Part shown: in pieces, positions 1-64,000 of the stretch
Numbering within the stretch: position 1 is the stretch's first letter
Layout of the letters: each line of letters opens with the position of its first letter
Assembly (NCBI RefSeq): GCF_030066995.1
Contig: NZ_JASJAP010000005.1
Location: 124,001 to 188,000, forward strand
Length of the DNA stretch: 64,000 nucleotides
Direction: 5' to 3'
From: Erythrobacter sp.
Lineage (GTDB): Bacteria; Pseudomonadota; Alphaproteobacteria; Sphingomonadales; Sphingomonadaceae
Program-made: the position numbers and the translations under genes
Notes under the pieces: generated by a model
Databases searched by the model: none
Told to the model about the DNA's origin: nothing
The model's input: only the letters and a program-made list of their open reading frames with translations

Positions 1-2
1 AC

Positions 3-233
3 GAACTCGTCTTCGTCAATGTCGGAATGCCGCAATCGGGCGATGGGCATAACATCGCCATCGCGCAGCGCTTTGGGCTGTCAAAGTTGCCTGGAACCCC
101 CAACCTTCTGGTCCTGACCGCGCAGGGTCGGAGCGTAAACGCAGACACCGCGACGTCATGGCGCAACGCAGCCAGCCGCGACGAGGATTCGATCTACGCC
201 GAACTGGAACGGCTCTCCAAACAGCCCGTTTAA
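3..233 (+). CDS. Thioredoxin-family protein, C-terminal fragment
   Basis: The reading frame is open from the left edge of the window, so this is the 3' end of a larger gene. The visible ~76 residues contain the late part of a thioredoxin fold: the strand ELVFVNVG, a helix with IAQRFGLSK, the cis-proline turn PGTPNLLVLT and a final helix. The pattern (RFG-x3-PGTP-x-LLVL) matches thioredoxin-like periplasmic or cytoplasmic proteins of the Thioredoxin_7 type. The CxxC active site would lie upstream of the window, so redox activity cannot be judged. It ends 21 bp before the deacetylase gene on the same strand. Confidence 0.65.
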   Translation, partial: ELVFVNVGMPQSGDGHNIAIAQRFGLSKLPGTPNLLVLTAQGRSVNADTATSWRNAASRDEDSIYAELERLSKQPV

Positions 234-254
234 AGCGGCAAGGTTTCGCTGCCG

Positions 255-1166
255 ATGCTCCACGTCGTCCACCACGCCGATTACATGGCTCCGCGGCCCG
301 AACGCGGGACGTTCAAGTTCGACAAGTACTACCTCGTGATGGAGGAATTGCGGGCAAGCGCAGCACCAATGACCGAGCACGCGCCGCAACCCATGCCGCG
401 CAAATGGCTCGAGGCGGTGCACGATCCGGCCTATGTGGACGAGGTCTTCCGCGCCGAGGTCCCGCGCGACAAGGAACGCCGCATTGGTTTTCCGGTGACC
501 ACCCGCATCCGTGATCGAGTACGCCACACGAATGGCGGCACCTGGCTCGCGGCGCAGCTGGCGATGGAGCACGGCTACGCCGCCAACAGCGCGGCGGGCA
601 GCCACCACGCGCTCGCGAACACAGGGGCCGGCTATTGCGTGTTCAACGATCTGGCGGTCGCCTCCAATCGCTTGATCGCTGAAAGCGATGCCAGTCGGAT
701 CTTGATCATCGATCTGGACGTCCATCAGGGCGATGGCACCGCCAGCCTGACCGCCACGCGCGAGGATATCATTACGCTTTCACTCCACGCGGAGAAGAAT
801 TTCCCGGTGCGAAAGGCGCGCTCAAGCATCGATATCGGGCTTGAGGACCACACCGATGACGAGGCCTACCTTAACGTCCTCGCAAAGACACTGCCGGAGA
901 CCTTCGATCGGTTTCGACCCGATTTCGTGTTCTATCAGGCGGGTGTCGATCCCCATATCAATGACAAGCTTGGGCGCCTTGCCCTGAGCGATGATGGCCT
1001 CGCCCGGCGTGACCGCTATGTCGTCGGGCAAGCGCGAATGCGCGGCCTTCCCATCGCCTCGGCTCTGGGTGGTGGCTATGGTGATGACCAGCGCGAAGTG
1101 GCGGCTCGCCACGCGCGATCCATGCTGACCATGGCCGCTGAGAACGTGCGCTTTGCCTGTGCTTGA
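255..1166 (+). CDS. Histone deacetylase family protein (class IV-like amidohydrolase)
   Basis: A 303-residue zinc amidohydrolase of the arginase/HDAC superfamily, expected to remove acetyl or related acyl groups from lysine or small amines in the cytoplasm. Visible active-site elements are the paired histidines H117-H118 (motif SHHA), the zinc ligands D155 and H157 in DLDVHQGDGT, the third ligand D237 in a VDPHINDKLG loop, and the catalytic-loop tyrosine Y275 in GGGYGDD. The length suits the compact bacterial class IV-like group, which lacks eukaryotic tails. The ATG at 255 follows the upstream gene by 21 bp, so co-transcription is plausible. The natural substrate is not evident; bacterial relatives include acetoin-utilisation (AcuC) and acetylpolyamine amidohydrolases. 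Confidence 0.88.
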   Translation: MLHVVHHADYMAPRPERGTFKFDKYYLVMEELRASAAPMTEHAPQPMPRKWLEAVHDPAYVDEVFRAEVPRDKERRIGFPVTTRIRDRVRHTNGGTWLAAQLAMEHGYAANSAAGSHHALANTGAGYCVFNDLAVASNRLIAESDASRILIIDLDVHQGDGTASLTATREDIITLSLHAEKNFPVRKARSSIDIGLEDHTDDEAYLNVLAKTLPETFDRFRPDFVFYQAGVDPHINDKLGRLALSDDGLARRDRYVVGQARMRGLPIASALGGGYGDDQREVAARHARSMLTMAAENVRFACA

Positions 1167-1208
1167 GGGCTTCAGTCCGATTTAACCTGTGCCCGCTAAT
1201 CTGAAGCC

Positions 1209-1760
1209 GTGCTCGGACGTTACGCCTTCTTTGCGATCGCCATCTGCGCGTTTGCGGTCTTCGCCGTTCCGCGCGCCGATATTTCGGACGCGGTCGAAGC
1301 CGGGAGCGTCAACGCCTCGGCATTCAAGGCGGATTCCTCCGAGGTTTCGGGAGCAGCCGACACGGCCGGATCGCATGCCAACTGGTATGGCGCAGACCAC
1401 ACTCTTTCGCGCCAAGGTGACGGGCACTTTTACGCCTCGGCATCGGTCAACGGCGCATCGGTGCGGATGCTGGTCGATACCGGCGCAAGCGTGATTGCGC
1501 TGACCGGTGATGATGCGATGGCCGCCGGCATACTCTGGGACCAGCACGAGGTTTCCCCCGTAGCGCAAGGGGCTAGCGGCGCCGTCTACGGTGTGCGTAC
1601 GCGCCTGCGCGAGGTCGAGATTGCGGGAATGCGCGAACGCAATGTCGAAGCGATCATCGTGCCCGAAGGCCTCGGCGTTTCGCTGCTCGGCCAGTCCTAT
1701 CTGAGCCGCCTCTCCCGCGTCGAGATCAGCGACGACAGGATGCAACTGAGCGCGAACTGA
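1209..1760 (+). CDS. Retropepsin-like aspartic protease, TIGR02281 type (clan AA)
   Basis: A 183-residue protein starting at GTG. Residues 5-20 are a hydrophobic segment that would anchor or export it, leaving the protease domain in the periplasm. The catalytic signature LVDTGAS is at 88-94 with D90 as the active aspartate; SLLGQSYL at 158-165 is the conserved later strand of this family. One aspartate per chain implies a homodimer, as in retroviral pepsins. This fits the TIGR02281 family, common as single-copy genes in Alphaproteobacteria and poorly characterised. The 238 bp downstream contain no convincing gene. Confidence 0.8.
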   Translation: MLGRYAFFAIAICAFAVFAVPRADISDAVEAGSVNASAFKADSSEVSGAADTAGSHANWYGADHTLSRQGDGHFYASASVNGASVRMLVDTGASVIALTGDDAMAAGILWDQHEVSPVAQGASGAVYGVRTRLREVEIAGMRERNVEAIIVPEGLGVSLLGQSYLSRLSRVEISDDRMQLSAN

Positions 1761-1998
1761 GGATCGCCCAGGGCTCCGGATATCGAGCGCACCCACCGCA
1801 ACCGCATCGCGCGCGTCTTGAGCGCGGCACGGGATGAACTTGCGATCGCCCAAACCCATGATTGGCGCGCCAGTGTGAGCGGGCGGACACACGAAACGGC
1901 AGCCAATCCCTCGCATGTCCGAAATCCGGCATTACAAATAGCGCTGATCACAGCTATTGGCCCTTGAGTTTGACCATTCGGCAAAGAGCTAAGCGAAG

Positions 1999-3468
1999 AT
2001 GACCCAAATCCAGACCGACTACCTTGTTATCGGCGCCGGCGCTGTCGGCCTCGCTTTTGTCGATACGCTGCTGGATGAAGATCCTGACTGTCACGTCACC
2101 ATTGTTGACAAGCACGCAAAGCCGGGTGGCCACTGGAACGACGCGTATCCGTTTGTGGCCCTTCACCAGCCAAGCGCGACCTATGGCGTCAATTCCATGG
2201 AGCTGTGCCCTGATCGGCGCGACACACGCGGGCACAACGCGGGCCTCTTTCCGCTTGCACCCCACGCCGAGATCCTGGCCTACTATGGCAAGCTGATGAG
2301 CGAACGCCTGCTGCCGAGCGGCCGCGTAGACTACTATCCACTCACCGAATATCTGGGGCGCGATGGGGAGACCCACCGCATCAAGGGCATTCTCTCAGGC
2401 GAGGAACAGACCTGCACAGTCCGGCGCAAACTGGTCGATGGCACCTGGTTCCAAACATCGGTCCCGGCAACGCACAAGCCTGCGTTCGAGATTGCAGAGG
2501 GAACACGCTTTGCCATTCCGGGCGAACTTCCCGCGCTCTGGAAGGACACCGCGAACCTGCCCGACCACTACGTAGTCATCGGCGGCGGAAAGACGGCCAT
2601 GGACACCGCGGTCTGGCTGCTCGAGGCGGGCGTGCCCGCCGACAAGATCGGATGGGTCCGTCCGCGCGACAGCTGGATGTTCAACCGCAAACTGCTTCAG
2701 CCCGCCTACCACGCGATCGAAGATCTGGTGAAGTTTCAAGTGGATCTGGTGGAAGCAGCCACCGCTTCGGAAACCGGCGAGGAGATGTTTGAAGAGTTGG
2801 GGCGGCGCGGCACAATGCTGCGGCTCGATGAAAACGTGACGCCGAAGATGTTCCATTTTGCGGTCATTTCGGAAGGCGAAGTCGACCTGTTGAAGCGGAT
2901 CAAGAGCGTCTATCGTCAGGGGCATGTGACGAAGATTGAACCCGGCAAGATGCACTTTGCTTCGGAGACGGTCGATCTGCCTGAGAACACCCTTTTCATA
3001 AACTGCACCGCGACCGCCGTTCCGTTCAGTGTGCGCGAGAACACGGGGCCGTTCTTCAACGGCGACACGATCACCCTCCAGCTCGCCCAAGTGCCCTTTG
3101 TTCCCTACAGCGCCGCGCTTGCCGCGTTTCTTGAGGCAAACTTTGAGACCGATGCGGAAAAGAACGCTCTGTGCCCGCCCGCGCCTCTGACGGACAGCAC
3201 CGCGACCTATCCGTACGCGGTCATGGCCAACCTGATGAGCACAGCTATCTTGTCGGGCAACGAGAAGGTGAACGCCTGGAACGCGAAGAGCCGCCTGCAT
3301 CCCACTGGTCCAGCGGTTGCACGCATGATAAAGGAAGGCGATCCGCGGCTTGCAAAGCTCGCGACGATTGGGGACACTATCAAGGCCAACATGCCCGGCG
3401 TGATCAGGCTTGGCATGGCGGCCAAGGAGATCCACGAGAATTCGCAGCCGGGCTGGAAAGCAGCCTGA
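1999..3468 (+). CDS. FAD/NAD(P)-binding oxidoreductase (flavin monooxygenase-like)
   Basis: A 489-residue flavoprotein. Two Rossmann dinucleotide-binding motifs are clear: GAGAVG at 12-17 for FAD and GGGKTA at 195-200 for NAD(P)H. Between them is KPGGHWNDAYPFV (41-53), resembling the GGxW region of class B flavin monooxygenases, followed by an aromatic-rich stretch. No signal peptide is visible. The overall plan fits an FAD-dependent monooxygenase or pyridine-nucleotide oxidoreductase acting on a small hydrophobic substrate, but no specific substrate can be assigned. The ATG at 1999 directly precedes the FAD motif, as expected. It stands alone, with an 84-bp gap before the next gene. Confidence 0.72.
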   Translation: MTQIQTDYLVIGAGAVGLAFVDTLLDEDPDCHVTIVDKHAKPGGHWNDAYPFVALHQPSATYGVNSMELCPDRRDTRGHNAGLFPLAPHAEILAYYGKLMSERLLPSGRVDYYPLTEYLGRDGETHRIKGILSGEEQTCTVRRKLVDGTWFQTSVPATHKPAFEIAEGTRFAIPGELPALWKDTANLPDHYVVIGGGKTAMDTAVWLLEAGVPADKIGWVRPRDSWMFNRKLLQPAYHAIEDLVKFQVDLVEAATASETGEEMFEELGRRGTMLRLDENVTPKMFHFAVISEGEVDLLKRIKSVYRQGHVTKIEPGKMHFASETVDLPENTLFINCTATAVPFSVRENTGPFFNGDTITLQLAQVPFVPYSAALAAFLEANFETDAEKNALCPPAPLTDSTATYPYAVMANLMSTAILSGNEKVNAWNAKSRLHPTGPAVARMIKEGDPRLAKLATIGDTIKANMPGVIRLGMAAKEIHENSQPGWKAA

Positions 3469-3552
3469 TCAGGATTCTCGAAGGAAGCTGCGGCGGATTG
3501 GGAACCAGACCGTTCACTTGATCGCTACTTCTTCAGGTGTAGAAGGGAAACC

Positions 3553-4254
3553 ATGAACAGACGCGATCTATTGAAAAGCACTGTGGCCGCCGGGGCAGCG
3601 CTTGCTTTGCCGGCCCGTCTGGCGGCGCAGCCTGCGAAGGGGTCCGCTCGCGATCGTGCGCTGTTCAAGATCGCGCGCGACGAGCTTGAGCGCGCAGGGG
3701 ATGCCATTTGGAAACGCGACATTGTCGGCATCGCCGATTACGGCGTGCATTCCGCGCAGAAGCGCTTCCACTTCGTCAATCTGGGCCTTTCCGAAGTGAA
3801 GAGCTTCCACGTCAGCCACGGCGCCGGATCCGATCCGGAGCATGATGGTTGGCTGAACCACTATTCCAATGTCGAGGGCTCCAACGCGAGTTCGCGCGGG
3901 GCCTATGTGACGTGGGAGTGGTATCAAGGGCGTTATGGCACCTCGGTGCGCCTGGGTGGCCTGGACCCGACCAACGAAGCCGCCTTGCGCCGCTACATCG
4001 TCATGCACCGCGCCAAATACGCCGAACCCGAGCATCTGGCGCGGTGGGGACGCATGGGCCGCTCGAACGGATGCTTTGCGATGGGCAATGAGGATTTCAA
4101 GTTCGCGCTGCTAAAGCTTTCCGGCGGGCGCCTGCTCTTCGCGGACAGCATCGGTCTGCAAGAAGATGGCAGTATCGCCATGCGCGGCGATCTTGAGCCC
4201 CTGAGGCCCGAACGTCCCACGGCAGCGCAAAGGGCCATTCCGGGCGCGTTCTGA
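3553..4254 (+). CDS. Murein L,D-transpeptidase catalytic domain protein (PF13645 type)
   Basis: A 233-residue exported protein. The N-terminus (MNRRDLLKS, then an alanine-rich hydrophobic stretch to about residue 25) looks like a Tat or Sec signal peptide. The mature part carries HRAKY with H152 and RSNGCFAMG with the presumed nucleophile C174, the His/Ser/Cys arrangement of the PF13645 family related to YkuD L,D-transpeptidases. Family members are predicted to form or cleave meso-DAP cross-links in peptidoglycan. A typical YkuD transpeptidase (4769-6208) lies 500 bp away on the other strand, so two distinct L,D-transpeptidase types share one locus. The enzymatic role is inferred from family membership only. 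Confidence 0.78.
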   Translation: MNRRDLLKSTVAAGAALALPARLAAQPAKGSARDRALFKIARDELERAGDAIWKRDIVGIADYGVHSAQKRFHFVNLGLSEVKSFHVSHGAGSDPEHDGWLNHYSNVEGSNASSRGAYVTWEWYQGRYGTSVRLGGLDPTNEAALRRYIVMHRAKYAEPEHLARWGRMGRSNGCFAMGNEDFKFALLKLSGGRLLFADSIGLQEDGSIAMRGDLEPLRPERPTAAQRAIPGAF

Positions 4255-4256
4255 CT

Positions 4257-4772
4257 TTGGGCTACAGGCCAAGCTTCTCATTGATCGGACCGTACGCAGG
4301 CAGCCTTTCCCCACCCTTTGCAGCGCTCTTCCCGGCCAGTGTTGGCGCTGGCTTGATCGGCACCGTGATATTTGTTTTCGCGACCGTTCTTCTTGAGGCT
4401 CCGGGTAACGGTATCGCGATGGGTTCGATCAGCGATCTGTTCAACGCGCTTCTTTTGGTCGGTGTGGGTATAGCTTTCGGTGCTTTCGCTGGCGCATTTC
4501 TCGTGCTTTGGCACTTGGTCATTTTCGGATTGCCCGTAGCGCTCATCATCGGCCGACGGATCGAACGCCCAGCGGGTATCGCGGCGTGCATGGCGTCCTG
4601 CGCCATCGCTTTAGTTATTGCGTACCACTGGGTCGCAGGCATTTTTCGCGACGGTGCAATCGTCGCCCCCGATCCTACCACAATGGCGGCGATCGCGTTT
4701 TATGCGCTTCCCGCAGCGTGGCTCTATCGCCGATGGATCATGGCACTGCGTGCCGAACTGGAGGTCGATTAG
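4257..4772 (+). CDS. Small hypothetical integral membrane protein
   Basis: I do not recognise a family. The 171-residue product is strongly hydrophobic, with about four predicted membrane spans (roughly 28-48, 60-92, 104-125 and 138-156) and charged residues between them. The start is a TTG two bases after the stop of the upstream transpeptidase gene, which suggests translational coupling. Starting at the first internal ATG (residue 56) would delete the first membrane span. The stop codon overlaps that of the convergent L,D-transpeptidase gene by 4 bp. Its position between two murein L,D-transpeptidase genes hints at an envelope role, but this is only context. Confidence 0.55.
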   Translation: MGYRPSFSLIGPYAGSLSPPFAALFPASVGAGLIGTVIFVFATVLLEAPGNGIAMGSISDLFNALLLVGVGIAFGAFAGAFLVLWHLVIFGLPVALIIGRRIERPAGIAACMASCAIALVIAYHWVAGIFRDGAIVAPDPTTMAAIAFYALPAAWLYRRWIMALRAELEVD

Positions 4773-6208
4773 CCCCCCGCCAGCGGGTTATTTTCGATCA
4801 CAATCACTTCGTCATCGCTCACGCCAGAACGGTTTTGCTGACGGGGCTGGTCGAGGCTGGCGAGGACGGGCGCGTCGCGCTTGTAGATATCTTCGAAGGT
4901 TGTCAGCTCGCCCTCGGTGTTCGTGCCCATCGTGAAATAGGTGATGTAGGCGGGAATCTGCTTTTCCTCAGGCAGCATTACCTTGGTGTATTTGCCCGAG
5001 GTCGCGATCTCGACCGCCTCCTCCTTGGAGGCGCCTTTGCCGAGGATCGCCACGGTCATCGCCAGTTCAAGCGCGCGTTCGGTGCGGATGCATCCATGGC
5101 TGAGCGCGCGGGAATCCTTGTCAAACATCCAGCGCGTGGGCGTGTCGTGGAAGAAGATCGCGTGCGGGTTTGGCATCTCAAGCTTCATCCGCCCCAGCGA
5201 ATTGGTCGGACCAGGCTGCTGAACCACGCTGATCCAGCCATTTTGGCCTTCGGTTGCCCGATAGCCCTGTTGCTTGGCCCAAGCCGGATTGTCGAGCACA
5301 CGTCGCCCCAGCCCTTCGCCTTTGACGATGGATTGCGGCACAGTCCAGGTGGGGTTAAACACCACGCCAGAGACGCTTTCGGCCAATTGCGGCGTCGCTG
5401 TGCGGCCTGGTTTGCCAACGATGGTCTTATAGGTGAACGTCTTGGCGCCCGCACGCAGGCGCAGCTTGTATTCCGGTATATTGGTAATCAAGTGGATCGT
5501 GCCCAGATCGCGCCCCAGCCAGCGCCAGCGATCCATATTGGCCCGGATCAGCTTGCGCCGCGCGTCCTCCTCGACAGGGGTCACAGCCAGCTCGGCCTTC
5601 AAGGCGGCGTAGTCGGCGTGAGCGGGGTGCAGCCTATCGAGAACCTCAGCGACGTTGCCGGCGCTCGTCGCTTCGGCCAGAAGCTCGCGGGTGCGGTAGC
5701 GATCACGGTCGGGATCGATCACGAACCACTGCTCGCGCGCCTCCATCGGCGTGCGGCCATCGCGAATGTCTTCGACCAGCCAGACAAAGCTTCGCGACGC
5801 AAGTTCGTCAAGCTGTGAGCTCTGGCCCATTTGCGCGGTGTCCATGAGCGCCGCAAGCTCGTAATCCGTCGGATCGAGGCCTTCTTCACCCACGCTCTGG
5901 ATGTACGCGATCAGCGCTTGCGCAGCGTCCATTGTCCAAGTCTCGAGCGGAGGTCCTGCTGGTTCGAGGCTCGCCTGGTCCACCGGGTTGGAAACCATGA
6001 CCGGGAAAGCGTCCTCGAAGTCTTCAGAGCCGACTTTGCCTTCGACCGGCGCGTCCGCCTGCGTTTCGGGCGCGGGTTGACCGACGGGTGAACCGTCTGG
6101 CTCGCTCGGAACAGCCTCTTGAGCGAGCGCCACACCCGACACCGCGCCGCCGCACAACAGAGACAGGGCAAAGCTCGCCATCAAACGGGTTGCGCCTCTC
6201 TTGATCAT
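4769..6208 (-). CDS. L,D-transpeptidase, YcbB/YkuD family
   Basis: A 479-residue exported enzyme. I chose the ATG at 6208 because it gives MIKRGATR followed by a hydrophobic signal ending near VALAQ; the frame runs 39 codons further upstream but without signal-like character. After an acidic linker comes a scaffold domain, then the YkuD catalytic domain with the signature SHGCIR (S370-H371-G372-C373); C373 is the acyl-enzyme nucleophile. Length and domain order match YcbB/LdtD-type enzymes that make 3-3 cross-links in peptidoglycan and confer tolerance to many beta-lactams. It is convergent with the small membrane protein gene. The promoter should lie in the 196 bp separating it from the divergent transporter gene. 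Confidence 0.88.
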   Translation of the reverse strand: MIKRGATRLMASFALSLLCGGAVSGVALAQEAVPSEPDGSPVGQPAPETQADAPVEGKVGSEDFEDAFPVMVSNPVDQASLEPAGPPLETWTMDAAQALIAYIQSVGEEGLDPTDYELAALMDTAQMGQSSQLDELASRSFVWLVEDIRDGRTPMEAREQWFVIDPDRDRYRTRELLAEATSAGNVAEVLDRLHPAHADYAALKAELAVTPVEEDARRKLIRANMDRWRWLGRDLGTIHLITNIPEYKLRLRAGAKTFTYKTIVGKPGRTATPQLAESVSGVVFNPTWTVPQSIVKGEGLGRRVLDNPAWAKQQGYRATEGQNGWISVVQQPGPTNSLGRMKLEMPNPHAIFFHDTPTRWMFDKDSRALSHGCIRTERALELAMTVAILGKGASKEEAVEIATSGKYTKVMLPEEKQIPAYITYFTMGTNTEGELTTFEDIYKRDAPVLASLDQPRQQNRSGVSDDEVIVIENNPLAGG

Positions 6209-6404
6209 AATCGCCTCAACACTCACGTTCGCTGCATTCGCGCAGTCTTTCCAATGCTCTCGCCAGTATACCCTTCGATCGCCTCGCCTATCAACCAGGA
6301 TCGCTTTCTCAGGCGTGAATCGCACACATGCAAAGAGATAAATCGCCGATGAAACGTTGCTAAACCGTGACGCACGGCCCCTGCAAGCCTATGCCGAGCG
6401 GCCC

Positions 6405-7298
6405 ATGACAGCGATCAGCCCACCGATATCGCGCCTCGCTCCCTTCGCTGCGGCCGCGGTCGGAGTGGGTTTCCTTTCGCTCATGGACGCGTTCATGAAA
6501 GAGGCGGCGCTGGCCGCTGGCGCGTACAGCGTTACGGTCCTGCGCTCTCTTATCGGTGCGGCGATCATTGCACCCTTCTGGCTCGCCCGCCGAGAAAAAT
6601 GGCCAGAGCGCGCCACCATGAAGCTGCACATAGAGCGCGGCATAATCTCCGCGTTCATGGCGCTCAGCTTCTTCTACGCGATCACCACCATGCCGCTCGC
6701 CGAGGCGATCGCGATCAGTTTCATCGCGCCAATCGTCGCGCTGTTCCTGGCGCGCGCCCTTTTGGGCGAAGTGATCCGACCCTCGGCTTACTGGGCAAGC
6801 GCGCTGGGCTTCGTAGGAACCTTGATCATCATCGGGGGCAAATTCGGTATCGGTCAACAGGCCGCCAATGAGGTATCCGATGACTATCTCTGGGGCCTCG
6901 CCGCGATGGGCTTTTCTGCTCTGCTCTACGCCTACAATTTCATCGTGATCCGCAAGCAAAGCCAGGTCGCTGGCCCGGTTGAAATCGCGACGTTTCACAG
7001 CGGTGTGGGCGGGCTGGTCCTGTTGCTTTTTGCGCCATTCTTCTGGGACACGCCCGACACCGCAGCCTTGCAATCGGTGGCCGCCGCCGGTGTCCTCACC
7101 GTCGCGGGCGCGATGGCGATCGCATGGGCCTATGCGCGGGCCGAAACGCAGGCTCTGGTCCCTATCGAGTATTCCGGTTTCCTGTGGGCGAGCCTTTTCG
7201 GATGGCTGTTCTTCCGCGAGGAAGTCACGATCCCGACGCTTATCGGAGCCGCGCTGATTGTCACCGGCTGCTGGATCGCGACACGCAAAGCCGCATAA
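6405..7298 (+). CDS. DMT superfamily transporter (EamA domains)
   Basis: A 297-residue protein with the ten-helix layout of EamA/RhaT-type drug/metabolite exporters: two five-helix halves, each ending in a conserved glycine-rich helix (first half ending ALGFVGTLIIIGGKFGIG, second half ending LIGAALIVTGCWIATRK). The reading frame extends upstream to a TTG, but the ATG at 6405 (MTAISPPIS) sits just before the first helix and is the better start. Such proteins sit in the inner membrane and export amino acids, metabolites or drugs; the substrate cannot be read from sequence. It is transcribed divergently from the L,D-transpeptidase gene. Confidence 0.85.
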   Translation: MTAISPPISRLAPFAAAAVGVGFLSLMDAFMKEAALAAGAYSVTVLRSLIGAAIIAPFWLARREKWPERATMKLHIERGIISAFMALSFFYAITTMPLAEAIAISFIAPIVALFLARALLGEVIRPSAYWASALGFVGTLIIIGGKFGIGQQAANEVSDDYLWGLAAMGFSALLYAYNFIVIRKQSQVAGPVEIATFHSGVGGLVLLLFAPFFWDTPDTAALQSVAAAGVLTVAGAMAIAWAYARAETQALVPIEYSGFLWASLFGWLFFREEVTIPTLIGAALIVTGCWIATRKAA

Positions 7299-7509
7299 GA
7301 ACGCGCGCGCATGCGCAAATGGTGTGGGCCCTAGACCGAGACGATAGTCGCAATTTCCTCGTATCGGCGCGCTGCGCTCTTGACCTTGGCCCCGCACTCA
7401 AGCAGTTGCCACTGCGAGAATACTCTCCCGGACCTGGATCACCCGGATCCCTCCCTCGCGATTGATCACACAGCGCGCGGGAGTCAGCCAAATAGGATGG
7501 GACACCCCG

Positions 7510-10182
7510 ATGACGCAGATCGGCAAGGACACGCTCGCAACCCGCTCAACCCTCAATGTGGATGGCAAGGAATACGCCTATTACTCGCTCGCCAAGGCGG
7601 CTGAGCAATTGGGTGATGTGTCGAAGCTGCCCAATTCGATGAAAGTGCTGCTCGAAAACCTGCTGCGCTTCGAGGATGAGGGTTTCACCGTCGGGCGCGA
7701 ACATATTCAGGCAATCGTCGACTGGCAGAAAAACCCCGTCACCGGCAGCGAAATCCAGTATCGCCCGGCTCGCGTGCTGTTACAGGATTTCACCGGCGTG
7801 CCCTGCGTTGTCGATCTGGCCGCCATGCGCGATGCGATCAGGGAGCTGGGCGGCGACACGCAGAAGATCAACCCGCAAGTGCCCGTCAATCTCGTGATCG
7901 ATCACTCGGTCATGGTCGATGAATTCGGCCATCCCAAGGCAATGGAAGCCAATATGGCGCTCGAATACGAGCGCAACGCGGAGCGCTATGACTTTTTGAA
8001 GTGGGGATCGAAGAGCTTCGAGAATTTCTCCGCCGTGCCTCCCGGCACGGGTATCTGCCATCAGGTGAACCTTGAACACATCGCGCAAGGCATCTGGTCG
8101 AGCGAAGACGAAACCGGCGCGATGGTTGCCTATCCCGACACTTGTGTCGGGACCGACAGCCACACCACCATGATCAACGGTCTGGGCGTGCTCGGCTGGG
8201 GCGTCGGCGGGATCGAAGCCGAAGCGGCGATGCTGGGCCAGCCGATCTCGATGCTGATCCCCGAAGTCGTCGGCTTCAAGCTGACCGGCCAGATGGCCGA
8301 GGGCGTGACCGCGACAGACCTCGTGCTGACCTGCGTTCAAATGCTGCGCGAAGTGGGCGTGGTGGGCCGCTTTGTCGAGTTTTACGGACCGGGCGTGGCG
8401 AACCTCACCCTCGCCGATCGCGCAACCATCGCCAACATGGCGCCCGAATACGGCGCGACCTGCGGCTTCTTCGGCATCGATGACAAGACGATCGAATATA
8501 TGCGCCTAACGGGCCGCTCGGAAGAAAACCTCGCTCTGGTCGAAGCCTACGCCAAGGAGCAGGGCATGTGGTTCGATCCGGCGGCCGAGCCTGTGTTCTC
8601 GAACACGCTCGAACTCGACATGACCAGCGTTGTCCCCAGCCTTGCCGGACCCAAGCGCCCGCAGGACCGCGTAATCCTTCCCGAGGTGGACGAACTGTTC
8701 AACGGTGACCTTGCCAAGACCTACAAGAAGACCGCCCCGGCGCGGGTCGGCGTGGAAGGCAAGGACCACGATATCGGCGATGGCGATGTCGTGATCGCAG
8801 CGATTACGAGTTGCACCAACACCTCGAACCCGGACGTGCTGATCGCCGCTGGCCTAGTCGCCAAGAAGGCGGTCGAGAAAGGTTTGAAGCCCAAGCCGTG
8901 GGTCAAGACCTCGCTCGCACCGGGGTCGCAAGTGGTTACCGACTATCTCGTCAAGTCGGGTCTTCAGGACGATCTCGACGCCATCGGCTTCGACCTTGTG
9001 GGCTATGGCTGCACCACCTGCATCGGCAATAGTGGCCCGCTCGCTCCGCCGATCAGCCAGGCGATCAACGGCAACGATATCGTCGCGGCCAGCGTGCTGT
9101 CGGGCAACCGCAACTTCGAAGGCCGCGTCAGTCAGGACGTGCGCGCCAACTTCCTCGCTTCGCCGCCGCTTGTGGTCGCCTACGCTTTGAAGGGTACGGT
9201 GACCGAGGACATCACCACCACCCCGATCGGGCAGGACCAGGACGGCAAGGATGTGATGCTTGCCGACCTGTGGCCGAGCAACGCCGAGATCGCGGAGCAC
9301 CGCGCGGCCAACATCGACCGTTCGATGTTCGAAAGCCGCTATGCCAATGTCTATGATGGCGATGAGCATTGGCAGGCAATCACGGTTGAGCCGTCAGATA
9401 CCTATCAGTGGCGCGCCGGCTCCACCTACGTCGCCAACCCGCCTTATTTTGACGGGATGGAGATGACCCCGACACCCGTCACCGACATTGTCGATGCGAA
9501 GCCGCTGGCGATCCTCGGCGATTCCGTGACCACTGATCACATCTCGCCTGCGGGCGCGATCAAGGAGGACAGTCCTGCCGGTGTCTATCTGAAGGGCAAT
9601 CAGGTCGCGAAGAAGGACTTCAACTCCTACGGCTCGCGGCGCGGCAACCACGACGTGATGATGCGCGGCACCTTTGCCAATATCCGCATCAAGAACGAGA
9701 TGGTGCCCGGCGTCGAAGGCGGCTTCACCACCTATGGCGGTGAGCAAATGCCGATTTACGATGCGGCGATGAAGCACAAGGAAGACGGCACCCCGCTGAT
9801 CGTCGTCGGCGGCAAGGAATACGGGACTGGCAGTAGTCGCGACTGGGCGGCGAAGGGCACAATCCTGCTGGGTGTGCGCGCCGTGATCGTTGAGAGCTTT
9901 GAGCGTATCCACCGCTCAAACCTGGTCGGCATGGGCGTGCTCCCGCTCCAGTTCGAAGACGGCACGACGCGCGAAACGCTGGCGCTGGACGCGGATTGCA
10001 CTTTCAGTATCAAGGGGCTGGCCGATCTGACGCCGGGCCAAACGGTCGAGATCGAAACGACGCGCGGCGATGGCACCACTTTCAGCTTCAACGCGCTGTG
10101 CCGCATCGATACTGCGAACGAGATGGAGTATTACCGCAATGGCGGTATCCTCCACTACGTCCTGCGCAAGTTGGCGGCGTAA
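7510..10182 (+). CDS. acnA: Aconitate hydratase A
   Basis: An 890-residue TCA-cycle aconitase that interconverts citrate and isocitrate in the cytoplasm. The three [4Fe-4S] ligands are visible at C435 (SCTNTSNP) and C501/C504 ([11 protein letters not shown]), the same numbers as in E. coli AcnA. The swivelling C-terminal domain contains the conserved [10 protein letters not shown] loop. The frame extends 16 codons upstream to 7462, but the ATG at 7510 (MTQIGKDTL) aligns with the usual family start. The 211 bp upstream contain no gene and should hold its promoter. The next gene, a rhodanese lipoprotein, begins 7 bp after the stop and is probably co-transcribed. Confidence 0.97.
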
Positions 10183-10189
10183 CCGCCGG

Positions 10190-10696
10190 ATGCGCGCGGC
10201 ACTTCTCGCAGGTTCGAGCGGGGTTCTGCTCGGCCTTGCGGGATGTGTGCCTGAGGACGGCGAGTCCGACTCGCCTTCGCTCTCCCCCTTGCCGGGCTTC
10301 GAATTGGCTGCGGCTCAAACCATCCCGCACGAGATCCCGCGAATGCGTGATCCGGGCGCAGGTCAGTTCAACTTAGCAGGGTTGATAAAGCCGCTGGATG
10401 CAAAAGCGCTTGGCACGCTGGTTAAGCAGGAGGAAGTGTTTCTGATCGATGTTAGAACGCCCGAGGAGTTCGCCGAAGGCCACATGTCAGGAGCGGTGAA
10501 TGTCCCGCTCGACGGGTTTGATCCCCTTTATCTGCCCGATAGCGGCGGGCGCGAAGTCATCCTCTATTGCCGCAGCGGTCGTCGCTCATGGCAGGCGGCC
10601 TACAAATACGCGTCCACGCACAGGATCGAAATCCGCCATCTGGAAGGAGGCATTCTGGCGTGGGAGCAAGCTGGCTATTCGGTTGTAACGCCCTGA
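10190..10696 (+). CDS. Rhodanese-like domain lipoprotein
   Basis: A 168-residue predicted lipoprotein. The first 19 residues form a lipoprotein signal ending in the lipobox LAGC (C19). The rest is a single rhodanese domain with LIDVRTPEEFAEGH (85-98), the persulfide-forming cysteine C127 in YCRSGRR, and the C-terminal GGxxxW motif (GGILAW). It would transfer or sense sulfane sulfur at the cell envelope. I chose the ATG at 10190 because the upstream in-frame extension lies inside acnA and destroys the signal peptide. The gene starts 7 bp after acnA and is convergent with the next gene. Confidence 0.82.
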   Translation: MRAALLAGSSGVLLGLAGCVPEDGESDSPSLSPLPGFELAAAQTIPHEIPRMRDPGAGQFNLAGLIKPLDAKALGTLVKQEEVFLIDVRTPEEFAEGHMSGAVNVPLDGFDPLYLPDSGGREVILYCRSGRRSWQAAYKYASTHRIEIRHLEGGILAWEQAGYSVVTP

Positions 10697-10715
10697 CCGC
10701 CTGCTGCCGAAGCGC

Positions 10716-11882
10716 CTAGACTTCAGCGGTCTCGCGCTGGCCCCTCTTTCCAAAGCGACGCCGGCCCAGGATCGCCGCCGCCGCAAGCCCGAACAGGACC
10801 ATCATCGGCGGTGCGGGAACGTGCGTCCCCCCGCTTGTCGATGTGCTGGTGCTGCTCGACGTACTCGACGAGGTCGAGCTGCTTCCTGATGTCGTCGTTG
10901 AGGAGGAGGAGGAGGAGCTTGTGCTGCTCGTCATGTCGCCGGACGTACCGCCCCCACTTGTGGTCCCGCCCGAGCTTGAAGAGCTGCTCGACGAACTGGA
11001 CGAGGAACTCGAAGACGAAGTCGTCGTGCTCGTGACGTTGCCGCTAGTCGTCGATGTGCTCGACACATTGCCGCTCGTTGAGCTTGTGCTCGACACCGCG
11101 CCAGACGTGCTGGTGGTGCTCGATACGGCCCCAGAGGTGCTGGTGGTACTCGACACGTTGCCGCTGGTAGTGGTTGTCGTAGTCGTCGTGGTCGTTCCCC
11201 CGCTGGTCGTGCCGCTCGTACCGCCTGACGAGCTTGTCGAAGTCGACGAACCGCCTGTGCTGGTGCTGGTGCTGCCGCCCGAAGTCGACGTGGAACCGGA
11301 TGTTGAGGTAGCCGGATCGCCCCCCGTCGTCGTCGTGGTCACAACCGAGACGTCGCCCGATGAGGAACCGCCACCACCCACGAAGCCTCCAAAGAACCCG
11401 CCGCCAAGGCCTCCGCCAAAACCGCCAACGCCTCCACCTATGACCGCCGGACCCGCGCCCGAACCGCCGCGCACCGGCGGGAGCGGAGGCAAGGGGGCCG
11501 GCGCGTACGCGACCTGCGTGATCGGCGGGCATTCCTCGACGTCCGTGTAGGCTGCGATGGCGTCTTGCGGCAGCGGAGCGGACTGCGCGACCGTGCCGTA
11601 GGCGGGCGGGATCGGCTCACACTCAATGGTGCGTTCGACAATGCGACGGCGGCGCGGCTCGGGAAGCGGCGCCAGCTCGGGCGGGCCAAGCTTGATGTAC
11701 TTGCTGTCGGCAACCGGCGTCTCGCCGTCCACATCGGAGCTGTAGACCGGATCATCGGTCACCATCGGCTCCGCGACGCGAACCGCGCCGCCCTGCTGAG
11801 CCACGTGGACAGCTCCGCCCGTCATCAACGCCACGCCCGCTGTGGCGGCGGAGAGCTTTGCGGCGGCCAGTTTGATCGACAT
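10716..11882 (-). CDS. Ser/Thr/Gly-rich exported protein with PEP-CTERM-like tail
   Basis: A 388-residue low-complexity protein of no known family. It starts with a signal-like stretch (MSIKLAAAKLSA to about residue 25), followed by an acidic/proline region with cysteines, a glycine-rich block (about 135-170), then some 180 residues built almost only of S, T and G. These include five tandem decapeptides of the type SGxVSSTxST (DNA 11016-11165). The C-terminus has a VPAPP motif, a hydrophobic segment (MMVLFGLAAAAILG) and the basic cluster RRRFGKR, the three-part layout of PEP-CTERM/exosortase sorting signals with VPAP in place of VPEP. This suggests a surface-anchored or exported, possibly glycosylated protein. 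No exosortase gene is in the window. Confidence 0.68.
   Translation of the reverse strand: MSIKLAAAKLSAATAGVALMTGGAVHVAQQGGAVRVAEPMVTDDPVYSSDVDGETPVADSKYIKLGPPELAPLPEPRRRRIVERTIECEPIPPAYGTVAQSAPLPQDAIAAYTDVEECPPITQVAYAPAPLPPLPPVRGGSGAGPAVIGGGVGGFGGGLGGGFFGGFVGGGGSSSGDVSVVTTTTTGGDPATSTSGSTSTSGGSTSTSTGGSSTSTSSSGGTSGTTSGGTTTTTTTTTTSGNVSSTTSTSGAVSSTTSTSGAVSSTSSTSGNVSSTSTTSGNVTSTTTSSSSSSSSSSSSSSSSGGTTSGGGTSGDMTSSTSSSSSSSTTTSGSSSTSSSTSSSTSTSTSGGTHVPAPPMMVLFGLAAAAILGRRRFGKRGQRETAEV
11016..11165 (-). repeat. Five tandem 30-bp units encoding Ser/Thr decapeptides
   Basis: Within the Ser/Thr-rich gene, five consecutive 30-bp units encode, in protein order, SGNVSSTTST, SGAVSSTTST, SGAVSSTSST, SGNVSSTSTT and SGNVTSTTTS. 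Unit length stays in frame and the units differ by scattered substitutions, so this is a coding minisatellite that could change copy number by slippage or recombination. A run of about 19 serine codons follows. Confidence 0.85.
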
Positions 11883-12123
11883 AGTAGCAAAACCTTGTTG
11901 CTCGTATCGGCTTCAGGCGCGGGGCAACCGCGCATCCACCCCTTCCGACCCTGTCATGGCCCGCGCCCGATCGATCTTACAACGCGGTTAACCATGTTGA
12001 GCGGCTCACGAACTCCGAATCCCTGTAAATCCAGCCGAAATTCCCACGCAATGTCCCGATCTGGCACCGAAACCGCCGCGGTGACCGGCGCTGCCGTTAG
12101 TCGGTAAAGCCGATGCGCCTTAC

Positions 12124-13167
12124 TCAGCCGGGCGCGTCGTCATCGAACAGACGCGACTGGCGATCCGGTGCGCGCGGCGCATCGAGCCCCAAATGCTCCC
12201 ACCCGGCCTCGTTGAGCACCCGGCCGCGCGCGGTGCGCGCCAGCAGACCCAGCTGAATGAGGTAAGGCTCGACCACTTCCTCGACCGTATCGCGCGGCTC
12301 GGCCAGACCCGCCGCCAGCGTTTCAACGCCGACCGGACCGCCCTTGTAGGTCTCGGCGATCATGGTGAGGTAGCGGCGATCCATGGCATCGAGCCCGAGG
12401 CGGTCGATCTCCAAACGAGTGAGCGCATCGTCCGCGATAGCCCTTGTGACCGTGTCCTGCCCGGCAACGTGTGCAAAGTCGCGCACCCGGCGCAGCAGCC
12501 GCCCCGCCACACGCGGCGTCCCGCGCGAACGGCGCGCGATCTCGCGCGCGCCATCCGCCTCGATCGCCAGCCCGAGCAACCGCGCGCCGCGCGTCACCAC
12601 CTGATCAAGCTCGTCATGGGTGTAGAACTGCAAGCGCACCGGAATGCCGAAGCGGTCGCGCAGGGGCGTTGTTAGGAGCCCCTGCCGCGTCGTCGCGCCG
12701 ATCAGCGTGAAGGGCGGCAGATCGATCCTGACGCTGCGCGCCGAGGGCCCCTCGCCGATGATGATGTCGAGCGCGCGGTCCTCCATCGCGGGGTAGAGCA
12801 CCTCTTCGACGACCGCGCTCATCCGGTGGATCTCGTCAATGAAGAGCACGTCGTGCGGTTCAAGATTGGTAAGCAGCGCGGCGAGGTCCCCCGCCTTTGC
12901 GATCACCGGGCCGGACGTGGCGCGAAAGCCCACACCCAGCTCCGCCGCGACGATCTGGGCGAGCGTCGTCTTGCCCAGCCCCGGAGGCCCGAAGAACAGT
13001 GTATGGTCCATCGCCTCCCCGCGCGCCTTGGCGCTTTCGATGAACACCCGCAGATTGTCGCGCGCGGCCTCCTGCCCGATGAACTCGGCAAGCGACTTGG
13101 GCCGCAGCGCAGTGTCCGGATCGCCGGGCTGCCGGTCGGGTGTGTGGAGAGGGACGGGGTCGGTCAT
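12124..13167 (-). CDS. ruvB: Holliday junction branch migration helicase RuvB
   Basis: A 347-residue AAA+ motor that drives Holliday junction branch migration together with RuvA. The Walker A loop [10 protein letters not shown] lies near residues 59-68 and Walker B/DEIH is in [11 protein letters not shown]; the C-terminal winged helix ends with the [13 protein letters not shown] region typical of RuvB. Length is normal. The ATG at 13167 is preceded by a close purine-rich AAGGA. Unusually, a copy of a hairpin repeat begins only 8 bp upstream of the start codon, so the ruvB leader lies inside the inserted unit that separates it from ruvA. Confidence 0.97.
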
Positions 13168-13174
13168 TGTCCTT

Positions 13175-13203
13175 CGTCACCCTGAACTTGTTTCAGGGTC
13201 CAT
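13175..13203 (+). repeat. REP-like hairpin repeat, left end of GIY-YIG unit
   Basis: A 29-bp sequence with outer end CGTCA and an 8-bp perfect stem ACCCTGAA/TTCAGGGT around the loop CTTGT, followed by CCAT. It is identical over 29 bp to 20945-20973 upstream of katG, and 26 of 29 positions match the inverted copy at 13549-13577. It lies 8 bp upstream of the ruvB start codon, so on ruvB mRNA the hairpin would sit just before the ribosome binding site. Confidence 0.88.
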
Positions 13204-13223
13204 TCCCGGGCACGCTCGCTCCC

Positions 13224-13541
13224 ATGAGCATTGAGCGCGTCCCGTGCGTCTACATCATCGCGAGCAAGCCGTATGGGACGCTCTACATCGGGGTCACCAG
13301 CGACCTTGTGGGACGCCTTTGGCAACACCGAAACGGCGAAATCGAGGGCTTTACCAAGCGATACAAGGTGCATCGCCTGGTTCGCTACGAAGCGTTTGGC
13401 GACATGGAAAGCGCGATCAAGCGCGAGAAGCGGCTCAAGAACTGGCACTGCCAGTGGAAGATCAATTTGATTGAGAGCGAGAACCCGGATTGGCAGGACC
13501 TGGCGGTTGGGCTTGGCTTGCCGCCGATTGGTCTGTGTTGA
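13224..13541 (+). CDS. Small GIY-YIG nuclease family protein
   Basis: A 105-residue single-domain GIY-YIG protein of the UPF0213/YhbQ-like size class. The signature halves are VYII (9-12) and YIGVT (21-25), followed by the conserved arginine R31 and a putative metal-binding glutamate E68 in AIKREKR. The ATG at 13224 starts the domain directly; the upstream extension is simply translated repeat. The gene is convergent to ruvA and divergent from ruvB, filling the gap between these two normally adjacent genes, and is bounded by inverted copies of a 29-bp hairpin repeat (13175-13203 and 13549-13577). Biochemical function is unknown; a nuclease acting on structured DNA or on the flanking hairpins is a reasonable hypothesis only. 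Confidence 0.85.
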   Translation: MSIERVPCVYIIASKPYGTLYIGVTSDLVGRLWQHRNGEIEGFTKRYKVHRLVRYEAFGDMESAIKREKRLKNWHCQWKINLIESENPDWQDLAVGLGLPPIGLC

Positions 13542-13548
13542 AACGCTG

Positions 13549-13577
13549 ATGGATCCTGAAACGAGTTCAGGATGACG
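13549..13577 (-). repeat. REP-like hairpin repeat, right end of GIY-YIG unit
   Basis: The inverted partner of 13175-13203. Stem ATCCTGAA/TTCAGGAT around loop ACGAG, ending in ATGACG. Against the left copy it differs at three positions: one in the loop and two that face each other in the stem (C-G replaced by T-A), so pairing is kept. A partial third copy (GTTCAGGATGACA) follows at 13586-13598. It starts 7 bp after the stop codon of the GIY-YIG gene. Confidence 0.86.
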
Positions 13578-13615
13578 GGTTGGAAGTTCAGGATGACAGT
13601 GGAGAGAGGCCGCCA

Positions 13616-14221
13616 TCACCCCGCCGCCTTCTTGAGCGCCACGCGGATCAGGTCGCCTTCACCTGCGGCTTCGCCCAACTCTTCGACTGCGCGCGCGACC
13701 GCTTGCGCCGCCACCGCTGGCTTGAAGCCGAGGTTCTCCAATGCGCTCACCGCGTCGGCGCTGGCGCCGCCCTTTGGAGCCGACGCCACGCCCCCGCTTG
13801 AGGCTGTGCCGCCCGGAAGCGCGCCAGCCTTGTCCTTGAGTTCATTGACGATCCGCCCCGCCAGCTTCGGACCCACGCCGTTGGCGCGCGCCACGCTGGC
13901 CGCATCGCCCGCCGCGCACGCATCGCGCAGTTCTCCGGTCGAGAGCGCGGAGAGGATCGCAAGGCCCACTTTGCTGCCCACGCCCTGAACCTGCGTCAGC
14001 AGGCGGAACCAGTCGCGCTCGGCGCTCATCGCAAAGCCAAGCAAGCGCATGTCGTTCTCGCTCACCTGAAGATCGGTGTGCACCGTGCACGCCTCTCCGA
14101 CATTGCCGAGCGCCGCCAGCGTGCGCGCCGAGCAGTGCACGAGGTAACCCACCCCCTGCACGTCGACGATGGCCCAGTCCTCACCGGTTTCATCGAGCCT
14201 GCCGTTGAGCTTTGCGATCAT
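13616..14221 (-). CDS. ruvA: Holliday junction branch migration complex subunit RuvA
   Basis: A 201-residue protein that binds the four-way junction and recruits RuvB. The N-terminal OB-fold begins MIAKLNGRLDE and includes the VGYLVHCS strand; two helix-hairpin-helix motifs are visible (LTQVQGVGSKVGLAIL and ANGVGPKLAGRIVNELK); an alanine-rich flexible linker leads to the small C-terminal RuvB-binding domain. I chose the ATG at 14221 because this is the conserved RuvA start; the frame extends 27 codons upstream without family similarity. It is upstream of ruvB on the same strand but separated by 448 bp containing the GIY-YIG unit. No ruvC is next to it. Confidence 0.95.
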   Translation of the reverse strand: MIAKLNGRLDETGEDWAIVDVQGVGYLVHCSARTLAALGNVGEACTVHTDLQVSENDMRLLGFAMSAERDWFRLLTQVQGVGSKVGLAILSALSTGELRDACAAGDAASVARANGVGPKLAGRIVNELKDKAGALPGGTASSGGVASAPKGGASADAVSALENLGFKPAVAAQAVARAVEELGEAAGEGDLIRVALKKAAG

Positions 14222-14538
14222 TGGATGCTTGTCGCCGATGCGCTCCGCGATTTCCAGAGCGGAACGTGCACTTATCGTCATTGCGAGCCGCGCCAGGGGC
14301 ATGGTGGGGGGTACAGCGACTCACTCGGTTCGTCGCGCGTGCAGAACGCCTGGAACACATGGAACACTGTCCTGGAGCTAAAATCGAACCGATTATACGC
14401 GCGCCTTTTGATCGAAACAGGCGATCAAAGGGTAAGGCGATGCGGTTCGTCATGGCCCGCGCTCTTACCGTCGCAGCCGACAGTAGGAAAACCGAAGCGC
14501 TTCTCGACACGCAATCGCTTTTCGCTATTGCAACATGA
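14222..14538. other. Intergenic region between divergent ruvA and aroC
   Basis: A 317-bp stretch without a credible gene; small open frames here overlap the two flanking promoters and have no family features. It must carry promoters for both ruvA and aroC. The only pattern seen is three direct GAAC tetramers at 14344, 14353 and 14362, spaced 9 bp. The alphaproteobacterial LexA box (GAAC-N7-GAAC, 11-bp spacing) is not matched, so an SOS operator cannot be claimed. Confidence 0.5.
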
Positions 14539-15636
14539 ATGAGTTGGAACACGTTTGGGCGCGTCTTGCGCTTTACGACATGGGGCGAGAGTCACGGGCC
14601 GGGATTGGGCGCGGTGCTGGATGGTTGCCCGCCGGGACTGCCGCTGAGCGCGAAGGATATCCAACCCTTCATGGACGCGCGCAAACCGGGCCAGAGCAAG
14701 TTCACAACGCAGCGCAAGGAAGCGGACGCGGTGCAAATCCTCTCCGGCGTGTTCGAGGACGCGTCCGGCCAACAGGTCACAACGGGCACGCCGATCCACC
14801 TGATGATCGAGAACACCGATCAGCGCTCCAAGGATTATTCCGAGATCGCAGCCAGCTATCGCCCCGGCCACGCCGATTACGCTTACGACGCGAAATACGG
14901 CATCCGCGATTATCGCGGTGGCGGGCGCTCCTCGGCGCGCGAGACAGCCGCGCGCGTGGCGGCGGGCGCGGTGGCGCGGCGGATCATCCCGGAGGTCTCG
15001 ATCACCGCCTATGTCTGCGAGCTGGGCGGCGACGCGATCGAACGCGACGCGATCAATTACGAGGAAATCGCGCGCAATCCGTTCTTCTGCCCGGACAGCT
15101 GGGCGGCGGTGCGCTGGGCCGAAAAGGTCGAAAAGGCGCGCAAGGACGGCTCCTCGCTCGGCGCGGTGGTCGAATGCGTCGCGACGGGTGTTCCGGCGGG
15201 CTGGGGCGCGCCGGTCTACGCCAAGCTCGACAGCGACCTCGCAAGCGCGATGATGAGCATCAACGCGGTCAAGGGGGTCGAGATCGGCGACGGGTTCGAG
15301 GCCGCGCGCCTGACGGGCGAGGACAACGCCGACGCGATGAGCCCGGGGGAGAAAGAGGGCGATCCGCCGGTCTTCGCGAGCAACCACGCCGGGGGAACGG
15401 CGGGCGGTATCTCGACCGGTCAACCGGTTGTGTGCCGGGTCGCGTTCAAGCCGACCAGTTCGATCCTGACGCCGGTGCCCTCCATCACCTCGAACGGGGA
15501 GGCGACCGAAGTGCGCACCAGAGGCCGCCACGATCCGTGCGTGGGTATTCGCGGCACTCCGGTTGTCGAGGCGATGATGGCGCTGGTGCTGGCCGATCAC
15601 AAGATGCTGCACCGCGCGCAGATTGCGACACGATAG
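14539..15636 (+). CDS. aroC: Chorismate synthase
   Basis: A 365-residue enzyme of the shikimate pathway that converts EPSP to chorismate using reduced FMN. The N-terminal signature GESHGP (16-21) and the later [11 protein letters not shown] and GGISTGQPV segments are textbook for AroC. Two overlapping ATGs exist at 14535 and 14539; only the second is in frame with [16 protein letters not shown], the conserved start. It is transcribed divergently from ruvA and followed after 43 bp by the patatin gene on the same strand. Confidence 0.97.
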
Positions 15637-15679
15637 GACATGATTAATCCCGCGCAATTCGGCTAACGTTGACGCGAAG

Positions 15680-16816
15680 ATGATTCGCCTCTCCCGCGCC
15701 TTTCTTGCCGTCCTGCTGACCGTTGCCCTGTCGGCGTGCGTCTCGACACTTGAGCGCCCTGAGATCACCGCCGATGATCAGGCGGCCGCGCGGGTCAACG
15801 GGTATGGTGCGGTGCGCCTGTGGAAGGACGCCGAGCTGCCGGAATGGACCGCATGGCGCGAAGCCATGTTCGCCCAGCGCGTTCAGGCCGGGGCCCCCGG
15901 TCAGTTCGAGATGCTCTCGATTTCGAGCGGCTCGGACAAAGGCGCCTTTTCCGCCGGCTTTCTCAACGGCTGGAGCGAGGCGGGCACGCGGCCCCGGTTC
16001 GACATCGTCTCCGGGGTCAGCACCGGCGCGCTGATCGCGCCGTTCGCCTTTCTGGGCCAGGACTACGATCCGCAATTGCGCGAGCTTTACACCACGATCT
16101 CGGCGAAAATGATCTATCGCTCGACGGCGCTGAAAGGGCTTTTGGGCGGCCCTTCGCTCGCCAGCACCGAGCCGCTGGTCGAGCTGATAGAGGGATACGC
16201 CACGAAGGAGATGATCGACGCGGTGGCGGGCGAGCACGCAATGGGGCGCCGCCTGCTGGTTCAGACGACCAACCTTGACGCTGAGCGCGGCGTGGTCTGG
16301 GATCTGGGCGCGATCGCGGCGAGCGAGAACCCGGCGCGCTATCGCCTGTTTCGCCAGATCCTGCTCGCCTCGGCCAGCATCCCCGGCCTGTTTCCGCCGG
16401 TGATGATCGACGTCGACAGCGAAGGGTTTGCCTTTGCCGAACTGCATGTCGACGGCGGCACGACATCGAGCGTCCTCGCCATTCCGCCCGCCGTTCTGAT
16501 CAACGGAAAAGCGGGCGTGGAAGACCGGCCCGGACGCATCACTGTCCTGTATAACGGGGCGCTGGAACCGGTGTACCGGACTACGAAGCCGACCACGTTT
16601 TCGATCCTGACCCGGGCCCTCACCACATCGTTGAAGACCGCCGATCAGCGCACCCTTGCCAGCCTTGAAAACTACGCCGAGACCAACGGCCTCATCCTGT
16701 CGATCCACAATGTCGGCGCCGAGGCCGAAGACCCCGAGGCCGAGATGTTCGACCAGGCGTATATGCAAAAGCTGTTCGAGGTCGGACGGCAAAGGGCGCT
16801 GAACCTTCCGGAGTGA
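15680..16816 (+). CDS. Patatin-like phospholipase lipoprotein
   Basis: A 378-residue predicted lipoprotein with lipobox LSAC (C20). The patatin domain shows all key elements: the oxyanion-hole stretch GSDKGAF (84-90), the nucleophile elbow GVSTG with S114, and the catalytic Asp in the DGG motif (LHVDGGTTS, around residue 260). The Ser-Asp dyad predicts acyl hydrolase activity on phospholipids or other lipid esters at the envelope. Length is typical for membrane-anchored bacterial patatins. It starts 43 bp after aroC. The substrate and the retaining membrane (inner or outer) are not evident. Confidence 0.87.
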   Translation: MIRLSRAFLAVLLTVALSACVSTLERPEITADDQAAARVNGYGAVRLWKDAELPEWTAWREAMFAQRVQAGAPGQFEMLSISSGSDKGAFSAGFLNGWSEAGTRPRFDIVSGVSTGALIAPFAFLGQDYDPQLRELYTTISAKMIYRSTALKGLLGGPSLASTEPLVELIEGYATKEMIDAVAGEHAMGRRLLVQTTNLDAERGVVWDLGAIAASENPARYRLFRQILLASASIPGLFPPVMIDVDSEGFAFAELHVDGGTTSSVLAIPPAVLINGKAGVEDRPGRITVLYNGALEPVYRTTKPTTFSILTRALTTSLKTADQRTLASLENYAETNGLILSIHNVGAEAEDPEAEMFDQAYMQKLFEVGRQRALNLPE

Positions 16817-16965
16817 CATTTGCGACCCCGCCAGCGGGGCGCCGGGAACTTCGCGGGTGCAGCATCGTTGAGTGCGCGGGGTCAGATTGAAGAGCTTGGA
16901 CGCAGATCCAACATCTTTGAAAACGCGCAGTCATTCACCGCCGACCAAAGGGGGGCGTACCCGGT

Positions 16966-18375
16966 ATGAACATGCAGTCCTCCGTCAGCGCGATGGATAC
17001 AAACCCTGGCGGCGCGCTTACCCCGCGCGGCGGCGAAAACCGCAAGACACAGATTGTTGTGGTGGGCGGCGGGGCTGGCGGGCTTGAGCTGGTGCGACGC
17101 CTGGGCGCGAAATTCGGGCGCAAGAGCCACGACATCATCCTTGTCGACAAGAATCCCAGCCACATCTGGAAACCCCTGCTCCACGAAGTCGCCGCCGGTT
17201 CGCTCGACGCCAATCTCGACGAGGTCGGGTATCGCGGACACTGCCACAAATGGGGCTACCGCTTCTTCAAGGGCGCGCTGTCCGGGATCGACCGCGAACA
17301 GCGCGTGATCCACCTCGCGCCCGTGCTTGACGATGATGGCAGCGAGCTGATCTCAAGCCACACGATCCGCTACGATTACCTGGTTCTGGCGGTGGGCTCG
17401 ATTTCGAACGATTTCGGCGTGAACGGGGTCAAGGATCACGCGATCTACCTCGACAGCCGCGAACAGGCCGACAAGTTTCGCACCAAGCTCTTGAACCATT
17501 GCCTGCGCGTCAGCCGCACGATGAGCGTCGATCCCGGCGCCGACGCGACGGTCAAGGTCGCGATCGTCGGAGGCGGCGCAACCGGGGTCGAACTGGCTGC
17601 GGAACTCTACAACGCCGCCGGGGCGCTGAAGCATTACGGGCTTGAAGTGTTCGACGAAAGCCGCCTGAAGGTGACGCTGCTGGAGGCGGGGGAACGGATC
17701 CTTCCCGCGCTGCCGGAACGCCTCTCGCAGGCCGCGCACGAGGAGTTGGAGCGGCTTGGCGTCGAAGTCCGCGTGCAAACCCAGGTGATAAAGGCGCGCA
17801 AGGGCTTGCTCCTGACCCGCGATGACGACGCGATCCGCGCCAACCTGATCGTGTGGGCGGCGGGTGTGAAAGGCGCGGAATTTCTCACCACGCTTGGCCT
17901 TGAGACCAACCGCAACAATCAGATCCTGGTGCGCGAGACGATGCAGACGCTCGACGATGATCGCGTCTTCGCGCTGGGCGATTGCTGCTCTTACACACCC
18001 CAGGGCGCCGAGCGCCCGATCCCGCCGCGCGCGCAAGCCGCGCACCAGATGGCCGATACGGTGTTTACCAATCTCAAGCGCGCCATGGCGAACGAGAAAC
18101 GCGCCCGCAACGGCAAGCCGCTCAAGGCGCTGAAGCCCTTTATCTACCATGACAACGGATCGCTCGTTTCGCTTAGCCGGTTTTCGACCGTGGGCAGCCT
18201 GATGGGCAACCTGGTCGGCGGCAGCATGGCGGTCGAAGGGCGTCTGGCGCGGCTGATCTACACCTCGCTCTATTCGATGCACCTTCTGGCCATTCATGGC
18301 TGGCTGAAAGGTCTGTCGCTCATGGCCATCGGGCGGGTGAACCGCATCGTGCGGCCCAAGCTCAAGCTGCATTGA
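16966..18375 (+). CDS. ndh: NADH dehydrogenase type II (NDH-2)
   Basis: A 469-residue single-subunit, non-proton-pumping NADH:quinone oxidoreductase. The FAD motif GGGAGG is at 34-39, and the NADH motif VGGGATGVELAAEL lies in the middle. The quinone-site motif (AQxAxQ type) is seen as AQAAHQ, followed by the GSLVSLSRFS segment. The C-terminal amphipathic part (YSMHLLAIHGWLKGL) would attach it to the inner face of the membrane. The first ATG at 16966 adds about 25 residues before the usual start; internal ATGs at 16972 and 16993 are alternatives. It is monocistronic and lies upstream of the peroxide-defence block. Confidence 0.92.
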   Translation: MNMQSSVSAMDTNPGGALTPRGGENRKTQIVVVGGGAGGLELVRRLGAKFGRKSHDIILVDKNPSHIWKPLLHEVAAGSLDANLDEVGYRGHCHKWGYRFFKGALSGIDREQRVIHLAPVLDDDGSELISSHTIRYDYLVLAVGSISNDFGVNGVKDHAIYLDSREQADKFRTKLLNHCLRVSRTMSVDPGADATVKVAIVGGGATGVELAAELYNAAGALKHYGLEVFDESRLKVTLLEAGERILPALPERLSQAAHEELERLGVEVRVQTQVIKARKGLLLTRDDDAIRANLIVWAAGVKGAEFLTTLGLETNRNNQILVRETMQTLDDDRVFALGDCCSYTPQGAERPIPPRAQAAHQMADTVFTNLKRAMANEKRARNGKPLKALKPFIYHDNGSLVSLSRFSTVGSLMGNLVGGSMAVEGRLARLIYTSLYSMHLLAIHGWLKGLSLMAIGRVNRIVRPKLKLH

Positions 18376-18436
18376 CCCGTCCTGACGCGTCTCTCGGCCA
18401 CCTTGGGAACACTCGCGCCCGGTTCCCGTTCTAGCC

Positions 18437-18473
18437 ATTGAAAAAAGCGATCATCTCAATCGCTTAATTCCAC
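18437..18473 (+). promoter_or_regulatory. OxyR-like operator upstream of ahpC
   Basis: A series of tetramers with exact 7-bp spacers, ATTG-N7-CGAT-N7-ATCG-N7-CCAC. This follows the spacing of the E. coli OxyR site (ATAG-N7-CTAT repeated once with an N7 gap); three of four tetramers fit ATnG/CnAT. Within it is the perfect dyad AGCGAT-N7-ATCGCT (18446-18464). It lies about 90 bp upstream of the ahpC start, the expected place for an activator site. OxyR itself is not encoded in the window. Confidence 0.5.
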
Positions 18474-18561
18474 TTTTTTGCATCGCAACAAACACTATGT
18501 GCGGTGCAACAGAAATTAACCCTCTCCGCATCAACACACAAACACAAAGGACATTGCATCC

Positions 18562-19128
18562 ATGGGTATTATCGGTTCGAGCATCAAACCTTTCACCGCC
18601 ACCGCGTTCAAGGCGGGCGAAGACTTCTACGACGTCACCGAGAAGGACATCGAGGGCAAGTGGGCGGTGTTCTTCTTCTACCCCGCCGATTTCACTTTCG
18701 TGTGCCCGACCGAGCTTGAAGATCTGGGCGAGAAGTACGCCATGCTTCAGGACATGGATGTCGAAGTCTACGCGGTTTCGACCGACACCCATTTCAGTCA
18801 CAAGGCCTGGCACGATACCTCGGACAAGATCGGCAAACTCCAGTTCCCGTTCCTGGGTGACCAGAACCACGTCCTGTCGAACAATTTCGGCGTGCTGCGC
18901 GAGGGCGTGGGCCTCGCCGACCGCGCGACCTTCGTGGTCGATCCCGATGGCGTGATCCAGATCATGGAAATCACCTGCGAGGGCGTGGGCCGCAACGCGA
19001 ACGAACTCACCCGCAAGATCAAGGCCGCGCAATATGTGCGCGCCAACCCCGGCCAGGTCTGCCCGGCGGCGTGGGAAGAAGGCAGCGAGACGCTGGCGCC
19101 GTCGCTCGACCTCGTCGGCAAGATTTAA
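18562..19128 (+). CDS. ahpC: Alkyl hydroperoxide reductase subunit C (peroxiredoxin)
   Basis: A 188-residue typical 2-Cys peroxiredoxin that reduces H2O2, organic peroxides and peroxynitrite. The peroxidatic cysteine is C48 in PADFTFVCPTE and the resolving cysteine is C167 in VCPAAW. Length and both motifs match enterobacterial-type AhpC, which is recycled by AhpF. A purine-rich AAGGAC lies ahead of the ATG. It is followed by ahpF after 100 bp that contain a GC-rich hairpin, and is preceded by an OxyR-like operator, so peroxide induction is likely. Confidence 0.97.
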   Translation: MGIIGSSIKPFTATAFKAGEDFYDVTEKDIEGKWAVFFFYPADFTFVCPTELEDLGEKYAMLQDMDVEVYAVSTDTHFSHKAWHDTSDKIGKLQFPFLGDQNHVLSNNFGVLREGVGLADRATFVVDPDGVIQIMEITCEGVGRNANELTRKIKAAQYVRANPGQVCPAAWEEGSETLAPSLDLVGKI

Positions 19129-19157
19129 CCACCACCCCTAACCCCGCACAAACGAGG

Positions 19158-19186
19158 CGCCGCCCCCTCCAGCGAGGCGGGCGGCG
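19158..19186 (+). terminator. GC-rich hairpin between ahpC and ahpF
   Basis: A perfect 8-bp inverted repeat CGCCGCCC/GGGCGGCG with a 13-nt loop, followed by TTCTCATCTT rather than a clean U-tract. It probably acts as a partial terminator or 3'-end stabiliser, giving more ahpC than ahpF transcript, as is known for other ahpCF operons. Confidence 0.6.
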
Positions 19187-19228
19187 TTCTCATCTTGAAG
19201 TCCTTGAATAACACCGGAGGAACCACTC

Positions 19229-20818
19229 ATGCTCGACGCAAACATGCAAGGCCAGCTCAAGCAGTACCTCGCCAACCTGCGCGAGCCGATCGAGCTGGTG
19301 GCCTCGCTCGATGACAGCGAAAAAAGCGCGCAGACGCGCGAATTGCTGAGCGAGATTGCCGAGCTTCACGACGATGTGAGCGCCAGTTTTTCCGGCGATA
19401 ACGAGCGCAAGCCGAGCTTCATCATCCGCCGCGCCAACGATCCGCAACGCTGGGTGCGCTTCGCCGGACTTCCAATGGGTCACGAATTCACCTCTCTGGT
19501 GCTCGCGCTGCTATGGGCCGGCGGACACCCGCCCAAGGTTGACGCGGACCTGATCGAACAGGCGCGGGCGCTGGAAGGCGATTTCGAGTTCGAGATGTTC
19601 TTCTCGCTCTCGTGCCACAATTGCCCGGACGTGGTGCAGGCGCTCACCCTGATGGCGCTCGAAAACCCGCGCGTAACCGCGACCCTGATTGAGGGCGGCA
19701 TGTTCCAGGAGGAAGTCGAGCGCCGTGACATTCTCGCAGTGCCGGCGACCTTCCTTAACGGGACAAGCTTTTACAACGGCAAGATGGAGCTCGCCGAGAT
19801 CCTCTCCAAGCTGGATAGCGGCGCCGACGAAAAGGCAGCGGAGAAACTCAACGCCAAGGACCCGTTCGAAGTGCTCATCATTGGCGGTGGCCCGGCTGGC
19901 GTTGCTGCGGGCGTCTACACCGCGCGCAAAGGCTTTCGCACAGGCATCGCGGCAGAGCGCTTTGGCGGACAGCTGATGGACACGCTGGGGATCGAGAATC
20001 TGCCCGGCACGGCCTACACCGAGGGGCCCAAGCTGACCGACAATCTCAAAGGTCAGGTCGATGACAACGCGATCGACCTGATGGATCTTGCCCGCGCGAC
20101 CGAGCTGCGCCCCGCGCAGCAGGTGGGCGGCATGCACGAAGTGGTGATGGCGAATGGCGCGGTTCTCAAGGCCCGCTCGCTGATCCTCTCGACCGGCGCG
20201 CGCTGGCGCGCTCTCGGCGTGCCCGGCGAAGCGGAATACCGCAACAAGGGCGTCGCCTACTGTCCGCACTGCGATGGCCCGCTGTTCAAGGGCAAGCGCA
20301 TTGCGGTGATCGGCGGGGGCAATTCGGGCGTCGAGGCGGCGATCGACCTCGCCAAGATTGTCGGCCACGTCACGCTGATCGAATTCGACAAGAGCTTGCG
20401 CGCCGACGAAGTGCTGCAACGCAAGCTGCGCTCGCTGCCCAATGTCGATATCGTCTTGAACGGTCAGACGACCGAAATCACCGGCGATGGCAAGCGCTGC
20501 AATGGCCTGCGCCTGCAAGACCGCGAGAGCGGCGCAGAGCGGGCGATCGAATTGGAGGGCGTGTTCGTACAGATCGGTCTGGTGCCCAACACCGAATGGC
20601 TCGCCGACACCGGCCTCGAACTGTCGAAATTCGGCGAAATCGTGGTCGATGATCACGGCGCAACCAACCTGCCCGGCATCTACGCCGCAGGCGACGCCAC
20701 CGTGGTCCCGCACAAACAGATCGTGGTCGCCATGGGCGAAGGCGCCAAGGCCGGCCTCGGCGCCTTCGACTACCTCATCCGCAACGAGCCGGTCGAGGAC
20801 ATCGCGCAGGCGGCGTGA
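19229..20818 (+). CDS. ahpF: Alkyl hydroperoxide reductase subunit F
   Basis: A 529-residue FAD-dependent disulfide reductase that passes electrons from NAD(P)H to AhpC. The N-terminal double thioredoxin-fold domain carries the CHNC active site (C129, C132). A thioredoxin-reductase-like module follows, with an FAD motif GGGPAG near residue 219, an NAD(P) motif GGGNSG, and the redox pair CPHC (C345, C348). Domain order and length are normal. A strong GGAGGA ribosome binding site precedes the ATG. It forms an operon with ahpC and is followed by a hairpin-rich stretch and a REP-like element. Confidence 0.97.
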
Positions 20819-20909
20819 TCCGCTTTTCGCTTGCCCGTCCGGGCGAGTGTCCTCGGCGCTGTTCCCTCCGCTTCGCTGCGGGGAGCCTGCGGGCGGCCAG
20901 TCGGCCCTG

Positions 20910-20937
20910 CGGGCCTTTGGCCCGTTTCGAACTTTTG
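20910..20937 (+). terminator. Possible terminator after ahpF
   Basis: A short hairpin CGGGCC-TTT-GGCCCG (20910-20924) followed by TTTCGAACTTTTG. It lies about 90 bp after ahpF within a hairpin-rich stretch. The U-tract is interrupted, so assignment as a Rho-independent terminator is tentative. Confidence 0.42.
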
Positions 20938-20944
20938 AAAAACT

Positions 20945-21071
20945 CGTCACCCTGAACTTGTTTCAGGGTCCATCACCGGTACTTGCGCTGCATCCTTGGG
21001 AGGCGGAGCCAGCGCGGGCGAAGGATGCTGGAAGCGAAGCTGGCCAAAGGCCAAACGAGTTCAGCATGACG
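20945..21071 (+). repeat. REP-like composite hairpin element without a gene, between ahpF and katG
   Basis: A 127-bp unit bounded by CGTCAC on the left and ATGACG on the right. The left 29 bp are identical to the left end of the GIY-YIG unit (13175-13203). Inside is a second perfect stem GCATCCTT/AAGGATGC (20990-20997 and 21021-21028). The right end retains AACGAGTTCAGCATGACG; its stem ATGCTG/CAGCAT differs from the ATCCTG/CAGGAT type by another paired change, and its loop is enlarged by a GC-rich hairpin. It contains no open frame, so it looks like a non-autonomous copy. Confidence 0.8.
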
Positions 21072-21118
21072 AAAGCAGGCTTTATGCTGCACTGCATCAA
21101 TAAGTCAGACGTGTTTCA

Positions 21119-21133
21119 ATCGGATTTCTCGAT
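21119..21133 (+). promoter_or_regulatory. OxyR-like dyad upstream of katG
   Basis: ATCG-N7-CGAT, a 15-bp dyad of the same ATnG-N7-CnAT form as the ahpC operator, with a T-N11-A core as expected for LysR-type regulators. It lies about 120 bp upstream of the katG start. Only one dyad (two tetramers) is present, so it is weaker evidence than the ahpC site. The rest of 21072-21251 shows no gene and should contain the katG promoter. Confidence 0.4.
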
Positions 21134-21251
21134 CAAACAGCGCGCTTTATTCACTTGGACGATTCAGCGGCCTTCCATCATCCTCTCTCCATCAGCACCG
21201 TACGTGGCCGAGTCCCCGCAGGCCCCGCGCGCAATCATGGGAGAGTGAACA

Positions 21252-23453
21252 ATGGACGTGAAGACCGGAGATATGAGCGGCTGCCCCTTCCACGCCGATG
21301 GCGGAATGCGCAGCCTTCTGGGCCGCACCAACCGCGACTGGTGGCCCGAGGCGACCCAGCTCGATATCCTCACCCAGGAAGGCAGGAGCGCCAACCCCTA
21401 TGGCGAGGACTTCGATTACGCCGAGGCCTTCAACACGATCGATTACACCGCGCTAAAGGCCGATCTCACCGCGCTGATGACCGACAGCAAGAGCTGGTGG
21501 CCGGCGGATTACGGCCATTACGGCCCGTTCTTCATCCGCATGGCCTGGCACGCCGCAGGCACCTATCGCACCGGCGATGGCCGCGGCGGCGCGGGTTCGG
21601 GCCAGCAGCGTTTCGCCCCGCTCAACTCGTGGCCCGATAACGGCAACCTCGACAAGGCGCGCCGCCTGTTGTGGCCGATCAAGCAGAAATACGGCAAGGC
21701 CATCAGCTGGGCCGACCTGTTCATCCTTGCCGGAAATGTGGCGATCGAAAGCATGGGCGGGCCGGTGTTCGGCTTCGGCGGGGGCCGCGCCGACGTCTAT
21801 GAGCCTGAATCGGTCTATTGGGGCACCGAAGAGGAATGGGTGAACGAAGGTTCGGCCACCCGCATTCGCCCCGATGACGGCGCCAGCCTCGAAAACCCTC
21901 TCGCGGCGATCCAGATGGGCCTCATATACGTCAATCCGGAAGGCCCTGGCGGCAATCCCGATCCGCTCGAAAGCGCGCGCGACATGCGCGAAACCTTCGC
22001 CCGCATGGCGATGAACGATGAGGAGACCGTCGCGCTCACCGCCGGTGGCCACGCTTTCGGCAAGGCGCACGGCGCGCAGCCCGCCGATACGTTCGCCGGC
22101 GCTCCGGAAAGCGAAGACCTGCACCAGCAGGGATTTGGCTGGCTGATCGATGAAGACGAGATCGCCAAGGGGCACATCACGACCTCAGGGATCGAAGGGT
22201 CATGGTCGAACAATCCGATCTCATGGAGCCACGACTATTTTCGTCTGCTGTTCAAGTACGAATACGAGCTGGTGAAGAGCCCGGCGGGCGCGCTCCAATG
22301 GACCCCGATCAATCCCGATCCCGAAGACCTGGCGCCCGACGCGCGCGATCCGAACGTCAAGGTGCCGACCATCATGACGACCGCCGACATGGCGCTCAAG
22401 ATGGACCCGGACTACCGCAAGATCTCCGAGCGCTTCCTGGAGCATCCCGAACAGCTCGACGACGCGTTCGCCCGCGCCTGGTTCAAGCTGTGCCATCGCG
22501 ACATGGGTTCCAAGGTGCGCTATCTCGGCCCGGAAGTTCCCGAAGAGGACCTTATCTGGCAGGATCCGGTTCCCGCGGGAAGCGCGCCTTCGGAAGCGGA
22601 AGTCGCCCGGTTCAAGGACGCGATCCTGGGCAGCGGCCTTAGCGTCAGCGAACTCGTCAAGGCGGCCTGGGCTTCGGCCTCGACCTATCGCAACTCGGAT
22701 CATCGCGGCGGCGCGAACGGGGCGCGGGTCACGCAGGCCCCGCAGAAGGACTGGGCGGCGAACGACCCTGAGGAGCTTTCGAAAGTGCTCGGCGTGATCG
22801 AGCAGCACCGCGGCGACCTGTCGATGGCCGATGCGATTGTGCTTGCCGGGACGGCGGCGGTCGAGAAAGCGGCGCGCGACGCTGGCCACGACGTCGAGGT
22901 TCCTTTCCTAGGCGGCCGGGGTGATTGCACCGACGAGCACACCGACTCTGAAAGCTTCGAACCGCTCGAGCCGTTTGCCGATGGTTTCCGCAACTACCTC
23001 AAGACCAAGGCGAACGTTCGCACAGAGGAAATGCTGGTCGACAAGGCACACCTTCTGGGCCTGTCGATCCCCGAACTCACTGTCCTGGTAGGCGGGATGC
23101 GTGCGCTCGGAGCCAATTCCGGAAACACCGCGCACGGCGTCTTCACCGATCGCGTGGGAACGCTCACCCCGGACTTCTTCGTCAACCTCCTCGACATGTC
23201 CACCAAATGGACCCCGGTCGATGGCTCGGGCGATGAAGAATATGTCGGCACCGACCGGGAAACCGGCGCAGAGAAGTATCGCGCGACGCGCGCGGACCTG
23301 ATCTTCGGCAGCAACTCACAGCTGCGCGCTCAGGCCGAGGTCTACGCCGAGGCGGGCAATGAGGGCAAATTCGTCTACGACTTCATCAGCGCGTGGGACA
23401 AGGTGATGAACGCGGATCGCTTCGATGTAACCTATTCGAAGTATCACACGTAA
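21252..23453 (+). CDS. katG: Catalase-peroxidase
   Basis: A 733-residue bifunctional heme enzyme that disproportionates H2O2 and has broad peroxidase activity. The distal heme pocket is R96-M97-A98-W99-H100 (RMAWH), and the covalent Met-Tyr-Trp adduct residues needed for catalase activity are W99, Y226 ([10 protein letters not shown]) and M252 (ARMAMND), in register with characterised KatG proteins. Both duplicated peroxidase-like domains are present. A GGGAGAG sequence precedes the ATG. It follows ahpCF and is preceded by a likely OxyR-type dyad and a REP-like element. A strong terminator follows. Confidence 0.97.
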
Positions 23454-23469
23454 CACCAAGCACCCCCCG

Positions 23470-23498
23470 CCCTGACCGGTTCCCCCTCAAGGTCAGGG
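23470..23498 (+). terminator. Perfect inverted repeat downstream of katG
   Basis: CCCTGACC/GGTCAGGG, an 8-bp perfect stem with a 13-nt loop, 16 bp after the katG stop. There is no U-tract, so it may be an mRNA 3'-stabilising or pausing structure acting with the stronger terminator just downstream. Confidence 0.5.
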
Positions 23499-23508
23499 TC
23501 GCAATTGG

Positions 23509-23554
23509 CCCCCGGCGCGCTCTCCCCCTGGAAAGAGCGAACCGGGGGTCTTTT
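23509..23554 (+). terminator. Rho-independent terminator of katG
   Basis: A two-part stem, CCCCCGG paired with CCGGGGG and CGCTCT paired with AGAGCG, separated by 2-nt bulges, followed by TCTTTT. This is a convincing intrinsic terminator on the + strand. Confidence 0.8.
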
Positions 23555-23634
23555 CGATCGTGGTGGTATGCGCTGGCCGTTCCCCACTCGCGGCGCTATC
23601 GCCACCGGATCATCGGCTGGGTCGGGAGAATCGC

Positions 23635-24222
23635 ATGCAAACCGTAATGGTTGGACCGGCCAGCGAAAGCCGACGCGAAGCGATCGCGCGAACGATCACG
23701 CTCGGGTTTGCGAGCGATCCGGTCGCGCGCTGGGTCTGGCCCGATCCGGCGACCTATTTCGAGATCCAGCCGCAATTCGTCGACGCCTTTGGTGGCAACG
23801 GCTTTGCGCATGGCAGCGTCTACGAAACCGGTTGCCAGCGCGCCGCTGCAATGTGGTTGCCGCCCGGTGTCGAGCCCGAGGCCGAGCGCATGACGCTCCT
23901 CGCCGCGCAAAGCGTTGCGCCCGAACGCATGGAAGAGATCGGCGCGTTCATGGCGCAGATGGACGATTTCCATCCCGTAGAGCCATGCTGGTATCTCCCG
24001 ATGATCGCGGCCGATCCCTTCGCCACGGGCATGGGTCTTGGGGCGGCGCTGATGAAGCACGCGCTCGGCGTCGTCGATCAAGCCGGCATGCCCGCCTATC
24101 TGGAATCGTCGAACCCGCGAAACATCTCGCTCTATGAACGCCACGGCTTTGAGGCGATGGGCGAAATCCAGCATGGCAGCTCGCCGGTCATGACGCCGAT
24201 GTATCGCGCCGCGCGCACGTAG
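23635..24222 (+). CDS. GNAT family N-acetyltransferase
   Basis: A 195-residue protein with the GNAT fold. The acetyl-CoA pyrophosphate-binding loop appears as ATGMGLGAALMKHAL (a relaxed Q/RxxGxG/A), followed by YLESSNPRNISLYERHGFEAMG, the strand-helix segment with the conserved N, Y and GF that ends the domain. The N-terminal region (ITLGFASDPVARWVWPD) resembles GNATs acting on small molecules. The frame extends upstream, but the ATG at 23635 has GGGAGA ahead of it and starts the domain. It is convergent with smr. The substrate is unknown. Confidence 0.82.
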   Translation: MQTVMVGPASESRREAIARTITLGFASDPVARWVWPDPATYFEIQPQFVDAFGGNGFAHGSVYETGCQRAAAMWLPPGVEPEAERMTLLAAQSVAPERMEEIGAFMAQMDDFHPVEPCWYLPMIAADPFATGMGLGAALMKHALGVVDQAGMPAYLESSNPRNISLYERHGFEAMGEIQHGSSPVMTPMYRAART

Positions 24223-24313
24223 ACCTGCGGCGCTCGGTCCAGCCAGCCTCATTCAATTCGCTGATCGGCGCGCGGCTTACCGGTGGCCCCAACCCTTCCG
24301 GCCAGCGTTGGGC

Positions 24314-24898
24314 TTAGCGTTTCCGCTTGAGGATGAGATAGAGCGCGCCGTCGCCGCCGTGGCTGCGGTGCGCTTTGCGTACGGCGGCAATCGCGTCGGC
24401 GTGCGGACCGGCGGCGAGCCAATCGAGCAGTTTGGCGCGGATCGCTCCGCGCGCGCTGGCGCGGTCGGCGGGATCGACGGGTCGCTCGCGCCCGGCGATC
24501 ACCAGAACCACGCGCGCGCCCATCGCTCGCGCCTGATCGAGCCCGGCGGAGATACGCGTGTAGGCCGCGCCGAGCGTGTGGCCGTGCAGATCGAGCGTCA
24601 GGTCGGGCTCGACCCGGCCGCCCTTGAACCGTCTTTCCCAATGCGAATCGAGACCCGCCTGCGCTTCGTTCAGGCGCTTGGGCGAGGTGGGGCGCGAGGG
24701 CGCCGCCACGCGGGCGGGCGGCGCGGGCTTCACGCGCTGCGGGCGCGCAGTGCCGACCGGTTTGGGTTTTGCGGGCTGGGTATCGTGCGGCTTGGGCGTG
24801 GCCACGGGCCGTGTCCGTCCGGCGAGGGGCGTGACGCTTTCAGCGAGGCGCGCCCAGGCCGCCCGCTCCTCGGCGCTCAGACCGCGCGGAACGCTCAT
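24314..24898 (-). CDS. Smr/MutS2 C-terminal domain protein
   Basis: A 194-residue protein with a basic, proline-rich N-terminal half (about 25-80) and a C-terminal Smr domain showing LDLHGHTL (102-109), GARVVLVIAGR (127-137) and HGGDGALYLILKR at the end. Smr domains bind or nick nucleic acids, and recent work links several to ribosome-associated mRNA cleavage; which applies here is unknown. The start ATG at 24898 overlaps the mltA stop (ATGA), so translation is coupled to mltA. This mltA-smr arrangement downstream of a Tim44-like gene recurs in Alphaproteobacteria. Confidence 0.85.
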   Translation of the reverse strand: MSVPRGLSAEERAAWARLAESVTPLAGRTRPVATPKPHDTQPAKPKPVGTARPQRVKPAPPARVAAPSRPTSPKRLNEAQAGLDSHWERRFKGGRVEPDLTLDLHGHTLGAAYTRISAGLDQARAMGARVVLVIAGRERPVDPADRASARGAIRAKLLDWLAAGPHADAIAAVRKAHRSHGGDGALYLILKRKR

Positions 24899-26112
24899 CA
24901 CTTTGCGGTTGTAAGCCGCCCGGCGGCTTCTTTTGGAAGCAGCACCTGGGCTGTCCCGCGTCCGCTCATCCCACCGGCAATCGCCCGCGCTTCCCGGCCC
25001 GCGCCCCAGAAGGTATCGAACCGGTTGACCCCCTTGATCGCGCCGCCAGTGTCCTGCGCGATCCACAGCCCGTCCGCCTCGTCGCGATCCAGATCGAGCC
25101 AGACCGGCGCGCCGAGCGGCACATAAAGCGGATCGACTGCCAGGGAGGTGACGCCCGTCACCGGAACGCCCATCGCGCCAACCGCCCCGCCATCCAGTTC
25201 GCGGAAGAAGATCCAGCTCTCGTTCTCGCGCATCAGCGCCCGGCCTTGCTCGGGGTTCTCTCGCATATAGGCCATGATGCCCTGCATCGAGCCGGGATAC
25301 TGCCCCGGCCCATCGCCCAGAAGCCCGCGCTCGCGCATGAGCTTGCCAACGCTGGTGTAGCCGCGCCCGTTCTGGCCCGCATAGCCGATATTGATGACCT
25401 CGCCTTCGGGCGTGCGAATGCGCCCGGAGCCCTGGATCTGAAGGAAGAAGAATTCGACCGGGTCCGCCACCCAGGCCAGCACCGGCGCGCGCCCATCCAG
25501 CGCGCCCTGCTCAATGGCGGCGCGGTCGAAATAGGGAACGTAGGAGCCATCGGAAAGTCGGCGGGCAAGCGGGGCTCGGCCCGTTCGCTCCGAGGCGGGT
25601 ACATCCTCTGGCCAGCCGCGTTCAAGATCCTCGGGAAGCCCGTAAACCGGGACGTATCCTTCGCGCGGCTCACGCGATCCCTCGATCTCGGGTACGAAAT
25701 ACCCGGTGGCGAAAGCCTTGCCATCGCCGATCGTGACGGGTTCGAAATAGGTCTCGAAAAAACGCTGCGCCTGGGCCCCCGGCCAGCTGTCGGCGGCGCG
25801 GCAGGCCGGGCGCCAATCGGCCGGGGCGGTCAGGCCGCTCTGATCCGTGCGGGCGAGCAATTGCGGGCACGAGGCCGAAAACGCCGCCAGCGCGTCGCGC
25901 GAACGGCTGAGCGGCAAATCGGACAGGTTCGACCCGCTTGTCACGCCCGCGAGGATGGCGGGCCCGGCGAGCCCGGCAGAGGGCACGTCGGGAGCGGAAA
26001 CAGAAGCGGGGGGACGATCGCCGGGCCCCACGCAGGCGGCCACGAGCGTTACCGTCGCAAGCGGGGCGGCGCCGACGGGCCACCGCTTACCAGGGGCCCG
26101 CCGCTCGCGCAT
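24898..26112 (-). CDS. mltA: Membrane-bound lytic murein transglycosylase A
   Basis: A 404-residue lipoprotein that cleaves the MurNAc-GlcNAc bond of peptidoglycan. The signal ends in a lipobox-like VAAC (C27). The MltA domain is followed by the 3D domain with QDTGGAIKG and RFDTFWG; the conserved aspartate near residue 353 in DTGG is the expected catalytic acid. Length is close to that of other MltA proteins. I chose the ATG at 26112 because it starts a proper basic-plus-hydrophobic signal sequence. It lies between timA and smr on one strand, with the smr start codon overlapping its stop. Confidence 0.93.
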   Translation of the reverse strand: MRERRAPGKRWPVGAAPLATVTLVAACVGPGDRPPASVSAPDVPSAGLAGPAILAGVTSGSNLSDLPLSRSRDALAAFSASCPQLLARTDQSGLTAPADWRPACRAADSWPGAQAQRFFETYFEPVTIGDGKAFATGYFVPEIEGSREPREGYVPVYGLPEDLERGWPEDVPASERTGRAPLARRLSDGSYVPYFDRAAIEQGALDGRAPVLAWVADPVEFFFLQIQGSGRIRTPEGEVINIGYAGQNGRGYTSVGKLMRERGLLGDGPGQYPGSMQGIMAYMRENPEQGRALMRENESWIFFRELDGGAVGAMGVPVTGVTSLAVDPLYVPLGAPVWLDLDRDEADGLWIAQDTGGAIKGVNRFDTFWGAGREARAIAGGMSGRGTAQVLLPKEAAGRLTTAK

Positions 26113-26175
26113 GCCTGAATGCTCCTTTGATCCGATATCGCGCGTCAGGCGTAGCCCGCACACGTCTGTATGGGG

Positions 26176-26838
26176 TCAGCCCTCGTCGGTCTCGTCGAGA
26201 ACCCAGTTGGGATCCTTCGAGGCGATGTTGCGCGAGAAGGTCCACACATCGCGGCTTTCGATCGCATCGTCGAGCGATCCGGCGATCACATTGCCCTCTT
26301 TGTCGCGCGTGACCGCGGCAATATCGGCAACGAAAAGCACCGAAATGCGCGCGGTGCGATCGTCGAGCGAGGCGGAGTGCACCCGCGTATCCTCGACCCG
26401 GATGAGCGTGTTGTCCAAGGTCTCGCCAGCTTCTTCGCGCGCCTCAATCGCCGCGACAAAGCCTTCGTACACATCGTCGTCGCACAGCTCGCGCAAGGTG
26501 TCGCGATCCCCGTTCCAGAACGCTTCGAGCACCATCTCGTAAGCGCCGCGCGCGCCTTCCAGGAAGGCGGTCAGGTCAAAGCGGTTATCAGCCGAGGCAA
26601 TTTCGCGCACGCCGCGTTCGACCGCGGGCATCACGCCTTCAAGCTGCGCAGGCCGCGCGGCGACGGCGGGTGCGGTCGACTGCGGCTGGCCCGGCGCGGG
26701 GACGGATTGATCATCGGGCCCTTCGAAGCGCTGCGGCACCGATTCTTCTTCGTGCTCGGCCCGGCGACCCAGCACGGAATACAGACGAAGGCCCAGAAAA
26801 GCGGCGATCATGGCAAGGATTACAATTTCTGTGATCAC
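26176..26838 (-). CDS. Tim44/TimA-type membrane protein
   Basis: A 220-residue protein with one N-terminal membrane helix (ITEIVILAMIAAFLGLRLY), an acidic/proline linker, and a C-terminal Tim44-like domain (about 85-210) with the recognisable FDLTAFLEGARGAYEMVLEAF helix and WNGDRDTLREL. Bacterial Tim44-like proteins are inner-membrane proteins related to the mitochondrial import motor subunit; their bacterial role is not settled. It is the first gene of a timA-mltA-smr unit and is divergent from secB across 295 bp, a layout common in Alphaproteobacteria. The divergent region contains no gene and carries both promoters. Confidence 0.86.
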   Translation of the reverse strand: MITEIVILAMIAAFLGLRLYSVLGRRAEHEEESVPQRFEGPDDQSVPAPGQPQSTAPAVAARPAQLEGVMPAVERGVREIASADNRFDLTAFLEGARGAYEMVLEAFWNGDRDTLRELCDDDVYEGFVAAIEAREEAGETLDNTLIRVEDTRVHSASLDDRTARISVLFVADIAAVTRDKEGNVIAGSLDDAIESRDVWTFSRNIASKDPNWVLDETDEG

Positions 26839-27133
26839 ATCAATTACCCGGTCATTGGTTCAGCACGGCGCCGCTCCCTACGCCATCATGCTCGTTACAT
26901 GCCTAACATAGGGTTCAAATACAATTCGACAACAAACTATCCGTCGCTTTCTCTAGGTCGTGGCGGTATTTGAGTCACAACTTTGCGCCGGGCGGTCGCC
27001 CAGCCAAGGCGGCTAGCGTGTTGCCCGGCCCACCATCGCCTGCTAGGCGCGGCGCACGTTGTTCAAAGACGCATGACCCATGCGCGCTTTTCAACCGACG
27101 ACACCCCGATACTGGCAAAAAGAAGTGATCACC

Positions 27134-27664
27134 ATGGCCGACGAAGGCGACGTTCTCACCAATCTCGACAACCCCGGCGCAGGCGCGAACGGCGCCGACA
27201 CCCAGCCCGCCGCCGCGATCATCACGCAATACGTAAAGGATCTCTCGGTCGAGAACCCGAATTCACCGGATGTTTTCCAGTGGACCGATCAACCCAAGGT
27301 GGACGTGCAGTTCAACATCGGGGCCGATCCGGTGGGCGAGGAAGTCCATGAAGTCACGCTCAAGATCAAGATCGCCGCGACGGGAGAGAAGGGGCCGTAT
27401 TACATGGTCGAGCTCGACTATTGCGGGCTCGTCGGGATCCGCAATATCCCCGAGGATCAGGCGCACGCCTTTCTCTACGCCGAAGCGCCGCGCATTCTCT
27501 TTCCCTTTGCGCGCCGGGTCATCGCCGACGCTGTGCGCGACGCGGGCTTCCCGCCGCTTCTGGTCGATCCGATCGACTTCAATCGCCTCTACGCGCAGCA
27601 GCTTTCGCAGCGCCGCGCGGAACAGGGTCTTGGCGAAGGCGAGATGCCCAAGCCGCAGAATTGA
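27134..27664 (+). CDS. secB: Protein-export chaperone SecB
   Basis: A 176-residue cytoplasmic chaperone that keeps preproteins unfolded and delivers them to SecA. Characteristic segments are IITQYVKDLSVENPNSP at 31-47 and the acidic GEEVHEVTLKIKI surface that binds SecA. Further on come YCGLVGI and the peptide-binding groove stretch RILFPFARRVIADAV, then FPPLLVDPIDFNRLY. The C-terminal tail is short. The ATG at 27134 is preferred over the one 18 codons earlier because the family starts here. It is followed 54 bp later by murJ. Confidence 0.96.
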   Translation: MADEGDVLTNLDNPGAGANGADTQPAAAIITQYVKDLSVENPNSPDVFQWTDQPKVDVQFNIGADPVGEEVHEVTLKIKIAATGEKGPYYMVELDYCGLVGIRNIPEDQAHAFLYAEAPRILFPFARRVIADAVRDAGFPPLLVDPIDFNRLYAQQLSQRRAEQGLGEGEMPKPQN

Positions 27665-27718
27665 GGGCTTGGCCGAGGGAAACGCAGCGCCCCTTTCGGC
27701 GCGCGAAGCGGTGACGCG

Positions 27719-29302
27719 ATGAGCCTCCTCAAGAATGTCGGAACCATCGGGTCGCTGACGCTCGTCAGCCGGATAGCTGGAATGGCGCGCGAGATGATCT
27801 TCTCGCGCGTTCTGGGCGCCAACGCAGTGACCGACGCCTGGTTTCAGGCGTTCATCATCCCCAACGTCTTTCGCCGCCTGTTTGCCGAAGGGGCGTTTTC
27901 GGCGGCGTTCGTGCCGATGTTCTCCAAGCGATTGCACGGGCACGAGGACGATCCGGACAAGGGGCTGGAGGATGCCAAGAGCTTTAGCGCCGATGTGCTG
28001 AGCGTCTTCCTGCCGGTCCTTATTGCGCTTGTTGCGGTGTTCGAGATCGCCATGCCCGGCGTCATCTGGGTGCTCTCGGAAAAGCCGGTCGACCCGGACA
28101 CCTACCCGCTCGCGGTCGATTTCGCGCGGATCATGTTTCCCTACATCATCCTCGTCAGCCTGGTGACCTTGTTCACCGGGATGCTGAACAGCGTCTCGCG
28201 CTTTGCGCCGGGAGCCAGCTTTCCGATCATTCTCAACCTCGTGCTCATTGCCGCGCTGCTGACGGGAGAATGGTTCGCCGCGAACACCGGGGCGAGCGTG
28301 GAACAGGTAGCCTACGGCATCGCCTGGGCCGTAACCGGTGCTGGGGTGATGCAGTTCGCCTGGCTGTATTACTGGACGCGCGTCGAGGGCTTTCGTCCCA
28401 GATTGCTGTGGCCGCGCATCACGCCGGAGGTCAAGCGCCTCTCGATCATCGCGCTTCCCGCAGCCATTGGCGGGGGCGCATACCAGATCAACACATTGGT
28501 CCAGCTCTACTTTCTCAACCAGCTCGAGGACGGTTCGGTCAGCTACATGAATTACGCCGACCGCCTGAACCAGTTGCCGCTCGGGATCATCGGCATCGCG
28601 CTTTCCACCGCCATCCTGCCCACGCTTTCCAGGTTCGTGGGCGGCAAGGATAAGCAGGGCGCCGACCGGATTCAGTCGGATGCGATCGAGCTTGCCATGT
28701 TGCTCACCATTCCCGCAGCGGTCGCGCTGGCGATCTGCGCGGAGCCTTTTGTCATCATGATCTTTCAGGGTGGCCGCTTCGATATGGCCGATGCGGGCGC
28801 GACCGGATCGGTGCTGGCGGCGCTCGTCCTCGGCTTGCCCGCTTACGTCCTGGTGAAAGTTCTGGTCCCCAATTTCTACGCGCGCGCGGATACCAAGACA
28901 CCGGTGGTCGCAGCCTTCATTTCCCTGGCGGTCTTTATCACCTTCAACATCGCCTTCCTCGAACGCCACGGCGTGGTGGGCGTCGCTTTTGCAAGCGTGA
29001 TCGGGGCGTGGATCAATGTCGGCTTTCTGCTTGTCGTGCTGGCGACACGCGGTCACTACCTCATCCCCGGCGTCCTGTTGCTGCGCATCGCGCGTCAAGG
29101 CGTTGCCGCCGCCGCGATGGGCGCGGCCTTGTTCTACACGAGCGACCTGTTAACCGGGTGGTATTCAGCCGGGCCGTTCGCACGGCTCGCTGCGTTGCTT
29201 GCGCTGGTCGCGGCGGCGGCTAGCGTCTATTTCGGCCTCGCCTTCGCGACCGGCGCCATCGACCGGCAGCGGATCGCCACTCTTACAAGGAAAGCAAGCT
29301 AA
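27719..29302 (+). CDS. murJ: Lipid II flippase MurJ
   Basis: A 527-residue polytopic inner-membrane protein of the MOP exporter superfamily that flips lipid II for peptidoglycan synthesis. The N-terminal signature SRIAGMAREMIFSRVLGANAV and NVFRRLFAEGAFSAAFVP are diagnostic, and about 14 membrane spans are visible. R18 and R24 in the first loop correspond to essential cavity arginines known in the family. Its stop is only 5 bp before trpS, so the two form an operon, probably with secB upstream. Confidence 0.95.
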   Translation: MSLLKNVGTIGSLTLVSRIAGMAREMIFSRVLGANAVTDAWFQAFIIPNVFRRLFAEGAFSAAFVPMFSKRLHGHEDDPDKGLEDAKSFSADVLSVFLPVLIALVAVFEIAMPGVIWVLSEKPVDPDTYPLAVDFARIMFPYIILVSLVTLFTGMLNSVSRFAPGASFPIILNLVLIAALLTGEWFAANTGASVEQVAYGIAWAVTGAGVMQFAWLYYWTRVEGFRPRLLWPRITPEVKRLSIIALPAAIGGGAYQINTLVQLYFLNQLEDGSVSYMNYADRLNQLPLGIIGIALSTAILPTLSRFVGGKDKQGADRIQSDAIELAMLLTIPAAVALAICAEPFVIMIFQGGRFDMADAGATGSVLAALVLGLPAYVLVKVLVPNFYARADTKTPVVAAFISLAVFITFNIAFLERHGVVGVAFASVIGAWINVGFLLVVLATRGHYLIPGVLLLRIARQGVAAAAMGAALFYTSDLLTGWYSAGPFARLAALLALVAAAASVYFGLAFATGAIDRQRIATLTRKAS

Positions 29303-29307
29303 CAACC

Positions 29308-30327
29308 ATGCGCGTCGTCTCCGGAATCCAGCCCACGGGCAAGCCGCATCTCGGCAATTACCTGGGCGCCATCCGCAATTACGTGAAGCTTCAGGATGAC
29401 GCGCAGGCGGCGGGCGGCGAATGCCTTATCTTCATCGCCGATCTGCACGCCCTTTCGCTGCCGCACGATCCGGCTGAACTCCACGCCTCGACGCTCGAAT
29501 TGGTCGCCACGCTGGTTGCGTGCGGGCTCGATCCGAACAAGGCAATCCTGTTCAACCAGGCACAGGTTCCCGCGCATCCCGAAATGCAATGGCTGCTCAG
29601 CGGCACCGCGCGCATGGGCTGGCTCAATCGCATGACGCAGTGGAAGGACAAGGCGGGCAAGAACCGCGAAGGGCAGTCGATCGCGCTCTTCACCTATCCC
29701 GTGCTCCAGGCCGCCGATGTTCTGCTTTACCAGGCAACCCATGTGCCGGTGGGCGAGGACCAGAAGCAGCACCTCGAACTCGCGCGCGACATCGCGCAGA
29801 AGTTCAACAACGATTTCTGCCCCGAAGACGCACCGCTCTTCACCCTGCCCGAGCCGATCATCCCGCCGGAAGCTGCGCGGATCATGTCCCTGCGCGATGG
29901 CTCGGCCAAGATGAGCAAGTCGGACCCGAGCGACATGAGCCGGATCAACCTTCAGGACGATGCGGACGCGATCATGAAGAAGATCAAGAAGGCCAAGACC
30001 GATCCCGAGCCTCTGCCGAGCGAAGAAGCCGGGCTGAACGCCAGGCCCGAGGCCCTGAACCTGGTCAGCATCTATGGCGCGTTGACCGGTCAAAGCGTTG
30101 AGCGCGTGCTCAGCGAAAATGGGGGTCAGGGTTTCGGCGCGTTCAAGCCCAAGCTTGGCGAAGCGCTGGTCGAGACCCTGGCGCCCATTTCGGAGCGTTT
30201 CCGCGCGCTGAAGGAGGACCGCGAAACGCTCGACGCCATTCTCGCCCGCGGCGCAGCGAAGGCGCGCGAGCGCGGCACGCCAACGCTCGCGGCGGCCTAT
30301 GAAGCGCTCGGCCTGGTCCGAGGTTGA
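29308..30327 (+). CDS. trpS: Tryptophanyl-tRNA synthetase
   Basis: A 339-residue class I aminoacyl-tRNA synthetase. The HIGH-type motif is HLGN (14-17) in QPTGKPHLGNYLG, and the KMSKS loop is exact at 201-205. Length is normal for bacterial TrpRS. It starts 5 bp after murJ. No leader peptide or attenuator is visible, consistent with its position inside an operon. The 256 bp after the stop contain no gene before the DUF4136 lipoprotein. Confidence 0.97.
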   Translation: MRVVSGIQPTGKPHLGNYLGAIRNYVKLQDDAQAAGGECLIFIADLHALSLPHDPAELHASTLELVATLVACGLDPNKAILFNQAQVPAHPEMQWLLSGTARMGWLNRMTQWKDKAGKNREGQSIALFTYPVLQAADVLLYQATHVPVGEDQKQHLELARDIAQKFNNDFCPEDAPLFTLPEPIIPPEAARIMSLRDGSAKMSKSDPSDMSRINLQDDADAIMKKIKKAKTDPEPLPSEEAGLNARPEALNLVSIYGALTGQSVERVLSENGGQGFGAFKPKLGEALVETLAPISERFRALKEDRETLDAILARGAAKARERGTPTLAAAYEALGLVRG

Positions 30328-30583
30328 GGCGCGCCGCCGCTCGCCGGGCAAAGGTGTCGACGGGCCGTTCTTGCCGAGCGTTCAAACTCCGTTCAGCCCT
30401 GTTTGCTAATCACTTTGCGTATTGGTGACAGTTTGTCCGAGTGGTGGGCGTTTTATAATAACCCGGCTCCAAACACGCTTTGAGCCGAGCAATTGCAACC
30501 CACAGCGTAGGAGGCGGCGCAATCGTCACTGGACAGACCCGGTTCGGGTCCACATGATATGGGTATTGCAAAGGGACTTACTG

Positions 30584-31276
30584 ATGAACCGTCTTCACAC
30601 CGAGCTATCCGATAACCGCTCTCGCAAGGGCCGCGTTTTCTCAACCGCGCTGATCGCCGCCGCTGCGTTGGGCCTTTCTGCATGCGCCACGCCATTTAAG
30701 GCCGATGTGTCGCGTTTCGCCGCTCAGCTTCCCGCACCGCAAGGTCAATCCTTTGCCGTGGTACCGGAGGATCCGAAACTGGCCGGTGGTCTCGAATTTG
30801 CCGCTTACGCCGACACGGTCGCTGCCGAATTGACCGAGATCGGCTACGTCCGCGCCGCCTCGCCCGACACCGCGGACTTGCTGGTGCGCTTCGACTATGG
30901 CGTGGATAACGGACGCGAGCGCGTGCGCACGACCGGCGGCGGCTTTGGCGGGGCCGGATTCGGTCGCTTTGGCGGATTTGGTGGCGCCGCCTTTCGCAAC
31001 CCCTGGGCTTTCGGGTTCTACGACCCGTGGCTCGCTGGACCCAATGTGCGCAGCTATACGATCTACACCGGCGACATCGACGTGAAGATCGACAACGCTG
31101 CGACGGGTGATCGCTTGTTTGAAGGCCGCGCGGAAAGCGTTTCACGCTCCAACCGCCTGCAGACCATCGTGCCCAATCTGGTCGACGCGCTGTTCACCGA
31201 TTTCCCCGGAAACTCCGGAGAGACCCTGCGCATCACGATCAAGAACGATGAAAAGAAGGTGCGCCGCGAGGACTGA
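30584..31276 (+). CDS. DUF4136 lipoprotein (first of two in the window)
   Basis: A 230-residue predicted lipoprotein with lipobox LSAC (C34) after a basic N-terminus. The mature part follows the DUF4136 plan: an N-terminal strand block (SFAVVPEDP, EIGYVRA, ADLLVRFDYG), a glycine/phenylalanine-rich insertion (about 127-150), and the C-terminal IYTGDIDVKIDNAATGDRLFEGRAES block. Function is unknown; members are envelope lipoproteins. The ATG at 30584 with AGGGAC upstream gives the proper signal sequence; the longer frame does not. A perfect terminator follows. A second, divergent DUF4136 protein is at 59935-60582. Confidence 0.83.
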   Translation: MNRLHTELSDNRSRKGRVFSTALIAAAALGLSACATPFKADVSRFAAQLPAPQGQSFAVVPEDPKLAGGLEFAAYADTVAAELTEIGYVRAASPDTADLLVRFDYGVDNGRERVRTTGGGFGGAGFGRFGGFGGAAFRNPWAFGFYDPWLAGPNVRSYTIYTGDIDVKIDNAATGDRLFEGRAESVSRSNRLQTIVPNLVDALFTDFPGNSGETLRITIKNDEKKVRRED

Positions 31277-31322
31277 TAGTATACACTCGCATCAGCAAAC
31301 ACACCCTTGGATGGGACGGAGA

Positions 31323-31352
31323 GGCGGCGCAAGGGATCAGCGCCGCCTTTTT
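31323..31352 (+). terminator. Rho-independent terminator after DUF4136 gene
   Basis: A perfect 8-bp stem GGCGGCGC/GCGCCGCC with a 9-nt loop and a run of five T residues directly after it. It ends transcription of the lipoprotein gene just before the TonB-like gene. Confidence 0.88.
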
Positions 31353-31369
31353 GCTTGAGGAGTTGAGAG

Positions 31370-31813
31370 ATGCTCCGTTTGCTCTTGATGGCTCACACTG
31401 CCTTTGTTCCCGTGTCGCAAGAGACCGCCGCGACGCATGCTGCCGCTCCCGACCCGCCGCCGCAAGAGGAGCGCATCAACGGGAAACCCGAACCCATTGA
31501 TCAGAAAAACTGGATCGCCCCATCGGTGATCGAGGCCCGCGCATGCCGGGGCGAGCGCTGCTTTGTCGGCTTTGTGGGGTACACCTTGCTCGTCAACGCC
31601 GAAGGGCGCGCGACCGATTGCGCCGTCACGCGAACCAGCGGAGACCGAGCGCTGGATGTCGAAACCTGCGCCCTGCTGCTGCGCGGCGCACGCTTCAAGC
31701 CGGCCACCAACGGCAAGGGCCAGCCGATCAAGGGACGGTACGCCTCAGCCGTGACATGGACGGGACGCCACGGCACCCTGCCAAACGCCCCAGCGGACGC
31801 GGGGCCAGACTGA
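31370..31813 (+). CDS. TonB C-terminal-like domain protein
   Basis: A 147-residue protein with a short hydrophobic, signal-like N-terminus, a proline/acid linker, and a TonB-C-like fold. The fold shows VGYTLLVNAEGRATDCAVTRTSG, then DVETCALLLRGARFKPA and a terminal GRYASAVTW strand. Cysteines in CRGERC, DCAV and ETCAL could form disulfides, which supports an exported location. It resembles short TonB-family energy-transducer-like proteins of sphingomonads that lack an obvious membrane anchor for ExbBD coupling. The exact role is unknown. A ribosome binding site GAGGAG precedes the ATG. It is convergent with dut. Confidence 0.66.
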   Translation: MLRLLLMAHTAFVPVSQETAATHAAAPDPPPQEERINGKPEPIDQKNWIAPSVIEARACRGERCFVGFVGYTLLVNAEGRATDCAVTRTSGDRALDVETCALLLRGARFKPATNGKGQPIKGRYASAVTWTGRHGTLPNAPADAGPD

Positions 31814-31820
31814 GGCCGAG

Positions 31821-32315
31821 CTAAAGGCCTGCAGCCCCGCCCGTCGAACCGAACCCGCCCGCGCCGCGCGCTGTGGCGTCAAGCTCTTCGACTTCGTCCC
31901 AAGCCGCCTGCACCACCGGCGCCAGCACGAGTTGCGCGATGCGGTCTCCGCGCGCGATGACAAACGGCTCGCGCCCGTGATTGATCAGGAGGACTTTAAG
32001 CTCGCCGCGATAATCGCTGTCGATCGTGCCGGGGGTGTTGGGCACCGTGATTCCATGTTTGAACGCCAGACCAGAACGCGGGCGGACCTGGATTTCGTAT
32101 CCGCGGGGGATAGCCATCGAAAGGCCAGTTGCAACAGCGTGCCGCGCCCCCGGTTCCAGCGTCACATCTTCGACGCTGACCACATCCATCCCCGCAGCGC
32201 CGTCAGTGGCGTAGGCGGGAAGCGGGAGGTCGGTGCCATGTCCGAGGCGCTTGACCTCGACCTTCACCGGCATTTTTTCTGCGCTACCGCCTTCGGCTAG
32301 ATGAGCGCGGTTCAC
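31821..32315 (-). CDS. dut: dUTP diphosphatase
   Basis: A trimeric dUTPase hydrolysing dUTP to dUMP, which keeps uracil out of DNA and feeds thymidylate synthesis. All motifs are present: [18 protein letters not shown], the uracil-binding hairpin with catalytic region [11 protein letters not shown], and the P-loop-like C-terminal GFGSTG. The start is set at GTG 32315: it overlaps the coaBC stop by 4 nt and has GGAGG seven bases upstream (164 residues). The alternative ATG at 32273 gives 150 residues, closer to E. coli Dut, but has a poor ribosome binding site. It is coupled to coaBC. Confidence 0.95.
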
Positions 32316-34111
32316 TCAGCGGCCTCCGCCGTCAGCGTCTCCGCGATGCGGCGGGCCAGCGCCATCGCCACTTCGTGCTTGGGCATCTTGTCGAGGCTTT
32401 CCACGCCATCGGTGCTGACGATGTGGACCTCGTTGTCGTCTCCGCCCATGACGTCGCCCGACACATCGTTGGCAATGATCCAGTCCGCCGCCTTGCGCTT
32501 GCGCTTGGACTTGGCGTTGCCGATCACGTCCTCGGTCTCCGCCGCAAAGCCGATCACCAATTCGGGCCGCTTTTCGCTCGCCGCCAGATTGGTGAGGATA
32601 TCGGGGTTTTCGGTGAGCATCAGGGCGGGCGGCGCTGACCCGCGCTTCTTGATCTTCTCGCCGACATATTGGCGCGGTCGCCAATCCGCGACTGCGGCGA
32701 CCATCACCGCCGCGTCGGCTGGCAGGGCCTGGCGCACCGCCTGGTTCATCTCGGCCGCGCTCTCGACATCGATGCGGTCCACGCCCTTGGGGGTCTTGAG
32801 CGCGACGGGTCCGGCGATCAACGTGACCTGCGCGCCAAGGGCTGCCGCCGCCGCCGCAATCGCAAAGCCCTGCTTCCCGCTGGAGCGGTTGGCGATGTAG
32901 CGCACCGGATCGATCGCCTCCCAGGTCGGCCCCGCCGTCACCACGACATGCTTGCCGCTAAGAGGCGTGTAGTCGGCATCGACCTCGAACGCCTCGCCGC
33001 CCAACGCATCGCTCGCCGCGTCCTCGACAGGCTCGAGCTCGACCGGCGCCGCTTTTGCCTTCTTGCCTTTCTTGGGCTCCGCAGGCGCTTCGGCATCCGC
33101 ATCCGGCGCTTCAGCGGTCTCGTCCACAGGTTCCGGCTCAGGCTCCGAGATATCCTCGGGCGGCGACTGGCGATCGTTGACCTCGTGGTTCAGCGCCTCG
33201 GGATCGATCGGCGGCGCGGACGCGGCGGACCCTTTCTTTGCGAGCAAGGGCCCTGCGCCTTCAGGATCGAACTCGGGGATTTCGTCGCCGGGCAGTTCGG
33301 GCAGCGGTTCGTCCGGATCAAAGCCCTCCGGTATCTCGAGCTCCTCGTACTCGGTTTCGATCTCTTCATGGCTGCGTTTGGCCGTCGAGCGGGGGATGAT
33401 CCTGGAGAGAAGACCACCCAGCCCTCCGCTAAGCGCTGAGTCGTTATCGTCGGGCTCCAGCGCCTCGACCGGCTCGACCGCCTCCACCGGGGCCACGGTC
33501 GCGGCCGAATCGTTGGCGGCCGCTGGCGCGGGGGTTTCCTCCGCCACCTCAAGACCGAAATGTCCGGCGATCGCACGCCAGATCGCGCCGGGTTCGGGAA
33601 GGCGTCCATAGCCAAACTCACCGCACGCCATCGGGCCTTCGTCCGGGTGCAGCACTTCCACGCCCGCCGTCTTGAGCGCCTCGATATTGCGCTGCGTGGA
33701 TTCGTGTTCCCACATCCGCACGTTCATCGCCGGAATCGCCATTACCGGCTTGTCCGTCGCCAGGATCAAGGTCGTCGCAAGGTCGTCGGCAATGCCCGCC
33801 GCCATCTTCGCCATCAGGTCCGCTGTGGCGGGGCAGACAACGATCAGATCGGCTTCGCGGCTGAGCTGGATATGGCCCATCTCGGCCTCGTTCTTGAGGT
33901 CCCACAGCGTGGTGTAGACCTGATTCTCGCTCAGCGCAGCGAGCGACATGGGCGTGACGAATTGCTGCCCACCCTTGGTGACAACGCAGGTCACATCGCC
34001 CCCGCCCTTGCGGATAAGCCGCACCAGTTCGCACGCCTTGTAGGCGGCGATCCCGCCGCCGACGACAAGCAGAACGCGGGGGGCCACAACTTCGACCGGT
34101 GCGGTGCTCAC
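32312..34111 (-). CDS. coaBC: Bifunctional CoaBC with a long acidic interdomain insert
   Basis: Bifunctional phosphopantothenoylcysteine decarboxylase / phosphopantothenate-cysteine ligase of coenzyme A synthesis. The CoaC half (1-185) shows the active His H80, the PAMNVRMW motif (127-134) and the active-loop cysteine C163 in [12 protein letters not shown]. The CoaB half begins about residue 385 ([22 protein letters not shown]) and contains NRSSGKQG. At 599 residues it is about 200 longer than usual. The excess is a low-complexity Glu/Pro/Asp-rich stretch at roughly 188-382 that also holds a short basic patch. The frame is intact, so this is an insertion and not a fusion error. It is co-transcribed with dut. 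Confidence 0.95.
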
Positions 34112-34415
34112 AAGACTTGGCCCCCATGATGGGATGACGGGCGCGGCATAGGTGTCAATTCACTCCCTCGGATCACCGGACAAGGTTCCGGCAAAACGGC
34201 GTTGCACTGTGTTCGCCCGGTCTAGCGATGTCGAGCCTCAAGGCCAACCGGTTTGCGCGCAACCCGCGGTTTCCGAAAACTCGCAGAACTCTGTGCAAGA
34301 GGATGGTTAAAATTCGCCTTAGACCGCTCTCTCGCCATAGCTCGTGCGCGGGTTCGACTTGCCATCGTCAGGCGACCGCGCCAGTTCTGCGCCTCTATCT
34401 AGAGGGGAAACGCCA
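34112..34415. other. Intergenic region between divergent coaBC and DUF4345 gene
   Basis: A 304-bp stretch without a supportable gene; short open frames here show no family features. It should carry divergent promoters. GAGGGGA just before 34416 is the ribosome binding site of the DUF4345 gene. No repeat or stable hairpin was noticed. Confidence 0.5.
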
Positions 34416-34796
34416 ATGATCATCGCCATTCGGATTGCGCTGGGCCTTATGGGGGCAATGTTCCTTTTCATCGGATCGCAGTTCCTGATCGATCCGGTCA
34501 CGATGGGCGGCGATTTCGGGCTTCAAGCCAAGGGAGCAGGCGGCCTTTCAACGATACGTGGGGATATGACGGCATTCTTCTGGGTGTCCGGCGGCGCCTT
34601 GCTGCTGGGCGTGTGGAAACAGCGCGGAGAGCTGTTCTATGTCACGGCAGCCTTGATGGGCATCGTTTTCGGTGCGCGCTGTCTCAGCCTTGTCCTCGAC
34701 GGCACCTATGAAGGCTGGCAACCACCCATGGCCGTCGAAGCGTTCACCGTCGTGCTGTGCTTGTTCGGCGCACGGGCGCTGCCGAGTCGGCCCTGA
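34416..34796 (+). CDS. DUF4345 membrane protein
   Basis: A 126-residue protein with four predicted membrane helices: IIAIRIALGLMGAMFLFIGSQFL, the AFFWVSGGALLLGVW span, FYVTAALMGIVFGARCLSL and a final MAVEAFTVVLCLFGA. The LxDPxxxG and RGDMTAFF segments between helices 1 and 2 fit the DUF4345 family. Function is unknown. GAGGGGA lies 7 bp before the chosen ATG. The gene is convergent with ubiB and divergent from coaBC, so it sits between ubiE-ubiB and coaBC-dut, which are often adjacent in related genomes. Confidence 0.78.
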   Translation: MIIAIRIALGLMGAMFLFIGSQFLIDPVTMGGDFGLQAKGAGGLSTIRGDMTAFFWVSGGALLLGVWKQRGELFYVTAALMGIVFGARCLSLVLDGTYEGWQPPMAVEAFTVVLCLFGARALPSRP

Positions 34797-34800
34797 CCTA

Positions 34801-36363
34801 TTATCCGATCAGGCCAAAGAACGCCGCTGCCCAGGTGGCGCCGGCGCCGGCCAGCCCGGCGATGAAATAGCCCAGCCAACCCCCGCTCGATCCCTGATGG
34901 CGATCGGTCATCAACTTGATTTCCGGCAGCGGCGCTGGCTCGGGCGCGCCGCCTTTGGGCGGGAATCGCTCTTCAATCCGCCGGATCAGCCCCGGCAAGC
35001 GCATGAGGGTGTCGGCGTCTTCCTTGATCCGCTCCGCAACCGCGGCTTCCGGCCCAAGCTCGTCGCGGATCCAGCTGCGTACGTAGGGCGCGGCGGTGTC
35101 CCACATATTGATTTGCGGATTGAGCTGCGTCGCGATCCCCTCAACCATCACCATCGTCTTTTGCAGCAGCAGCAAATGCGGCTGGGTTTGCATGTCGAAG
35201 TCTCGGGTGATCGCGAACAGCCCGTCGAGCATCTGGCCAACGCTCAACTCCGACACCGGTTTGCCGCGCATCGGTTCGCCCACCGCGCGAAGCGCGGTCG
35301 CAAACTCGCCCACCGAGTGGTAGCTGGGCACGTACTGCGCTTCGAAGTGAATCTCGGCGACGCGCTTGTAATTCCCGGTAGTGAGGCCGTAGAGAATTTC
35401 CGCGAGCCATTGCCGCGCGCGTCGGTCTATCCGGCCCATTATGCCGAAATCAATCGCGACAATGGTCCCGTCGTCTTCGACGAACAGGTTCCCCTGGTGC
35501 ATGTCGGCGTGGAAGAAACCGGCGCTGATCGCCTGGGTGAGGAAGCTGATGACCAGCTTTTCGGCCAGCCGGTTGAGATCGTGACCGCGCGCGACGAGTT
35601 CGTCCTGATTGCTGATCTTGACGCCGTCGATCCACTCGATGGTCATCACCCGGCCATTGGTCCGGTCCCAGTCGATATCGGGAATGCGATAGCCGCCGAT
35701 CCCGCGCATTTCCTCGGCGAGTTCGCTGGCCGAGGCCGCCTCGCGCCTCAAGTCGAGCTCGGAATTGGTCCAGCGCTTGAAATTGGCGATAGTCAGGCGG
35801 GGGCGTAGGCGCGCAAACTCTCCGCCCATTGCCTCGACATGGGCGGCGGCCCATTCATAGGTCTGAATGTCGCGCGCAAACTTTTCGCGGATGCCGGGCC
35901 GCAGAACCTTGACCGCCACCTTGCGCCCGTCCGTGGTCACACCGCGATGCACCTGCGCGATGCTCGCCGCGCCGACCGGCTCGGGGTCGATCTCGGAAAA
36001 GAGCGCCTCGACCGGTTGATCGAAGCTCTGCTCGATCGCCGCCTTGATCTTGTCGAAGGGGACCGGGGGCAACGAATCCTGAAGGGTGAGCAGATTGGTT
36101 GCCGCTTCCTCACCGACGAGATCGGGACGTGTGGCGAGCGATTGGCCAAGCTTGATCGCCGCGGGACCGATAGCGCGAAAGGCCCCCGCGTAATCGGGTG
36201 TGCCCTTCTTACCCGTCAGGCTGGCCAGGCGCGCGAGCTGGGCGAGGCGACGCACCGGGCTGGGCGCGTTCACGTCGTTCTCGATCCCCACCAACGCGCG
36301 GCGGCGCGCCAGAGTGATCCCCCATCGCGCAAGGCGGGAAAGATGGATAACAGGAGAGGTCAT
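34801..36363 (-). CDS. ubiB: Ubiquinone biosynthesis accessory ATPase/kinase UbiB
   Basis: A 520-residue ABC1/ADCK family protein required for aerobic ubiquinone synthesis. Visible are the KxGQ-type motif IKLGQSLATRPDL, the alanine-rich nucleotide loop VGAASIAQVHRG, the catalytic NLFVEDD and the metal-binding DFGIMGRID. C-terminal hydrophobic spans (YFIAGLAGAGATWAAAFFGL) anchor it in the inner membrane. It lies 36 bp downstream of ubiE on the same strand, a standard operon. The older label, 2-polyprenylphenol 6-hydroxylase, is now considered incorrect for this family. Confidence 0.94.
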   Translation of the reverse strand: MTSPVIHLSRLARWGITLARRRALVGIENDVNAPSPVRRLAQLARLASLTGKKGTPDYAGAFRAIGPAAIKLGQSLATRPDLVGEEAATNLLTLQDSLPPVPFDKIKAAIEQSFDQPVEALFSEIDPEPVGAASIAQVHRGVTTDGRKVAVKVLRPGIREKFARDIQTYEWAAAHVEAMGGEFARLRPRLTIANFKRWTNSELDLRREAASASELAEEMRGIGGYRIPDIDWDRTNGRVMTIEWIDGVKISNQDELVARGHDLNRLAEKLVISFLTQAISAGFFHADMHQGNLFVEDDGTIVAIDFGIMGRIDRRARQWLAEILYGLTTGNYKRVAEIHFEAQYVPSYHSVGEFATALRAVGEPMRGKPVSELSVGQMLDGLFAITRDFDMQTQPHLLLLQKTMVMVEGIATQLNPQINMWDTAAPYVRSWIRDELGPEAAVAERIKEDADTLMRLPGLIRRIEERFPPKGGAPEPAPLPEIKLMTDRHQGSSGGWLGYFIAGLAGAGATWAAAFFGLIG

Positions 36364-36399
36364 GGGATCAGTGCGAACACGCGCTCAATCGGTTCCGGC

Positions 36400-37155
36400 T
36401 CAGACTTTCCACCCCGAATGGATCGCGACCGCGCCGCCGAGGATAGTCTCGTACTTAGTGTTCACGAAGCCCGCGGCTCGGATCATGCTCTCGAATTCGT
36501 CCATCTTGGGAAATTTGCGGATCGATTCGACCAGGTAGCGATAGCTGTCCGCATCGCCCGCGATCACCTGCCCCATGCGCGGCAGCAAGGCGTCGGAATA
36601 CACATCGTAGACCTGTTTGAAGCCCGACCATTCGCTGGTCGAAAACTCCATGCAGAAAAACCGCCCGCCGGGGCGAAGGACACGATAGGCCTCCGCCAAA
36701 GCCTTGTCCTTGTAGGTCACGTTGCGAATGCCGAAGACAATCGTGTAGGCGTCGAATGCGTTGGATGCGAAGCTGACCTCTTCGGCATTCTGACAGGTGA
36801 AGACGAGACTGCCAGTTTCCTCGGTCTCGCGCCGGTCCAGCGCACGCTCCGCCCCAACATCGAGCATATCCTGATTGATATCGGCGACCGTCACATTCGC
36901 GCCGCGATCCGCCATGCGAAACGCAATGTCCCCCGTACCGCCCGCCATATCGAGGATTGCCTCGCCCGGCTGCGGCTTGACCCGCTTGACGAAGCGGTCC
37001 TTCCATCCGCGATGCATGCCCAGCGACATGGCGTCGTTCATGACATCGTATTTGCGGGCAACGCTGGTGAAAACCTCGCCCACGCGGCGGGTCTTTTCTT
37101 CAGGCGCAACCTGTTCATAGCCGAAGGATACGGTTTCATTCGTGCTTTCGCTCAT
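36400..37155 (-). CDS. ubiE: Ubiquinone/menaquinone C-methyltransferase UbiE
   Basis: A 251-residue SAM-dependent C-methyltransferase of ubiquinone synthesis. The SAM-binding motif is DMAGGTGD; the UbiE signatures YDVMNDAMSLGMHRGWKD near the N-terminus and the late SIRKFPKMDEFESMIRAAGF with GGAVAIHSGWK at the end are clear. It is followed by ubiB on the same strand and is divergent from mutM across 228 bp. Confidence 0.96.
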   Translation of the reverse strand: MSESTNETVSFGYEQVAPEEKTRRVGEVFTSVARKYDVMNDAMSLGMHRGWKDRFVKRVKPQPGEAILDMAGGTGDIAFRMADRGANVTVADINQDMLDVGAERALDRRETEETGSLVFTCQNAEEVSFASNAFDAYTIVFGIRNVTYKDKALAEAYRVLRPGGRFFCMEFSTSEWSGFKQVYDVYSDALLPRMGQVIAGDADSYRYLVESIRKFPKMDEFESMIRAAGFVNTKYETILGGAVAIHSGWKV

Positions 37156-37383
37156 GGCCTTCGCACTAGAGGGAATTGTCGTCAGCGCAAAGGGTGGAGT
37201 TTAGCGCATAATCCGCACCGCGCTTGCGAGCCGCGTTTGCCGCCTTGCGGGCCCTCTCCTTTCGCTCTTCGACCCGGTAGCTTGACGGTCTGGTCTCCGG
37301 ATGGAAGGGCGCAGGGAGAAGGCCGACGAGGCCCGCGAGCGAAAACGAGCCACAAACAAGCCAAAAGCAAGCCAAGAACAAGA

Positions 37384-38199
37384 ATGCCCGAACTTCCCGA
37401 AGTCGAAACCACGGTCCGAGGCCTTGCGCGGTATCTCGACGGCGCACGGATAGAGCGCGTGGTGCTGAACCGTCCGGATCTGCGCCGCCCATTCCCGCCC
37501 GACCTTGTGCAGGTGATGACCGGCGCGCGGGTAACGGGCCTATCGCGGCGCGCGAAATACGGCCTTATCCATCTCGACCGGGCGCAATCGGTGATCTTCC
37601 ATCTGGGCATGAGCGGCCGTTGGCGGATCGATCCCGAAGCGCCCGACACGCACGATCACATGATCATCGAGACCGCCTCCAACCGCTTCGCCCTGTGCGA
37701 TCCGCGGCGGTTCGGGTCGGTGGATATGGTGGACACGGGTGCGCTGGACGCCTGGCCCCAATTTGCCGCGATGGGCCCCGAACCCCTCGGCCCCGATCTG
37801 ACGCCTCAGCACCTCAAGGCGGCGCTCAAAGGCAAGACGCAGAGCATAAAGCTGTGCCTGCTAGACCAGCGGATCGTTGCGGGACTTGGCAATATCTATG
37901 TGTGCGAAGCGCTCTGGCGCGCGCGCATTCACCCGATGAAGAAGGCAGGCAAGGTAACAAGGACGCAACTGGCGCGGCTTGTGCCCGCAATCCGCGACGT
38001 ACTCGAAACGTCGATCCGCGACGGTGGGTCATCGCTGCGCGATTACGCCCGGCCCGACGGCGAGCTGGGCTATTTCGCCACGCGTTTTGATGTCTATGGA
38101 AGGACCGGAGAGGTGTGCCATCGCGGCGACGGGGGCGCAATCCGCCGCATCACGCAGGGCGGTCGCAGCACCTGGTATTGCCCGGTGTGCCAGCGTTAA
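37384..38199 (+). CDS. mutM: Formamidopyrimidine-DNA glycosylase (MutM/Fpg)
   Basis: A 271-residue bifunctional glycosylase/AP lyase that removes 8-oxoguanine and formamidopyrimidines. The catalytic N-terminus after Met removal is PELPEVET, with Pro2 and Glu3; the conserved lysine is K58 in RRAKYGLIHL; the H2TH region carries LGNIYVCEALWRARIHP. The C-terminal zinc finger is atypical: C245, C266 and C269 are present, but the position expected for the second cysteine (248) is Gly, with sequence CHRGDGG. The open frame extends about 515 codons upstream, but that part is antisense to ubiE-ubiB; the ATG at 37384 is certain from the catalytic proline. Confidence 0.95.
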   Translation: MPELPEVETTVRGLARYLDGARIERVVLNRPDLRRPFPPDLVQVMTGARVTGLSRRAKYGLIHLDRAQSVIFHLGMSGRWRIDPEAPDTHDHMIIETASNRFALCDPRRFGSVDMVDTGALDAWPQFAAMGPEPLGPDLTPQHLKAALKGKTQSIKLCLLDQRIVAGLGNIYVCEALWRARIHPMKKAGKVTRTQLARLVPAIRDVLETSIRDGGSSLRDYARPDGELGYFATRFDVYGRTGEVCHRGDGGAIRRITQGGRSTWYCPVCQR

Positions 38200-38401
38200 A
38201 CGTGTGCGCGCCCTCTTGAGAGAACGCCGTTCGAAACCACGCGAGGGCAACCCCTTTCTTGACGATTGGGTGCGTCCGGCCTATGTGGCGCGCTTTCCGG
38301 CGATCCGACCGCGAGTCCGGTCGCTGCTTTTTCGAGCATGACATACGATTTGAACGCGCCGCTTTCATCCGGCCACACACAAACGCGAGACAGACAGACC
38401 T

Positions 38402-38662
38402 ATGGCCAACACGCCGCAAGCCCGTAAGCGCATCCGTCGCAACAACCGCCGCGCGGAGATCAACACCGCTCGCATGAGCCGTATCCGCAGCTTCATCAAG
38501 CGGGTCGAAGTGGCCTGCGAAGCGGGGGACAAGGACGCCGCCTCCGCCGCTCTCAAGGCTGCCCAGCCGGAAATGGCCCGCGGCGCCGCGCGTGGCGTGA
38601 TGCACAAGAACACGGTCGCGCGGAAGATGTCCCGACTCACCAAGCGAGTCGCCGCTCTTTGA
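38402..38662 (+). CDS. rpsT: Ribosomal protein S20
   Basis: An 86-residue basic small-subunit protein that binds 16S r[20 protein letters not shown] and the later [19 protein letters not shown] are diagnostic for S20. It is followed by two hairpins and dnaA, the rpsT-dnaA order known from Caulobacter and other Alphaproteobacteria. Confidence 0.97.
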
Positions 38663-38733
38663 GCATTTGAGGAACGCGAGGCGGATCGATTCGCCTCTTC
38701 AGCGCGCCCAGTTCGAGCCCGAACACAGCTTGA

Positions 38734-38766
38734 GGTCGCATCCATTGGGTGCGGCCTTTCTTGGTT
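38734..38766 (+). terminator. Rho-independent terminator after rpsT
   Basis: The stem GGTCGCATCC paired with GGGTGCGGCC (two G-T wobbles, loop ATTG), followed by TTTCTTGGTTT. A weaker 6-bp hairpin GAGGCG/CGCCTC lies upstream at 38678-38697. It separates rpsT from dnaA. Confidence 0.72.
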
Positions 38767-39173
38767 TATGGTAATAATACCGAGCGTGATCGTCCCTAAC
38801 CGTAGGATTTTCGGCGATTCGCATGGCCCTTTTTTCGAAAAGGCAGAAAAATAAGGCACTTGAACGCAGTTGTGCGGTGTTCACGCTGTCAACGAATATA
38901 TTTCAGAAAAATGAAAATTTCTCCGTTGCGAAAGCAGCCGAACAGGCGTTTATTACTGCTTCAACCGGGACGGGACAGTCCGGTCGTTGCAAAGCAAAAC
39001 GGCAGATTTCTTTTGGAGTTCTCGCGATTCCGAGAGGGGGCAAGCTCTGCCTTACGCAGTGTTGGTTGACCGTTTCGGACGTCGCTTCCGAAAGCGGGAG
39101 AGTATTGGGGAATAGCAAGGTGCAAGGAACAGACAAGGCGCGGATCACGCGCCGCAACGCTGACGAAGACTTG
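38767..39173 (+). other. AT-richer dnaA upstream region
   Basis: About 400 bp between the rpsT terminator and the dnaA start. The dnaA frame stays open back to 38823, but the conceptual extension has no DnaA domain features and is richer in A+T than the surroundings (for example 38897-38932), so I read it as promoter and leader. No canonical TTATCCACA DnaA box was found by eye. A possible alternative GTG start is at 39120. Confidence 0.5.
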
Positions 39174-40577
39174 ATGGAAGATGCAGAAGCCGTGAACCTC
39201 GCAGCAGACTGGGCGGATATCAGTACGGGGCTTCGCAAAGATCTCGGACACCAACTCCACAGCCAGTGGATCAAGCCGATCCAGTTGGGTGATCTCGACA
39301 AAGAGACAGGGGTCCTCAATCTTTTCCTTCCCACGGAGTTTTCCGCCAACTGGGTCAAGGATCGCTTCGAAGATCGTTTGCAGCTGGCCTGGACGATCGC
39401 GCGGCCTGAAGTGCGCCAGGTCAACATCCAAGTTCATCCCGGTCGTCGCCAGCTGCCCGAATTGCGCCTCGATGATGGGCGTCGTCCAGCCAATGACGGG
39501 GCAAGCGCGATAGCGGTCGCCGCGGGCACGATCGGCGACGCGGGCTTCACCTCAAGCGTGGGTCTTGACCCCTCGCTGACTTTTGCAGCTTTTGTAACCG
39601 GCGAAGCCAACGTCCTCGCCTTCAACGCGGCGCAGCGCATGGCGGCGACCGAGCAGCCGCAGTTTTCGCCGCTTTATCTCAAGGCTGCGACCGGCCAGGG
39701 CAAGACGCACCTGCTGCACGGGATCGGGCACGGCTTCCTTCAGGCCCATCCGCGCGCCCGCATCTTCTACTGCTCCGCAGAGCGTTTCATGGTGGAGTTC
39801 GTTCAGGCGCTCAAAGCCAACCAGATGATCGAATTCAAGGCGCGCCTGCGCAGTTTCGATCTGTTGCTGGTCGACGATATTCAGTTCATCATCGGCAAGG
39901 CGTCGGCGCAGGAAGAGCTGCTTTACACGATTGATGCGCTGCTGGCCGAGGGCAAGCGCCTCGTCTTTGCCGCCGACCGCGCGCCGCAGGCCCTGGACGG
40001 TGTCGAACCGCGCCTCTTGAGCCGCCTGTCGATGGGCCTCGTCGCCGATATCGCGGCCGCCGACATTGAGCTTCGCAAGTCGATCCTGGAGTCCAAACTC
40101 TCTCGTTTTGCGCCGTTGAGCGTGCCGGATGATGTCGTCGATTTCCTCGCCCGGACGATCACACGAAACGTCCGCGAGCTGGTCGGCGGTCTCAACAAAC
40201 TGATCGCTTACGCGCAGCTGACGGGGCAGGACGTTTCCCTGCAACTCGCGGAGGAACAGCTCACCGATATTCTCAGCGCCAATCGCCGCCGGATCACGAT
40301 TGACGAAATCCAGCGGACCGTCTGCCAGTTCTACCGGATCGATCGGTCCGAAATGAGCTCGAAGCGCCGCGCCCGCGCGGTGGTCCGCCCCCGCCAGGTG
40401 GCCATGTATCTCTCCAAGGTGCTCACGCCGCGTTCCTACCCTGAGATCGGGCGCAAGTTTGGCGGGCGCGACCACTCGACGGTCATCCATGCGGTGCGCC
40501 TGATCGAGGACCTGCGCGAGCGCGACGCCGACATGGACGGCGATGTGCGCAGTCTTTTGAGACAGCTGGAGAGCTGA
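39174..40577 (+). CDS. dnaA: Chromosomal replication initiator protein DnaA
   Basis: A 467-residue AAA+ initiator. Domain I (about 10-85, DISTGLRKDLGHQLHSQWI) is followed by a linker and the ATPase domain. Its P-loop reads AATGQGKT (K177), where most DnaA proteins have GGxGxGKT. Walker B is LLLVDDIQFI, and the C-terminal DNA-binding domain carries RPRQVAMYLSKVLTPRSYPEIGRKFGGRDHSTVIHA. ATG 39174 begins just before domain I; GTG 39120, with GGGGAATAG upstream, would add 18 residues and is a real alternative. The frame stays open back to 38823 but without domain similarity. Confidence 0.95.
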   Translation: MEDAEAVNLAADWADISTGLRKDLGHQLHSQWIKPIQLGDLDKETGVLNLFLPTEFSANWVKDRFEDRLQLAWTIARPEVRQVNIQVHPGRRQLPELRLDDGRRPANDGASAIAVAAGTIGDAGFTSSVGLDPSLTFAAFVTGEANVLAFNAAQRMAATEQPQFSPLYLKAATGQGKTHLLHGIGHGFLQAHPRARIFYCSAERFMVEFVQALKANQMIEFKARLRSFDLLLVDDIQFIIGKASAQEELLYTIDALLAEGKRLVFAADRAPQALDGVEPRLLSRLSMGLVADIAAADIELRKSILESKLSRFAPLSVPDDVVDFLARTITRNVRELVGGLNKLIAYAQLTGQDVSLQLAEEQLTDILSANRRRITIDEIQRTVCQFYRIDRSEMSSKRRARAVVRPRQVAMYLSKVLTPRSYPEIGRKFGGRDHSTVIHAVRLIEDLRERDADMDGDVRSLLRQLES

Positions 40578-40754
40578 TTGAACGTGTGTGGGCCCCCAGT
40601 TCCATCCGTCGGGATGTGAACACGGGGCCCACATTCATCCCCCACGCAGACTACACGGTATGCACCGGGTTGTGCACATAACCGCGCACAGACTCGCCCA
40701 CCGGCTACCCACAACCTGTTCACAAGTGGTCCCCAGCCTGCCAACAGGACCGTC
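40578..40754 (+). other. Intergenic region after dnaA, rich in CCCACA/CCACA motifs
   Basis: These 177 bp and the first 80 bp of the next gene contain many (C/T)CCACA or TTCACA-like 6-mers. Examples are CCCACA at about 40626, TTGTGCACATAA at about 40670, CTACCCACA and CTGTTCACA around 40705-40722, and ACCCACA at about 40782. They resemble degenerate DnaA-box cores but no exact consensus box is present. No gene is seen. Confidence 0.4.
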
Positions 40755-41621
40755 ATGGTCGACAGGTTGTTCATAGGCTCACCCACAGATCCATCCACTG
40801 GCCCGTCCACAGGCCCCTCCACCGGCTCGCCCGCCCCGGCGCTCAGCCCGGCGCGGCTTGAGCGGTTTCAACGCCACATCGTCATCCCTGAGATTGGCGG
40901 GGCCGGGCAGGTCGCCCTGGCGTCCAAACACGTCGCGGTAATCGGGCTTGGAGGCATCGCCTCACCCGCGCTGCAATATCTTGCGGCGAGCGGTATCGGG
41001 ACATTCACGCTCATCGATGACGACGCCGTCGATGTCTCCAACCTGCAGCGCCAGACGATCTTCACCGCTCGCGATGTCGGCCATGGCAAGGCAACCTCCG
41101 CACGGCGCTGGATGGCGAACTTCGACGAGACACTCAGCGTCGAAATCTCCGACAGCCGCATCACGCCCGAGAACGCCGCCGACCGCATAGCGGGCGTTGA
41201 CCTGGTGCTCGATGGAACGGACAACTTTGCAACCCGACTTGCGGTCTCGGACGCTTGCGTGGCCGAGCGCGTACCGCTGCTGTCGGCCGCCGTCGGTCGC
41301 TTTCAAGGGCAAGTCGGAGCGTTCGCTGGCCACCTTGTAAACCAGCCGTGCTATCGGTGCTTTGTCGGCGACGCGTTCGATGCGGAGGATTGTGACACCT
41401 GCGCGGAGGACGGCATGCTCGGCGCGATGGCGGGCTGGACCGGCAGCTTCGCTGCAATGCAGGCGGTGCGCGCGCTGTTGGGCGGCGTCGCCGCGTTCGG
41501 AGACGATCCCCTGTGGGGTCGGCTGTTCGTGCTTGACGGGCTGCAACCGGAAATGCGCTCGCTCACCATCGCAAAGGACCCGGCCTGCAAGGGTTGCGGA
41601 TCAGTCTCGGAAAACGCGTAA
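40755..41621 (+). CDS. ThiF/MoeB/HesA family adenylyltransferase
   Basis: A 288-residue E1-like enzyme that would adenylate the C-terminus of a MoaD- or ThiS-type sulfur carrier. The nucleotide-binding GLGGIASPALQYLAASGIG, the following DDDAVDVSNLQRQ and DGTDNF are standard. Zinc cysteines occur as CYRC and CKGC, with a possible catalytic cysteine in DCDTCAEDG. The N-terminal ~28 residues are unusual: proline/serine/threonine repeats (PSTGPSTGPSTG) encoded by imperfect 12-bp direct repeats (40793-40828). It starts 177 bp after dnaA. Assignment between molybdopterin and thiamine pathways cannot be made here because no partner genes are adjacent. Confidence 0.85.
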   Translation: MVDRLFIGSPTDPSTGPSTGPSTGSPAPALSPARLERFQRHIVIPEIGGAGQVALASKHVAVIGLGGIASPALQYLAASGIGTFTLIDDDAVDVSNLQRQTIFTARDVGHGKATSARRWMANFDETLSVEISDSRITPENAADRIAGVDLVLDGTDNFATRLAVSDACVAERVPLLSAAVGRFQGQVGAFAGHLVNQPCYRCFVGDAFDAEDCDTCAEDGMLGAMAGWTGSFAAMQAVRALLGGVAAFGDDPLWGRLFVLDGLQPEMRSLTIAKDPACKGCGSVSENA

Positions 41622-41680
41622 GCTATCCTTAATCCTTCGGTGCCAAGCTGTTCTCGGGTCGGTGGATTTGAGGATTGTGT

Positions 41681-42073
41681 ATGCTTGTCACGACCCCGAA
41701 GCGGAAACCACGGCGAATCCGGCTGCTGATCGAGGGCTCGCTTGAAACCCCAGTGGGGCAGATCGATGTTCGGGTGCGCGATCTGTCGAAGCGCGGGGCG
41801 CTCATCGAGGTGCGCGAGCGGACCTTGTGCGACGTCGATGTAAAGCTCACCCTAATGGGCGATTCCCGCAAGGGCCGGATCGTATGGCGCGCGGGATCAC
41901 GGATCGGCATCCGCTTCAATCGCAGCCTGTCGGAGCAGGCGTGGAACGAGTTGGCAGGCCGACAGATGCGTGTCGGCGCGCCACGCAACTACCGTCATGA
42001 CCAGATCGAAACGGAGCCGAAGCGCCTGAAGGTAACGCCCCGCTCAATCCGGTTGGGTCCGACCAGAAACTGA
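41681..42073 (+). CDS. PilZ domain protein
   Basis: A 130-residue single-domain PilZ protein, a likely cyclic-di-GMP receptor. The two ligand-binding motifs are present: RxxxR (R8 to R12 in KRKPRR) and DxSxxG as DLSKRG (34-39), spaced as in c-di-GMP-binding members; the barrel continues to GSRIGIRFNRSL. A basic tail follows. The effect it has (motility, polysaccharide, cell cycle) cannot be inferred, since no GGDEF/EAL gene is in the window. The ATG at 41681 starts just before the first motif. It is convergent with the sirtuin gene. Confidence 0.85.
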   Translation: MLVTTPKRKPRRIRLLIEGSLETPVGQIDVRVRDLSKRGALIEVRERTLCDVDVKLTLMGDSRKGRIVWRAGSRIGIRFNRSLSEQAWNELAGRQMRVGAPRNYRHDQIETEPKRLKVTPRSIRLGPTRN

Positions 42074-42108
42074 GCGAGCGGGCGCGCTGTCGGGCCTTTC
42101 TGCGCTCG

Positions 42109-42816
42109 TCACGAGACGTTGAGCAGCGCGCGGGTCCACTCTGGCACCAGTTGGCTCGCTGGCCCGTGGCGCGCTTCGTGAAAGATCGCCGTGCCTTCGC
42201 TTGGTTCCAGATTGAGTTCCAGGGTCTGCGCTCCCATGGCCTTGGCCTGCGCGACAAAGCCGGCGGCGGGGTACACCGCACCGCTTGTGCCAACGCTGAC
42301 GAACAGATCGCACCGGGCAAGCGCCTCTTCGATCCTTTGCATCTGATACGGCATCTCTCCGAACCACACGACGTCCGGGCGCAGGGTCGGCGCTCGGCAC
42401 ACGGGGCACGCAGGCCGATCGATCATCGTTGTCTCCCAGCGTGAGCGCGTGCCACAAGACGTGCACAGCGCGCTCTTGAGCTCGCCGTGCATGTGGCAAA
42501 CATTCCTTGAACCGCCGCGTTCGTGCAGATCATCCACGTTCTGGGTGACGAGCAACAATTCGCCTGCAAATTCCGCTTCCAGCCTGGCGAGCGCGATGTG
42601 AGCCGCGTTTGGCTCAACCCTCGCCAACCCCGCGCGCCGCTCATCGTAAAAGCGCAGCACCAGATCGGGATCGCGCGCAAAGCCCTCGGGCGTCGCCACA
42701 TCGTAGATCGAATGCTGCTCCCATAGGCCGCCTGCGTCGCGAAACGTGTCGATACCGCTTTCCGCGCTGATGCCGGCTCCGGTCAGGACCACGATGCTCT
42801 CAATACCAGCGCTCAC
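42109..42816 (-). CDS. cobB: NAD-dependent protein deacylase (sirtuin, CobB/SIRT5-like)
   Basis: A 235-residue sirtuin. The NAD site GAGISAESGIDTFRD (13-27), TQNVD (91-95), the catalytic histidine H110 in HMHGEL, and the zinc cysteines C118, C121, C137 and C140 are all present. Y57 and R60 in RFYDERR match the Tyr/Arg pair that lets SIRT5 and E. coli CobB remove succinyl and malonyl groups, so desuccinylase activity is likely. The start is GTG 42816, preceded by GGAGGG at the right distance; an upstream in-frame GTG at 42855 is less likely. It is divergent from dapB. Confidence 0.92.
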   Translation of the reverse strand: MSAGIESIVVLTGAGISAESGIDTFRDAGGLWEQHSIYDVATPEGFARDPDLVLRFYDERRAGLARVEPNAAHIALARLEAEFAGELLLVTQNVDDLHERGGSRNVCHMHGELKSALCTSCGTRSRWETTMIDRPACPVCRAPTLRPDVVWFGEMPYQMQRIEEALARCDLFVSVGTSGAVYPAAGFVAQAKAMGAQTLELNLEPSEGTAIFHEARHGPASQLVPEWTRALLNVS

Positions 42817-42921
42817 ATCACCCTCCGTTCGGCTTGGACACGGGACTCTGTCCATCGCAGCCTTGTCTTGGGACCGTCCATACTTTTAGAGCGGTGCGCG
42901 CATCAACGGGAGAAACGCGCC

Positions 42922-43650
42922 ATGGCAAGGTTTGCGGTGCTGGGACACAAGGGCCGGATGGGGCGCGCGCTGGGCGTCGCGATCGAGGAGGCGGGTCACG
43001 AATTTTGCGTCGGCGTCGATCGGGGCGGCGATCCGGCGCCGATCATCGGGCAGTGCGAGGTGGCGGTGGACTTTTCCGCGCCGAGCGCGCTGGCGGCCAA
43101 TCTCGGCGCGGCGCAGACGGCGGGCATCCCGATCCTGATCGGGACGACGGGGCTGGAGGATGCGCATTTCGCAGCGATTGAGGAGGCGGCGGCGGCGATC
43201 CCGGTGCTCCAGACAGGCAACACCTCGCTGGGCGTCACGCTGCTGGCGGCGCTGGTGCGCGAGGCGGCGGCGAAGCTGGCGGCAGACTGGGACATTGAGA
43301 TCCTCGAAATGCACCACCGCAGCAAGGTCGATGCGCCCTCGGGCACCGCCAAGCTCTTGGGCGAAGCGGCGGCTGAGGGACGCGGGATCGAGCTCGCCGC
43401 GCACAGCGAAGCGGGCCGCGACAGCGCAACCGGGGCGCGGGCTCAAGGCGCGATCGGCTTTGCGAGCCTGCGCGGCGGGACCGTGGCGGGCGATCACAGC
43501 GTGATTTTCGCAGGCGATGAGGAGCGCATCACCCTGTCACACAGCGCTGAGGACCGGATGATCTTCGCGCGCGGAGCGGTCAAAGGCGCCGCGTGGCTGA
43601 TCGGCCAGCCTGCCGGACGCTATACGATGAACGATGTGTTGGGCCTGTAG
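42922..43650 (+). CDS. dapB: 4-Hydroxy-tetrahydrodipicolinate reductase
   Basis: A 242-residue enzyme of the diaminopimelate/lysine pathway. The NAD(P)H motif GHKGRMG is at 8-14, and the substrate/catalytic motif HHRSKVDAPSGTA (131-143) contains H131, H132 and K135. The product serves both lysine and peptidoglycan synthesis. The ATG at 42922 is set by the N-terminal Rossmann strand; the longer frame adds non-conserved residues. It is followed after 33 bp by nth. Confidence 0.96.
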   Translation: MARFAVLGHKGRMGRALGVAIEEAGHEFCVGVDRGGDPAPIIGQCEVAVDFSAPSALAANLGAAQTAGIPILIGTTGLEDAHFAAIEEAAAAIPVLQTGNTSLGVTLLAALVREAAAKLAADWDIEILEMHHRSKVDAPSGTAKLLGEAAAEGRGIELAAHSEAGRDSATGARAQGAIGFASLRGGTVAGDHSVIFAGDEERITLSHSAEDRMIFARGAVKGAAWLIGQPAGRYTMNDVLGL

Positions 43651-43683
43651 CGCTGGGGGAACGGGCGCGCGAAACATCAAAGC

Positions 43684-44334
43684 ATGACCAAAGACCAGAT
43701 CTTCGAGTTCTTCCGGCGTTTGGCCGAAGACAATCCGAACCCTGAGACCGAGCTGGAGTACGGCAACGCTTACCAGCTCGTCGTCGCGGTCGCGCTGTCG
43801 GCGCAGGCGACCGATGTCGGCGTCAACAAGGCCACGCGGGCGCTGTTTGCGAAGGTCGATAATCCGCGCGCGATGCTCGATCTGGGGCTTCAAGGCCTGA
43901 TCGAGCACATCAAGACGATCGGTCTGTTCAACTCCAAGGCGAAGAACGTGATCGCGCTCTCGCAGCTGCTGATCGACGAATATGGCGGCGAAGTACCGGA
44001 CACGCGCGAAGACCTCGTGCGTCTGCCCGGCGTGGGGCGCAAGACGGCCAATGTCGTGCTCAATTGCTGGTTCGGGCAGGAAACCTTCGCGGTCGACACC
44101 CACATCCTGCGCGTCGGCAACCGCACCGGACTGGCCAAAGGTAAAACGCCCGAAAAGGTCGAGGAAAAGCTGGAAAAGCGCGTACCCGAACCGTTTCGGC
44201 TAGGCGCGCATCACTGGCTGATTCTGCACGGGCGTTATGTGTGCAAGGCGCGGACCCCCGAGTGCTGGCGCTGCAAAGTGGTGGATTTGTGCAGCTTCAG
44301 GAAGAAGGTGCTGGAGAAGCCTAGGGGGCGTTAG
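43684..44334 (+). CDS. nth: Endonuclease III (DNA glycosylase/AP lyase)
   Basis: A 216-residue base-excision repair enzyme that removes oxidised pyrimidines. The HhH motif LPGVGRKTANVVL contains the catalytic lysine K120, and the catalytic aspartate is D138 in AVDTH, the same numbers as in E. coli Nth. The [4Fe-4S] cluster cysteines C187, C194, C197 and C203 are spaced C-x6-C-x2-C-x5-C. It probably shares a transcript with dapB. With mutM and recQ it makes the window rich in repair genes. Confidence 0.97.
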   Translation: MTKDQIFEFFRRLAEDNPNPETELEYGNAYQLVVAVALSAQATDVGVNKATRALFAKVDNPRAMLDLGLQGLIEHIKTIGLFNSKAKNVIALSQLLIDEYGGEVPDTREDLVRLPGVGRKTANVVLNCWFGQETFAVDTHILRVGNRTGLAKGKTPEKVEEKLEKRVPEPFRLGAHHWLILHGRYVCKARTPECWRCKVVDLCSFRKKVLEKPRGR

Positions 44335-44338
44335 ATGC

Positions 44339-44659
44339 TCACAAGCAATCTCCGAAGGTCGCGCAGACGAAACCAAGAACGAACCAAAAGCAGGCTATTA
44401 CAGCGAGCGGAACGTACACAATTGCGAGCGCGGTTCGCCACGGCCTTCTTATGGGTGCGATCAGCAAGCTCGCTGCGCCTAATACGGCGCTGAGCGCTAA
44501 GGCGATCACGTCAAATTCCATCACGCGGTCGAGGATTAGTCGTGTAAACAGCAGATACACGCTGAGGACTGCAGGAGGCAGCACAGTCGCACCTAGCGCT
44601 GCCAGTGCCCACCTAATAACAGGATTCTGCCAATGTGTTTGAGGCTCAAAACTAAACAT
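44339..44659 (-). CDS. Small hypothetical membrane protein
   Basis: I do not recognise a family. About 106 residues, with three predicted membrane helices: RWALAALGATVLPPAVLSVYLLF, DVIALALSAVLGAASLLIA and TALAIVYVPLAVIACFWFVLGF. The start is uncertain: ATG at 44659 or 44662 overlaps the end of the symporter gene by a few bases, without an obvious ribosome binding site, which suggests coupling to the symporter. Base composition is less GC-rich than that of its neighbours. It is convergent with nth. Confidence 0.5.
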   Translation of the reverse strand: MFSFEPQTHWQNPVIRWALAALGATVLPPAVLSVYLLFTRLILDRVMEFDVIALALSAVLGAASLLIAPIRRPWRTALAIVYVPLAVIACFWFVLGFVCATFGDCL

Positions 44660-45908
44660 CATCCGCGCTAACCAACTCAGCCTCGTCAATCTCGCCCGTC
44701 AATGCAGCCACCGTCGTCGCAACCGCCGCGTCTCCGCTCACATTGGTGGTGGTGCGCATCATGTCCATGATCCGGTCGATCCCAGCCACCAGCGCGATGG
44801 TCTCCAGCGGCACGCCGACCGCACCGAACACCAGCACCATCATGATCAGGCCTGCGCCCGGAATGCCCGCCGCGCCGATCGCGCCCAGCGTGCCGAGGAT
44901 CGAGATCAGGAAATAGTCGCCCCAGGTCAGATCGATCCCGAAAACCTGCGCGCCGAAAAGCGTCGCGAGCCCAAGATACATCGCGGTCCCGTTCATGTTG
45001 ATCGTCGCACCCAGGCTGATGACGAAGCTCGCAACCGAGTTCGAGACGCCCAGGTTCCGGCGCGCGCAGCGCAGCGTCACCGGAAGCGTCGCGTTGGAAC
45101 TCGCGGTCGAATAGCTCACCGCAATCGCGTCGATAATGCCGCGAAAGAAGTCGATGACCGGCAGCCGCGCCAGGAACTTGATCATGCCCCCATAAATCAG
45201 CGCGATGATGAGGAAGCAGCCGAGATAGTTGAGGATCACGACGATACCGAGCGCCTGTAGCGCCTCCAGACCCAGCGTCCCTGCAACCCACGCCATCAGC
45301 GCGAACACGCCGAACGGGGTCAGTTCCATGACGATCATCGTCACCTTCTGCATGACGACGCTGCCCGACTCGAAGATCTTGAGAACCGGCTCGCCGTCTT
45401 CCTTGGCCATCAGGATGCCGATCCCGATCAGCAGCGAGAAGACGATCAGCGGCAGCACATTGACATCCGCCATCACCTGCACCGGGCTCGACGGCACCAT
45501 TTCGAGCACCATCTGCTCGATCGTGACGCCCGTTTCCTGACGCGCCTGAGCGCGTTCGAGCGCGGCGGCATCGAGGTCCATTCCGCTCGCATCCAGCCCC
45601 GCTCCGGGCTGGACGAATGTCCCGATGGCAAGGCCCAGCCACACTGCCATCTGCCCGGTGACGACGAACAGAAGCAGCGCGCGCCAGCCCACGCTCCCCA
45701 GCTTCTTGAGATCGCCGATACTGGCCACCCCGGCCACAAGGCTGAAGAAGATGAGCGGCACGACCAGCATCTTGATGAAGGCAATGAAGATATCGCCGAT
45801 GATCTTGATGCTCGCAGCGCCCGGCCCCCATACAGAGCCAACGAGAACTCCGAGGATGAGCGCGCCGATAACCCGCTGCCACAGCGGAATTGCAAACCAA
45901 GATTTCAT
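44652..45908 (-). CDS. Dicarboxylate/amino acid:cation symporter (DAACS family)
   Basis: A 418-residue secondary transporter of the glutamate/aspartate/C4-dicarboxylate family (GltP/DctA/GltPh fold). Visible landmarks are the serine-rich re-entrant loop SYSTASSNATLP, the cation-binding NMNGTAMY (NMDGT type) and a second re-entrant loop with GIPGAGLI. DRIMDMMRTTTNVSGD in helix 8 carries the substrate-binding Asp/Arg/Thr region. About eight membrane spans are seen. Starting at ATG 45908 (MKSWFAIPLWQRV) removes a non-conserved extension. The substrate (dicarboxylate or acidic amino acid) is not decided by sequence. It is divergent from the cupin gene. Confidence 0.9.
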   Translation of the reverse strand: MKSWFAIPLWQRVIGALILGVLVGSVWGPGAASIKIIGDIFIAFIKMLVVPLIFFSLVAGVASIGDLKKLGSVGWRALLLFVVTGQMAVWLGLAIGTFVQPGAGLDASGMDLDAAALERAQARQETGVTIEQMVLEMVPSSPVQVMADVNVLPLIVFSLLIGIGILMAKEDGEPVLKIFESGSVVMQKVTMIVMELTPFGVFALMAWVAGTLGLEALQALGIVVILNYLGCFLIIALIYGGMIKFLARLPVIDFFRGIIDAIAVSYSTASSNATLPVTLRCARRNLGVSNSVASFVISLGATINMNGTAMYLGLATLFGAQVFGIDLTWGDYFLISILGTLGAIGAAGIPGAGLIMMVLVFGAVGVPLETIALVAGIDRIMDMMRTTTNVSGDAAVATTVAALTGEIDEAELVSADDV

Positions 45909-45995
45909 GTATGGGCCTTCACGAAGAGTTGCGCGTCGTCTTGGCGGCGCCAAGAAGCGCTTTTAGAGTGCCTTGGCTAGCAGGAGTTGCCGCGA

Positions 45996-46463
45996 ATGCC
46001 CAAGCTTGATCTCGACGCCATTCCCCAGACCAACGCGACGGGCTATCCCGCGCCGTTCGATACGCAGGTCGAGGGACGCCATTACCGCCGCCTTGCCCCG
46101 GCGGCGAGCCTGGCTCAGCTGCGCGCCAGTCATGTCGTACTGGAACCGGGTGCGTGGTCATCGCAGCGCCACTGGCATCGCGATCTGGATGAGATGCTGG
46201 TGATGATCTCGGGCGAGGCGGTGCTGGTTGAAGACGATGGCGAAACGCTTGTGCTTGCAGGTGACGTCGTGGCCTGGGCCGCTGGAGCGAAGAACGGGCA
46301 CCACCTGCAAAACCGCAGCGACAAACCGTGCGTGTACGTCGTCGCCAGCGCGGGCGACTATGACGCGGACAGCGGTGAGTACTCGGACATTGATATGGTG
46401 TTCGACGCGGAGGGATACGCTCGCAAGGACGGCACGCGCTATCCGGTCACACGACTGCCCTGA
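45996..46463 (+). CDS. Cupin domain protein
   Basis: A 155-residue single cupin. Motif 1 appears as HWHRDLDEMLVMISGEAVLVEDDG, with metal-ligand candidates H59, H61 and E66; motif 2 includes GDVVAWAAGAKNGHHLQNRS with H102 or H103. It is therefore likely to bind a metal, but whether it is an enzyme or a sugar/ligand-binding protein is unknown. The ATG at 45996 has AGGAG 11 bp upstream. It is flanked by divergent and convergent genes, so it is monocistronic. Confidence 0.8.
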   Translation: MPKLDLDAIPQTNATGYPAPFDTQVEGRHYRRLAPAASLAQLRASHVVLEPGAWSSQRHWHRDLDEMLVMISGEAVLVEDDGETLVLAGDVVAWAAGAKNGHHLQNRSDKPCVYVVASAGDYDADSGEYSDIDMVFDAEGYARKDGTRYPVTRLP

Positions 46464-46474
46464 CAGGCTTTGCT

Positions 46475-47137
46475 TCACGCAACCGCTTCATACTGCTCGA
46501 TCACCCATTCTTCGGCTTGAGCCGCGCCGATCCATTCGTGCATCCAGTCGTGCTCCCAGATCGCTTGCATATAGCTTTGTGCAAAGCCCGGAACCCCGAT
46601 GCCGTAGGTGAGGAAGCGAGAGACAACAGGCGCGTAAAAGACGTCCGCCGCGCCAAATGTTCCGAACAGGAAGGGCCCCGCCGAACCGTGCCGGGCGCGC
46701 GCTTCGGCCCACAATTGCAGGATGCGCACAATATCGCCCTTGGTCTCTTCACTCACGTTCTGAAGCGGCGTTCGGCGACGAATGTTCATCGGCATCTCGC
46801 TGCGCAGGCTTGCATAGGAGGAATGCATCTCCGCCACCATGGAGCGGGCCATGCCTCGGGCCGTTTCATCCTTGGGCCAGAAGCGATCGCGCCCGACCTT
46901 GTCCGCGAGATACTCAAGGATCGCAAGGCTATCCCAGATCACCGCATCGCCATCCCACAGAATAGGGACCTTTCCGCTGGAAGGCTGTATCTCGCCCATT
47001 TGCCGCTTGGTCTCGTCCCACTCGGCGCCGTTGATCGGAACCGTCAGCTCCTCAAATGCAAGCCCCGATTGCTTCGCCGCCAGCCAGCCTCGAAGCGACC
47101 AGCTGGAATAGTTCTTGTTGCCAAGGATGAGTTTCAT
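46475..47137 (-). CDS. Glutathione S-transferase family protein
   Basis: A 220-residue two-domain GST. The N-terminal thioredoxin-like domain begins MKLILGNKNYSSWSLRGWLA, where the N-Y-S-S-W-S-L-R stretch supplies the putative catalytic serine. The GSH-binding SGKVPILWDGDAVIWDSLAILEYL contains the cis-proline and the ES/DS motif. The helical C-terminal domain follows. NKNYSSWSLRxW is typical of a bacterial group annotated as GST of unknown substrate. It is convergent with the cupin gene and divergent from the VOC gene. Confidence 0.87.
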   Translation of the reverse strand: MKLILGNKNYSSWSLRGWLAAKQSGLAFEELTVPINGAEWDETKRQMGEIQPSSGKVPILWDGDAVIWDSLAILEYLADKVGRDRFWPKDETARGMARSMVAEMHSSYASLRSEMPMNIRRRTPLQNVSEETKGDIVRILQLWAEARARHGSAGPFLFGTFGAADVFYAPVVSRFLTYGIGVPGFAQSYMQAIWEHDWMHEWIGAAQAEEWVIEQYEAVA

Positions 47138-47254
47138 GGGGGCGCCCTCCACCTTTGCGCTTTGCTATAGCCTCTTGCGTAGGTATTCAGCCTTAGGCTG
47201 TCGAGGCTGAACGGGCTCGCAGAATGCACCCGTTTGTATCACAGGACGCTCGCA

Positions 47255-47671
47255 ATGAACCTGCCGCCGTTTCACCTGGCTTTTCCCGTCGATGATCTGT
47301 CCGCTGCGCGCGCTTTCTACGGCGAGCTTCTGGGATGCGCGGAAGGGCGCAGCAGCAACGAATGGATCGACTTCGATTTCCACGGGCACCAGATCGTCGC
47401 GCATCTGTCCGCACACGCTGGCGATCGGGCGAGCAATGCGGTGGACGGCCACGACGTGCCGGTGCCCCATTTTGGCCTCGTGCTGGAGATGGAAGACTGG
47501 CGCGCCCTGGCCGAGAAGCTCACGAAGGCAGACACCCATTTCGTGATCGAGCCCACCGTGCGGTTCGCAGGCAAGCCGGGCGAACAGGCAACGATGTTCC
47601 TGCGCGACCCCGCCGGCAACGCGCTGGAATTCAAGGCGTTTGCGGATCGGGATCAGCTGTTTGCGAAGTAA
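47255..47671 (+). CDS. VOC family protein (glyoxalase/dioxygenase superfamily)
   Basis: A 138-residue protein with two beta-alpha-beta-beta-beta modules of the vicinal oxygen chelate fold. [24 protein letters not shown] opens the first module, with His as the first metal-ligand candidate, and [16 protein letters not shown] closes the second, with Glu as the last ligand. This pattern resembles the glyoxalase/dioxygenase-like proteins near fosfomycin-resistance and ring-cleavage families; the substrate is unknown. The tail overlaps the convergent engB gene by 19 bp. Confidence 0.82.
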
Positions 47672-48339
47672 CTCTCTCCAAGCGCATCAGCGACCACCGC
47701 CGCTCGTAACGCCGCGATGCCCATGCCTTTTTCCGCGCTGGTTAAGTGCAGTTCGGGAAAGGCCGCCGGGTGCTTGCGCGCTTCGTCGGCGACCTTGCTC
47801 GCCACACGCTCAAGCTTGCTCGCTTTCACCTTGTCGGCCTTGGTGAGCACGATGCGATAGCCGACCGCCGCCTCGTCGAGCATCTTCATCATCTCGCGGT
47901 CAACGTCTTTGAGCCCATGGCGACTGTCGACCAGCACCAGATTGCGCGCCAGCACCTGCCGCCCGCGCAGATAGCTCTTCACAAGGGTTTTCCAGCGCTC
48001 GACAACCTTTACCGGCGCTTTGGCGAAGCCGTATCCGGGCATGTCGACCAGCCGGAATTGCGTCGGCTCGCCGACTTCGAAGAAATTCAATTCCTGCGTG
48101 CGGCCCGGTGTCACTGAAGCGCGGGCAATGGCCTTGCGACCGGTCAGCGCGTTGAGCAGGCTCGATTTGCCGACGTTGGATCGGCCCGCAAAGGCGATCT
48201 CGGGCACGGTGGGTTCGGGCAGAAACTTCAGCTGCGGCGCGGACAGCAGAAACTCCACTCGCCCGGAAAACAACCGAGAAGCCGCTTCCTCGCGCCGCTG
48301 CTGCGCGCGTTCCTCTTCGGGTGTCAGCCCCAAGCTCAA
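47653..48339 (-). CDS. engB: Ribosome biogenesis GTPase EngB (YsxC/YihA)
   Basis: A 228-residue TRAFAC GTPase needed for late 50S assembly. The G1 loop is [11 protein letters not shown]2/G3 appear as VTPGRTQEL and DMPGYG, and G4 as TKADK. The N-terminal extension (about 45 residues) is slightly long but common in Alphaproteobacteria. Its start overlaps the yidC stop by 4 nt, so it is the last gene of the rpmH-rnpA-yidD-yidC-engB unit. Confidence 0.95.
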
Positions 48340-50156
48340 GCCTTGCTCTTTTCCGCCTTCTCGCGTTCCGCCTTCTGGGCCATTTCAGCCTTTTCCTTTT
48401 CAGCCGCCGCCTTCAACTGCGGGTGGCGCGAATAGAGATACTTCTGCTGCGCCAGCGTCAGGATGTTCGATGTCACCCAGTACAGCAGAAGCCCTGCGGC
48501 AAACGGCGCCATCACGAACATCAGGAACCACGGCATCAGATTGAAGATCTGCTGCTGCATCGGGTCCATCGTGGACGGATTGAGCTTGAAGGTCAGCCAC
48601 ATGGTAACACCCAGCAGAACGGCCAGAACGCCGATACCAAGGAAGCCGGGCACCTCATAGGGTAGCACCCCAAACAGGTTGAGGATCGTCGCGGGGTCCG
48701 GCGCGGTAAGATCGCGGATGTAGAGGAATGGCTCGTGCCGCATCTCGATCGCAAGGATGAGCACCTTGTAAAGCGCAAAGAAGATCGGGATCTGAATGAC
48801 AAGCGGCAGGCACCCGGCCAGCGGATTGACCTTCTCCTCCTTGTACAGCTCCATGATCTTTTGTTGCTGGGTCTGCTTGTCGTCCTTGTAGCGCTCCTGG
48901 ATCGCCTTCATCTTCGGCTGGACCGCTTTCATCTGCGCCATCGAGGAAAACTGCTTTTGCGCAATCGGGAAAAGCAGGCCGCGAATGACCAGCGTCATGC
49001 CGATGATCGCGACACCGAAGTTGCCGATCAGGCCGTTGAGGGTGCGCAGCAGCCACAGAAGCGGCTTTTCGATGATCTCGAACCAGCCCCAGGAGATGGC
49101 CTTGCCGAATTGCGAGATGCCGCCGTCCTCATACCGGTCTAGGATGACGCTATCCTTCGCGCCTGCGTAGAGGCGCGTGGACTGAGTGAGAGTCGCGCCA
49201 GGGGCGAGCGTCTGCGCGGTGTAAAGCACATCGGCGCGGAACAGATCGCTCTTGAGCGAGCGAAAGGTTGCGCTTTCTGCGCTTTCTCCCGGAACAAGAG
49301 CGCCCAACCAGTAGCGGTCCGAGAAGCCGAGCCAATCGGGTGAACCAGTCGGAGACCAGGTCTTCAGTTCGGCAAGCTCATGATAGGCGTGCGGATCGTT
49401 GAGCACATCGTCGAACACTCCGACCGGGCCAGCGTGGCTTAGAAACTCATCGGGGGAAGCGTTATATCGGGGATCGGCATCCGCGTTTGCTCCGGGGATC
49501 GCGCTGCGCTTGATCAGAGCAAACGGCTGAACGACCGCGGCGGCCTCTTCGGCGGCGTTGGTCACGCTTTGCTCTGCGGTGATCATGTAGTCTTCATCGA
49601 CCGTTAGTTTGATCGAGTAGGTGAGATCATTCTCGCGCCGGGTCAGCGTGACTGGTCTGTCCGGGGTCAGCTTGTCGCCATCGGCGCTCCAAACAGCCTG
49701 CGATGAACTGCGCTTGGCGTTCACGAGAAAGCCAAACTCTGCGAAATACTCATCGAAAGTACGTTCGGGCGCGAACAGACGCACCGGGCCTGAGTCCTTA
49801 TCGGTCGTCTCGCGATGGTCCTTGAGTACGATATCATCGATCCGCGCGCCGACCAGATTGATCGACCCCGCGATACGTGGAGCCTCGATCACCACGCGCT
49901 GCGGATCGGCCAAGGCGGCGCTCAGGTCCACAGGCCCGGTCGCCGGGGTGCCATTTGTCAGATCGCCGGCGACGACACTGGTGCCTTCCACCGCGCCCGG
50001 TTCTTCCCCGGAAGCAACAACACCGCCCGGCGGTGTCTTCCTCTGCGCTGCCTGCGTCTCTGGCTGAGGGTAGAAATACCTCATGCCCACGTCCCAGCCC
50101 AGGATCAGCAGGCCCGAAAGCACGAAGGCGAGCAACAAGTTGCGCGAATTGTTCAA
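48336..50156 (-). CDS. yidC: Membrane protein insertase YidC
   Basis: A 606-residue insertase for inner-membrane proteins, acting alone or with SecYEG. It has an N-terminal signal-anchor (LLLAFVLSGLLILGWDVGMRYFYP), a large periplasmic beta domain (about 60-350), and the conserved core with WFEIIEKPLLWLLRTLN, QKQFSSMAQMKAVQPKMKAIQERYKDDKQ and the final helices. The lysine-rich C-terminal tail is typical. It lies 86 bp downstream of yidD and overlaps engB. Confidence 0.96.
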   Translation of the reverse strand: MNNSRNLLLAFVLSGLLILGWDVGMRYFYPQPETQAAQRKTPPGGVVASGEEPGAVEGTSVVAGDLTNGTPATGPVDLSAALADPQRVVIEAPRIAGSINLVGARIDDIVLKDHRETTDKDSGPVRLFAPERTFDEYFAEFGFLVNAKRSSSQAVWSADGDKLTPDRPVTLTRRENDLTYSIKLTVDEDYMITAEQSVTNAAEEAAAVVQPFALIKRSAIPGANADADPRYNASPDEFLSHAGPVGVFDDVLNDPHAYHELAELKTWSPTGSPDWLGFSDRYWLGALVPGESAESATFRSLKSDLFRADVLYTAQTLAPGATLTQSTRLYAGAKDSVILDRYEDGGISQFGKAISWGWFEIIEKPLLWLLRTLNGLIGNFGVAIIGMTLVIRGLLFPIAQKQFSSMAQMKAVQPKMKAIQERYKDDKQTQQQKIMELYKEEKVNPLAGCLPLVIQIPIFFALYKVLILAIEMRHEPFLYIRDLTAPDPATILNLFGVLPYEVPGFLGIGVLAVLLGVTMWLTFKLNPSTMDPMQQQIFNLMPWFLMFVMAPFAAGLLLYWVTSNILTLAQQKYLYSRHPQLKAAAEKEKAEMAQKAEREKAEKSKA

Positions 50157-50242
50157 GTCTAACGATCCCTGACGTCAATATGGCTGTGGTTTGAGGCTAG
50201 TTAAGCATCGTGGCCGGGTTTTCCCAGCCCGCAGGTCCAGGC

Positions 50243-50452
50243 TTAGGGCACCGGATCGTGCCCATGCCCTCCCCACGGATGGCAGCGCCCTAGCCGCTTT
50301 ATCGCGAGCCATCCACCCTTGAGCGCGCCATATTTCCGAAGCGCTTCTATCGCGTACTCGCTGCATGAGGGGGTGTAACGGCATGTCGGCGGAAGGATGA
50401 GTGAGGGACCAAGTTGCCATCCGCGTACAAGGAGAATGAAAAGGTGTTTCAT
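50243..50452 (-). CDS. yidD: Membrane protein insertion efficiency factor YidD
   Basis: A 69-residue amphipathic membrane-associated protein. The signature [19 protein letters not shown] with the conserved cysteines, followed by [18 protein letters not shown], is diagnostic. Its ATG overlaps the rnpA stop by 4 nt, the usual coupling. It assists YidC-dependent insertion. Confidence 0.94.
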
Positions 50453-50841
50453 GATGCGCCCTTTGTGGGAGACCGCCGACCGCGGCGTGGGCGCCGACCC
50501 CGCGCCGGATCACCAACCCCCTGGCGCGCGCGCGCCAGCGCCTGCTCCAACTCATCGGCCATGGTGTGAAAATCACGCTCAACCCCGCCCGCCCGACCGA
50601 TCAGCACGTGATCGTGGTGAGTTAGGCCTTGATTCGCCAGCGCCGTGCGGAGCAATTCGCGAAAGCGCCGTTTCATCCGGTTGCGTACCACGGCGTTGCC
50701 GATCTTTTTGGTCACCGTCACACCGAAACGTGTCCCCTGCCCGTCATTCGGCCGGGTGAGCAGGACGAAGCCAGGCTTCGCGTTTCGCAGGCCGTTATTG
50801 GCCGCGACAAAGTCAGCTCGCTTGGTGAGCGTGATAATCAT
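50449..50841 (-). CDS. rnpA: Ribonuclease P protein component
   Basis: A 130-residue basic subunit that assists the RNase P RNA in 5' maturation of tRNAs. The family block [28 protein letters not shown] (the RNR motif) is complete. The C-terminal tail is long and arginine-rich. The gene follows rpmH after 92 bp that contain two hairpins and precedes yidD with a 4-nt overlap. Confidence 0.95.
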
Positions 50842-50860
50842 GATCAGGCTAGATACGACA

Positions 50861-50928
50861 AACGGGCCCCAGATAGGAGCCCGTTAGCGTGTCAAACACA
50901 ACAGTTGGCGCCCACACTGGGAGCGCCA
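50861..50928 (-). terminator. Two hairpins between rpmH and rnpA
   Basis: Two perfect inverted repeats are seen on the minus strand: TGGCGC/GCGCCA (50906-50928) and AACGGGC/GCCCGTT (50861-50885), the latter followed by TTGTCG. They probably cause partial termination or RNA processing, lowering rnpA expression relative to rpmH, as described for this operon in other bacteria. Confidence 0.55.
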
Positions 50929-50933
50929 GCAGT

Positions 50934-51068
50934 TCAGGCGGTGAGCTTCTTACGACCGCGGCGACGTCGCGCGCGAAGGAGCTTGCGACCACCCACGGTG
51001 GCCTTGCGTGCGAAAAAGCCGTGGCGACGCTTGCGCACAAGATTGCTGGGCTGGAAAGTCCGCTTCAT
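50934..51068 (-). CDS. rpmH: Ribosomal protein L34
   Basis: A 44-residue basic large-subunit protein. [19 protein letters not shown] and the tail [18 protein letters not shown] are diagnostic. The open frame extends upstream, but the ATG at 51068 is certain from the conserved N-terminus. It is the first gene of the rpmH-rnpA-yidD-yidC-engB operon; its promoter lies in the 138 bp upstream. Confidence 0.97.
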
Positions 51069-51206
51069 TTCGTCCTCGAATAGTCTGGTCCGAGCCAGCA
51101 GGCGATCCGCACTGCGGCTCCGCCTAACGACCGGGAAAACGCGCACTCGGCCACGCAAAGGTGTGATCGAGGGGCAATCAGACACGCGCCATTATGAGAA
51201 TGCGCA

Positions 51207-52154
51207 TTACGAGTCAAGAAAAGCGTGGGTCGCGGTCGCGCCTTTTCGAGGGCGCGCGGCCTGCGCCGACGCTCCCGGCTGTGAGCCATCGCCGTATCGG
51301 GTTTCCGGCGCTTGGGAAGCGCTCATCGCCAGCGTCCCTTCGGCTTTGCCAGGATCGAACGCCGCAAGAGCCTTCTCAGGCTCAAGCCAGCGCCGCATCG
51401 CTTTCGCGCCAAGCCATTTGGCGCTGTGATGCGGCACGGAATTGGTCATGGCGTAAAAGGCACGGGCGCGCTTTTCGCTCATCCCCATCTCAATATAGTA
51501 GTCGATGTAGAGCCGATTGGCTGGCGCGTCCGCTGCGAAATCGCTCGGCTCGCGTCCATAGCTGTCGAGCCAGGAATGCACCGCAAACCGAGCTCCGTTC
51601 TCAATCCGGCGGCTGGCTCCGGCCAGAAACAGCTCAACAGCCCCTGACCGCACCGAACCGCCTCGCGGAACATAAGTCGTAATCCCGGCGGCTCGCAGGC
51701 GGCGTCCGAGCGCCAGATTGGCGATGTCGTCATAGGTGCCCGGCGCCTCGATCATTTCCAGCACCTGAAGCCCGGGATAATCCCGCATTAGCGCTTCGAA
51801 CTGCCTCGGGCTTGCGCTGTCTGTCGAACCGATCAGAGCCGCCCGGGAATCGCTCAAGACAAGGAAAGGGCCATAGCGCCGCGCAATATCGGACGATCCA
51901 GAGGCGTGTTCCGGGGGCGCAAAGCGCGGTGTGGATTGTGTGGTCGACGACGGCCCGATCGGGTCGCCCTTGGCGAGACCAGCGTTGTCAAGGCGCGCTT
52001 CGTCAAGGCGCACCCAGCGGCGCTGGCTTGGATCCCACTCCTCGACCCAGCTTTCGGCTACAAAGCTGCGATGACCCGCCGAATGCTGCGCGTGCGCAGG
52101 AGCCGAAAGGGCGAGCGCTTGTAAAAGCAGTCCGAAGGCCAGGATCCAGCGCAT
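51207..52154 (-). CDS. Secreted ClpP/crotonase-fold-like protein (COG3904-like)
   Basis: A 315-residue exported protein. From ATG 52154 it has a clear Sec signal (MRWILAFGLLLQALALSAPAHAQ). The central part, EAPGTYDDIANLALGRRLRAAGITTYVPRGGSVRSGAVELFLAGASRRI, followed by GARFAVHSW, resembles COG3904-type periplasmic proteins with a ClpP-like fold. There a serine precedes a small hydrophobic helix and a histidine follows; here these would be S in RSGAVEL and H in VHSW. Protease activity is only a possibility. The frame extends to a TTG at 52193, but a TATAAT sits just upstream at about 52198-52203, supporting the later start. It is divergent from yifB. Confidence 0.6.
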   Translation of the reverse strand: MRWILAFGLLLQALALSAPAHAQHSAGHRSFVAESWVEEWDPSQRRWVRLDEARLDNAGLAKGDPIGPSSTTQSTPRFAPPEHASGSSDIARRYGPFLVLSDSRAALIGSTDSASPRQFEALMRDYPGLQVLEMIEAPGTYDDIANLALGRRLRAAGITTYVPRGGSVRSGAVELFLAGASRRIENGARFAVHSWLDSYGREPSDFAADAPANRLYIDYYIEMGMSEKRARAFYAMTNSVPHHSAKWLGAKAMRRWLEPEKALAAFDPGKAEGTLAMSASQAPETRYGDGSQPGASAQAARPRKGATATHAFLDS

Positions 52155-52324
52155 AAACCGCTGAATGGCCCCGCTTTGCTGAGTATTTCGCAAAGCATTA
52201 TACTTGCGGAAGCCTTTCGTATTCGTACGGAAACGCTCGACAATCTTCGATTAACGCTGCAAAAACCGTCTCCGGGGGAAGAATAGCTGAGGCTGGATCC
52301 TTGGCGCTAAAGGGGGTCGCGCGA

Positions 52325-53821
52325 ATGGTCGCACTTGTTCGCACGGTGGCGTATCTTGGTCTGGAGGCGAAGCCTGTCGAGGTGCAGTGTCAGGTCGCCA
52401 GTGGCCTTCCGCGCTTTTCGATCGTAGGCCTGCCCGACAAGGCGGTGAGCGAAAGCCGCGAAAGGGTTCAGGCCGCGCTGGCCGCTATGGGGCTGGCGCT
52501 CCCCCCAAAACGGATCACGATCAACCTCTCGCCCGCCGATCTACCCAAGGACGGATCGCATTTTGACCTGCCGATCGCGCTTGCTTTACTGGCCGCCATG
52601 GGTGTCACCGATGCCGAACAACTGGGCGACTGGATCGTAGTGGGCGAACTTTCGCTCGATGGGCGGGTGGTCGCCTCACCCGGCGTGTTGATAGCCGCGC
52701 TGCACGCCAGCGAAGCGCAATGCGGGCTGATCTGCCCGGTCGATCAGGGGTCGGAAGCCAAATGGGCGAGCGGCGTACCGGTTCTGGCACCGCGCACGCT
52801 GAGCGATCTTCTTTCGCATCTGAAGGGCACAAGCGTTCTCGCTGATCCGGTTCGCGGCGAAGTCGCCGAAAGCACCCAGGTAACCGATCTACGGCAAGTC
52901 AAAGGACAGGAAACGGCCAAACGCGCCCTCGAAATCGCGGCGGCCGGGGGACATAACCTTTTGATGGTTGGACCGCCCGGCTCTGGCAAGAGCCTGCTGG
53001 CCTCCTGCCTGCCGGGCATTCTACCCGAACTGACACCGAGCGAAGCGTTGGAAGTTTCCATGGTCCAGTCGGTGGCCGGAACACTTGAAGCGGGCCGGAT
53101 CAGCCGGGCACGACCGTTTCGCGCGCCCCACCATTCTGCAAGCATGGCGGCGCTCACGGGCGGCGGTCTCAAAGTGCGCCCCGGCGAAGTCAGCCTTGCC
53201 CACCTTGGCGTGCTGTTTCTGGACGAGCTGCCCGAGTTTCAGCGCCAGGTTCTCGACTCGCTGCGCCAACCTCTCGAGACGGGCTGTGTCGATGTCGCGC
53301 GCGCCAACGCGCATGTAACCTTTCCCGCCAACGTTCAGCTGGTGGCCGCGATGAACCCTTGCCGCTGCGGCCATGCGGGCGAAGCGGACAATATCTGCGC
53401 GCGCCACCCGCGCTGCGTCGGAGAATATCAGGGGCGGCTTTCCGGGCCTCTCCTGGATCGCATCGATCTGCACGTTGAAGTGCCCGCCGTGAGCGCGATG
53501 GATCTGTCGCTTCCGCCTGCCAGCGAGGGCAGCGCGGATGTTGCCGAACGGGTCGCGGCCGCCCGCCAACGGTGCACAGAGCGCGGCGTTCGCGCGAACG
53601 CCGAGTTGCAGGGCGACGCGCTGGAGGTGCACGCCGCTCCGGACGAGGAAGGCCGCGCTCTGCTTGCCAGGGCTGCCGAGAAGCTGCGGCTGTCCGCGCG
53701 CGGCTACACACGCGTTCTTCGCGTCGCTCGCACCATCGCGGATCTGGCCGGTGATGGCGAGGTTGGCCGCAGCCACATCGCCGAAGCGCTAAGCTATCGG
53801 GCATTTGTGGGAATGCGGTAA
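52325..53821 (+). CDS. YifB family Mg chelatase-like AAA ATPase (ComM-like)
   Basis: A 498-residue AAA+ protein. It has the N-terminal Lon-like domain (VEVQCQVASGLPRFSIVGLPDKAVSESRERV, then KRITINLSPADLPKDGSHFDL), the Walker A loop GPPGSGKSLLA, Walker B LFLDELPEF, and the C-terminal Mg-chelatase lid with FVAAMNPCRCG-type and ARGYTRVLRVARTIADL segments. Homologue ComM is a hexameric helicase that promotes branch migration during natural transformation; that role is known for some members only. The ATG at 52325 is the conserved start. It is followed by a TonB-like gene after 74 bp. Confidence 0.93.
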   Translation: MVALVRTVAYLGLEAKPVEVQCQVASGLPRFSIVGLPDKAVSESRERVQAALAAMGLALPPKRITINLSPADLPKDGSHFDLPIALALLAAMGVTDAEQLGDWIVVGELSLDGRVVASPGVLIAALHASEAQCGLICPVDQGSEAKWASGVPVLAPRTLSDLLSHLKGTSVLADPVRGEVAESTQVTDLRQVKGQETAKRALEIAAAGGHNLLMVGPPGSGKSLLASCLPGILPELTPSEALEVSMVQSVAGTLEAGRISRARPFRAPHHSASMAALTGGGLKVRPGEVSLAHLGVLFLDELPEFQRQVLDSLRQPLETGCVDVARANAHVTFPANVQLVAAMNPCRCGHAGEADNICARHPRCVGEYQGRLSGPLLDRIDLHVEVPAVSAMDLSLPPASEGSADVAERVAAARQRCTERGVRANAELQGDALEVHAAPDEEGRALLARAAEKLRLSARGYTRVLRVARTIADLAGDGEVGRSHIAEALSYRAFVGMR

Positions 53822-53895
53822 CCGGGGCCGCATCGCGTCGCGGTTTGTAACATGGCGTCGCGGGGCTGGCGCTGTTCATTGCAGTGCAAGGTCGC

Positions 53896-54771
53896 ATGCG
53901 TCTATCAACCCGCTCCCCGAACGAAAATCTAGAAGCGCAAGCCCTCTTGAGCGACGACACTCTAACCCATGCCGTGGAGCCCGCGTCGAGCTATATCGGT
54001 CGCGGGGGCGAGGGGTCGCTTAAGCTCCGTTTCGCCGGGCTTGCTGCGACCATCGTTGTTGAGCTTCTCATCATCGCCCTTTTGCTGACGCTCGGTTGGA
54101 ATCTTTCCCAAGAGGAACCCGAGGCGCCTGTTGTGACAAGACTGGAAGCGCGCAACGCCTCGGACGATTCGCCGCCCGCGGCGGAAGAGCAACCCCAGCA
54201 AGTCGAACCCGAGCCGCGGGCCGAACCGGAGCCTCGACCGCCAGAGCCGCAGGAAATCGAAACGCCCGAACCGCCACTCCCAACCCCGACGGAGACGCCG
54301 CCGCTTATCCTGCCGAACGCTCCCCCACTTCCGCCGCCGCCGCCGCCACCGCCGCCCCGTCCAAAGCCTCCCGAAGCCAAGCCCCAGGGACCGCCGGCGA
54401 GGGTCTACGGCCCGCCGGATTCCGGATCGTCCAGCCGACGCTCGGACAGCCGCCGCGTCGGCACCGCTCCCAACGGTGAGCCGATGTACGCCGCGCGCTG
54501 GTATCGTGAACCGACCCGCCAAGAGCTTGCCGGATACCTTTCCACTGCGATAGCGCCGGCGAGCGCTTTGATTGTGTGCCGAACCGTATCCGACTTTCGT
54601 GTCGAAGACTGCCAGTTGCTTGGAGAGTCACCGCGCGGCTCAAAGATCGGACGCGCCGTGCTGGCCGCCGCCTGGCAGTTTCGTGTGCGCCCCGCAATTA
54701 TCCGCGGGCAATCGCAGGTCGGCTCATGGGTGCGCATCCGGATTGACTACACACGCACCGTCCAGCGCTGA
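53896..54771 (+). CDS. TonB-like energy-transducer protein
   Basis: A protein of about 291 residues with a single N-terminal membrane helix (FAGLAATIVVELLIIALLLTLGW). A long periplasmic Glu/Pro-rich rod follows (about 80-180, including a run of nine prolines and PKPPEAKP), and then a C-terminal domain of about 90 residues with two cysteines (IVCRTVSDFRVEDCQLL) and an AAWQFRVRPA strand. The layout matches TonB, but the C-terminal YP motif is not obvious, so it may be a TonB-related protein of other function. No exbB/exbD genes are adjacent. GTG 53884 is an alternative start. It is convergent with recQ. Confidence 0.68.
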   Translation: MRLSTRSPNENLEAQALLSDDTLTHAVEPASSYIGRGGEGSLKLRFAGLAATIVVELLIIALLLTLGWNLSQEEPEAPVVTRLEARNASDDSPPAAEEQPQQVEPEPRAEPEPRPPEPQEIETPEPPLPTPTETPPLILPNAPPLPPPPPPPPPRPKPPEAKPQGPPARVYGPPDSGSSSRRSDSRRVGTAPNGEPMYAARWYREPTRQELAGYLSTAIAPASALIVCRTVSDFRVEDCQLLGESPRGSKIGRAVLAAAWQFRVRPAIIRGQSQVGSWVRIRIDYTRTVQR

Positions 54772-54775
54772 GCCG

Positions 54776-56608
54776 TCAGGCGAAGCCGCGCACGACCGCG
54801 CAAAAGTCCTCGCCATAGGTTTCAAGCTTCTTGACGCCGATTCCCGAAACCTTGGCCATGGCCTCAAGACCGGTCGGCCTGATCGAGGCGATCTCTCGCA
54901 GCACGCTGTCGTGAAAGATGATGTAAGCTGGAATCCCGTTAGCGCGGGCGAGTTCGGCGCGCTTGGCGCGGAGGGCTTCGAACAACGGGTCGCCTGATGG
55001 ATTGGCGCTTCTGCTCGCCCGGCGCCGAGGCGCCTTGGGACGGGGCTTGGCGATGGAGAAGGATCGATCTCCCTTCAAAAAAGCGCGGGCGTCCGGACCA
55101 AGCGCCAGGCCCGCGTGGTCGGTGGAGATGAGCAACTCACGAGCCAAGGCGGCGCGCATCACAGCGCGCAACAGGGGCGCCTCTTCAGGTGTAAGGATCC
55201 CGAAAACCGACAGCGCGTCGTGCCCGCGCTGGCGAACGCGCTCATCCGGCTGTCCGAGCAACACCTTCTCGACATGTCCGATGCCAAAGCTTTGTCCGGT
55301 GCGGTACACCGCTGAAAGCAGCTTCTTGGCGATCTGAGTCGCGTCGAGAACGGTCGGAGGATCAAGACAGATATCGCAATTGCCGCAGGCCTCGGGCGGG
55401 GTCTCACCGAAATGCCGCAACAGGATCGCCCGGCGGCAGGTTGACGCTTCGACCAGACCGGCGAGGGCGTTCAGCCGCGCGCGCTCGCTTGCCCGGCGTT
55501 CGTCGTCGACATCGCCAAGCCATTGGCGCGCTTTTGCAAAGTCCGAAGCGCTCCAGAACAGGCGCGCTTCGGCCGGATCGCCATCGCGGCCCGCCCGCCC
55601 GGTCTCCTGATAATAGGCCTCGATCGACTTGGGCAGCGAGGCGTGCACGACAAAACGCACATCCGGCTTGTCGATACCCATGCCAAAGGCGATGGTCGCG
55701 ACCATCACCATGTCTTCGCTCGCCACAAACCCCGCTTGCACCGCGGCGCGCTGGTCCGGCGCAAGTCCCGCGTGATAGACGCCAACGCGTCGCCCTGTGG
55801 CTTGGAGTCTCGCGGCCAACTGTTCGCAGCCTTTGCGGCTGGACGCGTAAACAATGCCCGCACCGGGCCTGCGGCTGACGTAGTCGGCGATTTGGCGTGC
55901 CCCGCCCTCCCTGGCGCTGATCGTGTAACGGATATTGGCGCGGTCGAAACCGGCAACGATCAGCCCGTCGTCGGGCAAGCCCAGCTGCACAAGGATGTCG
56001 GCGCGCGTCGCCCTGTCTGCCGTCGCAGTCAGCGCAAGCCGGGGAACATGGCCGAATGCGTCAAGGAGCGGGCGCAAGGCGCGATAGTCGGGGCGAAAAT
56101 CATGGCCCCATTCGGAGACACAGTGCGCCTCGTCAATCGCGAACAGCGAAAGACGCGCTTGGCTCAAAAGCCTGCGGAAACCTTGCGTGTTGGCCCGCTC
56201 GGGCGCGATATAGAGAAGATCGAGCTCTCCGCTCAGCAGCGCTTCAGCCGTTGCCGCGTTATCGGTATCGGCGCTGGTCATCGAAGCGGCGCGAATGCCA
56301 ACGGCGCGCGCCGAACGTATCTGATCGTGCATCAAGGCGATCAAGGGCGAGACCACGATCGCCGTGCCGGATCGAGCCAGCGCCGGGAGTTGGTAGCATA
56401 AGGACTTGCCCGCTCCGGTCGGCATAAGCGCCAGCGTGTGTTCGCCCCGAAGAACGCGTGCGATCACCTTTTCCTGCGTGCCGCGAAATCCGGAATAGCC
56501 AAAAGTGCTGCGCAAGATCTCTTCAGCTGCGCGTCCGACAGAGGCGGGCTCACTGGAATCTTGGAGTTCGGGGTCTGGAGCGGGCGCTTCGAGCATTTCA
56601 GCGGTCAT
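54776..56608 (-). CDS. recQ: ATP-dependent DNA helicase RecQ
   Basis: A 610-residue superfamily 2 helicase acting in recombination and fork repair. Motif I is MPTGAGKSLCYQLPA, motif II AIDEAHCVSEWGHDFRPDY and motif VI QETGRAGRDG. A zinc-binding RQC region follows, with CRRAILLRHFGE and CGNCDIC. A single HRDC domain at the C-terminus (EALRAKRAELARANGIPAY) completes it. Length is normal. The ATG at 56608 is preferred over GTG 56617. It is convergent with the TonB-like gene and downstream of hxlR on the same strand, 90 bp apart. Confidence 0.96.
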   Translation of the reverse strand: MTAEMLEAPAPDPELQDSSEPASVGRAAEEILRSTFGYSGFRGTQEKVIARVLRGEHTLALMPTGAGKSLCYQLPALARSGTAIVVSPLIALMHDQIRSARAVGIRAASMTSADTDNAATAEALLSGELDLLYIAPERANTQGFRRLLSQARLSLFAIDEAHCVSEWGHDFRPDYRALRPLLDAFGHVPRLALTATADRATRADILVQLGLPDDGLIVAGFDRANIRYTISAREGGARQIADYVSRRPGAGIVYASSRKGCEQLAARLQATGRRVGVYHAGLAPDQRAAVQAGFVASEDMVMVATIAFGMGIDKPDVRFVVHASLPKSIEAYYQETGRAGRDGDPAEARLFWSASDFAKARQWLGDVDDERRASERARLNALAGLVEASTCRRAILLRHFGETPPEACGNCDICLDPPTVLDATQIAKKLLSAVYRTGQSFGIGHVEKVLLGQPDERVRQRGHDALSVFGILTPEEAPLLRAVMRAALARELLISTDHAGLALGPDARAFLKGDRSFSIAKPRPKAPRRRASRSANPSGDPLFEALRAKRAELARANGIPAYIIFHDSVLREIASIRPTGLEAMAKVSGIGVKKLETYGEDFCAVVRGFA

Positions 56609-56697
56609 CAAGGCCACCGACGCACATCTGGGTCAAGGCAAAGCCCCGCCAGTTTCCAGCGATTTCTTGGGAGCAGGACGGAGGGCTGCTGGGCCGC

Positions 56698-57252
56698 TCA
56701 GTTCGAGGCGATCTTGCGTGCCTCGTCAATATCGATGATGTCGCCCGCCATCAAAGGCTGCGAGGGTTCAGCGACCGTTCCGTCGACGCGGCGGCCTACA
56801 TCGGCTCGTTTGATCAGGTTGAGCCCTGTGTGATTGAGGATGCGCCCATCATGCGAGAGCACTGAGACGGGGCCAATTGGCAGACGATCACGCTCATCGA
56901 CGAGAACGGGATCTTCGGCCACGAATTCGCTGCCATATTTCTGACCCCACTGGCGCAAAGCGATCATTGCCGGAAGAAGGTCGAAGCCTTTCTCGGTCAG
57001 GCGATACTCGATTTTGCGTCGATCGTCCTCACACGGCTCCCGTTTCAGGATGCCGTGCTCAACAAGCTTCGCCAAGCGATTAGAAAGAATATTACGCGCG
57101 ATCCCGAGCTCAGAGAGAAACTCTTCAAAATGCTTCAGGCCGTTAAAGCTCGCCCGCAGAATCATGAAGGACCAACGTTCGCCCATGACTTCCAGCGCTT
57201 GCGGCAGACCGCAATCGATAAGTTCGCGCAGTGACTCTCTAACTTCGCCCAT
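56698..57252 (-). CDS. HxlR family transcriptional regulator
   Basis: A 184-residue winged-helix regulator. The HxlR core is clear: ALEVMGERWSFMILRASFNGLKHFEEF, then GIARNILSNRLAKLVEHGIL and the wing YRLTEKGFDLLPAMIALRQWG. A C-terminal extension of about 60 residues goes beyond the minimal family. A cysteine at position 14 lies where redox-sensing HxlR proteins (HypR, YodB) have their conserved Cys, though here followed by GLPQAL. It is divergent from a small exported protein gene, with a perfect inverted repeat between them, so it probably regulates itself and that gene. Confidence 0.87.
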   Translation of the reverse strand: MGEVRESLRELIDCGLPQALEVMGERWSFMILRASFNGLKHFEEFLSELGIARNILSNRLAKLVEHGILKREPCEDDRRKIEYRLTEKGFDLLPAMIALRQWGQKYGSEFVAEDPVLVDERDRLPIGPVSVLSHDGRILNHTGLNLIKRADVGRRVDGTVAEPSQPLMAGDIIDIDEARKIASN

Positions 57253-57319
57253 AATTCAGTCCTCTCAGTGCAACCTTGTTAGCGCAAATCTGTACGGGAA
57301 CAAAATCCGCTCCAAAAAA

Positions 57320-57346
57320 TTTTCAGTTTTAGGTTGCAACTGAAAA
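57320..57346. promoter_or_regulatory. Putative HxlR operator
   Basis: A perfect 9-bp inverted repeat TTTTCAGTT/AACTGAAAA with a 9-nt spacer, 68 bp upstream of the hxlR start and about 95 bp upstream of the divergent gene. This symmetry in a divergent regulator-target gap is the expected form of a dimeric winged-helix operator. Confidence 0.6.
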
Positions 57347-57439
57347 CCGAATCACATAGGTAGCAATCAGCAACCGGTTTTAATTCGAAACGTTGCACCG
57401 CACAATGATAATTGCACCACGAACAAAAGGACCAAAGCG

Positions 57440-57766
57440 ATGACCCTCTCCCTCAACGCCGCAAGCCGCCTCTCTCTCGTCGCCACCGCCGCTCTGGCGC
57501 TGGGCACCACCGTTGCCCCGATCGCGAGCCAAGCCGCTGCACCTTATTACACGGCGACCCTCGCCGCTCCGGCCGACGACGATCGCGCGGTTGCCGGCGG
57601 TGTCGCGTGGGCTTGCAAAGACAGCACGTGCGTAGCGGCCAAGGGCACCAGTCGCCCGATGCGCATTTGCCGTGGCCTCGCGCGTGAGTTCGGTGAGATC
57701 ACCAGCTTCACAGCCAAGGGTAAAGAACTGGACGCTGACAAGCTGGCCAAATGCAACGGCAAGTAA
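57440..57766 (+). CDS. Small exported protein, CC_3452 family-like
   Basis: A 108-residue protein with a Sec signal (NAASRLSLVATAALALGTTVAPIASQAAA). The mature ~75 residues contain WACKDSTCVAAKGTSRPMRICRGLAREFGEITSF and a terminal KLAKCNGK; the four cysteines could form two disulfides in the periplasm. It resembles the small CC_3452-type proteins annotated across Caulobacter and sphingomonads, whose function is unknown. It is divergent from hxlR across a palindromic operator, so it is the likely target of that regulator. Two hairpins follow it. Confidence 0.72.
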   Translation: MTLSLNAASRLSLVATAALALGTTVAPIASQAAAPYYTATLAAPADDDRAVAGGVAWACKDSTCVAAKGTSRPMRICRGLAREFGEITSFTAKGKELDADKLAKCNGK

Positions 57767-57797
57767 GCCAAGCAGCACAGCCTTTACACTTCCCCAT

Positions 57798-57823
57798 CCG
57801 CTCGTAACTCTCCAAACGAGCGG
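57798..57823. terminator. Perfect hairpin after the CC_3452-like gene
   Basis: An 8-bp perfect stem CCGCTCGT/ACGAGCGG with a 10-nt loop, without a U-tract. It lies between two convergent genes and may stabilise transcript ends. Confidence 0.5.
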
Positions 57824-57833
57824 CACCTCAAGA

Positions 57834-57880
57834 CCCCCGGCGCAGCGTGTCCCCAACAGCTGCGACCGGGGGACTTTCCT
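57834..57880. terminator. Bidirectional terminator between convergent genes
   Basis: CCCCCGG/CCGGGGG enclosing CAGC/GCTG, followed by ACTTTCCTT on the + strand. It lies just after the CC_3452-like gene and 6 bp before the end of the HAD phosphatase gene, so it can serve both. Confidence 0.62.
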
Positions 57881-57885
57881 TGCAA

Positions 57886-58497
57886 TCAGAGAAGCCCGGC
57901 TTCGTGCAATTGCGCTTCCAGCGCGGGCGCATCGATGAACAGGTGCGCATCCCAGCCCCGCGCTCGGGCCGCTTCGATATTCGCCGGGTTGTCATCGGTG
58001 AAGAACAGGGAACCGCGCGAACGATCGCTGCGTTCCTCAACGATCCGGTAAATGCGCGGGTCCGGCTTTGCGACCTTCTCGGTGCCCGATACGATGATGT
58101 CGTCGAACAGATCGAAGATCGGTTCTGTCGGACGAAACATTGCCCAGAATTCATCGCCAAAGTTGGTCAGGCAATAGAGCGGCACATTCCTGGCGTGCAA
58201 TTGCCTAACCAGGTCATGGGTTCCTTGAACCGGGCCGGGCACGGTCTCATTGAAACGGGTCGCGTACGCTTTGATATGCGCCTGATAGGCCGGAAAGAGA
58301 GCCACACGCTCGGGCACCATTTCCGCCAAGGGGCGCCCACGATCATGCTCAAAGTGCCATTCCTCGGTAACCACATTGGCCAGAAACCAATCCAGCTCCT
58401 CAGCGTCATCGATCAGCTTTTCAAACAGCGCGCGCAGTTGCCACTGGAAAAGTACACGCCCGACATCGAACACCACGGCTTTTTCCGCTTTAGCCAC
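57886..58497 (-). CDS. HAD family phosphatase (sEH/YihX-like)
   Basis: A 203-residue cytoplasmic HAD-superfamily hydrolase. Motif I is VVFDVGRVLF: the nucleophile Asp is present, but the second Asp of DxD is replaced by Gly, as in the YihX/soluble epoxide hydrolase N-domain and dehalogenase groups. Motif II is CLTNFGDE, motif III includes KVAKPDPRIY, and motif IV is FFTDDNPANIEAA. The length and cap helices fit YihX-like phosphatases of sugar phosphates. GTG 58497 with GGAGA upstream is the likely start; the frame extends to 58575 without similarity. Confidence 0.82.
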   Translation of the reverse strand: MAKAEKAVVFDVGRVLFQWQLRALFEKLIDDAEELDWFLANVVTEEWHFEHDRGRPLAEMVPERVALFPAYQAHIKAYATRFNETVPGPVQGTHDLVRQLHARNVPLYCLTNFGDEFWAMFRPTEPIFDLFDDIIVSGTEKVAKPDPRIYRIVEERSDRSRGSLFFTDDNPANIEAARARGWDAHLFIDAPALEAQLHEAGLL

Positions 58498-58594
58498 AGA
58501 ACACGTTCTCCAAAAGCGCGCGGCCCGCGCTCCTGATCGGAGGCGGGCCGCTGCACAACCAAACCATCGCCGCAACCGGCGATCAGCGCATCAC

Positions 58595-58720
58595 TCAGCC
58601 TTGGCGAGCCTTGAAGCGGCGGTTGGTCTTGTTGATGACATAGGTGCGTCCACGACGGCGGATGACGCGGCAATCGCGGTGACGGTTCTTCAGCGACTTA
58701 AGGCTGTTGCGGATTTTCAT
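58595..58720 (-). CDS. rpmJ: Ribosomal protein L36 (zinc-free, type B)
   Basis: A 41-residue protein, [19 protein letters not shown]... ending NRRFKARQG. The KSLKNRHRD-x-RVIRRRGR arrangement belongs to the type-B L36 that lacks the zinc-binding CxxC...C...H set; only one cysteine is present. This form is the normal L36 in many Alphaproteobacteria. It stands alone on the minus strand between the HAD gene and galE. Confidence 0.94.
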
Positions 58721-58812
58721 TGTCGGTCTCTCAAAAGCAAAACGCGTCGGAATCGGCCGACGCGCGAAATTTCGTAGGCGCCGTTACCTTGGTGCGTGGA
58801 TTTCGTCAATGC

Positions 58813-59820
58813 TCAACGCCGGATCTCGGAAAGCTTACGCTCCCATGCCAATGCGTGCGCGATGATCGTATCGAGCTTCTCGTATTGCGGAACCCAGGGC
58901 AGTTCCTTGCGAATTCGGCCCGGATCCGAGATCAGCTGATCGGGATCGCCCGCTCTGCGCCCTTCGATCCGGCGATCAATCTTCCTGTTCGTCACTCGAT
59001 CCACCGCGTCGAGCACTTCGAGGACCGAATAGCCCCGCCCGTAACCGCAATTCATGGTGAGCGAACGCCTGGGCTGGGCGATCAGCGCTTCGAGCGCCAG
59101 CACGTGAGCCGCTGCCAGGTCGCTAACATGAATGTAATCGCGCACTCCGGTTCCGTCTGGAGTGTCGTAATCGGTACCAAAGACGCTGACATGGCTGCGC
59201 TTGCCCAACACGGCTTCGACTGCGACCTTGATGAGATGCGTCGCTCCCGCTGTGGACTGACCCGAACGCACTTGCGGATCGGCGCCAGCAACGTTGAAGT
59301 AACGCAGCGCGCAATAATTCATGGGATGCGCCGATGTTGTGTCCGACAGCATTTGCTCGGTCATGAGCTTGGACCAGCCATAGGGGTTTATCGGCTTCTT
59401 CAGGGAATCCTCGGCCACCGGAGAGATTTCGGGAACCCCGTAAGTCGCCGCGGTGCTCGAGAAGATAAAATGCGCCACGCCCGCGGCAACCGCCGCCTCG
59501 ATAAGCACCCGGCTCTTTGCGGTGTTGTTATGATAGTACTTGAGCGGGTTCTCGACGCTTTCGGGCACGAGGATCGAGCCCGCGAAGTGCATGATCGCGC
59601 CGATTCCCTGCTCGTCGAAGATCCGGTTCAAAAGCTCCACATCTTCGATATCGCCTTCGTAAAAGGCGACATTCTCGGGGATCGTGAAGCGAAAGCCCGT
59701 CGAAAGGTTGTCCACCACCGCGACATCCCAGCCCGCATCGGCCAACGCCAGGACCGCATGGCTTCCGATGTAGCCTGCGCCGCCCGTTACAAGAACGCTT
59801 GGTTTGCTCGTGTCTGTCAT
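58813..59820 (-). CDS. galE: UDP-glucose 4-epimerase
   Basis: A 335-residue NAD-dependent extended SDR that interconverts UDP-glucose and UDP-galactose for polysaccharide synthesis. The NAD motif GGAGYIG is at 13-19, the catalytic Ser/Thr block reads FSSTAATYG, and the catalytic YxxxK is YGWSK. GalE-specific segments include NPYGWSK and RYFNVAGADP. I chose the ATG at 59820 because it places the Rossmann motif near the N-terminus as usual. It is divergent from the DUF4136 gene. Confidence 0.95.
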   Translation of the reverse strand: MTDTSKPSVLVTGGAGYIGSHAVLALADAGWDVAVVDNLSTGFRFTIPENVAFYEGDIEDVELLNRIFDEQGIGAIMHFAGSILVPESVENPLKYYHNNTAKSRVLIEAAVAAGVAHFIFSSTAATYGVPEISPVAEDSLKKPINPYGWSKLMTEQMLSDTTSAHPMNYCALRYFNVAGADPQVRSGQSTAGATHLIKVAVEAVLGKRSHVSVFGTDYDTPDGTGVRDYIHVSDLAAAHVLALEALIAQPRRSLTMNCGYGRGYSVLEVLDAVDRVTNRKIDRRIEGRRAGDPDQLISDPGRIRKELPWVPQYEKLDTIIAHALAWERKLSEIRR

Positions 59821-59934
59821 GAATGCGGCCTTTACCAGCTTTCTGCTGCAAAAGCGTAAAGCCACCGCGTTTAGCGACGGGGTTTTGCACGAGCGCAATT
59901 GCGCCTATTGCGCAGCTCGAACTAGGAGCTCCTC

Positions 59935-60582
59935 ATGTCGCACATTGCACCATTACGATTTGCGCTTTCGGCGCTAGCGGTCTTCGGCCTTTCCGCATGC
60001 GCTGCCAACACCTACACGGGGCCAGTCGAAGTGACGCGGTTCATCGGTTCGCAGCCGGCAGGGCTTGGCCAAGGCACTATCGCCCTGCGTTTCTCCGAAG
60101 AGCTGGAGAACGAAGCCGCGCTCGATGCCTTCCGCGGTGCCATTAGCGATGAGCTCTCATTGCTGGGCTACACCGTCATCGCCAACGAAGAAATTGCCGA
60201 TCAAATAGCCACGATCAGCACCAGCCGCACCTCCATTCCGGCTGCCGAGGGCAGCGACCCGGTCAATGTCGGCGTTGGCGGCTCAACCGGCAGTTTCGGA
60301 AGCGGGGTTGGCGTTGGCGTCGGAATCAATCTGGGCGGCAACCGCGATCGCTCGCCCCGCGTCATCTCGGAGCTGAGCGTCGCCATCGCTTCCAACACGA
60401 ACGACACAAACCGCCAGAACCTCTGGGAAGCGCGCGCCCAGTTCCCGACCAGCGTGAATTCGCCCTACGCCCCCGTTGCCGTCAACGCGCGCACGCTCGC
60501 AGCGGCGGTCTTCAAGGATTTTCCTGCAGGCAGCGGTGACACAGTCAGCATCGATGTGGATGAATTAGTGGAGCAGCCATGA
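59935..60582 (+). CDS. DUF4136 lipoprotein (second of two)
   Basis: A 215-residue predicted lipoprotein with lipobox LSAC (C22). The mature sequence follows the DUF4136 plan: [32 protein letters not shown], then [13 protein letters not shown], a glycine/valine-rich segment ([17 protein letters not shown], about 121-138) and the C-terminal [11 protein letters not shown] block with [16 protein letters not shown]. It is diverged from the paralogue at 30584-31276. Its stop overlaps the start of the carboxypeptidase gene by 4 nt, so the two are translated together. Function is unknown. Confidence 0.8.
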
Positions 60583-61715
60583 GCCTTTGCATCGACGCCG
60601 CTTTCGACAGCGGCAATATCGAGGTGCTCGAGATCGCCGGCGACAAAGCGCGCCTCGCCATTCGCAAGGACCACAATTCGGACTTCGCCCAATGGTTTCA
60701 CTTCCGCGTCTCGGGCGCGGCTGGACGCGAAGTCGAGCTCAAGATCACGGGGCTAAACGCCAGCGCCTATCCTGGCGGGTGGCCGGGCTATGACGCCTGT
60801 GTATCGGAGGATCGGGAGTACTGGACCCGCGCTGCGAGCGCGTTTGACAAGGGTGAGGAGAACGGAACGCTCACAATCCGCTACACGCCCGCCAGCCAGA
60901 TCTGCTACTTTGCGTATTTCGCGCCCTATTCGATCGAGCGCCATCACGATCTGATTGCCGAAGCGGCGGCAAGCGAAGGCGTTGACCTCGTACGCCTCAC
61001 ACAGACGCTTGACGGACGTCCGCTTGATTCCCTCGAAATGGGCGAAGGACCGCTGAAGGCCTGGCTCTACGCGCGCCAACATCCCGGCGAGAGCATGGCC
61101 GAATGGTGGATGGAGGGCGCCCTCGAATGCCTCTCCGATCCTATCGATCCGGTCGCACGGAGCCTCCGTCATCACTGCCGTTTGCACATTGTGCCCAATT
61201 GCAATCCGGATGGCTCGGCGAGGGGGCACTTGCGGACGAACGCGGTCGGCACCAATCTCAATCGGGAATGGACTCAACCGAGCGCGGAGACCTCGCCGGA
61301 AGTCCTCGCGATCCGAAACAGGATGGATGAAACCGGCGTCGATTTTGCGATGGATGTGCATGGTGATGAGGCCATCCCGGCAAACTTCCTCGCGGGATTT
61401 GAAGGCATACCAAGCTGGACCGACGCGCTGGGCGACCAGTTCTATCGCTACCAACGCATCCTTGATCGACGTTCACCCGATTTCCAGATCGAACTCGGCT
61501 ACCCCAAGACATCCGCCGGTCGCGCGAACCTGGGCATCAGCACCAATCAGGTGGCAGAGCGCTATGGTGCTTGTGCAATGACCTTGGAGATGCCGTTCAA
61601 GGATTTGGCCGCGTTCCCAGAGCCCGAACAAGGCTGGTCGCCCGAACGCTGCAAACTGCTCGCGCGCGATTGCCTCGCCGCGCTGCTTGAATGGATTGAA
61701 ACATCAGACGGCTGA
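60579..61715 (+). CDS. M14 family zinc carboxypeptidase (cytosolic carboxypeptidase-like)
   Basis: A 378-residue protein with the M14D (Nna1/CCP-like) layout: an N-terminal beta-sandwich domain (about 1-115, with WFHFRVSG and YFAYFAPYS) followed by the carboxypeptidase domain. Zinc ligands are H168 and E171 in HPGE and H261 in DVHGDE; substrate-binding residues appear in [16 protein letters not shown] and LNREW; a candidate catalytic glutamate is in MTLEMPF. No signal peptide, so cytosolic. Eukaryotic relatives remove glutamates from tubulin tails; bacterial substrates are unknown. It is coupled to the DUF4136 gene by a 4-nt overlap. Confidence 0.88.
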
Positions 61716-61801
61716 CACGGTCGCATGACGCAAGGCGGTCATCATGGTAAGCAAAAAGGCAGAGTCGAACACTGGCGCGTCAAACGCAGAGGGGACATGA
61801 A

Positions 61802-62494
61802 ATGAGCACCATTCACAGACGGGGCGTGCTTGCTGGGCTGACCGTTTTCTCGGGCCTCGTCTGTGTGCCGAGCACCGCGCGCGCGCAGTTTGGTGGCACC
61901 GGCTTGAATCTCTCCTCCATACTCGGAAAGGCAACCGACAGCGCGCTTGACCAGCTTGCTGAGCCAGGCGCATTCTACAATGATGAAGAGGTGCGCATCG
62001 GGCTTCCCATTGGCGGAAAAAGCAGGAGCGGATTGCTCGGATCGGTGATGGATCTGGGCGCAAAGACGGGGCTGCTTGACGATGTCGTGCGCCAGATCAA
62101 CGATGCCGCCGGAATGGCGGCAGGGGAAGCCAAGCCGATCTTCCGCGATGCAATCGACGGCCTGTCCTTCAGCGACGCGCCCGATATCATCCAGGAAAGC
62201 GACGGGGGCACGCAATATCTGCGCCGCTCTTCCAACGATGCGCTGCATGAAAAGCTCACGCCGCTGGTCGACGACGCACTTGGCGAGCTGGGCGTTTACA
62301 AAACCGTCGAAAGCCTGTCGAGATCAAACAGCCTTATCAGTCAGGCCGGACTCAATCGCGAGACTATAAACAAGACGGTCACCGACCAGGGTCTCGACGG
62401 CATCTTCACTTATGTCGGCAAAGAGGAACGGGCGTTTCGAAAGAATCCCCTGGGCGGCGTCAAGGGAGCCCTGGGCGATATCTTTGGCAATTAA
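61802..62494 (+). CDS. DUF4197 exported protein
   Basis: A 230-residue protein with a signal sequence (TIHRRGVLAGLTVFSGLVCVPSTARAQ). The mature part fits DUF4197: EVRIGLPIGGKSRSGLLGSVMDLG, then AAGEAKPIFRDAIDGLSFSDAPDI, the region YLRRSSNDALHEKLTPLVDDAL, and the terminal VTDQGLDGIFTYVGKEERAFRKNPLG. DUF4197 proteins are periplasmic, all-helical and of unknown function. It is convergent with cdd. Confidence 0.86.
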   Translation: MSTIHRRGVLAGLTVFSGLVCVPSTARAQFGGTGLNLSSILGKATDSALDQLAEPGAFYNDEEVRIGLPIGGKSRSGLLGSVMDLGAKTGLLDDVVRQINDAAGMAAGEAKPIFRDAIDGLSFSDAPDIIQESDGGTQYLRRSSNDALHEKLTPLVDDALGELGVYKTVESLSRSNSLISQAGLNRETINKTVTDQGLDGIFTYVGKEERAFRKNPLGGVKGALGDIFGN

Positions 62495-62511
62495 AAACGC
62501 TGATACGTCAA

Positions 62512-62949
62512 TCAACTTGGATTGAGATGCGCGGGGCCAAATGCATGGGGCAGCAGTTCTGACAGCGGCACCGACCGCACTTCGTTCTTGCCCACGCAGA
62601 ATATGATCGGGTCCGTATTTCCCAACTGAGCGATTTCGTTGAGCATCTGCCGGCAACGTCCGCACGGGGTGATCGGCGCTCCGTCGCCCTTATTTAGCGG
62701 CCCCGTGACCGCGACGGCCACCAATCCGCCCCGGCGTCCCTCGTTCATGGCTTTGGCAACCGCGTTTGTCTCCGCGCATAGCGACAAGCCATAGCTTGCG
62801 TTTTCGACGTTGCTTCCGGTGATAACCGCGCCATCGTCAAACAGTAGAGCGGCCCCCACCTGATAGTCAGAATACGGCGCATAGGCCTTTTCACCGGCCG
62901 CACGGGCCGAGGCGATTAGCGCTTCCTTCTGTTCGTCCGGTATCCTCAT
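62512..62949 (-). CDS. cdd: Cytidine deaminase
   Basis: A 145-residue zinc enzyme of the homotetrameric class, deaminating cytidine and deoxycytidine for pyrimidine salvage. The catalytic motif is C58-A-E60, and the further zinc ligands C96 and C99 are in PCGRC. NVENASYGLSLCAE is the classic substrate-binding segment. The ATG at 62949 is the conserved start and overlaps the stop of the upstream GH25-like gene by 4 nt, so they are translationally coupled. Confidence 0.95.
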   Translation of the reverse strand: MRIPDEQKEALIASARAAGEKAYAPYSDYQVGAALLFDDGAVITGSNVENASYGLSLCAETNAVAKAMNEGRRGGLVAVAVTGPLNKGDGAPITPCGRCRQMLNEIAQLGNTDPIIFCVGKNEVRSVPLSELLPHAFGPAHLNPS

Positions 62950-63677
62950 CTTTGCACTACTACCCACTCGATCGGCTCGGCCAAAGCCTGGCTTACCATC
63001 TGGCGGTTCGCGCTCCAAAGCAGCCATGGGCGCTGGGCGTAGCGCGGGCGCAAGCGATCGCGTGCGAGCCACAAGTCGCGATCCAAGGCGCCTGCGATCT
63101 GAAAGCGCTTCTCGAACGCCTCTCCCAGCTTCAGGATGACGGGCTGACCAGAATGCATCTCGATCTGATTGACGAGCGTCAGCACTTCGCTCTTGGCGGC
63201 CGCTTGACTAACGCGCGGCGTGCAGTCCTTCGGCAATCGTTCCAGCGCCACCGCTGGCGGGAGCAAGTCAAGATCACGCGCAACCATGCGGGTGAACAGC
63301 GCCGATTGCGGATCGGCTCTTTGGCACGGATCGAAGACCTGAAGAATGCCGACTTTGAGGCCGGAATCCCTTGCAGCGCGCAAACGCGCCCGAAAACCTG
63401 GGTCCGGGGGCATGCGTGCCGAGCCCAGCTCAAGATATACAAAGGCCGCTCCGGTTGCCTTCAGGGTCTCGAACCGGACGCCCGAAACGCCGCTATCGAC
63501 AACCGCGCCTTGCTCCGGGTACAGTTCCGGGTCGGGCCGCCATGTGCGCATCTCGAACCAAAACCAACCCGCAAAGACGAGCGCAACCAGACCTGCAAGG
63601 GCGGCGAGTTGCGCCAGTCTGCGAGCGAGGCCGTGGCCAGATTGCCTGCTCTTTCTCTTGCGTGTGGAACTGGCCAT
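62946..63677 (-). CDS. GH25 lysozyme-like membrane-anchored protein, active site degenerate
   Basis: A 243-residue protein with a basic N-terminus and one membrane helix (LAQLAALAGLVALVFAGWFWF), placing the domain in the periplasm. The fold follows GH25: DSGVSGVRFETLKATGAAFVYLELGSAR corresponds to the start of the barrel (D61 as the first conserved Asp), and GLKVGILQVFDPC to the YHF-type strand. AVALERLP sits where catalytic members have a D-x-E pair; only E146 is kept. Muramidase activity is therefore doubtful. The ATG at 63677 gives the anchor sequence. It overlaps cdd by 4 nt. Confidence 0.7.
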   Translation of the reverse strand: MASSTRKRKSRQSGHGLARRLAQLAALAGLVALVFAGWFWFEMRTWRPDPELYPEQGAVVDSGVSGVRFETLKATGAAFVYLELGSARMPPDPGFRARLRAARDSGLKVGILQVFDPCQRADPQSALFTRMVARDLDLLPPAVALERLPKDCTPRVSQAAAKSEVLTLVNQIEMHSGQPVILKLGEAFEKRFQIAGALDRDLWLARDRLRPRYAQRPWLLWSANRQMVSQALAEPIEWVVVQR

Positions 63678-63712
63678 GGCGTCACGTCTCGAAGAAGCGC
63701 TGAGCAAAGCAC

Positions 63713-64000
63713 TCAACCCTTGATATGCAGCACGCAGATGAGAGTAAACAAGCGGCGCGCTGTCGCAAAATCCGTTTCCACCTTGCCCTCAAGCCGCTCG
63801 AGTAGAAGCTCAGCGGCATCGTTGTGGATCGCCCGCCGCGCCATGTCGATCGTTTCGATCTCGGCTGGCGTCGCCTTGCGGATCGCCTGATAGTAACTGT
63901 CGCAAACGGCAAAATATTCGCGAATGGGGCGACGGAAACGGGCCAACCCGATCAGCAGCGTCTCCAGCAGATTCTCGTCCTGATCGCTTACATCCATCGC
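63713..64000 (-). CDS. UPF0262 family protein, N-terminus outside the window
   Basis: The minus-strand frame is open to the right edge, so the 5' part is missing. The visible ~96 residues carry the UPF0262 core: LLIGLARFRRPIREYFAVCDSYYQAIRKATPAEIETIDMARRAIHNDAAELLLERLEGKVETDFATARRLFTLICVL in sequence (quoted here only as landmarks RRPIREYF, CDSYYQAI, ERLEGKVE and ARRLFTLICVLH). The family is small, alphaproteobacterial and uncharacterised; in related genomes it sits near hisD. It lies 35 bp upstream of the GH25-like gene on the same strand. Confidence 0.85.
   Translation of the reverse strand, partial: AMDVSDQDENLLETLLIGLARFRRPIREYFAVCDSYYQAIRKATPAEIETIDMARRAIHNDAAELLLERLEGKVETDFATARRLFTLICVLHIKG

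Follow-up and report, generated by a model that had tools for sequence, protein, structure and literature searches.

A GIY-YIG nuclease gene between inverted CGTC-type REPs: a candidate mobile element of bacteria

A small GIY-YIG nuclease gene lies between two inverted CGTC-type REPs in the 64,000-nucleotide stretch of Erythrobacter sp. DNA analysed here (the window), and comparison across genomes indicates that this locus is one case of a widespread association between GIY-YIG genes and inverted repeats. The unit is probably one copy of a mobile element, in which the nuclease would move both its own gene and gene-less pairs of CGTC REPs; as part of the same reading, the REPIN-like CGTC REP pairs scattered in the same genomes are its likely gene-less relatives. 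We lean slightly towards a broader proposal, in which small GIY-YIG nucleases supply the missing enzymes that mobilise CGTC REPs, Neisseria dRS3 among them, and different GIY-YIG clades serve different hairpin classes.

The unit and its repeats

The unit and its surroundings have the following features (window positions).

13175..13203, plus strand: left CGTC-type REP (tag CGTC, 8-bp stem, 5-nt loop, tail CCAT)
13549..13577, minus strand: right CGTC-type REP, inverted, with a compensatory stem change (sequence, hairpin fold)
13224..13541, plus strand: GIY-YIG nuclease gene (protein P0001), 105 amino acids plus stop (Pfam PF01541)
13176..13576, no strand: 401-bp unit (GTCA ... TGAC), of equal length in seven genomes of the genus
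13586..13598, minus strand: partial extra REP arm (sequence)
20946..21071, no strand: gene-less REP pair with a degenerate right arm (sequence and repeat search of the genome)
12124..13167, minus strand: left neighbour of the unit, an ORF that we take to be ruvB
13616..14302, minus strand: right neighbour of the unit, an ORF that is presumably ruvA

The left REP reads CGTCACCCTGAACTTGTTTCAGGGTCCAT, and the right REP in reverse complement reads CGTCATCCTGAACTCGTTTCAGGATCCAT. These copies are identical at 26 of 29 positions; two of the three differences lie opposite each other as one stem pair (C-G against T-A), and the third falls within the loop. Each copy still folds, with a predicted 4-nt tag, 8-bp stem, 5-nt loop and 4-nt tail (−7.1 and −6.1 kcal/mol; z −3.6 and −3.8, respectively). 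An earlier, sequence-only reading of this DNA had described a 105-amino acid GIY-YIG gene between inverted 29-bp palindromic repeats, the pattern of differences between these, and a partial extra copy at 13586–13598, all of which direct reading and the PF01541 match bear out. It had also proposed a related gene-less element, which is there at 20946–21071 with one intact REP but with a degenerate second arm.

The unit sits in the presumed ruvA-ruvB junction, where a 401-bp P0001-type unit of exactly this length occurs in G000 (the window genome), G003, G029, G033, G034, G036, and G039. Three further frames (76–151 amino acids) overlap the unit, none of which matches a Pfam family at E 0.1. A known RNA family at the locus was rejected, as the sole Rfam match was below threshold and outside the unit. 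Likewise rejected was an IS or MITE with a DDE transposase, there being no such gene in the frames of the unit and no target-site duplication in sight. Elsewhere in the window, a 388-amino acid ORF (10716–11882) contains an extended Thr/Ser/Gly-rich region, and its C-terminal tail resembles PEP-CTERM by eye.

The repeats had been called REP-like. They are indeed REPs, and their hairpins place them in a named class, the CGTC REPs. This superfamily of CGTC-tagged REPs was described in 2013 by Di Nocera, De Gregorio and Rocco, whose account reports no dedicated transposase and leaves open how the repeats spread; it places them chiefly in alphaproteobacteria, with further occurrences in Neisseria, Rickettsia, and Wolbachia, and includes Neisseria dRS3 (the Neisseria CGTC-1) and Rickettsia RPE-4 and RPE-6 (PMC3733652). 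The features given there are an unpaired CGTC (or TGTC/CCTC), a stem of 8–9 bp, a loop of 4–5 nt, a CCA-type tail, and occurrence mainly as HH dimers (PMC3733652). The window REPs have an unpaired CGTC, an 8-bp stem, a 5-nt loop, a CCAT tail, and HH pairs (16 of 20 places).

The window genome comprises 3.3 Mb in 9 contigs and has the CTGAAC-type repeat at 20 places (at most 3 mismatches). Sixteen of these are arranged as eight inverted pairs whose tags face outward; seven pairs are gene-less, and the eighth is the gene-bearing unit. A strict scan detected 15 CGTC hairpins in 1.2 Mb of this genome and none in the reversed control; a first, looser REP scan was dropped as unclean (43 matches vs. 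21 in the reversed control).

The GIY-YIG protein

P0001 matches PF01541 (GIY-YIG) with an E-value of 6e-15 and no other Pfam family. Residues Y8, G16, Y19, R29, E66, and N85 are invariant in 24 homologues. The Tyr, Arg, and Glu of the GIY-YIG motif have catalytic roles, and P0001 has the marks of the superfamily: the PF01541 match, the GIY-YIG motif, and this Tyr/Arg/Glu set. An AlphaFold model (pLDDT 92) is closest among PDB structures to UPF0213 (1zg2), followed by the GIY-YIG domains of Slx1 and UvrC, with E<0.001 for 1zg2 only. Sequence likeness to UPF0213-type proteins is distant (profile E 1.9e-9). Slx1 is described as cutting branched DNA (PMC6902002).

Among 17 P0001-like genes, 13 of them at ruvA-ruvB, the median dN/dS was 0.17 and the maximum 0.33 (129 of 136 pairs, those with finite dS); these values are rough because synonymous change is high (median pS 0.59). 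By this measure the P0001-type gene is under purifying selection. Decayed copies also occur, with internal stops in three of the seven copies in genome G054 and in locus L003 of the window genome. At E 1e-3, in a count that takes in other GIY-YIG clades, 46 of 61 genus genomes have a match to P0001; at E 1e-10, 75 of 299 phylum genomes do.

GIY-YIG genes lie between inverted repeats

Loci were picked by GIY-YIG protein similarity only, blind to repeats. Each genome search supplied at most 30 loci, mostly the best match per genome, and one search took the best 80 of at least 575 relatives; of 204 loci, 23 were left out beforehand for being too near a contig end, and 181 were scored. The flank score compares the 200 bp upstream with the reverse complement of the 200 bp downstream, with a threshold of at least 14, and control intervals were of equal length, shifted by 700–1500 bp. 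The window locus scores 21.5.

The threshold was reached at 32 of 33 genus loci (2 of 132 shifted intervals), 23 of 25 order loci (0 of 100), 12 of 20 phylum loci (1 of 80), 25 of 30 contigs of a viral collection (5 of 164), and 54 of 73 loci in named genomes (2 of 410). Over all sets, inverted repeats stood on both sides of 146 of 181 loci but of only 10 of 886 shifted intervals, and 115 of 145 loci still scored at least 14 with one row per 80% protein identity. Bracketing of such genes beyond chance, which the sequence-only reading had proposed to test, holds across the phylum and for some loci in other phyla, and the opposite outcome, that GIY-YIG genes of relatives show no link to the repeat, is contradicted by these loci. 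A strict CGTC hairpin was present on both sides at 100 of 181 loci (80 of 145 after de-replication) and at none of 701 controls. Against the association, no inverted repeat reaches this threshold at 35 of the 181 loci, and 46 of the 146 passing loci fail the strict CGTC rule.

Passing loci in named genomes include a Betaproteobacteria locus (L125), two in Dyella (L190 and L194), a planctomycete (L169), an elusimicrobium (L188), and Neisseria gonorrhoeae (L175), the last with hairpins ATTCCCGC...GCGGGAAT. Failing loci in these groups are L126 and L185 in Dyella and L135 and L140 in planctomycetes. Matches were also present in 33 plasmid records; 8 of 10 examined pass, two of them (L358 and L359) with palindromes of other types.

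In the window genome, tblastn with P0001 gave 14 matches. Inverted palindromes bracket all seven copies of the window gene's clade whose two flanks could be read. Two matches from another clade, L341 (flank score 9.0) and L346 (7.5), have no such bracket, and the rest are fragments or lie at contig ends. The palindromes are of several types: CTGAAC-GTTTCAG (L001), TTCCCGCG (L002–L004), CTCCTGC (L005), TTGCGAG (L006), and TCCCCGC (L007). L005 and L007 have GTGA feet instead of CGTCA, which counts against the mobile-element reading.

Genes in general are not bracketed in this way, an explanation rejected by ORF controls. Flank scores of at least 14 were found for 4 of 1,042 ORFs in 1.2 Mb of the window genome, one of them antisense to the GIY-YIG copy L006, and for 3 of 341 in 400 kb of a relative, none with REP-like arms (together 7 of 1,383 in two genomes). 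At L004 and G001 the greedy ORF sets took a longer frame instead of the GIY-YIG gene, and neither gene is therefore among the seven. A resident RAYT as mover in the window genome was also rejected, since no Y1 transposase (PF01797) was detected in that genome; 5 of 14 control genomes have a match.

A second GIY-YIG clade

Other GIY-YIG proteins, long and short, were intended as a negative control at the same threshold. In the first draw, 0 of 10 long proteins but 4 of 6 short ones scored at least 14 (3 of 6 with alternative starts), and the control became a lead because short GIY-YIG proteins were also bracketed. In a wider draw from the same order, the threshold was reached by 8 of 18 short proteins, as compared with 1 of 12 long ones and 1 of 101 control intervals. 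This second clade (GHTD type, YILxCSDGSYYVGHTD) is single-domain and flanked by TCGA-type hairpins, CCTGAGCTTGTCGAAGG, with a CGYTC foot; the CCTGAGCTTGTCGAAGG motif accompanies six of the eight bracketed short proteins. Its loci are L335, L338, L350, L371, L373, L374, L377, L385, and L388, and a scan of the viral collection found no member of the clade.

Repeat type follows protein type

The match between repeat and protein was examined in 112 loci (from L001–L090 and L125–L204) whose frame is intact and whose flanks score at least 14. Protein identity and repeat similarity are correlated (Mantel rho 0.41; maximum of 999 permutations, 0.158), and repeat type changes 26 times on the protein tree, as compared with 65.4 after shuffling (0 of 200 shuffles as low), on a tree that is weakly resolved (6 of 109 branches starred as well supported). 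Within the P0001 clade, 17 of 18 rows were scored CTGAAC, and the remaining one (L012), mis-scored by the script, carries CTGAAC-type REPs too. A flank matrix for the window genome has a high diagonal, the upstream and downstream arms of each gene matching; off the diagonal, matches are mainly among L002, L003, and L004, which share a type, with a few weaker cross-matches of 13–17. Host relatedness adds to the match, yet paralogues within one genome differ in repeat type. On these comparisons, repeat type follows protein type.

Mobility of the unit

Near-identical copies (94–98.5% identity over about 400–480 bp) at unrelated loci were found in G054 (seven copies), in G026, G028, and G033 (two each), and in the window genome (two full and two partial). 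Copies in G258 are older (76–87% identity). Plasmid records of Sphingobium, Azospirillum, and Shinella include some that carry the unit and others in which the corresponding site is without it. The dispersed copies and the sites with and without the unit indicate that the unit is mobile. In Azospirillum lipoferum 4B (L356), the element splits the sufB-sufC operon, as it does ruvA-ruvB in the window.

Just outside the mobile copies is another degenerate repeat, AGCGGACATTC..CGACCCC / CCACCCACTT..GCGGACG (L209–L212, L214–L216, L003, L004, and L205–L208), and because it adjoins them a site preference is possible. The absence of a target-site duplication noted for the window extends to the dispersed copies and plasmid sites, and no exact, reproducible element end was found among those compared. 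At the Sphingobium site, between fnrL and a response regulator (L361 and L363), the gene-less plasmids TYG64 (L363, exactly) and TYG74 (L361, imperfectly) hold one palindrome composed of the outer halves of the two REPs seen in the occupied plasmids. This may be the scar of a loop-to-loop excision, or else the site as it was before insertion. Plasmid TYG72 has no REP there, and a further record, TYG65, also lacks the unit. A comparison of possible homing sites (three plasmid loci and ruvA-ruvB) gave this one exact palindrome, in the gene-less Sphingobium record, and nothing consistent elsewhere. The symmetric palindrome was rejected as a general target, being too rare (5 vs. 441 ordinary REPs in a REP-enriched set of 2.36 Mb).

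The ruvA-ruvB locus and REP copy number

Fourteen genomes other than that of the window also have a gene, of 60–82% identity, between ruvA and ruvB. The first REP core is 21–45 bp after ruvA in 9 of the 15 junctions and further away in five (L011, L016, L017, L039, and L045); at L010, the left REP was missed by the search pattern. Ten other compared loci have no ruvA or ruvB within the stretch of nearby sequence covered, and four of these are P0001-like (L040, L041, L043, and L044). Comparison of occupied and empty junctions, as the sequence-only reading had suggested, revealed relatives with the gene and two REPs, with a REP pair, with a solo REP, or with nothing. Among gene-less junctions, G017 has a gene-less REP pair, G008, G051, and G041 have a solo REP near ruvA, G010 has one REP near ruvB, G016 has 6 bp only, and most others have no such REP. 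The ruvA-ruvB copy in the clade of the window is by now an old locus, kept by vertical descent, and not a new insertion; the stable inheritance of this P0001-type copy, in place of movement, counts against a mobile element.

Beyond the two flanking copies, CTGAAC-type REPs number a median of 12 in the 11 genus genomes whose gene is at least 59% identical, vs. 0.5 in the 50 lacking such a gene, 25 of which have no such REP (one-sided Mann-Whitney p = 5e-5, uncorrected for kinship). Equal abundance of the repeats in genomes lacking the gene, which would have spoken against the link, is thus not what these counts show. On the other side, 9 of the 50 genomes without the gene hold at least 5 REPs (among them G025 with 32, G016 with 26, G010 with 22, and G014 with 13). 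In G025 and G036, most of the gene-less pairs listed are mixed, joining a CCC/GGG-stem REP to an ATGC/GCAT-stem REP.

Proposed mechanism and alternatives

In the mechanism that we favour, a REP would form a hairpin when single-stranded or extruded as a cruciform, and the Slx1-like nuclease would recognise the hairpin and its CGTC foot and nick there. Cuts at two REPs would free or expose the segment between them, whether a REP pair or the gene, which host replication or repair might then re-insert elsewhere. Gene-less pairs would be served in trans, much as GTAG REPs are by RAYT, although here the cut would be hydrolytic and involve no tyrosine-DNA intermediate. We infer that the nuclease may act on its cognate hairpins and drive REP spread, a part played by RAYTs for GTAG REPs with unrelated chemistry. 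GIY-YIG enzymes hydrolyse DNA without a covalent intermediate, a chemistry unlike that of the bacterial transposases known to us. No GIY-YIG enzyme is known to join strands, which leaves the insertion step without an assigned enzyme and counts against this mechanism.

The main rival mechanism is homing into existing REPs, by which the nuclease would cut gene-less REPs or pairs and the gene-bearing copy would repair the break via its REP arms, REP pairs spreading otherwise. GIY-YIG enzymes are homing nucleases elsewhere, the palindromes of TYG64 and, imperfectly, TYG74 are suited to it, and so are the ruvA-ruvB junctions, where gene and two REPs, a pair (G017), solo REPs (G008, G051, and G041), or nothing occupy about the same position. 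However, loss from a gene-bearing copy gives the same states, symmetric palindromes are as rare as stated above, and the flanks of dispersed copies show other degenerate repeats and no gene-less REP; we regard homing as possible but doubtful. That the gene is a passenger between two CGTC REPs moved by another transposase or by host recombination is improbable. Some genomes do keep REPs without the gene, but a passenger would not be expected to match its repeats by protein subfamily, such brackets surround well under 1% of other ORFs, and the window genome has no Y1 transposase. The 2013 account, moreover, describes CGTC repeats as having no link to tyrosine transposase genes and a few fortuitous associations with other transposase classes (PMC3733652).

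Two further explanations assign the hairpins or the nuclease a role for gene or host. Under one, the nuclease resolves REP cruciforms to protect replication and is kept near its substrates for the benefit of the host. Purifying selection, the Slx1-related fold, and inheritance at ruvA-ruvB agree with such housekeeping, but a selfish element accounts better for the patchy spread, the decayed copies, and the several subfamilies found in one genome, and we hold the housekeeping role to be quite improbable. It is very improbable that the REPs are terminators or mRNA stabilisers of the gene that shield its neighbours, with movement incidental. Hairpins flanking a short gene could insulate it, and many REPs are described as plausibly transcribed (PMC3733652), but the hairpins are mostly in gene-less pairs elsewhere (14 of 20 places in the window genome, seven pairs), the unpaired CGTC and CCA feet recur, and within one host the repeat type varies with the protein. 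The mobile-element reading thus remains the one we prefer. A matched nuclease per repeat type would offer a concrete enzyme candidate for the spread of CGTC REPs.

Comparison with known systems

The parallel with REP/RAYT systems, drawn by the sequence-only reading with a GIY-YIG enzyme in the place of RAYT, is supported by the bracketing across the phylum and by the higher REP number in genomes with the gene; what changes is that the repeats turn out to be a named class, the CGTC REPs, and the ruvA-ruvB element to be old. As in REPtrons, TnpA-REP, and REPINs, an enzyme gene lies between inverted REPs and gene-less pairs occur in the same genome. Co-evolution of enzyme and REP (described for RAYT in PMC8266576) and old, vertically inherited enzymes with persisting REPINs (described for RAYT in PMC8049555) are further likenesses. 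The enzyme and tag differ: RAYT is a Y1 HUH tyrosine transposase paired with GTAG, and here GIY-YIG is paired with CGTC, with no Y1 in the window genome. Judged as a REPtron, the window unit has type-matched inverted REP flanks and has neither a Y1 transposase nor a GTAG tag.

Single-domain GIY-YIG proteins of UPF0213/Slx1 type (1zg2, 1ywl, and 6seh) share fold and size with P0001 but are only distantly similar in sequence and have no repeat association among the papers listed. The GIY-YIG homing endonucleases I-TevI and Seg and the Penelope-like elements are cases of a GIY-YIG nuclease used by a selfish element; the present unit differs in its length of about 0.4 kb, its hairpin ends, its one recognisable gene, and its lack of a reverse transcriptase (Pfam and Rfam). 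The CGTC REPs as described share the tag, the 8-bp stem, the 5-nt loop, the CCA tail, the tags-outward pairs, and mixed pairs as in CGTC-2 (PMC3733652). They differ in that repeats of the window type bracket a GIY-YIG gene that matches them in type, whereas the 2013 account reports no dedicated transposase.

The sequence-only reading was aware of no described GIY-YIG/REP system, and among the full-text matches listed no title or beginning of an abstract connects GIY-YIG with REPs. PMC9465073 and PMC10928387, in the passages concerned, name GIY-YIG and RAYT or palindromes without linking them. We call the unit categorically new because its enzyme class differs from RAYT and its setting from that of known homing nucleases; if the enzyme acts like RAYT, classing the unit with the known REP/RAYT kind would also be fair. 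The arrangement points to a second, independent origin of the REP-plus-enzyme combination, and if the broader proposal is true, the CGTC and TCGA systems together would be bacterial transposable elements of a new class, able to move with no transposase.
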